Part shown: piece by piece, positions 1 to 33,497 of the stretch
How positions within the stretch are numbered: position 1 is the stretch's first letter
Layout of the letters: every line of letters begins with the position of its first letter
Assembly: GCA_012522345.1 (NCBI GenBank)
Contig: JAAYKO010000033.1
Location: forward strand, 1 to 33,497
Reading direction: 5' to 3'
Length of the DNA stretch: 33,497 bases
From: Acholeplasmataceae bacterium
GTDB lineage: Bacteria > Bacillota_I > Bacilli_A > Acholeplasmatales > UBA5453
Notes under the pieces: model-generated
Told to the model about the DNA's origin: nothing
What the model saw: only the letters and a program-made list of their open reading frames with translations
The model's database searches: none
Made by a program: the position numbers and the translations under genes

Positions 1-233
1 CTTTTACACTAATATTAAAAAAAATTATACCAACACCTTAATTATTTAATCATTAATTTTAACTAATTCTTTATATTTTTATTTTTTAGTTATATTTGAA
101 TAAATGCAAATGTCAACATGACTTATTAATTTGAAATATTAGTGAAACTAAGGTATTGTGAACTTTAAATGTGTTTGTAGACTTATTTTGATACAATTAA
201 GCACCCCTAATTGTTGGCTTTGTTAAGGTTTTT

Positions 234-485
234 TTAAGTAGTTCGTTTTGATTTGTTTATTTTAATAATTTTTATTATTGAATATATAACCAAAGAAATA
301 CTAATTAGAGCTATTAATATACTAGTTATCGAAACTATTATTGCATTTCTTTTAGTCATATAAGAATACCATTCTTTATATGTAATAACATAATTAATGT
401 GACTTATTGCTAATATTAAAGAAATGACTAACAGAATTAATGCTCCTATTACAAATAAAATAAACTTTGTTTGTTTTTTCCTCAT
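234..485 (-). CDS. Small hypothetical membrane protein (two predicted TM segments)
   Basis: 83-aa ORF with two hydrophobic stretches and a basic C-terminus; no family recognised. Confidence 0.5.
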   Translation of the reverse strand: MRKKQTKFILFVIGALILLVISLILAISHINYVITYKEWYSYMTKRNAIIVSITSILIALISISLVIYSIIKIIKINKSKRTT

Positions 486-530
486 TCAAAACCACTTCCA
501 ATCGTTTAACACCCATGGTAATTATACCAT

Positions 531-566
531 AAAAAAAGGCCAGATACACAAAATATCAAGCCTGTT
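531..566 (-). terminator. Rho-independent terminator downstream of tRNA-Ser
   Basis: Minus strand AGGCttGATA...TATCtgGCCT followed by TTTTTTT. Confidence 0.6.
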
Positions 567-578
567 TTAAAAAAATAA

Positions 579-667
579 TGGCGGAGAAAGAGGGATTTGA
601 ACCCTCGCGGTTTTTACACCCTACGAGCTTTCCAAGCCCGCCCCTTCAGCCTCTTGGGTATTTCTCC
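579..667 (-). tRNA. tRNA-Ser(GGA), class II with long variable arm, CCA encoded
   Basis: Minus strand GGAGAAA...TTTCTCC acceptor stem, discriminator G then CCA; anticodon loop CTTGGAAAG; GGTTCAAATCC T-arm. Confidence 0.93.
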
Positions 668-693
668 TTACTTCTTTTCCAAAAATAATTATA

Positions 694-1758
694 TCATATT
701 TTTAAATCGCCTGGAACAATGAGTTTTGCTTTTCTAAAAATGACATCGATAATTAAAACTAAAATGATTGGTAAAGCAAATTGAAGTATTGCAATTGAAA
801 GAAATGCTTGAAAATTATAGCCCATTGCTTCTAATGTAGCAATTTGACCGACTAATCCACTCGTTCCCATGCCAGACCCAATATAATTCGTTTGAGTTTT
901 AAACACTAAGGTTGCAAGAGGACCTAGTATAGCTGATGTAATAATTGTGGGAAGCCAAATAATTGGCTTTTTTAAGATGTTTTTAAATTGTAACATACTT
1001 GTCCCAAAAGCGATGCCTAAAACAGTTCCAACACCATTGTCTTTTCTACTCATTATCGCAAAGCCAAGCATCTGTACACTGCAACCGACAACCGCTGCTC
1101 CACCTGCAATTCCACCAAGGCTAATAGAAATAGCTATTGCAGCACTACTAATTGGCATTGTAAGAAACATTCCCATAAACACTGCTATTATAACACCACT
1201 TAAAAATGGTTGGTAATAAGTTGCACGATCAATAAAGGTACTTAAAAATTGCATTGTTTTTGTAATTGGAAAACCAACTAAAAACGCAACAATGAAAGCA
1301 ACTATCGCGCCAGAAAGCGGAATTAAAATTATATCGACTGGTGTCTTTTTCCTAAAAACATATTTGAAAACAAAATAGACACTAATTACACAAAAATAGG
1401 CTACCATTGGATCTTTTAATGCTTCTCCGTTGGGTAGATATCTAAAAGCTGTTGCAATAGCACCTGCAATTGCAGCACTAACTAATTTTAAACCATCTAG
1501 TTTGAGCGTAAAAGCCATCCCAATTCCAATTCCAACACCTAATGAACTCTTTAAAATGCTTGCTAATAAAACAATATAATTACCAAGGATTTCAAAGGCA
1601 CTGATTTGATGGATTAAAACTCCTATTTGTTCAATAATGACTCCAACAATCAATGTTCCAAAAAGCCCAAACGCCATTCCATTAAATGATACAACAAGAA
1701 AGTCTAAAAACTTTTTAAAGTTTGTTTTTTCCTTGATTTCTAATGTTTTATTCTCCAT
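694..1758 (-). CDS. PTS EIIC-like integral membrane protein (PTS_EIIC_2-type family)
   Basis: 354 aa, about 9-10 TM segments, glycine-rich motif YIGSGMGTSGLVGQ; resembles EIIC-only membrane proteins. Confidence 0.65.
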   Translation of the reverse strand: MENKTLEIKEKTNFKKFLDFLVVSFNGMAFGLFGTLIVGVIIEQIGVLIHQISAFEILGNYIVLLASILKSSLGVGIGIGMAFTLKLDGLKLVSAAIAGAIATAFRYLPNGEALKDPMVAYFCVISVYFVFKYVFRKKTPVDIILIPLSGAIVAFIVAFLVGFPITKTMQFLSTFIDRATYYQPFLSGVIIAVFMGMFLTMPISSAAIAISISLGGIAGGAAVVGCSVQMLGFAIMSRKDNGVGTVLGIAFGTSMLQFKNILKKPIIWLPTIITSAILGPLATLVFKTQTNYIGSGMGTSGLVGQIATLEAMGYNFQAFLSIAILQFALPIILVLIIDVIFRKAKLIVPGDLKI

Positions 1759-2566
1759 CAGTTTCTCCTAAATCATCAACACTTTTGAAAAATGTTTTTA
1801 ATCTTTCATTAAAGAGACGCGGATTGTCTAAAAAAACTATTTGTTTAGCATCGTTGTAGCCTTCAACAGTTGTTAGAGGAACTTTTTGCTCATATTGAAG
1901 TGAGGCGTCTTTAATTATTCCTAAATCAAATTCACCACAGACAACATATGTCGGATATTTAGTTTTTTGCTCGCCAAGATGATAAAATCTTTTTAAATTT
2001 TTCTTAACAAAGACACTTCTCCGGCTAAAACCAATCATACTTTGGGCAAAAAGAGTTTGCGCTTGTAGTTTAAGGGCACTTTTTTCGACATAATAATTCT
2101 TATATTTCCCAAAGGCAAATAACCAAAAGAAAAAGAGTTTTAATTTTGTTAAAAATTGCGATTCATAAAATGCTTTATACGAATCATGAAAAATCGAAAA
2201 ACTTGAGACAACTACGGCACTTAAGATTTTATTTGAGAATATTTGGCCAAAAGCTTGAGCGACTAAAGCTCCTTCTGAAACACCTATTAGATGAGTTTTT
2301 GCAATATTTTCTCGATCTAAAATTAATTTAATAACTTCAGGCATATCATTGATTTTTACATTTTTTGAGTATTGACTTTTTCCATGTCCGGGCAAATCGA
2401 CTACTATCAGCTGATAAAGCCTTTTTAAGGCTAATACTTGGCTATCAAAAATTTTTCCACTTGAGGCATATGAATGAATCATCACAATAGTCGGTTTTGA
2501 CTCATTTTGAAAAATTGTATAGTAAATGCCACAGTCTTTGAATTTAATCGTTTGAGCTTTCATCAA
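1748..2566 (-). CDS. Alpha/beta hydrolase
   Basis: MIHSYASSGKIFDSQ, VVDLPGHGKS, GVSEGALVAQ nucleophile elbow. Confidence 0.8.
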   Translation of the reverse strand: MMKAQTIKFKDCGIYYTIFQNESKPTIVMIHSYASSGKIFDSQVLALKRLYQLIVVDLPGHGKSQYSKNVKINDMPEVIKLILDRENIAKTHLIGVSEGALVAQAFGQIFSNKILSAVVVSSFSIFHDSYKAFYESQFLTKLKLFFFWLFAFGKYKNYYVEKSALKLQAQTLFAQSMIGFSRRSVFVKKNLKRFYHLGEQKTKYPTYVVCGEFDLGIIKDASLQYEQKVPLTTVEGYNDAKQIVFLDNPRLFNERLKTFFKSVDDLGETDGE

Positions 2567-2645
2567 CTCACATCCTTAAATGTTAGTATATCATATTTTA
2601 AATGAATTTTATTCTTGTTATATCTAAAACCTGATAAAAAGTAAA

Positions 2646-2666
2646 AAAACCCTCATCAAGGGTTTT
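2646..2666 (-). terminator. Rho-independent terminator after the FMN reductase gene
   Basis: Minus strand AAAACCCT-TGATG-AGGGTTTT followed by T-run. Confidence 0.75.
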
Positions 2667-2684
2667 AGCTTACTTAATAACAGA

Positions 2685-3227
2685 TTAATTTCTAATTGAT
2701 TTAAATGCTTTAGTCCAAAGTTCGAGCTGTTCAATCATTTCAGCAAATAGCTCATATTGTAATTTTTGTGGTTTAAAATGTTTTTGAGGTTCAAAATCAT
2801 TAAAAATGCTAAAAAGAGTTTGTCTAGAGATATCAGCTACTTGGAGTTGACCCAAAATAGATCGTAAATGTTCAGCTGCTCTAGCCCCTCCCACTGCACC
2901 ATATGATACAATTGCAGCAGCTTTATTAGCAATACTATCATTAACCCAGTCTAAGGCACTTTTTAAAACACCTGGAATTGAATGATTGTATTCTGCAAGA
3001 ACAAAAATATAACCGTCAAATATTCTTAATCTATCATTAAATTTTTTTGCTATTTCTACACTGTCGTTATCACCGAAAAAAGACATTGGATAATCTTTCA
3101 AATCAACTATTTCATAATTATGATTATTTAATTTACGTGCTTCATCTAAAACCCAGTCACCGACCTGATCAGAAGATCGATTTTCTCTTGTTGTGCATAA
3201 CACGATTGCAAATTGTAATTTATCCAT
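2685..3227 (-). CDS. NADPH-dependent FMN reductase-like flavodoxin-fold oxidoreductase
   Basis: 180 aa; FVLAEYNHSIPGVLKSALDWV and VSYGAVGGARAAEHLR motifs typical of the FMN_red family. Confidence 0.85.
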   Translation of the reverse strand: MDKLQFAIVLCTTRENRSSDQVGDWVLDEARKLNNHNYEIVDLKDYPMSFFGDNDSVEIAKKFNDRLRIFDGYIFVLAEYNHSIPGVLKSALDWVNDSIANKAAAIVSYGAVGGARAAEHLRSILGQLQVADISRQTLFSIFNDFEPQKHFKPQKLQYELFAEMIEQLELWTKAFKSIRN

Positions 3228-3425
3228 ATTCTCACCAGAGTAAATAATATCTTTTTTTCTTCATAAATGCAAAACAAACACTCATTTATTTTATAATTAA
3301 GAGCATTTATTAGTTTGTTATTTATGTTTATATTTTATTTGTTGACATCTTTTATAATCATTATAATATTACCCATGGCTGCTGTGAGCTGTTTTCTCTT
3401 TTCTCTTAGCAAATTAAATATATAA

Positions 3426-3683
3426 TTAATTTCTTACGATTAAATCAATTTGTTTTTCTAAATTTATTAATTCAAGATTGTGTTTTTCTTCAATTGAATC
3501 TAAAAGATTCGTTTCTGCTAATAATCTAATTGTTTTTTTAAGACTATTTTTGGCAGCTTTCAATTGGGTAATTAAATCTTTACATCCTCGCTCTTGCTCA
3601 ATCATTTTTAAAATTCCACTTATCTGGCCATTAACTCTTTTGATTCGATTAATTATTTGGGGACTACACTTCATAATTTTCAC
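3426..3683 (-). CDS. CsoR/CstR/FrmR-family transcriptional repressor
   Basis: 85 aa; RIKRVNGQISGILKMIEQERGCKDLITQLKAAKNSL matches the family core; GGAGGAG RBS just upstream. Confidence 0.85.
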   Translation of the reverse strand: MKIMKCSPQIINRIKRVNGQISGILKMIEQERGCKDLITQLKAAKNSLKKTIRLLAETNLLDSIEEKHNLELINLEKQIDLIVRN

Positions 3684-3691
3684 TCCTCCTT

Positions 3692-3707
3692 ATACCCTCG
3701 AGGGTAT
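3692..3707. promoter_or_regulatory. Operator-like perfect palindrome ATACCC-TCGA-GGGTAT at the csoR-like gene promoter
   Basis: 16-bp perfect inverted repeat directly upstream of the csoR-like RBS; overlaps the last 2 nt of the proposed -10. Confidence 0.75.
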
Positions 3708-3734
3708 TTTACTATGAAAGTAAGTTTTTTTCAA
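3706..3734 (-). promoter_or_regulatory. Promoter of the csoR-like gene: TTGAAA-N17-TAAAAT
   Basis: Minus-strand -35 TTGAAA (3729-3734), 17-bp spacer, -10 TAAAAT (3706-3711). Confidence 0.6.
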
Positions 3735-3809
3735 TTTTAATTACTTATTAAAGCTTATTATTGGTTTATTTTTTCTCTTTTTTCTAAAATGAGCAAATTA
3801 TTTCTCTTA

Positions 3810-3829
3810 TATACCCCATATGGTATAAT
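3810..3829 (+). promoter_or_regulatory. Operator-like imperfect palindrome TATACCCCATATGGTATA overlapping an extended -10 (TGGTATAAT)
   Basis: Half-sites TATACC/GGTATA; TATAAT at 3824-3829 shares bases with the right half-site; upstream of the AhpF/TrxB-like gene. Confidence 0.65.
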
Positions 3830-3873
3830 TATAACGTAAATAATAATTATAGATTAAAAGAGGTGATGTATCT

Positions 3874-4857
3874 ATGTTTGATTTTGTCTTAGATCCACAG
3901 GTTAAAAAACAGCCTATTGAGCTTCTTGCCTTATATGATGTAATAATAATCGGAGCAGGACCTGGCGGATTAAATGCGGCTTTATATGCGAAAAGAAAAG
4001 GTTTAGACATCTTACTTATCACAAAAACTACTGGTGGACAACTTCTAAACACTAATTTAATTGATAACTATTTAGGCTTTAATAATATTTCAGGCGAAAA
4101 ACTAAGTCACGCCTTTATGGAACATATTATTAGTTTGGATGTTCCGCTCTTAGATGGCGTTAATGTCGAAAAAATAACTAAAGAAAACAATCAGTTTAAA
4201 CTCGTTTTAGATGATAAGCAAATCATTGAAACAAAAACTGTCATTATCGCAACTGGAGGGAATCCCCGTAAATTACGAGCTATTGGCGAAGAAGCCTTAA
4301 TCGGAAAAGGAGTTTCTTATTGTGCAATTTGTGATGGACCATTTTACAAAGACAAAGATGTTTTAGTCGTTGGAGGTGGAAATAGCGCTTTAGAGGCTGC
4401 TTTAGATTTAGCGAAAATCGCAAATTCAATTATGATTGTTCAACTTGAAGAATCCTTTACTGCTGATAAAATTTTGATTGACCAAATTATTCAAACTAAA
4501 AATATTCGTTATTCTTTGAATAGTGAAGTTAAAGAAATCATCGGTAAAGATGAAACTGTTGAACAAGTAAAATATGTTAACCGCGCTACTGGAGAAGAAA
4601 GTTTTGTTGCGGTAGATGGAGTTTTTATTGAGATCGGGGTAATTCCCAATAATAGTCTCATCAAAGAACTTGTTGAACTAAATCGTTTTGGAGAAATCAT
4701 TGTCGACAATGATCAAATGAGTTCTCTAAGCGGGATGTTTGCAGTCGGTGATGTTACAGATTTCCCATATAAACAGATTATTACAGCTGCCAGTCAAGGT
4801 GCTGTTGCGGCTTTATCCGCAAATAATTATATTAATAAAAAGGAGCAAGAAAAATGA
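3874..4857 (+). CDS. Thioredoxin reductase/AhpF-like FAD-NAD(P) disulfide reductase
   Basis: DVIIIGAGPGGLNAALYAKRKG; CAICDGPFYKDKDVLVVGGGNSALEAALDLA; GDVTDFPYKQIITAASQGAVAALSA (C-terminal region closer to AhpF than classical TrxB). Confidence 0.88.
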   Translation: MFDFVLDPQVKKQPIELLALYDVIIIGAGPGGLNAALYAKRKGLDILLITKTTGGQLLNTNLIDNYLGFNNISGEKLSHAFMEHIISLDVPLLDGVNVEKITKENNQFKLVLDDKQIIETKTVIIATGGNPRKLRAIGEEALIGKGVSYCAICDGPFYKDKDVLVVGGGNSALEAALDLAKIANSIMIVQLEESFTADKILIDQIIQTKNIRYSLNSEVKEIIGKDETVEQVKYVNRATGEESFVAVDGVFIEIGVIPNNSLIKELVELNRFGEIIVDNDQMSSLSGMFAVGDVTDFPYKQIITAASQGAVAALSANNYINKKEQEK

Positions 4858-5495
4858 ATAGATTATTAAATGAAGAGACAAGTACTCAAATTAAAGAAAT
4901 GTTAGATGAAATGAAAATGCCTTTAACATTGGTTTATTTCACAAAAGAAAATTGTGAAAACTGTGATTTAACGGCTAGACTGTTAGATGAAATAAAAAGT
5001 TTAAGTGATAAAATTATACTTGAAAAATATGATTTTGCTAAAGATAGTGAAATCTTTAAAAGGTATAATATTATTGGTGCGCCTAGTTATGTAATCCTAA
5101 ATCATGATGGACTAAAAACTGGTTCAACATTTTATGGTGTTCCTGCTGGTCATGAAATTAACACTTTGCTTTCCAACCTTTTAGATGTTAGTGAAGCTCA
5201 AGCGCTATACGATGATGCTTTAACGACTAAAATAAAAGCAATCGACAAACCTGTTAATCTTAAAGTGTTTGTAACGGTGTCTTGCCCTCATTGTCCTGGG
5301 GCAGCGATAAACGCTTCAAGATTAGCCCAACTCAACCCTAATATTACAGCTGAAGTTTATGAATCACAAAGTTTTTATGAACTAGCTAATAAATACCAAG
5401 TTTCAGGTGTTCCTAAGATTGTTATCAATGAGACTCAAACATTGATGGGTAATCAACCAGTTGATGCTTTCTTAACTGCAATCGACAAACTTTAA
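4854..5495 (+). CDS. Double thioredoxin-fold protein (PDO/AhpF N-domain-like), two CXXC motifs
   Basis: CENC in the first half, CPHC in the second, each followed by a cis-Pro-like motif (GAPSY, GVPKI); start overlaps the upstream stop. Confidence 0.8.
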   Translation: MNRLLNEETSTQIKEMLDEMKMPLTLVYFTKENCENCDLTARLLDEIKSLSDKIILEKYDFAKDSEIFKRYNIIGAPSYVILNHDGLKTGSTFYGVPAGHEINTLLSNLLDVSEAQALYDDALTTKIKAIDKPVNLKVFVTVSCPHCPGAAINASRLAQLNPNITAEVYESQSFYELANKYQVSGVPKIVINETQTLMGNQPVDAFLTAIDKL

Positions 5496-5505
5496 ATAAA
5501 ATTAG

Positions 5506-5532
5506 AAAAAGTCGCTGCGGCGACTTTTTTTC
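5506..5532 (+). terminator. Rho-independent terminator
   Basis: GTCGC-TGCG-GCGAC followed by TTTTTTTT. Confidence 0.9.
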
Positions 5533-5564
5533 TTGCATTTGTTGAATTAATTAGTAGCTATATT

Positions 5565-6862
5565 TTAACTGTTTGAATTAGACTTTTCTATTTTCGCTTT
5601 AGTGAGATACTTATACAATTCTTCTACTGCAAAATGCAGTTTGGTCACTAAAAACTCTTTTTCGTGTGAAAAGAAGTAATACGTTTCATTGTCTTTGCTA
5701 AAACTAACCCCTGAACCCCGACCAAAATAATTATATTCGACATGAACACTATAGTTCTCTAATGGCTCTTGCTTGAGCTCAAAGGTCTCACCATTACCTG
5801 CACCAACTATTTTAAAACCATTTAAATCATGGATAAGTTTGCCCTCACCAATTTGATAAAATCCTTTGCTGTTTGGTAGAGAGTTAATTTTTACATCATG
5901 TTCGAAGTAATATGTTTTGGCTTCAATTTCTTTTCTAACCTCTTCACGTTGCCATTCATACCAATCTGGAAGATGACTAAATTCAGTATTTCCGTTTAAT
6001 ACAGATAAACTGCCATCTAGATTTAACTGCCAACTCTTATTACACGAATCACATGTTATTAAATGATCTATTGTTGACATTTTTGCTTCGGTCTTACAAG
6101 CAGGGCATTTATACAAAACTAATTCCAAGCCTTCTGCTCGCCAGGGCTCTTTAATTATAATGTTGTTTTCTTTTTGCCAGCGATAATCATCATAAATAAA
6201 TGCCTCATTAATTTTATCATTAATCTCTTCATACGAGAGATTGGCAGCATCTTCTTTAGATATTATATAAGTTAGTGTTGCAGTAGGATTAATTTTACGT
6301 TTTTTCAAGTTCCACACAGGTTGTACTAAATGATTACCATGTGTAATTAAGGTTGCAACTGGCACCTTTAAATATTTAATTAACTTCCCTAAGCTAGCTG
6401 GTAAAATTGCAGTAGTTCCAACATGAGAATAACGCGCTTCAGGATAAATCATACAGATGTGTTTTAAATCTTCAACACTTCTTTTAACTTGTTTGACAGT
6501 TTTGATGTCGTTAATAAATTTCCGCTTACCAAAACAACCTACCTCTCGCATTATTTTTTCTCGGTTAATAAAACCATCAATAGCGACAACATATGTAGCA
6601 CGACGAGGAAAGATAGCTCTTGTCGCCACCTTAAAATCATAAAACGAGTTATGATTGCAAAGTAAAATATAAGGCTCTTTTTTAAAGGTTTCATCTTAAC
6701 TTTAGTAACTTTTAGTTTTCGCTTTATTGTTTCTGGAAAAGCAATCAACCAAATTAGGGGTAATAATAATTTGCATTGTTTTTTTACTGGCTTGTTAAAA
6801 TCAAACCGTGGCATCTTATTGACCTCACTAAATGGTCTTTTTACTATTTGTTTTATTTTCAT
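5565..6862 (-). pseudogene. PlsC-like acyltransferase with C-terminal zinc-ribbon, split over two frames (frameshift near 6677-6683)
   Basis: Frame of 6551..6925 supplies MKIKQIVKRPFSEVNK...KVKMKPLKK; frame of 5565..6629, extended upstream, supplies EPYILLCNHNSFYDFKVATRAIFPRRATYVVAIDGF, including the NHxSxxD acyltransferase motif. Upstream RBS GAGG. May be functional if frameshifting occurs. Confidence 0.75.
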
Positions 6863-7001
6863 TAATTTAACCTCATTAAATGAAACATTTTTTTCAAAAT
6901 AAAATTTGTAATTTAATTTTACCACTAAACCATTTTAAAGTTAACCAATTACTAATTTCTTTTTTTAAAATTGCTAATATCACATATTTTAGAGAGCATG
7001 A

Positions 7002-7019
7002 AGATAACTAGTGTTATCT
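7002..7019 (-). repeat. Subterminal hairpin AGATAAC-ACTA-GTTATCT, candidate right-end hairpin of the IS200/IS605 remnant
   Basis: 7-bp perfect stem with 4-nt loop, 23 nt downstream of the tnpB-remnant stop codon. Confidence 0.5.
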
Positions 7020-7041
7020 CGTTAAATAAACAATAGTTATT

Positions 7042-7260
7042 CTAGCTGAATAAATATGCTCGTTTGGGTGTGTTCAAACTGCTATTTCCTATCCATAAGG
7101 CATCGGGGTTACTTTTTCTAATAATATTAAGTGCAGCATTTAAATCTGCATTGATTAATTGACCGCTTTTATTTTGATAAAGGCCTCTTTTGATTCTTTT
7201 ACCACTAAACTCTCTCTTAGTTATATGATTTGTGCATTCTAATTTCACCTCCATTCTACA
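7042..7260 (-). mobile_element. Degenerate IS200/IS605-family tnpB remnant, probably internally deleted
   Basis: FSGKRIKRGLYQNKSGQLINADLNAALNIIRKSNPDALW matches the C-terminal TnpB region; preceded by GGAGGTG RBS and a short tnpB-start-like ATG CAC AAA TCA TAT AAC. Confidence 0.75.
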
Positions 7261-7423
7261 AATATATTATATCATATAAACGGCTTTGTAGAGCGATGAA
7301 ATTAATAAAAATTAACTGGATAAAATTAATATAAATCAATTGGATTAAAGAAGTTATATTAGTTAATTTGATAAAACCTCAAGTGTTTATTTCATTAAAA
7401 AAAGACGTTTTTTCCTAGTTAAT

Positions 7424-7447
7424 AAAAAAACTACCGTTTAAGGTAGT
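7424..7447 (-). terminator. Rho-independent terminator after tRNA-Leu
   Basis: ACTACC-TTAAAC-GGTAGT followed by T-run on the minus strand. Confidence 0.8.
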
Positions 7448-7461
7448 AAATGTTATTTTTG

Positions 7462-7544
7462 TGCCCGAGGCCGGACTCGAACCGGCATGCCTTATGGGCG
7501 CTTGATTTTGAGTCAAGTTCGTATACCAATTTCGACACTCGGGC
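7462..7544 (-). tRNA. tRNA-Leu(CAA), class II; CCA not encoded
   Basis: Minus strand GCCCGAG...CTCGGGC acceptor; anticodon stem-loop CTTGA-CTCAAAA-TCAAG; long variable arm; GGTTCGAGTCC T-arm; discriminator A followed by CAA. Confidence 0.93.
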
Positions 7545-7547
7545 ATC

Positions 7548-8747
7548 TTAATTACTATTTAGGTCTTGTTTTTGAGCAATTTCAATTGCCTTTTTGTAAA
7601 CATTTAAAGCATTTAATGCGTAATTTTCTTGTGAATATTTTTCAACAGATTCAACAGCATCTTTAGCCATCTGAAGCGCTAATTTTTTATTTTGACTAAT
7701 TTTTTGAATCAACTTTGGTAATTGCTCCGCTTTATAAAAAAACAAACCATTTACTTGATCTTCGACAACTGTTTCAAGTACTTTATCGTATTTTACAATC
7801 AAGGGCAAACCAGCCGCTAAAGCTTCAATATAAGTTAAACCTTGAGTTTCTGATTTGCTAGCATTTAAAAAAACATCGCCAATTTGATAATAAGGTCCAA
7901 TCTCATCCCATGGGACAAGCCCTGTAAAAATAACTTTATTACCGATTTCTAGTTTTTTTGTTAATTCCTTTAAATTTTTCAAATGTGGCCCAGAACCTAC
8001 AATTAGAAGTTTTGTATTTTCGCAATTCAATTTTTTAAATCCTTTTAATAAAACCTCAATGTTTTTTTCAATACTTATTCTGCCAACAAAAAGACAAACA
8101 AATTCATCATCTTTAATACCTAATGAATTCCTTAATTTGTTTACATCTTCTTTTTTGTACATCTTTTGTTGAAATTTTGTTAAGTCAATTCCTGTTGGAA
8201 CAATTTGATAGTCTCCTTCAATTTGGTAGGAATGCATCAGTTCTTTGATTTTACGGGAAGGGACAATTGTAACTTCCGCTTTACTAATATATTTGCGCAT
8301 CAATTTTTTAACACCGGTTAACATCCATTTAGGATTAATTTTAGCCAATATTTTTGAAACAAAGTGAAGATATTCTTCATACATCGTATGAACAGTATAA
8401 ACTAAAGGTAGGTTGTTTTGCTTTTTAAATCTCAACGCTAAGCCACCCATTGAAAACTCAGTATGAACATGAATTACATCTAAATTGAGTTGGGAAATTT
8501 TTTTGAGATGCCTTCTTGTGAAAGGAATATAGCGAAACATTTTTAAGCCTTTTTTAGGGATGGGTATCCCTTTAAATCGAATAATATAAGGATAATTTTT
8601 ATCATATTCTTTAGCACCTTTGCTTGTAGTTGTAATGACAAAAACCTCATGACCCAGTTTTCTCAAACCCTCAGCAAGCATAAATAATGAGGTGGAAACC
8701 CCGCTAACATAGGGATTATATGAATCAGTAAACAAGCCTATTCTCAT
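7548..8747 (-). CDS. GT4 glycosyltransferase, likely 1,2-diacylglycerol 3-glucosyltransferase-like
   Basis: MRIGLFTDSYNPYVSGVSTS, DVIHVHTEFSMG, LFVGRISIEKNIEVLLKGF, SETQGLTYIEALAAGLP. Confidence 0.82.
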   Translation of the reverse strand: MRIGLFTDSYNPYVSGVSTSLFMLAEGLRKLGHEVFVITTTSKGAKEYDKNYPYIIRFKGIPIPKKGLKMFRYIPFTRRHLKKISQLNLDVIHVHTEFSMGGLALRFKKQNNLPLVYTVHTMYEEYLHFVSKILAKINPKWMLTGVKKLMRKYISKAEVTIVPSRKIKELMHSYQIEGDYQIVPTGIDLTKFQQKMYKKEDVNKLRNSLGIKDDEFVCLFVGRISIEKNIEVLLKGFKKLNCENTKLLIVGSGPHLKNLKELTKKLEIGNKVIFTGLVPWDEIGPYYQIGDVFLNASKSETQGLTYIEALAAGLPLIVKYDKVLETVVEDQVNGLFFYKAEQLPKLIQKISQNKKLALQMAKDAVESVEKYSQENYALNALNVYKKAIEIAQKQDLNSN

Positions 8748-9781
8748 GTTATTTTACTCCTTCTTTCAATAATCAAATAAGAAATAAAACCTAAAATTAT
8801 ACCTAAATAATATGTTATGACTCGCCAAACCAACATTGATGTTACTACAACACTAGTGGTTGCAATAACATTAACAAATAAGACTGTATAAGCCCATTCT
8901 ACCCCACCAGATGCACCTGGTGTTGGCACCCACATCATAAACGTGGAAGCGAAAGCGCTCATCATAATAATAAACAAATAATCAGAAAATTCAACTTTAG
9001 TTCCCAACGCTAGAAAGATTAAAATCGGTATTGCATTGACAACGAAAAGATCAAATAATCTTAAGAAACTTGAGCCGAGGAAAACTCTTTTGCGAGAAAA
9101 TAAATACTTAACTCCTGCTTGAAAGTTTTCAACAAATGAGAATGTTCTTTCTTGAAGTTTCTCCATTGGCTTTGCTAAAAATCTTATTTTTCCAAAAAGT
9201 TTAAAAGTGTTTTTTAATAGCTTTTTAAAGCTTTTAACAAAGCTGACTAAAATAAGGCCAACTAAAATAACTGTGTTAAAAAAATAACCGATTATTATTA
9301 GATAAATATATTCCTGAATTGCTTGGCTAATTCTATTGTAATAGATAATTAAACCCGTAGTTGAAAAAAGCGTTAAAACAAACTGATAGATTGTGAAGTT
9401 TGCAACTAAAATACTTGCTGCCTCGTCACCTGATAAACCGTTTTTTATATAGTAGTAAGCTTGAAATGGCTGGCCTCCAGATGAAAACGGTGTAATCGCA
9501 TTAAATAAATATTCAGTGTTAGAAATCGTTATTGAAGTGAAGAAATTAACACTGTTGCGAAGTTTGTTTTGAATAATATACATGCTTAGATTTGTCAAAC
9601 AAACATGAATCAACATCAACAAAACCGCAAACAAAATAAACCAAAGATTAGCATTTCGAAGAAGTTTTATCATCTGGCTTATATCATTAATGCTAAAGAC
9701 AACTATTGCCAGTACTATTATTACAACAAGAAAAAATATTATATTAGTGAGTAGTTTTTTCTTCTCTTTTTTTATTTCCAT
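8744..9781 (-). CDS. Lysylphosphatidylglycerol synthase TM region/UPF0104-like membrane protein (flippase-like)
   Basis: Polytopic; TPFSSGGQPFQAYYYIKNGLSGDEA and VPTPGASGGVEWAYT motifs. Confidence 0.82.
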   Translation of the reverse strand: MEIKKEKKKLLTNIIFFLVVIIVLAIVVFSINDISQMIKLLRNANLWFILFAVLLMLIHVCLTNLSMYIIQNKLRNSVNFFTSITISNTEYLFNAITPFSSGGQPFQAYYYIKNGLSGDEAASILVANFTIYQFVLTLFSTTGLIIYYNRISQAIQEYIYLIIIGYFFNTVILVGLILVSFVKSFKKLLKNTFKLFGKIRFLAKPMEKLQERTFSFVENFQAGVKYLFSRKRVFLGSSFLRLFDLFVVNAIPILIFLALGTKVEFSDYLFIIMMSAFASTFMMWVPTPGASGGVEWAYTVLFVNVIATTSVVVTSMLVWRVITYYLGIILGFISYLIIERRSKIT

Positions 9782-9785
9782 ATTG

Positions 9786-11453
9786 CTACATCTCGTCGAG
9801 CGCAGTCATCCCCAATAATCTAAGTCCTTCGTTGAGTACAATCCTTGTTGCTTTAATTAAGTAAAGATAACTATTTCTAATTGTTTCAGTTTCAACTATA
9901 ATTTTGTGAGCAGCATAAAATTGATTAAAACTTCTCGCTAAATTTAATAAGTAACGCGAAAGTAGATGTGGACCATTTTCTTCAATTGAACGATCGAGGA
10001 CATGGCTAAATTGTGATAACTGTAAAATCAGATTATAAGTAACATCATCTTCAAAAACCGTTAAATCTTTTGCCTGCTTTATTTCTTGATCTTTTAGAAT
10101 AGAATGAATTCTAACACTGCTATACTGTAAATAAGGTCCTGTCATTCCTTCAAAAGACAACATTTGATCTAAATCAAAATCAATATCTAGATTGCGATCG
10201 TTTTTTAAATCATTAAAAACAATTGCGCTTATTCCAATCGCTTGAGCGACTTGTTTTTTATTTTTAAGTTGAGGATTTTTACTTTCAATTGTTTGATATG
10301 CGCGTTCGATTGCATTATCAATAACATCAATTAAATTTACAACCTTGCCGCTTCTTGTAGCCATCTTCTTACCATCGATTAAAATAAGGCCAAAGTTAAC
10401 GTGTTCAATCTTAAAATCATAATCCATTAATTCGCTTACTAACTTGAGTTGTTGAAAATGAAGTTTTTGTTCATTACCAACAACATATAAAATTTTATCA
10501 AACAAATAGTTTTCGCTCCGATATAACAATGCTGCCAAATCTCGAGTTAAATATAGTGTAGCTCCATCGGTCCGTTTAATTAAAGCTGGAGGTAAATTAT
10601 AGTTGTCTAATCTGACCACTAAAGCTCCTTGATCTTCAATTAAAAGATTTTTTTCTACTAAAATCTCAACAATTCGATCCATCTTGTCGTTATAAAATGA
10701 TTCTCCTTGATAATAGTCAAAACTGACACCCAAAATATCATACACCTTTTTAAACTCAATAAGTGACAATTCTTTAAAATGTTCCCAAAGCTTTATCGAT
10801 TGTTCATCATTGTCTTCTAATTTTTTAAATGCTTTTCTTGCTTGTTCTTCAAACTCCGGATTTTTCAATTCTTCCTGATGAAACTTGACATAGAGCTTTT
10901 GCAAATAATCAATTGTATCTCGTTTTAATAGCTCCTCATCTCCCCATAAGTTATAAGCGACAATTAATTTGCCAAATTGAGTGCCCCAATCTCCTAAATG
11001 GTTAATTCCAATTGCTTGATAACCTCGTTTTTCATAAAGATTATACAAGGCTGCTCCAATTACAGTACTTCTTAAATGGCCTACACTAAAATTTTTAGCG
11101 ATGTTGGGACTAGAATAGTCTATACAGACAACTTTACCAGTAGGTTTTAAAGTTCCATATTCTGCTTTTTGTTTATTTATTTCGGTTAACACTTTTTCTG
11201 CAAAAGCTTTTCGATTAAAGAAAATATTTAGAAAGCCTCGTTCAAATAAAAGTGTTTGTAAATATGGTTCATGCTGCAACAACACTTTTATTTCTTCTGC
11301 TAACTCAATTGATTTTTTATTTGTTTGCTTGGCAAGTTTAAAAAGCGGGATTGCTAAATCCGCTCTTTGCCTGCTTGGAGATTCAACAGTTATTTCTTTG
11401 TGATAAAAAAACTCAAGTTTTTCTTTTATTTTTAATCTCAACAGCTGAAACAT
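9786..11453 (-). CDS. argS: Arginyl-tRNA synthetase
   Basis: DYSSPNIAKNFSVGHLRSTVIG, NHLGDWGTQFGKLI, DGKKMATRSGKVV. Confidence 0.97.
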   Translation of the reverse strand: MFQLLRLKIKEKLEFFYHKEITVESPSRQRADLAIPLFKLAKQTNKKSIELAEEIKVLLQHEPYLQTLLFERGFLNIFFNRKAFAEKVLTEINKQKAEYGTLKPTGKVVCIDYSSPNIAKNFSVGHLRSTVIGAALYNLYEKRGYQAIGINHLGDWGTQFGKLIVAYNLWGDEELLKRDTIDYLQKLYVKFHQEELKNPEFEEQARKAFKKLEDNDEQSIKLWEHFKELSLIEFKKVYDILGVSFDYYQGESFYNDKMDRIVEILVEKNLLIEDQGALVVRLDNYNLPPALIKRTDGATLYLTRDLAALLYRSENYLFDKILYVVGNEQKLHFQQLKLVSELMDYDFKIEHVNFGLILIDGKKMATRSGKVVNLIDVIDNAIERAYQTIESKNPQLKNKKQVAQAIGISAIVFNDLKNDRNLDIDFDLDQMLSFEGMTGPYLQYSSVRIHSILKDQEIKQAKDLTVFEDDVTYNLILQLSQFSHVLDRSIEENGPHLLSRYLLNLARSFNQFYAAHKIIVETETIRNSYLYLIKATRIVLNEGLRLLGMTALDEM

Positions 11454-11472
11454 AAGTTCACTCCTTGGTTGA

Positions 11473-11493
11473 AAAAAGCACTTTTACGTGCTT
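11473..11493 (-). terminator. Rho-independent terminator overlapping the stop codon of the thioredoxin-like gene
   Basis: AAGCAC-GTAAAA-GTGCTT followed by T-run on the minus strand; the stop codon occupies 11492-11494. Confidence 0.7.
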
Positions 11494-12037
11494 ATTGTTT
11501 ATTATATACACCGATGAAAAAGGAATGAATTTGACCTCTTGTTTTAGTCCCCTCCAAATTGAATTGTTCATCATTTCTAGAAAGACTAATTTCATCATTT
11601 TCAAAATACAATAGATTTGGTGTCGTTGTTAAATCCACACCATAATCTTCAAAAAATTTATCGGTTTGATTTTCAGTTAGCTTAGTTACATTGACATAAT
11701 AGATTTTTTGGAGCTTTTCTTTAAGCCCTGCTTCTTTAAATTCTGAATTATAAAAACCGACTTCTTGAACACACACGCTACACGTTGGAGTTCCAAAAAA
11801 TACAACTATTTTTTCATTTTTTTCAATCTTTCCTAAAACAACGCTTAATTTAACTTCCTCTAAGACATGGTCAGATGCGAGATCTGCACCAACCGAGTTA
11901 AATTGTTTTTCTAACCGTTGTTGTGGGGTGTCTCTTAAAAAAACTATCAACAAAATAAAAACTGCTAAGATTGCTCCCATAACAATAAATGGTAGCGGTT
12001 TAAGTTTTGGTTGTAACTTTTTATATCTTTTTGCCAT
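11492..12037 (-). CDS. Membrane-anchored thioredoxin-like protein
   Basis: N-terminal TM helix then VVFFGTPTCSVCVQEVGFY (CXXC) and TTPNLLYFEN (cis-Pro-like). Confidence 0.7.
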   Translation of the reverse strand: MAKRYKKLQPKLKPLPFIVMGAILAVFILLIVFLRDTPQQRLEKQFNSVGADLASDHVLEEVKLSVVLGKIEKNEKIVVFFGTPTCSVCVQEVGFYNSEFKEAGLKEKLQKIYYVNVTKLTENQTDKFFEDYGVDLTTTPNLLYFENDEISLSRNDEQFNLEGTKTRGQIHSFFIGVYNKQ

Positions 12038-12131
12038 AATATTTACTCCTTTTAAAGCACTATTATGATTATAACATAGTGCATTTTTAAAAACAATTGA
12101 TTTTAACAGCTGTCTTTTACGCGATTAAAAC

Positions 12132-12160
12132 TTGTGTAACCGGTTTCTGTAGGTTATAAT
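12132..12160 (+). promoter_or_regulatory. glgA promoter TTGTGT-N17-TATAAT
   Basis: -35 at 12132-12137, 17-bp spacer, -10 at 12155-12160. Confidence 0.6.
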
Positions 12161-12177
12161 TGTATTGAGGTGATTGT

Positions 12178-13602
12178 GTGCAAAAAATGAGAATTTTGTT
12201 TTGTTCAAGCGAAGTTGTTCCCTTTTCTAAAACTGGCGGACTCGCAGATGTAAGCGGTAGTTTACCAAAAGAAATTGCAAAAACTCAATTTGTAACAGTC
12301 ATTACTCCACTTTACGAAAAACATTTGCGAAGTATTTATAATCTAAAATCTCTTGGCAATCGTTCTTTTTTGATGAAAAACGAAAGAATAACTGTCAATT
12401 ATTACTTTTTTATAAAAGAGAATGTTAAGTATGTTTTTGTCAATCATGAAGTTTTTTTGCGCGACTCATTTTACGGTTATTTAGATGATAATAAACGGTT
12501 CTTTATCTTTAATTATGCAATTATGGAGTACCTTTTAGAAACAACAGAAAAATATGATTTAATCCATTTAAATGATTGGCAGACCGCCCTTATTCCTTAT
12601 TTACAAAAAAACAATTATCAAGCTAGCCCAATTAGTAAAATTAAAACTCTTCTTTCGATTCATAATCTTCAATATCAAGGTTCTTTCAATATAGACACTT
12701 TCCTTTATACTAATAATCCTTTTAGTTATGATTATATTCATTTTGATACATTCAACTTTTTAAAGACGGGAATTTTATTAAGCGATGCCATTAATACTGT
12801 TAGTGAAACTTATCGTGACGAGATTCAAACTCAATACTTTGGTCATACTCTCGATGGTCTTTTAAAAAATCGTCAAAGTGATTTATATGGCATTTTAAAT
12901 GGGATTGACAATGATTTATATAATCCTGAATCTGATGCTAATATCGCTTTTAACTACAATAAAAACCGCTTTGTCAGTGGTAAACGTGCTAATAAATCTC
13001 TCTTTTTAAAAACTGCAAATCTCGATGATATCACAAGTATTCCCCTTGTTAGTTTTATTAGCCGTCTTACAACTCAAAAAGGGATTGATTTGATGATGGC
13101 GACCTTGGAAGAGGCAATCAGTCAATCAAATGCGAACTTCGCGATTATAGGGAGCGGTGAACAACGCTATGAAAGCTTTTTTCAAGAACTTGCAGATAGA
13201 TATCCTCAACGAGTTTTTTGTCATATCGGCTTTTCTAACCGACTTGCTCAACAGTTATATGCTGCAAGTGATATTTTTATGATGCCTTCTTTATTCGAAC
13301 CTTGTGGGCTGAGTCAGATGATTGCAATGCGCTATGGTACTCTGCCAGTAGTCAGAGAAACCGGAGGTCTTAAAGACACAGTTATCCCTTACAACAAACA
13401 TACCAATGAAGGTGATGGTTTTAGCTTTAAAAATTATAATGCTCATGAATTTAAAGATACATTATTAATGGCGATAAATCTTTACAATAATAATCAACAC
13501 GTTTTTAGAATACTCCAAAATCAAGCAATGAGAAAGGATTTTTCTCTGACAAATATGGGAAATAAATATTTAACTCTTTATCAAAAAATTATTAATTCAT
13601 AA
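12178..13602 (+). CDS. glgA: Glycogen/starch synthase (GT5); GTG start, or ATG at 12187
   Basis: [60 protein letters not shown]. Confidence 0.95.
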
Positions 13603-13616
13603 AGGAGATAACAATT

Positions 13617-14843
13617 ATGGAAACTCTCGCAATTATTTTAGCAGGCGGTAAGGGCTCAAGACTCGATTTGCTCTCAGATCGAAGAAGTAAACCTGCAATG
13701 CCTTTTGCAGGTAAATTCCGAATTATCGATTTTACGCTTTCTAATTGTTCCAATTCAGGGATTTACGATATTGCCATTTTAACGCAATATTTACCTCTAT
13801 CTTTAAATGAGCATATTGGAGCAGGAAAACCTTGGGATCTTGACCGTCGTGACAGTTCAATAACACTACTTCAGCCTCATGCCCAATGGTATGAAGGTAC
13901 TGCAGATGCTGTTTTAAAAAATATTCGTTTTATTAAGAGACGCAACCCAAAATATATTTTAATCTTATCGGGCGACCACATTTATAAAATGAATTATCGG
14001 ATGATGATTAAAGAACATGAAGAAAAAAATGCTGATTTAACTATCGCTTCTACCCACGTTCCTTTAGCTGATGCTAACCGCTTTGGAATTTTAACCACAG
14101 ACAACAACAATCAAGTTATTGAATTTGAAGAAAAACCCCGCAACCCAAAATCAAATCGGGCTTCAATGGGAATTTATATTTTTAATGCTGGAGCCCTTTA
14201 TGATGCCCTTGAAAATGCTCAAGCACATGAAAGTGATTTTGGTCAACATATTATTCCTAAATTAATTGCCGAACAAAAAAGAACTGTTTTTGCTTATGAT
14301 TTTGAAGGCTATTGGAAAGATGTGGGAACTATTGATTCTTATTTAGAGACTTCGTTAGAATTGCTCGATAAAGAAAAAGGAACCCTTGACCTTTATGACA
14401 CCAAATGGAAAATTCATACTCGCAGTGAAGAACTGCCTCCCGTAAAAATTGGTGACAATGCCACTATTAAAAACTCTTTAATCAGTAATGGTTCAATCAT
14501 TGAAGGAACAGTAATCAATTCAATTTTATCACCAGGCGTTTATGTTGGTAAAAACTCAGTTGTCAAAGATAGTGTCATCTTTAACTTTACTTATATCGGT
14601 GAAAATGTAACAATCGATAAAAGTATCATTGATAAAAAAGTAGTTGTTGGCAACAATACAAAAATTGGCTTTGGGAAAACATACACCCGCAATATTGAAA
14701 AACCCGATCTCTTATTTAGTGGTATCAATGTCATTGCCAAACACGCAGTAATACCTAGTGACACTATCATTGAAAGAAATTGCCGTATCTTCGATACCGC
14801 TTACTTTAATTCCAAACAAATTAAAAGCGGTTCAACACTGTAA
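13617..14843 (+). CDS. glgC: Glucose-1-phosphate adenylyltransferase
   Basis: [70 protein letters not shown]-terminal left-handed beta-helix. Confidence 0.94.
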
Positions 14844-14866
14844 ACTATTAAATTTTAATACTAAGT

Positions 14867-14908
14867 AAAAAACCAATTTTGGCCGTCATTCACCAAAATT
14901 GGTTTTTT
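14867..14908. terminator. Bidirectional Rho-independent terminator between convergent glgC and the GH20 gene
   Basis: 16-bp stem AAAAAACCAATTTTGG / CCAAAATTGGTTTTTT with 10-nt loop. Confidence 0.93.
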
Positions 14909-14909
14909 C

Positions 14910-16637
14910 TTAAAATACTTTTGTAGTATAAAATGTGTCTGTAAACTTAGGTGATAAATACGGTTCTTTCAAACTTTTTTCAGTTAAGAAATTTAACTCC
15001 TTAATTTCTTTCTTATCATATTTTTCAAATAAATATTTAGCATCTTCAATCCGACCATAAAACACATATAATCTTGACTCTATTACTTCAAGACCATTTA
15101 TTTTATAACGATTTAACCAGTTTTCTTTAAATCTTTTAATAACTCTTGAAAGTTGAGTGGCTAACTCATCTAAAAGAGGAAATAGTTCTTTTAGCGGTTT
15201 GTTATTTTGATAATTAGCAAGTAAATTTTGGCGGAACTGTAGTTTGATTAAAATTAATTTTGCAAAATCATAAATTACTGCCTCAAGTTTATTTTTCTCT
15301 AATACTTTTAGATAGTTTTGATATCCTAGTATTACTTCATTATATGCTTCAGGTTTAGTGCCAAAACGTTGGTTTTTATAAATTCCAAACAAAATATCAT
15401 CCCATAACAGATTAATTGGAATGGCATTTATTTGATTGATTTTATCATAAAGAATCTCTTCCTGATAGTTTTTGCCAGTTACAGTTTTAAAAACAGAAAT
15501 GTCTAATGAGTTTTTGGCAATTGCGTTGCTCATATCAAAAAGACCAACATCAATTGAAGGATAATCACAATAACTGCCATCGTCTTGCCATTGGGTGAAA
15601 CAAATCTCTTCAATTTTGTTTTCCGCAGCAGCTTTGATATGCATTAAAGCTGTTTTATCTGTTTTTGTTTTATCATAGGTAAGTTTAGTCCAAATCCAAG
15701 TTCCAGAAGCAAAGATAACTTTTCGCTTTAATTTGAGATGATTTTCTAACATCTTTGTTACTATTTTTTTATCTTCATTGTAGTAATCCCAATAAACGAG
15801 CCCAACATTTTCTGGAATTTGTTCAACAAATGTTTTCTCAAAACTAATCGATGTGTCATAATAATATTCGTTTACAGAATACATTCTAAAAAACATATCA
15901 CTCCAAATATAAACATTATTAAAACCATGTTTCAAACAAATATCGTTGACTTTTTTTAAGTGATTTATAAAAAGTTCTGGTTGAGGTTTGTAACCCTTTT
16001 CTTTATAATATCTACCAAAACCTAAGCCAAATGTTTCATCCATCCCAACATGAATTTTATCAGTCTTAAAAACTTCTTTTAAGGTTTTTATTATATTTTC
16101 GATTAACTGGTAAGTCGCATCGCTATCGACTTTTAACACGTCAAAAGTATCTCGATATTTTGTGCTACTATACCATCTTAAAAACTGAGCCATATGACCT
16201 AGTGTTTGCACACATGGGATTAATGTTATTCCTAGTGAAGATGCAAACTCAACCATTCTTATTAATTCTTCTTTTTGATATTTCCCTCTCAAATAACCAA
16301 ACATCGGTTCAGCTGGAACTTCAAATGTATCTTCCATATACAACCAAACTTCGTCATAGCCAAAAAGCGCATGCTTAATAATTGTTTCTTGAAAAAACTT
16401 AAAGTTCATCACAGCATTTCTAGATAGATCAATCATTGTGGAAACGTGCTTAAATGAATTTGTGGTTTTTTGTTTCCCTTGATCTTTATTTAAAAGATAT
16501 AATAGACCGTCTGGAATGTTTTTAATAATTAAAGTGTCGCCTTTTTCTTCTGTCTGATTACCAAAAATAACCTTTTCAAATGGATTTTTTATAACAACCC
16601 CATGTTCTTGCAAAACTTTTAATGCTTTTTCAAACAT
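14910..16637 (-). CDS. Glycoside hydrolase family 20-like beta-N-acetylhexosaminidase, no signal peptide
   Basis: VWLYMEDTFEVPAEPMFGYLRGKYQKEELIRMVEFASSLGITLIPCVQTLGHM; HVGMDETFGLG (H-x-G-x-D-E). Confidence 0.82.
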   Translation of the reverse strand: MFEKALKVLQEHGVVIKNPFEKVIFGNQTEEKGDTLIIKNIPDGLLYLLNKDQGKQKTTNSFKHVSTMIDLSRNAVMNFKFFQETIIKHALFGYDEVWLYMEDTFEVPAEPMFGYLRGKYQKEELIRMVEFASSLGITLIPCVQTLGHMAQFLRWYSSTKYRDTFDVLKVDSDATYQLIENIIKTLKEVFKTDKIHVGMDETFGLGFGRYYKEKGYKPQPELFINHLKKVNDICLKHGFNNVYIWSDMFFRMYSVNEYYYDTSISFEKTFVEQIPENVGLVYWDYYNEDKKIVTKMLENHLKLKRKVIFASGTWIWTKLTYDKTKTDKTALMHIKAAAENKIEEICFTQWQDDGSYCDYPSIDVGLFDMSNAIAKNSLDISVFKTVTGKNYQEEILYDKINQINAIPINLLWDDILFGIYKNQRFGTKPEAYNEVILGYQNYLKVLEKNKLEAVIYDFAKLILIKLQFRQNLLANYQNNKPLKELFPLLDELATQLSRVIKRFKENWLNRYKINGLEVIESRLYVFYGRIEDAKYLFEKYDKKEIKELNFLTEKSLKEPYLSPKFTDTFYTTKVF

Positions 16638-16752
16638 TTTTTCGCCTCTTTTCTTGATTTATTTTCCTAAAATCTCATTTCCAACAACATTATACTTTAT
16701 TTTATTTAAAAACGCGATAATTTTAGGTTATAATTAGTTTGGAGATGATATT

Positions 16753-17883
16753 ATGCAAATATTAAAATCAATAAATATTGTTTTAGAAAAAGCGACTGTT
16801 TTTGGGGATTTGATTATTGAAGACAACAAAATCAAGCACGTGATTAAAAAAGGTGATTTTCGACAAGGAACTGATATTTTAATTCCTGGTTTTATTGATA
16901 TTCACATCCATGGCGGCTATTCGTATGATGCAATGGATGGTACTAGAGAAGCTGTTGAAGGGCTTGCAACAAACTTAGTAAAAGAAGGTACTACTTCTTT
17001 TTTGGCTACGACAATGACACAATCAAATGCTAATATAACCAAAGCCTTAACAGCAATCGGCGAATACTATTTAGATCAAAACGTTAATGCTTCTAGACTA
17101 CTTGGCGCTCATTTAGAAGGACCATATGTAAATAAAAAAGCAGCCGGTGCTCAACCTCGTGAATATATTAAAAATCCTGATATCTCAGAATTTCATCAAT
17201 GGAATGAGGCAAGTGGGAATATAATTAAAAAAGTTTCACTCGCACCAGAAAATGATCAAAACTTTGAGTTTATTCGCTACTTAAAAGAAAATTCAATCAT
17301 TCCCTCGATTGCTCACACAACTGCTTCCTATCAGACTGCTGCTAAAGCAATCGAGGCAGGTGCTAGTTCTTTTACTCATACTTTCAATGCCATGACACCG
17401 CTTCACCACCGAGATGTTGGTGTTGTTGGTGCGGCCTTACTGCATCGAAATGTTGTCAGTGAATTTATTGGTGATAAGGTCCATTTATCGCTTGAAGCGA
17501 TGAAACTTTTGATTAAAAATAAGACTTATTTAAATGTGATTTTAATTACTGATTCAATGCGCAACAAAGGCCTAAAGGAAGGAATTAGTGAGTTGGGCGG
17601 TCAAACTGTCTATATTAAAGGAAATGAAGCGCGTCTAAAAGATGGAACTTTAGCAGGCTCAATTTTAAAAATGATTGATGGCTATCGAATTTTAATTAAC
17701 GATTTAAAGCTGCCCTTTTATAAAGCTTCCCATATCGCAAGTTTAAATCCTGCAAAATCACTTTCATTAGAAACTAAGTTAGGTAGTATTAAAGAAGGCA
17801 AGGATGCTGATTTAGTTTTACTAAGCCCTGATTTAGAAATTAAAAAGACCTTTGTCAATGGTAAGTTAGTTTATCAAAATTAA
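16753..17883 (+). CDS. nagA: N-acetylglucosamine-6-phosphate deacetylase
   Basis: IPGFIDIHIHGGYSYDAMDG, LGAHLEGPYVNKKAAGAQP, THTFNAMTPLHHRDVG, LITDSM. Confidence 0.95.
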   Translation: MQILKSINIVLEKATVFGDLIIEDNKIKHVIKKGDFRQGTDILIPGFIDIHIHGGYSYDAMDGTREAVEGLATNLVKEGTTSFLATTMTQSNANITKALTAIGEYYLDQNVNASRLLGAHLEGPYVNKKAAGAQPREYIKNPDISEFHQWNEASGNIIKKVSLAPENDQNFEFIRYLKENSIIPSIAHTTASYQTAAKAIEAGASSFTHTFNAMTPLHHRDVGVVGAALLHRNVVSEFIGDKVHLSLEAMKLLIKNKTYLNVILITDSMRNKGLKEGISELGGQTVYIKGNEARLKDGTLAGSILKMIDGYRILINDLKLPFYKASHIASLNPAKSLSLETKLGSIKEGKDADLVLLSPDLEIKKTFVNGKLVYQN

Positions 17884-17901
17884 TTGTTTAGTGCAAAAGA
17901 A

Positions 17902-17930
17902 AAACCTTAAGTTAGATTAACCTAAGGTTT
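17902..17930. terminator. Bidirectional terminator between convergent nagA and degV-like gene
   Basis: AAACCTTAAGTTA-GAT-TAACCTAAGGTTT (one mismatch) flanked by A/T runs. Confidence 0.85.
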
Positions 17931-17936
17931 TTTTGT

Positions 17937-18803
17937 TTATCTTTGCTTTGCGGTAAAAAATACTGCAACTGTTCCCGGACCTGAATGTGCTCCGATTACA
18001 GGGCCAATGAAATTGATGAGTTCAACATTTAAGCCTCGATTTAAAGCTTCGATTTTTTCTTTAACTAATAAGGCTGAGTGATGATCATCTCCGTGTGAAA
18101 TAAAAACAGATTTAGAAATGCTAGGATCGATAGTTTCATCTAAAATGCTGACTAACCGATGAAGTGATCTTTTTCTCCCAATCGCTTTATAGCGGGGAAT
18201 TAATCTCCCCTCATTGTCGATATGCAAAATCGGTTTAATACTTAAAACTGTGCCCAGGATTGCTCCTGCACCTGAGAGTCTACCTCCGCGCCGCAAAAAC
18301 ATTAAATCATCGACTGTAAACCAATGAGCGAGATGCGGAATAAGGTTGTTGACATATTCATAAACTTCTTCTATTGATTTCCCTTTTTGCTTTTGTGCGG
18401 CTGCAAGGTAAACTAGCAAACCTTCGCCTAATGATGCCGATTTGGTGTCGACTAAATAAACTTTGTTTTTATTTTCTTTTAAATTTTCAATGGCAATTCT
18501 TGCCGCGTTATATGAGCCTGAAAGCGCACTGGAAAAAGACAAAATTAAAACATCTTTACCTTTATCAAATTCTTCCAAGATTGCTTTTTCATACTCTGCA
18601 ACATTAATTTGTGAAGTTGTCGCAACCGTTCCTTCGCGAAGCTTTTGATAAAAATTTTGAATACTCATTTCTCTGTGGTCGAGGTTGTTCACAAATGTTT
18701 CATCCTTAATATTATATTTAAGGGGAACAACTTTTAGGCTATAAATAGTAGCCATTTCTTGTGTTAAATCGGTGCTTGAATTGCAAATAATTGTATAAGC
18801 CAT
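17937..18803 (-). CDS. DegV family protein (fatty-acid-binding, FakB-like)
   Basis: IICNSSTDLTQEMA; TTSQINVAEYEKA; SFSSALSGSYNAA; DTKSASLGEGLL; GPVIGAHSGPGTVAVFF. Confidence 0.92.
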   Translation of the reverse strand: MAYTIICNSSTDLTQEMATIYSLKVVPLKYNIKDETFVNNLDHREMSIQNFYQKLREGTVATTSQINVAEYEKAILEEFDKGKDVLILSFSSALSGSYNAARIAIENLKENKNKVYLVDTKSASLGEGLLVYLAAAQKQKGKSIEEVYEYVNNLIPHLAHWFTVDDLMFLRRGGRLSGAGAILGTVLSIKPILHIDNEGRLIPRYKAIGRKRSLHRLVSILDETIDPSISKSVFISHGDDHHSALLVKEKIEALNRGLNVELINFIGPVIGAHSGPGTVAVFFTAKQR

Positions 18804-18817
18804 AATTACTACTCCTT

Positions 18818-19690
18818 TTATCTTTCTTTAACTGGGTAAAATACCGCAACGGTACCAGGCCCCCCATGGGCGCCGATTACTGGTCCCATCATATGAACTA
18901 AACTCACCTTAAGGTTGAGTCTGTTTTCTATTTCTGTTTTAACTTGTAAAGCTTCTTCTTCGCAGTCAGCATGCGAAATATAGATTGTATTTCCAAAGTT
19001 GCTGTCATAAGTTTCAATTACTCTTTCAGCTAAATTTCTTAAACTCTTTTTTCTTCCTAAAACTTTTGTTCGAGGGTTTAGCTTTCCTTCATTATCAGCT
19101 GTAATAATTGGCTTAATTCTAAGTGCAGTTCCAAGCCAATAAGTAAAGATTCCTATTCTTCCGCCCTTTTTTAAATGGGTTAAATCATCATGGGTGAAAA
19201 GGCTAGCGACATGATATTTAAATTGCTTTAAATGTCGGTATGTCTCCTCACAGGTTTTGCCTGCTTTTTTAAATTGAACTGCTTCATTGACAACCAAACC
19301 TTCACCTAAAGAACCAGTTTTTGAGTCCACTAAATATATTTGTCGGTCAGGAAATTTTTTTAACACCTCTTCTTTGGCAACTTCCGCACTATTGAAGGTT
19401 CCTGAAAGACCACTAGATAGAAGAACTGCAACAATATCTTTACCTTCTTTCAAGATTTCAGTAAAGGCCTTTTTAAAGTCAGCAACATTGACTTGTGATG
19501 TTTTCGCATAATTGTTTTCTCTTAACATTTGATAAAATTCTTTAGCACTCATCTGACTAAAATCTAAATAATTGTAATATTCTTGACTATTAAAATAAAA
19601 CTTTAGAGGCAGCACAACAAGATTATTGGAAACCGCATATTTATCTGGTAAATCACTAGCGGAATCAGTTAAAATTACATATTCACTCAT
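18818..19690 (-). CDS. DegV family protein (fatty-acid-binding, FakB-like), tandem paralogue
   Basis: ILTDSASDLPDKYA; KTSQVNVADF; LSSGLSGTFNSAEVA; DSKTGSLGEGLVV; GPVIGAHGGPGTVAVFY. Confidence 0.92.
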   Translation of the reverse strand: MSEYVILTDSASDLPDKYAVSNNLVVLPLKFYFNSQEYYNYLDFSQMSAKEFYQMLRENNYAKTSQVNVADFKKAFTEILKEGKDIVAVLLSSGLSGTFNSAEVAKEEVLKKFPDRQIYLVDSKTGSLGEGLVVNEAVQFKKAGKTCEETYRHLKQFKYHVASLFTHDDLTHLKKGGRIGIFTYWLGTALRIKPIITADNEGKLNPRTKVLGRKKSLRNLAERVIETYDSNFGNTIYISHADCEEEALQVKTEIENRLNLKVSLVHMMGPVIGAHGGPGTVAVFYPVKER

Positions 19691-20589
19691 TATTTCTCCT
19701 CAGCTTTTTGACTAATTTGTTCTTTCATTGAAGGATTAAATTTTCTTTCTTTAATCATTATTATTTCTTCTTTATAAGGTGGTTTGTCATCGACGTAAGG
19801 TGATTCTAAAATCTTGGGTATTTGCGTGAAATCTTCATGGTAAACAACTTCTAATAGTGCTTTAAAACCTATTTCGCCAAAACCAAAGTTTTCATGACGA
19901 TCTTTTCTTGATCCTCGCTCATTTTTTGAATCATTAATATGAAAAACAGAAATATATTCTTTGCCGACAACCTTATCAAAATGCTTAATAACATCTCTAA
20001 ATCCAGTTTTAATATCATATCCTGAATCATGTGTATGACAAGTATCAAAGCAAACACTAACTCTACTTTTCTCTTTCACTAAGTCAATAATCCCCTTCAA
20101 TTCTTCAAACGTTCTTCCGACTTCATTACCCTTTCCAGCCATTGTTTCAAGAGCAATCTTGACTTTTAAATCTTTTGTTTTTTTAATAACTTCATTAACA
20201 CCTTCTGCAATCCAAATAATTGCTTGTTCTCGGCTTGAACCAACAGCACTCCCCGGATGAACAACTATTTGACCCGCTCCCATTTCGGCACTTCTTTTAA
20301 TTTCACTAGTTAAAAAATCAATCGCGAAATTCCTTTTTTCAAGGCTGGGATTAGCTAAATTCATTATATAAGGGGCATGAATAATTACATTGCTCAATTT
20401 AATATTGTGTTTTTGCATCAATTTTTGTGCTTCGGCTATTTTTAAAGCTTCTATTGGTTTTCTTCTTGTGTTTTGGGGAGCACCTGTATAAACCATAAAT
20501 GCGTTAGCGTTGTAACTAATTGCTTCTTCGACACTTCCCAAATACATCTTGTCGCCTTTCATTGATACATGCGATCCTAAATAAATCAT
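19690..20589 (-). CDS. nfo: Endonuclease IV (AP endonuclease)
   Basis: GSHVSMKG, MVYTGAPQNTRRKP, VVHPGSAVG, ALETMAGKGNEVG, CFDTCHTHDSGYD, FHINDSKNERGSRKDRHENFGFGEIG. Confidence 0.96.
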   Translation of the reverse strand: MIYLGSHVSMKGDKMYLGSVEEAISYNANAFMVYTGAPQNTRRKPIEALKIAEAQKLMQKHNIKLSNVIIHAPYIMNLANPSLEKRNFAIDFLTSEIKRSAEMGAGQIVVHPGSAVGSSREQAIIWIAEGVNEVIKKTKDLKVKIALETMAGKGNEVGRTFEELKGIIDLVKEKSRVSVCFDTCHTHDSGYDIKTGFRDVIKHFDKVVGKEYISVFHINDSKNERGSRKDRHENFGFGEIGFKALLEVVYHEDFTQIPKILESPYVDDKPPYKEEIIMIKERKFNPSMKEQISQKAEEK

Positions 20590-21830
20590 CTTTTTCTCCT
20601 TTTTCTTCGTCTAACTTCCTGTAAGGCTTTTTCAATCAATTGTTTGTTTTTTTTGCGATATCCAGGTTTAACCCTCGCTGGTTTTTTGATTTTTCTAATT
20701 GCTTGAATTTCAACTTCACTTAAACCTTTTGAGACCTTTTCTCTGACAATAATTTGCTTATTTCTTATTCTGGCATCGATAAATTTGATTCCTGCTTTTT
20801 CAAGTGACTTAAATTTTCTTGCTTCTTTTTCTTCGAAGAAAGAAAATACTTCACCATGCGCTCCCATTCTGCCAGTTCTACCACTTCGATGAATGTAATA
20901 TTCGCTCTGATATGGCATTTGATAATTAATAACGTGAGTTACTCCTTCAAAATCCATTCCTCTAGCTGCAAGGTCTGAGGCAACAACATATTGATATTTT
21001 AACTGTTTTACTTCAGCAATAATAGTTTTACGCTCGCGAACGGACATTTTAGCTGATAATTTTATTACATTATAGCCTTTATCTCTAATTTTTTCGAAAA
21101 GAACATCAATTTTCTCGTTTTTAGAAACAAAAATTAAACAAAGCAAAGGATTGATTGTTTCTAATAAATTAAAGAACGCTAAATCCTTATCCATCCCTGC
21201 CGGAAGCAGATAATGATCAATGTCTAATTTTATTTTATCACTTAAATCAATAATTTCTACTTTTGCAAAGTAACTATTGATCCATTTAACAAGATTATTC
21301 GGCATTGTCGCAGAAAACACATAAACCAGACTAGTTAAGTTTTCAACGACAGGACTTATTTGACCCATGAAATCATAATCAAAAAGCATATCAGCTTCAT
21401 CTAAAATTAAATATTTTGCCTGGTGAACTTTCACAACATTTTCTTTAACAACTAAATCGTAAAGTCTTCCCGGAGTTGAAATAACTATCATTGGTTGCTG
21501 ATTCGCAAAAAACCGAATTAATCTTTTCCGGTCTTCGCGGGCTGTAATAGCTTTAAAAGAAATGTCTTTTGCAATTGGTTTTAACATTTCAGAAACTTGA
21601 TAAGCCAACTCGTTAGTTGGAACTAAAATAAGGGCTTGAGTTAATTGTTTTTGCGGATTAATTTGTTCTAATAATGGAATTAAATAAGCATGTGTTTTTC
21701 CTGTCCCTGTTGGACTAACAAAAACTGTAGATTTTTCCTCTTTAAAATATTTAAAGGCAATCTTTTGAACTTCTGTTGGGTTTTCAAACCCCAACTCTTT
21801 AATTATTTTGGTTAATTGTTTTATTTCCAT
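20586..21830 (-). CDS. DEAD-box RNA helicase
   Basis: SPTGTGKT, STPGRL, LDEAD, FSATMP, ASDLAARGMDF, HRSGRTGRMG; basic C-terminal tail. Confidence 0.93.
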   Translation of the reverse strand: MEIKQLTKIIKELGFENPTEVQKIAFKYFKEEKSTVFVSPTGTGKTHAYLIPLLEQINPQKQLTQALILVPTNELAYQVSEMLKPIAKDISFKAITAREDRKRLIRFFANQQPMIVISTPGRLYDLVVKENVVKVHQAKYLILDEADMLFDYDFMGQISPVVENLTSLVYVFSATMPNNLVKWINSYFAKVEIIDLSDKIKLDIDHYLLPAGMDKDLAFFNLLETINPLLCLIFVSKNEKIDVLFEKIRDKGYNVIKLSAKMSVRERKTIIAEVKQLKYQYVVASDLAARGMDFEGVTHVINYQMPYQSEYYIHRSGRTGRMGAHGEVFSFFEEKEARKFKSLEKAGIKFIDARIRNKQIIVREKVSKGLSEVEIQAIRKIKKPARVKPGYRKKNKQLIEKALQEVRRRKRRKR

Positions 21831-21906
21831 TTAAATCACCATAAGTATTATACTAAAACCATTATCATTTTCCTAATTTAAAAAAGAATTATGTTGTATA
21901 ATAAAT

Positions 21907-22842
21907 TTGGTGATAAAAATGATAGTTAACGATTTAAGGCCTCGTGGCTATTGTCATGGCGTCGCAAGAGCGCTTAAAATAGTCAAAGATGCGATCTTAG
22001 ATGATAAAATAAAAAAGCCACTTTATATTCTCGGCTTAATTGTTCACAATAAAAAAATTAAAGAAGCTTTAGAGCATTATGGTGTGATCAGCTTTGAAAA
22101 TCCGAAGCTGACAAGACTTGAAATGGTTGAGCTTGTTAAAGAAGGAACCGCGATTTTAACTGCCCATGGTGTCTCAAAAAAAATTAAACAACTTTTAGAA
22201 ACTAAAGCGATTCCTTTTATTGATGCCACTTGTAGAGATGTTTATAAAGTCCACGATCATATCCAAGAGCATTTGCCAACTCATGAGGTTTTATATATTG
22301 GAAAACCGCACCATCCTGAAGTCGAAGGTGTTTTAGGATTATCTGATGATATTACTTTAATACCAAAAGTTGAAGTTGCTCAACAATTTGTGAAAAGGAC
22401 TGAAAAACCACTTTATATCACAAACCAAACAACTCTTTCTTTATTTGAAGTTATAAAAATTGTTGAAGAAATTGAAAAACGTTATCAAGTTAAATTTGAT
22501 AATGACATCTGCATGGCAACTACAAAAAGACAAGAAGCTGTAATCAAACAACCTAAGGCTGATGTTTTAATTGTTGTTGGTGATTCTTACTCCTCTAATA
22601 CTAACAAATTAAAGGAAGTTTCGATTCGTGAAGCAGAAACTTTAGCTTATCGGATCGAAACTATTGAAGACCTTAATCCTGAATGGTTTAAGACTGCATC
22701 GGTAGTTAATGTAACAAGTGGAGCAAGCACACCAAAAGCGATAACTAATGAAGTTATTTTCTATTTAAAACAATTTGATTATAATAAAAAAGCAACCTGG
22801 AGAAATGTTTCTCAAGTCACTTATTTAGATATTTTATCTTAA
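21907..22842 (+). CDS. ispH: 4-hydroxy-3-methylbut-2-enyl diphosphate reductase
   Basis: RGYCHGVARALKIV, LGLIVHNKKI, TAHGVSKKIK, DATCRDVYKVH, YIGKPHHPEVEGVLG, VTSGASTPKAITNEV. Confidence 0.95.
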   Translation: MVIKMIVNDLRPRGYCHGVARALKIVKDAILDDKIKKPLYILGLIVHNKKIKEALEHYGVISFENPKLTRLEMVELVKEGTAILTAHGVSKKIKQLLETKAIPFIDATCRDVYKVHDHIQEHLPTHEVLYIGKPHHPEVEGVLGLSDDITLIPKVEVAQQFVKRTEKPLYITNQTTLSLFEVIKIVEEIEKRYQVKFDNDICMATTKRQEAVIKQPKADVLIVVGDSYSSNTNKLKEVSIREAETLAYRIETIEDLNPEWFKTASVVNVTSGASTPKAITNEVIFYLKQFDYNKKATWRNVSQVTYLDILS

Positions 22843-23969
22843 GAACCTAGTTTGGTTCTTTTTTTATCTAACTGTTGATAGTTAAAAAGCGTTCGGTCTT
22901 CTTTAAAGTCTTCCCTTTTAATAATTCCGCCAAAACCAACTCCAAGCAGTCTAATCGGAGAACCATCATAATAATACTCAAATAGTTCACTCACTGCATA
23001 ATAAAGAGAATCATAATCATCGCGATGATTAATAAAACTTGTTGTTTTAGTCGTTGTTACAAAGTTGGCATAACGAATTTTAATAAAGACATTTTTACAC
23101 ATCAATTCTTCTTCTTTTAGTCGATTATATGTTTCAGTAAAAAGCTCATCAATTGTTTCTTTTAAAACTTCTAAAATATCGACATCATAACTTAAAGTAG
23201 TCTCATTAGAAATACTTTTAGGAATCGCGTATTTATTGACATCAACAAAATCAGTAGATCTACCTAGAAGATCATCTCGTGTTGAAAAGTAAGCATTTTC
23301 GCCAATCGCTTCAATTATTGTTTGCCGGTTATTTGCAAGCATAAAATCTTCAATTGTATAAATACCTACTTCGTTAAGCCTTTGATTTGTTTTTCTACCA
23401 ATTCCAAAGACGCGATTAATCGGTTTATCATAAAGAAGTCTTTCAACATCTCTTTTGCGCATAATAGTTATTCCCATAGGTTTTTTGTAGTCACTACCCA
23501 TTTTTGCTAGAAACAATGTCGGACCAATCCCAATACTTGAGGGAAGTCCATAATCCTTAGCCAATTCTCTTTGAATTTTTTTAGCGAGCTTTACCGGATG
23601 GATTTCACTGGCTAAATCTGTAACATCCAAATAAGCCTCATCGATTGATGCTTGATATAACGTTTTAGTATATGTTTTAAGATAATCAATAAAAATTTTT
23701 GAATATTTTCGATATGCTTGATGATTATTAGGAACAACAATAAGTCTGGGATATCTTTTAAGAGCCTCATTGATGTTCATTCCACTTCTAATCCCATACC
23801 GTCTTGCTCGATAAGAAGCTGTTGTCAAAACTCCGCCTCGAAAATAACTAGCTCCTCCGCCGACAGCAAAAACCTTATTCTTCAAATAAGGATCTAAAAT
23901 CATTTCAACACTAGCAAAAAAAGCGTTTAAATCGATATGAAATATAATTTTTACCTTTTTATTCATCAA
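22839..23969 (-). CDS. dinB: DNA polymerase IV (Y-family)
   Basis: IIFHIDLNAFFASVE, TASYRARRYGIRSGM, YQASIDEAYLDVT, SIGIGPTLFLAKMGSDYKKP. Confidence 0.96.
   Translation of the reverse strand: MMNKKVKIIFHIDLNAFFASVEMILDPYLKNKVFAVGGGASYFRGGVLTTASYRARRYGIRSGMNINEALKRYPRLIVVPNNHQAYRKYSKIFIDYLKTYTKTLYQASIDEAYLDVTDLASEIHPVKLAKKIQRELAKDYGLPSSIGIGPTLFLAKMGSDYKKPMGITIMRKRDVERLLYDKPINRVFGIGRKTNQRLNEVGIYTIEDFMLANNRQTIIEAIGENAYFSTRDDLLGRSTDFVDVNKYAIPKSISNETTLSYDVDILEVLKETIDELFTETYNRLKEEELMCKNVFIKIRYANFVTTTKTTSFINHRDDYDSLYYAVSELFEYYYDGSPIRLLGVGFGGIIKREDFKEDRTLFNYQQLDKKRTKLGS
22843..22866 (+). terminator. Rho-independent terminator after ispH (overlaps the dinB 3' end)
   Basis: AAGAACC-TAGTTT-GGTTCTT followed by TTTTT. 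Confidence 0.8.
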
Positions 23970-24034
23970 ATAAACCTTTCATTTTAACTAACTTGTGATA
24001 TAATATTTTGTGTATGAATATTTGAGGTGATACA

Positions 24035-24220
24035 ATGAGTAGAAAACCAGTTCGGAAGCGCGAACCTAAAAAGAAACAACCCCAAAAGAAACCTGGAGAG
24101 TTACCAACATTCAAAAGTCCTGCTAAAACCACTTGGGGAAAAATCGTTATTTTAATAATTGCTGCGGCAATGGTTTTAATTCCTTTAATTGGATTAATCG
24201 TCATGTTAGCAACTCGTTAA
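24035..24220 (+). CDS. Small basic/proline-rich single-TM protein, unknown function
   Basis: 61 aa; MSRKPVRKREPKKKQPQKKP then one hydrophobic helix; upstream TATAAT and GAGGTGATACA RBS; own terminator. Confidence 0.7.
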   Translation: MSRKPVRKREPKKKQPQKKPGELPTFKSPAKTTWGKIVILIIAAAMVLIPLIGLIVMLATR

Positions 24221-24221
24221 A

Positions 24222-24242
24222 CAAGCCTACGGGCTTTTTTTA
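24222..24242 (+). terminator. Rho-independent terminator after the small TM protein gene
   Basis: AAGCC-TACG-GGCTT followed by T-run. Confidence 0.65.
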
Positions 24243-25891
24243 TTGTCTAACAAACTTTTAGCGTGCAAGATTGCTCCTTCTGTAATGTTTCTTCCCGATA
24301 ATAGATAAGCTAGATGATATACTCTTTGATCAGCTATTAAATCATTAATAATCGTGATTGTTCTATTGCCTTCGACTCTTTTTTCTATATTATAGTGTTT
24401 GCTCGCTTTAGCAGCAACTTGAGGGAGATGAGTGATTGTAATAACTTGTCTTTGTTGGGCAAGGTCAAATAATTCGTTGGCAACTTTGCTCGCTGCATCG
24501 CCAGAAATTCCTAAATCAATTTCATCAAAGACCATTAAATCTAATTCATGAATTTTGCCATACATTATTTTAAGCGCCAACATACTTCTTGAAAGTTCTC
24601 CACCAGAAGCGACTTTGTAAAATGGTTTTAATGGTTCACCTTTGTTTAAACTGATTAAAAACATCACTTCATCGATTCCATCCTCTAATAAGATTTTAGC
24701 CTCTGCTTCCTTAAAGGCTATTTGAAAATCAACATAACTAATGTCTAAGCGTTTTAAAATTTCAACAAACTCTTTTTCTAATTTTATGGCAATCGCTCTT
24801 CTTCTTTCACTTAATTGTTTACCTTTTAAATAAGCTTCTTTGAAAGCTTTTTCTTTTTCTAATTCTAACTTTTCAATAAACAGATCAAAGTTCTCATATT
24901 TTAAGATTTCTTCTTCTAAATCTTCCATTGATAAAATTAATTGCTCAATTGATAGTTTATATTTATTTTCTAAATCTTTTAAAAAGTAAAATCTCTCTTG
25001 TAATTCTTCCAGCTCATCAATCGAGGCATCTTTTGCTGAGTCAAGTTCTAAGAAAAGGGTTTGTTTTAAATCTTCAAACTCATAATAACCACTTTGAATT
25101 CTTTGGAAAAGCGTTTCATAGCTTTGCGAAAAACTTTTAATTTTCTCCAAAGCTTTAAACGAGTTATAAAGCAAGTTTTGATTATCAATTATATTGATGT
25201 TGCTATAGCTTTCATCAAGACTTTCAATTATTTCCTTTTGGTGCGATAAAGTCATAATTTTTTCTTGGAGTAATTGGAGTTCGTTTTCAACTAAATTAGC
25301 TTTTTTTATTTCATCTAAACGATATTTTAAATCTTCTAATTTTTCTTGAGTTTTTATTGTTTGACTTTTAGCATTATGAAATTTTGCTTCCAACTCATAA
25401 TAGCGGTGTCTTAAAATAGTATATTCATTTAAAATGTTATTTGTTTTGCCAAATTGATCTAACATTTCTAAAGCTGTTTTAACATCTAATAGTTTTGTGG
25501 TGTCGTGCTGTTCGTGAATATCGCCTAAAAGAAGTCCTAAATCTTTTAAATCTTGGAGACTTGTCTGTTTATTATTTATTAAGATCTTATTGCGGTCCTT
25601 TCGAGAAATCCATCTTTCAATTATAAGACTCTCGGTATTTATTTCAAGAGTTTTTAAATATTGTTTGACATGTTTAGAAAGTTTAGAAAAATAGGCAGTA
25701 ATAACTGCATCGTCCTTACCATGGCGAATATAATCGCTATCTGCTCTTTTGCCGAAAATAAGCTTTAAGGAATCAATAAGGAGACTTTTTCCTGCTCCTG
25801 TCGCGCCTGTCAAAGCAGTAAAATTAGAATTAAATTCTATTTCTAAATCTTCAATTATTGCTAAGTTTTTTATTCTAATTTTATCAAGCAT
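24227..25891 (-). CDS. recN: DNA repair protein RecN
   Basis: ALTGATGAGKSLLIDSL Walker A; SGGELSRSMLALK signature; LMVFDEIDLGISG; ITHLPQVAA. Confidence 0.96.
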   Translation of the reverse strand: MLDKIRIKNLAIIEDLEIEFNSNFTALTGATGAGKSLLIDSLKLIFGKRADSDYIRHGKDDAVITAYFSKLSKHVKQYLKTLEINTESLIIERWISRKDRNKILINNKQTSLQDLKDLGLLLGDIHEQHDTTKLLDVKTALEMLDQFGKTNNILNEYTILRHRYYELEAKFHNAKSQTIKTQEKLEDLKYRLDEIKKANLVENELQLLQEKIMTLSHQKEIIESLDESYSNINIIDNQNLLYNSFKALEKIKSFSQSYETLFQRIQSGYYEFEDLKQTLFLELDSAKDASIDELEELQERFYFLKDLENKYKLSIEQLILSMEDLEEEILKYENFDLFIEKLELEKEKAFKEAYLKGKQLSERRRAIAIKLEKEFVEILKRLDISYVDFQIAFKEAEAKILLEDGIDEVMFLISLNKGEPLKPFYKVASGGELSRSMLALKIMYGKIHELDLMVFDEIDLGISGDAASKVANELFDLAQQRQVITITHLPQVAAKASKHYNIEKRVEGNRTITIINDLIADQRVYHLAYLLSGRNITEGAILHAKSLLDNKKSP

Positions 25892-26582
25892 TTTTCTCCC
25901 CTATAAATATATACTCTTGGTTCCCTTTTTTTCCTTTAAGCAGACTCGGTTTATAACCAATCAAATTAATTTCTAAAGATTTTAAAAACAAACCAAAATC
26001 AGTAAGAGCTTTTAAAATTAACTTGCTGTCCTTAATAATTCCACTTTTAGACTTCTGTTTTCCCACTTCAAATTGTGGTTTAAAAAGCATTACAAATAAT
26101 AAAGCACTATCTTTTAGATGCTTTAAAATTGGCTTTATTGAAATAAACGATACATCAATTAAACAAATATCAACGTTAATTGGTTCAACATTTAAAATAT
26201 TAGTTTGCTCAAAAAGAGTTACTTTCTTATTGTTTTTTAATTTATCAACCATTTGATCTTTTCCGACATCATAAGCATAAACATGTTTGGCGCCATAGCT
26301 TAAGCTGCAGTCAGTAAAGCCACCAGTTGATGAACCAACATCTATAACAACTTTGTCTGTAAAATCTAATTTAAAATGATTTATTGCATCTTCTAATTTT
26401 AAACCGGCACGACTGACATATTTCAAAGTTTCAGTTATTTCAATTTGATCATTAGAACTAATTTTATAAGCCGGTTTATAAATTGTTACTTTATTTACTT
26501 TTACATCACCAATTTTAATTAAGTCAATTGCCTTTGAGCGACTATAGTTGTAGGTGGTAACTAAATATTTATCAAGTCTCAT
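25884..26582 (-). CDS. tlyA: TlyA-family rRNA methyltransferase/hemolysin A
   Basis: S4 domain MRLDKYLVTTYNYSRSKAIDLIKIGDVKVN; VIDVGSSTGGFTDCSLSYGAKHVYAYDVG; LFKPQFEVGK. Confidence 0.92.
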   Translation of the reverse strand: MRLDKYLVTTYNYSRSKAIDLIKIGDVKVNKVTIYKPAYKISSNDQIEITETLKYVSRAGLKLEDAINHFKLDFTDKVVIDVGSSTGGFTDCSLSYGAKHVYAYDVGKDQMVDKLKNNKKVTLFEQTNILNVEPINVDICLIDVSFISIKPILKHLKDSALLFVMLFKPQFEVGKQKSKSGIIKDSKLILKALTDFGLFLKSLEINLIGYKPSLLKGKKGNQEYIFIGEKNA

Positions 26583-28423
26583 AATTCCTTTAACGCTTTT
26601 ATAATATCCGCTTTAGCAACTTGAGCATCTTTCATATTATCTTTAATAGTTCCATGTTTAATAACTCTGTTGTAGACATTGAGTGCCCTAATCTTATTGG
26701 TGTAATTATTTTGGGCCATAAAATCTAAAATTTTTTGGTATAAAGAACCACTTGCGTGAGTTTGTTCGTAAACCAAAAGTGCTTTTCCTGAATCTAAAAT
26801 AGTCCTTAAAAGGTCTTCATCGACTGGATTAATATAACGAGCATTGATTACTGAAACAGCCATTTTTTCTTGTTCAACTAGTTTAACAATCTGATCAACA
26901 ATTGGTCCATAAGCTATAATATAATTTCCATTCTTATTGGTTAGTTGTTCCCAACTTGGTTTGATTACTTCAACGTCTTTAGTGTCTTCAATAGTTGTAA
27001 CTCCGCGCAGATATCTAATTACAAAAGGCCCATTTTGTTGATAGGCATATTTGAGAATTCCTTTAGCTTCTAAAAGATTTCTTGGCATCGTAACAGTCAT
27101 GTTTGGCATGCTTAAAAACATTGAAATATCATATAACCCTTGATGAGTCGAACCATCTTCACCGACAAAACCTGCTCGATCTATTCCAATAATAACTTTT
27201 AAATTTGGTCTTGCGATATCATTAAGTATTTGATCATATGCGCGCTGGGAAAAGGTCGAGTAAAGCGGTAAAAAGACATTTACATTATTTAGTGCCAAAG
27301 CAGCAGACATAACCGCAGCATGTTCTTCGGCAATCCCTACATCGACGATTCTTTTCGGATATTTTTCTTGAAATCTTAAAAATCCGCCACCAACAAGCAT
27401 CGCTGGCATTACAACAAAGAGATCTTTTTCTTCTGCCAACTCCTCAATAATGTTAGCAATTCCTTCACTCCAAGTAATTTTTGAGCCGTTCTCATTTAAT
27501 TCCAAACCTGAATCTTTATCAAAAGCAGGAACACCATGGTAAGACCCCTCATCATCTTGTTCAGCGAATTCATAGCCCTTACCTTTTTGGGTAATTACAT
27601 GCAATAAAATGTTGCCTCGCATTCTTTTTGCCATTTCTAAAGTTTTAATAACTTTTTTGATGTTGTTGCCATCAATTGGACCAATATAAATGTAACCCAT
27701 ATCTTCAAACATATTTCCAGTTTGAAAAATCGCTTTGAGTGCTCTTTTAATTCTTCTAAACATTCGCCAAATAATATTTGGTAATATTTTATCAAAAATT
27801 TTTCTCAAGCGATGATTTAATCTTGAGCCTCTAAGCTTACTTAAAAATATTGAAAAAGCGCCTACGCTTTTACTAATACTCATGTTGTTATCATTTAATA
27901 CAATTATTCCTCGATGAGATTTATCTTGACCAAGAAAATTTAGAGCTTCCATATTTGTGCCGTTAATTATTGAAGCATCACCAACAACACCAACAACATG
28001 ACCTGTTTTATTTTTTAGTTCATTAGCATAAAGATAACCTACCATTGCTGAGATTGAAGTCCCTGCGTGGCCACTTTCCCACTTATCATGAATTGATTCT
28101 TGATAACAAGCATAACCTGAAAGTCCGCCGTGTTGCCTTAATTGGTTAAATTGATCAGCTCTACCAGTTAATATTTTATGAGTATAAACTTGATGTGAGA
28201 CATCAAAGATAATTGTATCTTGTGGCGAATCAAAAACATAGTGAAGACCTAAAGTTAGTTCAACTACACCTAGATTCGATGCTAAATGACCACCTGTTTT
28301 ACTTATTTTTTCAATTAAAAAAGACCTGATTTGCTCTGCTAGCTCAACAAGTTCTTTTGGTGACAACTGTTTTAAAAATGAAGGATCTGTTATTTTAGTT
28401 AAATCTATTTTCATCTTATTCAA
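26579..28423 (-). CDS. dxs: 1-deoxy-D-xylulose-5-phosphate synthase
   Basis: GGHLASNLGVVELTLGLHYVF, GHAGTSISAMVGY, VVGDASIINGTNMEALN, GPIDGNN, DRAGFVGEDGSTHQGLYD. Confidence 0.96.
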   Translation of the reverse strand: MNKMKIDLTKITDPSFLKQLSPKELVELAEQIRSFLIEKISKTGGHLASNLGVVELTLGLHYVFDSPQDTIIFDVSHQVYTHKILTGRADQFNQLRQHGGLSGYACYQESIHDKWESGHAGTSISAMVGYLYANELKNKTGHVVGVVGDASIINGTNMEALNFLGQDKSHRGIIVLNDNNMSISKSVGAFSIFLSKLRGSRLNHRLRKIFDKILPNIIWRMFRRIKRALKAIFQTGNMFEDMGYIYIGPIDGNNIKKVIKTLEMAKRMRGNILLHVITQKGKGYEFAEQDDEGSYHGVPAFDKDSGLELNENGSKITWSEGIANIIEELAEEKDLFVVMPAMLVGGGFLRFQEKYPKRIVDVGIAEEHAAVMSAALALNNVNVFLPLYSTFSQRAYDQILNDIARPNLKVIIGIDRAGFVGEDGSTHQGLYDISMFLSMPNMTVTMPRNLLEAKGILKYAYQQNGPFVIRYLRGVTTIEDTKDVEVIKPSWEQLTNKNGNYIIAYGPIVDQIVKLVEQEKMAVSVINARYINPVDEDLLRTILDSGKALLVYEQTHASGSLYQKILDFMAQNNYTNKIRALNVYNRVIKHGTIKDNMKDAQVAKADIIKALKEL

Positions 28424-28625
28424 CTTCTACTTTTTCTAAACCTGCTTCAGTCATTTTCTCAACGATAAGTTTTTCTGATTCTTTTAAAAGCTCATAACAA
28501 ACTTTGGATAGTTCTAAACCTTCATTATAAAGTTTAACAGCTTCATCTAAATTAATTTCTTTATTTTCGAGTTTTTTTACAACCTCTTCTAATTTAGTTA
28601 ACGCTTGTTCAAAAGTTAGTGCCAT
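28416..28625 (-). CDS. xseB: Exodeoxyribonuclease VII small subunit
   Basis: FEQALTKLEEVVKKLENKEINLDEAVKLYNEGLEL. Confidence 0.95.
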   Translation of the reverse strand: MALTFEQALTKLEEVVKKLENKEINLDEAVKLYNEGLELSKVCYELLKESEKLIVEKMTEAGLEKVEVE

Positions 28626-29980
28626 TAGATTATATCCTCCTTTTTAATCACTTTAGATACTATTTTACCATCTTTTAAAATTGTTTTGATTTCTTGATTT
28701 ATTTCTACTTCTTCAATTGAACTTATTCTTCGTTTATCAATTTGTGTAATTGAGTATCCTTGACTCATCAATTTTAATGGATTTTGATAATTAAGTGAAC
28801 TGATTAATAGTTTTAATTGTTGATCTTTTTCGTTAAAAATATTTTTATAATTGCTCCTCAAATCACGATTTATTTGCTGGAGTTGTTTTTGTTTTTCAAA
28901 GACTTTTTCTTGTAAATTTATTCGTTTGAAAAGAGTTGATATATTTTTCAATTGATAAGCTTTAGATTCCAAATAATGACAATAGTTTTTTCTTAAATCA
29001 GCGAGATTCTTTTCATATTTATTAAATGCTTCTTTGATTTTAATTGTTGGTTTTTGATTCATTAACCGCTCTTCTAAATAAACTAGATTTGTTTGTTTTT
29101 CAGAAAAATAACTCTTTATATTACGCTTTAACAAATCAAAAAGTGTATTAATCTGAACAACCAAATTTTTGATGTCAGGAGTCGCCAGTTCAGCTGCTCC
29201 AGTTGGAGTTGGAGCTCTTAGGTCACTGACAAAATCGGAAATTGTAAAATCTGTTTCATGGCCGATTCCAGTAATTATTGGAATTTTGGAGTTAATTATG
29301 GCTTCAATAACTGGCAGTTCATTAAAAGCCCATAAATCTTCGATTGACCCACCGCCACGACCAACAATCAGAAGCTCTGCCAAACCATCAAAGTTGGCTT
29401 TTTCAATCTGGTTTTTAATTGAGTTTTTTGCCTCTTCGCCTTGAACTAAAGCGGGATATAAGATTACCTTAGCCAAAGGGTATCTTCTTCCGATTGTCTG
29501 AATAATATCTCTTATCGCCGCTCCAGTTGGGGAGGTTATAACACCAATTGTTTGAGGGTAACTTGGTATTGGTTTTTTTCTTTCTTGGGCAAAGTAACCC
29601 TTTTTTTCGAGTTCTGCTTTTAGTTTTTCATACGCTAAATAAAGTGCTCCAATCCCATCTGGTTCCATTTGCCAAATGTTTAAGGAATATTGTCCAGATG
29701 GAATATATAAGTCGATTGTCCCATAGACAAGAACTTTATCTCCATCTTTTGGAGTAAAAGGAAGTCTTGAGGCTGCGCTAGAAAACATTACAGCCCGAAT
29801 TTGAGAGTTTTCATCTTTTAATGAGAAATAGAGATGACCTCTACTATGCTTAACTAAGTTAGAGATTTCACCTCTTAAATAAACTTGTCTTAAATTTTCA
29901 TCAGTCTCCAACTTATGTTTAATATATTTTACTAAAGCACTGACTGTCAAATATTCTCTTTTATTCATTTTTCTCACCAA
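28625..29980 (-). CDS. xseA: Exodeoxyribonuclease VII large subunit (ATG at 29968 is an alternative start)
   Basis: YLRGEISNLVKHSRGHLYFSLKDENSQIRAVMF, GVITSPTGAAIRDI, RGGGSIEDLWAFNE, GHETDFTI, RAPTPTGAAEL. Confidence 0.96.
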   Translation of the reverse strand: MVRKMNKREYLTVSALVKYIKHKLETDENLRQVYLRGEISNLVKHSRGHLYFSLKDENSQIRAVMFSSAASRLPFTPKDGDKVLVYGTIDLYIPSGQYSLNIWQMEPDGIGALYLAYEKLKAELEKKGYFAQERKKPIPSYPQTIGVITSPTGAAIRDIIQTIGRRYPLAKVILYPALVQGEEAKNSIKNQIEKANFDGLAELLIVGRGGGSIEDLWAFNELPVIEAIINSKIPIITGIGHETDFTISDFVSDLRAPTPTGAAELATPDIKNLVVQINTLFDLLKRNIKSYFSEKQTNLVYLEERLMNQKPTIKIKEAFNKYEKNLADLRKNYCHYLESKAYQLKNISTLFKRINLQEKVFEKQKQLQQINRDLRSNYKNIFNEKDQQLKLLISSLNYQNPLKLMSQGYSITQIDKRRISSIEEVEINQEIKTILKDGKIVSKVIKKEDII

Positions 29981-30338
29981 TACTTTTATTAATATTATCT
30001 AGCAAGCGATTAGTGAAAGCTTTTTGGAGATCATCGATGTCTGAGTACTCTTTTGTTATTTCAATTGCCTCATCAATAATAATCGCTCTCGGAGTGTCAG
30101 TAAAAAGCATTTCATATGTCGCATAACGAACTATCGCTCGGTCGAGGTAAGCCAGTCTATTTAAAGTATAATTTTTCAAACTATTTGAAATTGTTTGATC
30201 AATAGTTGTCAAATTAGTTAAAATGTTATTATAAACTTTTGTTTCACTATTTGTTAAATCCATTTCAATATTCGTTAACAAATCAGTTAAATAAAGTTTA
30301 AAAATAACTGTTACTCGAAATTGTCTTCTTTTCATCAT
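29961..30338 (-). CDS. nusB: Transcription antitermination factor NusB
   Basis: LNRLAYLDRAIVRYATYEMLFTDTPRAIIIDEAIEITKEYSD. Confidence 0.9.
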   Translation of the reverse strand: MMKRRQFRVTVIFKLYLTDLLTNIEMDLTNSETKVYNNILTNLTTIDQTISNSLKNYTLNRLAYLDRAIVRYATYEMLFTDTPRAIIIDEAIEITKEYSDIDDLQKAFTNRLLDNINKSIGEKNE

Positions 30339-30418
30339 AAGTTACCTCTACTTATTTATTTTACCACATCACAATAATTTTAGCGGTTCAATGTTTTATT
30401 TTAAAAATGTTCACCAAA

Positions 30419-30457
30419 AAAAAGCACTGTTTTCTAACTAAAGAAACAAGTGCTTTT
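30419..30457. terminator. Terminator downstream of potD
   Basis: AAAGCACT-GTTTTC...GAAAC-AAGTGCTTT stem flanked by A and T runs. Confidence 0.8.
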
Positions 30458-30463
30458 CCTTTT

Positions 30464-31534
30464 TTATCTAGTTCTAATTCTTGTCCAAGCATCATCCATA
30501 AATCTTTTGGCTTCTGGCACAAAATGAAAAATCTCATCATTTTCTCGCATTTCAACCCGATAGACATCTCTTAATTTATAAAAGTGACTATCGGTGTCAT
30601 TTAACATGTGCTCATAAACTTCTTTAATTGCTGAAACATAAGTGACATCAATCGTATTTATCACGGCATTATCATATTCCAAAACAAAATTAATAAACTT
30701 ATATGCCAAATCGATGTTGCGTGAATTTTTTGGGATTGAAAGACCATCGACAAAAACATTTGTGCCGTTCGTTGGTACATAATATCCCACTTTAGGTTGA
30801 CGTTCCATTAAATAAACAGCATCCCCGTTATAAGTTAAAGCGACATCATATCTTAAAGTTTGCATATCATCTAAAATTTCATCCGTTAAAAAATAAACCT
30901 TTGGTGTGTCTGCGATTTGATTTAAATATTGTTCAGCGGCTGTTAGTTCACTAATATTCTTTGTATTAGCTGAATATCCTAGTTGTCTAAGAGCCATGAA
31001 AAAGGCATCTCTGGAGGAATCATAAATTACCCTTTCTAAAGAAGCATCAGTGAAAATTCCCCATTGCTCATTTTCTAAAGCTTCTTTTAGTCCCGGTTTA
31101 GTGGAATCATAAACTATTCCTAAATTCCCCCAAAAATAAGGCACCATATAATCTAATAATTTAATATTTACTTCCGAACTTTCATAACTATCAATAATTT
31201 GAATCAAAGACTCTGGAAAGCTCGTTTCTTTATTGACTGATGTTATATTATCCCAATCAAGGGGGATAATTAAATCCTCAGCAACCAATTGTTCAACAGC
31301 ATAATCACTGGGCACAATTAGATCAAATTTTTCCATCTTAAGCTTAGTAATTGCTGCTTCATTTGAAACAAAAGGCACAGTTTTTATTTTTATTTTATGC
31401 ATCTTTAGGAAATCAGCAACTAATTCTTCAGCCAAGTATTCGGTTGGAATTAATATCTTTAAATCTGCTTCTCCACAAGCTGTTAAAGATAGAGTTAAAA
31501 GAAACACTACCAAAATTGATATATTTTTTTTCAT
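30464..31534 (-). CDS. potD: Spermidine/putrescine ABC transporter substrate-binding lipoprotein
   Basis: Lipobox LTAC; DLIVPSDYAVEQLV, PYFWGNLGIVYDS; position in pot operon. Confidence 0.9.
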   Translation of the reverse strand: MKKNISILVVFLLTLSLTACGEADLKILIPTEYLAEELVADFLKMHKIKIKTVPFVSNEAAITKLKMEKFDLIVPSDYAVEQLVAEDLIIPLDWDNITSVNKETSFPESLIQIIDSYESSEVNIKLLDYMVPYFWGNLGIVYDSTKPGLKEALENEQWGIFTDASLERVIYDSSRDAFFMALRQLGYSANTKNISELTAAEQYLNQIADTPKVYFLTDEILDDMQTLRYDVALTYNGDAVYLMERQPKVGYYVPTNGTNVFVDGLSIPKNSRNIDLAYKFINFVLEYDNAVINTIDVTYVSAIKEVYEHMLNDTDSHFYKLRDVYRVEMRENDEIFHFVPEAKRFMDDAWTRIRTR

Positions 31535-32322
31535 TCTAAAGCCTCCTTTTTATATTGCTTATTTGTTTTAATAAAATTAATACTTACAATTATTGTTATT
31601 ACAACAATTATTAAAGTTGAAAGAGCGTTAATTGACGGATTTGCCCCACGAGGCAACTTATATAAATAAACAGAAATATTATTTGCTGAACCGCCAGTAA
31701 AATAGGAAATTACAAAATCATCAAAACTCATTGTAAAGGCAATCGCTGCTCCAGCTAAAACCGCTCCTTTTATTTGAGGGAAGATTGCATGTCTTAACGC
31801 CTTAAATGGTGTAGCGCCTAAATCCATAGCTGCCTCAGTTAAACTTGGATCTAAACTTCTAACTTTAGGATAAACTGTTAAAAAGACATAAGGTACACAA
31901 AATGAAATGTGGGCTAACAACATCGCTGTCATTCCAGGATCAATAAACATTTTAAACAATAACAACATCCCAATGGCTGTAACAATTTCAGGATTAACAA
32001 TTGGAATATTATTTAAAGTTAAAATTGTATTTCTAACTCTGCGTTTATATCTGGCAAAGGCGATTGCTGCTAAAGTGCCAATAATTGTTGAAATCACGGT
32101 TGCAATAACAGCGACGATAATAGTAACTTGAACTGCATCAATAATAACTTGTGATTCAGTTAATCTCAAATACCAACGAAAAGAAAACCCAGTCCAACGC
32201 GTTAAACTCTCGCCTTTATTAAAGGAAAAAACGATTAAACTTAAAACGGGCAAATAGAAAAATAACACCACTAAAATAATAAAGATAATAGAAAATATTT
32301 TGCGTTTATTAGTTTTCATCAT
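31531..32322 (-). CDS. potC: Spermidine/putrescine ABC transporter permease
   Basis: Six TM permease; AAMDLGATPFKALRHAIFPQIKGAVLAGAAIAFTMSFDDFVISYFTGG. Confidence 0.93.
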   Translation of the reverse strand: MMKTNKRKIFSIIFIILVVLFFYLPVLSLIVFSFNKGESLTRWTGFSFRWYLRLTESQVIIDAVQVTIIVAVIATVISTIIGTLAAIAFARYKRRVRNTILTLNNIPIVNPEIVTAIGMLLLFKMFIDPGMTAMLLAHISFCVPYVFLTVYPKVRSLDPSLTEAAMDLGATPFKALRHAIFPQIKGAVLAGAAIAFTMSFDDFVISYFTGGSANNISVYLYKLPRGANPSINALSTLIIVVITIIVSINFIKTNKQYKKEALE

Positions 32323-33175
32323 AATCGACCTCGTGTGTCTTATCGAGTCGTTTAGTGAGGAAAATTAAAGCCATTATAATAATTGCTAAGATAATCGCAA
32401 TCGCTGCGCCTTGACTCCAGTTTCCTGCAAAAAAGAACCGGTCTTCAATCAATGAACCAATTAAATATCTCCCTTGCCCAAGCTTACTTGGAATTACGAT
32501 AGTTGTCGCTGCTGGCAATAAAACCATAGTTACACCTGAAAGGACCCCACCTAGTGAAAGCGGTAAAGTAACTTTTAAAAATGTTTTAAAATTATTCGCT
32601 CCTAAATCAGTCGCTGCCTCATATAATCTGGGACTAATTTTAGTTAAAACTGTATAGATGGGAATTACCATAAATGGCAGATAAATATTTACCATCCCAG
32701 TAATGATTGCGAAATTAGTTCCTAAGATTTTAGGATTAATCATCTCAAAAATCTGTTTCCAAGCTAATGTTAAAATAAGTAAGTTAATCCACATTGGGAC
32801 TGTAACCAATAAAATCAAAAATGTTTGCATCTTTGGCCTTTGTTTACTAATAATATAAGCTGTGGGATAACCAATAATCAAACAAATTAGAGTTGTAATA
32901 ATAGCTAAAAAGATTGAATCCCACATTGTTTTAAGATAACTTTTTTCAGTGAAAAAAACTTTAAAATGTTCTAAGGTTATTCGGTAAAACAAACCCTCTT
33001 CTTGAGTTGTTATCGCATAAAAGAAAATTAGAAATAACGGAATAATTATTAACACAAGTAAAATAAAGTAATATGGAATTCCTAAAAAATGAATCGACTT
33101 TACTTTTTTTAATCCAGTTTTCTTCTCCTTTTTTGCGCTTTCGCCTTTTAGCGGTTGAATTCGATACATCACCAT
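32309..33175 (-). CDS. potB: Spermidine/putrescine ABC transporter permease
   Basis: YPTAYIISK; EAATDLGANNFKTFLKVTLPLSLGGVLSG. Confidence 0.92.
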   Translation of the reverse strand: MVMYRIQPLKGESAKKEKKTGLKKVKSIHFLGIPYYFILLVLIIIPLFLIFFYAITTQEEGLFYRITLEHFKVFFTEKSYLKTMWDSIFLAIITTLICLIIGYPTAYIISKQRPKMQTFLILLVTVPMWINLLILTLAWKQIFEMINPKILGTNFAIITGMVNIYLPFMVIPIYTVLTKISPRLYEAATDLGANNFKTFLKVTLPLSLGGVLSGVTMVLLPAATTIVIPSKLGQGRYLIGSLIEDRFFFAGNWSQGAAIAIILAIIIMALIFLTKRLDKTHEVDYDEN

Positions 33176-33497
33176 TTCTCCATTACATGCAAATCTTCTT
33201 TAAAAAAGCTTATTGAAACTTCTTTACCTTCATGCTCATAATCCGTTGTATGAATCGTATAGATTCGATGAGGAGTTTTGACATCAATTTCAAAATGAAC
33301 ACCTTTGAAGATAACGCTGTCAATTACACCATTAATTGGCCCTTTTCCTCTTTCTACTATATCTAAGTCCTCTGGCCTAATTACAATATCTACAACTTCA
33401 TTTTTACTGAAACCTGAATCCAGACACTCATAATCAACTCCATCAAAAGAAACTAAAAAGTCATCTTTCATAATTCCTTCTAAAAGATTTGAATCAC
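33169..33497 (-). CDS. potA: Spermidine/putrescine ABC transporter ATP-binding protein, C-terminal (TOBE) part; truncated by the window edge
   Basis: Frame stays open to 33497 (DSNLLEGIMKDDFLVSFDGVDYECLDSGF...VDIVIRPEDLDIV); the listed ATG at 33471 is internal. Confidence 0.88.
   Translation of the reverse strand, partial: DSNLLEGIMKDDFLVSFDGVDYECLDSGFSKNEVVDIVIRPEDLDIVERGKGPINGVIDSVIFKGVHFEIDVKTPHRIYTIHTTDYEHEGKEVSISFFKEDLHVMEKW

Follow-up and report, generated by a model that had tools for sequence, protein, structure and literature searches.

A split acyltransferase gene

The 33,497-nucleotide stretch analysed here (the window) is contig JAAYKO010000033.1 of an Acholeplasmataceae draft genome. 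On its minus strand, an open reading frame (ORF) in what we call frame 0 begins with an ATG at 6862 and ends with a TAA at 6553-6551, and the rest of the gene lies in the -1 frame and extends to 5565 (Table 1). At the heptamer where the two frames meet, the zero-frame codons are TTA AAA AAG, which is the phase needed for -1 slippage, and the -1 frame sequence at the join is KKEPYILLCNHNSFYDFKVATRAIFP. The first-pass annotation, made from the sequence alone, had described an acyltransferase split over two minus-strand frames at A_AAA_AAG, and both ORFs and the heptamer are present as described.

Table 1. Features of the split acyltransferase gene (window coordinates).
Feature	Position	Strand	Remarks
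Upstream acyltransferase part, frame 0	6551..6862	-	About 60 codons homologous to L032 and other homologues, then about 40-43 out-of-frame codons to the TAA
Downstream acyltransferase part, -1 frame, PF01553-like, with C-terminal CxxC zinc-ribbon-like region	5565..6683	-	372 codons plus stop (5567-5565)
A_AAA_AAG heptamer at the frame break	6677..6683	-	Conserved in frame in no homologue
HNSFYD, the HX4D acyltransferase motif	6636..6653	-	Readable in the -1 frame only
Weak candidate stem-loop 3' of the heptamer	6627..6664	-	Spacer about 13 nt; within the codons of conserved CNHNSFYDFKV
Longest independently startable downstream ORF, 354 aa	5565..6629	-	GTG start at 6629, past the HX4D motif

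On the upstream side of the join, blastp matches the protein to the N-terminus of intact homologues with E values as low as 4e-11, and the upstream 57 codons share 30 of 57 residues with L032, the nearest intact relative (66% identity), which comes from an uncultured Bacillales MAG. After the join, about 365 amino acids align to homologues at 38-66% identity, the highest value being that to L032. Since the upstream codons and the downstream frame both match L032, the two halves belong to one gene. Joined, the two frames match a PF01553-type acyltransferase of about 410-440 amino acids, and the joined product, KPLKKEPY at this point, is as long as intact L032; the two have KKEPY in common and are both one residue longer there.

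The identification as an acyltransferase was correct. The intact L032 protein scores 24.8 bits against the PF01553 profile, above the curated cut-off of 23, and the -1 frame piece of the window alone scores 21.9 bits, just under it; HNSFYD, in the -1 frame, aligns with HHAFxD or HNxFxD in the homologues. The likeness to the PlsC-like glycerolipid acyltransferases (PF01553) consists of the HX4D motif and the score of L032, with YPEARYS standing where the usual motif III would be. The protein differs from that family in a long C-terminal extension that holds a CxxC zinc-ribbon-like region and a conserved domain at the end, and in the frame of the window copy, which breaks at about 6683 where the homologues are unbroken. 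A sequence search of the PDB with the intact homologue gave no match, that is, no solved relative by sequence.

On the same strand, the acyltransferase gene is adjoined by genes for a family-4 glycosyltransferase and an LPG-synthase-TM-like protein, which makes it plausible that the enzyme acts in the synthesis of membrane lipids or glycolipids. Two tRNA genes also lie on the minus strand, tRNA-Ser (gga) at 579-667 and tRNA-Leu (caa) at 7461-7544. The latter sits between the glycosyltransferase gene and a 70-residue ORF (7042-7254, minus strand) upstream of the acyltransferase, which we take to resemble the C-terminal end of an IS605-type TnpB (ADLNAALNI). The last 67 residues of this ORF have no Pfam match, no other copy is found in the genome and nothing in the genome matches PF07282; we therefore consider it an orphan remnant.

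Homologues at the break point

A strong match to the acyltransferase is found in 47 of 160 genomes of the order, and the first 18 homologues found there are each a single ORF of 413-462 amino acids. For comparison at the break, 82 distinct homologous ORFs (37-73% identity) were pooled from all loci found. All but one are continuous through the equivalent point, the 82nd (L088) beginning at a contig edge, and none of the 82 has an in-frame A_AAA_AAG there. The outcome that the first-pass annotation had named as counting against it, with relatives in frame and this copy alone broken, is the one obtained. The single relative from the same genus that was searched gave no match to the acyltransferase, which does not show that the gene is absent there, since the draft is 85% complete and its homologue of the neighbouring glycosyltransferase lies at a contig end. 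No relative of the acyltransferase was found in the viral contigs searched.

The fusion of all homologues also bears on the idea that the acyltransferase is encoded as two separately translated genes. Candidate starts do exist in both ORFs; however, the first usable start downstream (GTG 6629) follows the HX4D motif, so that separate translation would give no catalytic domain, and we regard this reading as scarcely credible.

At the break, L032 reads CCC CTT AAA AAA GAA CCA, that is, the same A6G string in one open frame. Compared with L032, the window lacks one base in the interval that separates the A run from the conserved Met codon before it, and the A6 is of the same length in both. Accordingly, the A6 length need not be the lesion, since the missing base maps upstream of the run. 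An extra A in the run, as the first-pass annotation had proposed, would restore the frame, but it is one placement of the missing base and not the sole one, as L032 puts it before the run. From this alignment, the length of the A run does not set the frame between the window and L032. This weighs against phase variation or transcriptional slippage at the A6 run, a reading suggested by the run adjoining the break. In addition, an A6 is short, and runs of A7 and A8 occur in intact genes of the window. Switching between A6 and A7, which had been offered as an explanation, thus finds no support in the intact relative, and we consider phase variation or slippage highly improbable.

Just upstream of the intact gene, L032 carries a tandem second acyltransferase copy (L032:1457-2756), whose own frame breaks in the zinc-ribbon region to give ORFs 1457-2290 and 2253-2756; broken copies therefore recur among these acyltransferases. 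In the same genome, the homologue of the neighbouring glycosyltransferase is also in two adjacent pieces (L207/L209, G160:C21:5388-6538; query 1-132 and 146-388).

The heptamer and its surroundings

The first-listed option of the first-pass annotation was programmed -1 frameshifting at A_AAA_AAG, giving a full-length acyltransferase and a truncated product. The heptamer is in the correct zero frame and joins the halves exactly, and the length agreement of the KPLKKEPY product with L032 is in favour of such a shift. Nevertheless, since the homologues are continuous and lack an in-frame heptamer, and since the A6G of L032 lies within an open frame, the site is not an inherited recoding signal.

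The heptamer also arises by chance. The 28 intact genes of the window contain six in-frame copies of A_AAA_AAG, spread over five genes, and because of these copies we consider it background in an AT-rich genome; the same genes hold ten in-frame A_AAA_AAA and ten in-frame A_AAA_AAC, and 85 A runs of at least six (59 A6, 23 A7 and 3 A8). The description of the site as a classic slippery heptamer is true to the letter, but what stands at the break is a background sequence, unconserved and lacking convincing stimulators.

As for stimulators, no Shine-Dalgarno (SD)-like element was found upstream of the heptamer by the criteria of PMC4066793, which bears out the earlier observation. Where no obvious hairpin had been seen, a modest stem-loop does exist (shuffle z -2.25), and it would favour programmed frameshifting; however, some 13 nt separate it from the heptamer, its stability is not unusual, being reached by about 7% of 60-nt gene windows, and its equivalent in L032 is weaker. 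Heptamers that lack stimulators raise frameshifting in E. coli to no more than about ten times the background of about 0.055% (PMC4066793). The locus shares the zero-frame A_AAA_AAG with the -1 frameshift cassettes of dnaX and IS elements, but it has no upstream SD or conservation and no clearly well-placed structure, and it is neither dnaX nor a mobile element. Taken with the unbroken relatives, these points make programmed frameshifting very unlikely.

A variant of this idea is a newly arisen, species-specific site: the one-base loss would have put A_AAA_AAG into slip phase, and the lysine tRNA, possibly aided by the stem-loop, would slip there and still allow some full-length acyltransferase to be made. 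If this were true, the slippery sequence would buffer an otherwise inactivating indel. We consider it very unlikely.

A recent mutation or an assembly error?

Counted at conserved columns, private changes number 10 in the window copy and 15 in L032. The window copy is thus not evolving faster than its intact relative, and the break would be so recent that the gene has not been relaxed by it. Because dN/dS is saturated at synonymous sites, differences were counted by codon position; downstream of the break, those between the window and L032 number 111, 72 and 206 at first, second and third positions, and so fall mostly at third positions. To judge from these comparisons, the acyltransferase gene bears no sign of long decay. 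It follows from the lack of acceleration and the third-position bias that the break is either recent or not real, and the absence of other decay is compatible with an error and with a recent mutation alike.

Is the base, then, missing only from the assembly? A sequencing or assembly error would mean that the gene is intact in the organism and that one base was dropped from the consensus. In its favour, the source assembly is a fragmented draft (91 contigs, 88.8% complete), there is a single copy, without accelerated decay, and an error accounts for the sequence as simply as a mutation does. Moreover, frame transitions that are BLAST-validated but unclustered are expected to be mostly sequencing errors or recent indels (GeneTack survey, PMC3711429), and the present case does not differ notably from the singletons of that survey, in which, likewise, one genome is broken and the homologues are intact.

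On the other hand, such an error would be isolated. A survey for breaks compared about 0.53 Mb of this assembly with the ORFs of two relatives (about 0.93 Mb) and recovered the known break as a positive control; 137 distinct places gave one other break, with a loss of about 45 residues and no homopolymer indel. Simple indel errors therefore look rare in this assembly. In addition, the runs of A6 to A8 are frequent in the intact genes of the window. The rarity of indel errors makes us lean towards a true mutation, but as the assembly is a draft we think an error a serious alternative, one that stops short of being probable.

The other break of the survey is at L189:8691-10056 (G000:C17, about 48.7-50.1 kb), where about 45 residues and the frame are lost relative to a 509-codon ORF of a relative. 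The gene is putatively cardiolipin-synthase-like, and the locus is either a second broken membrane-lipid gene or an assembly collapse.

Interpretation

Since comparable relatives keep the gene in one piece, the break is best explained by an ordinary mutation or a sequencing error and not by a programmed frameshift. Two of the options in the first-pass annotation, a pseudogene and a sequencing error, both still stand. With modest confidence, we favour a frameshift mutation of recent origin, or a minority allele that entered the consensus, in an ordinary acyltransferase gene of the PlsC/PF01553 type, the break itself being without function. The base would then be missing in the organism and not merely in the assembly. 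The mutation, confined to this genome, would be a net loss of one base near codon 60, beside the A6G string. Translation from 6862 would run out of frame and meet a stop about 40 codons on, so that the catalytic part would not be made, or would be made at trace level through spontaneous slippage.

The consequences of a frame-broken ordinary acyltransferase hardly go further than annotation: both ORFs belong in one entry, as a single acyltransferase gene with a broken frame and not as a case of recoding. As a negative case it is nevertheless useful, in that A_AAA_AAG adjoins frame breaks by chance in AT-rich genomes and conservation is needed as evidence of recoding.
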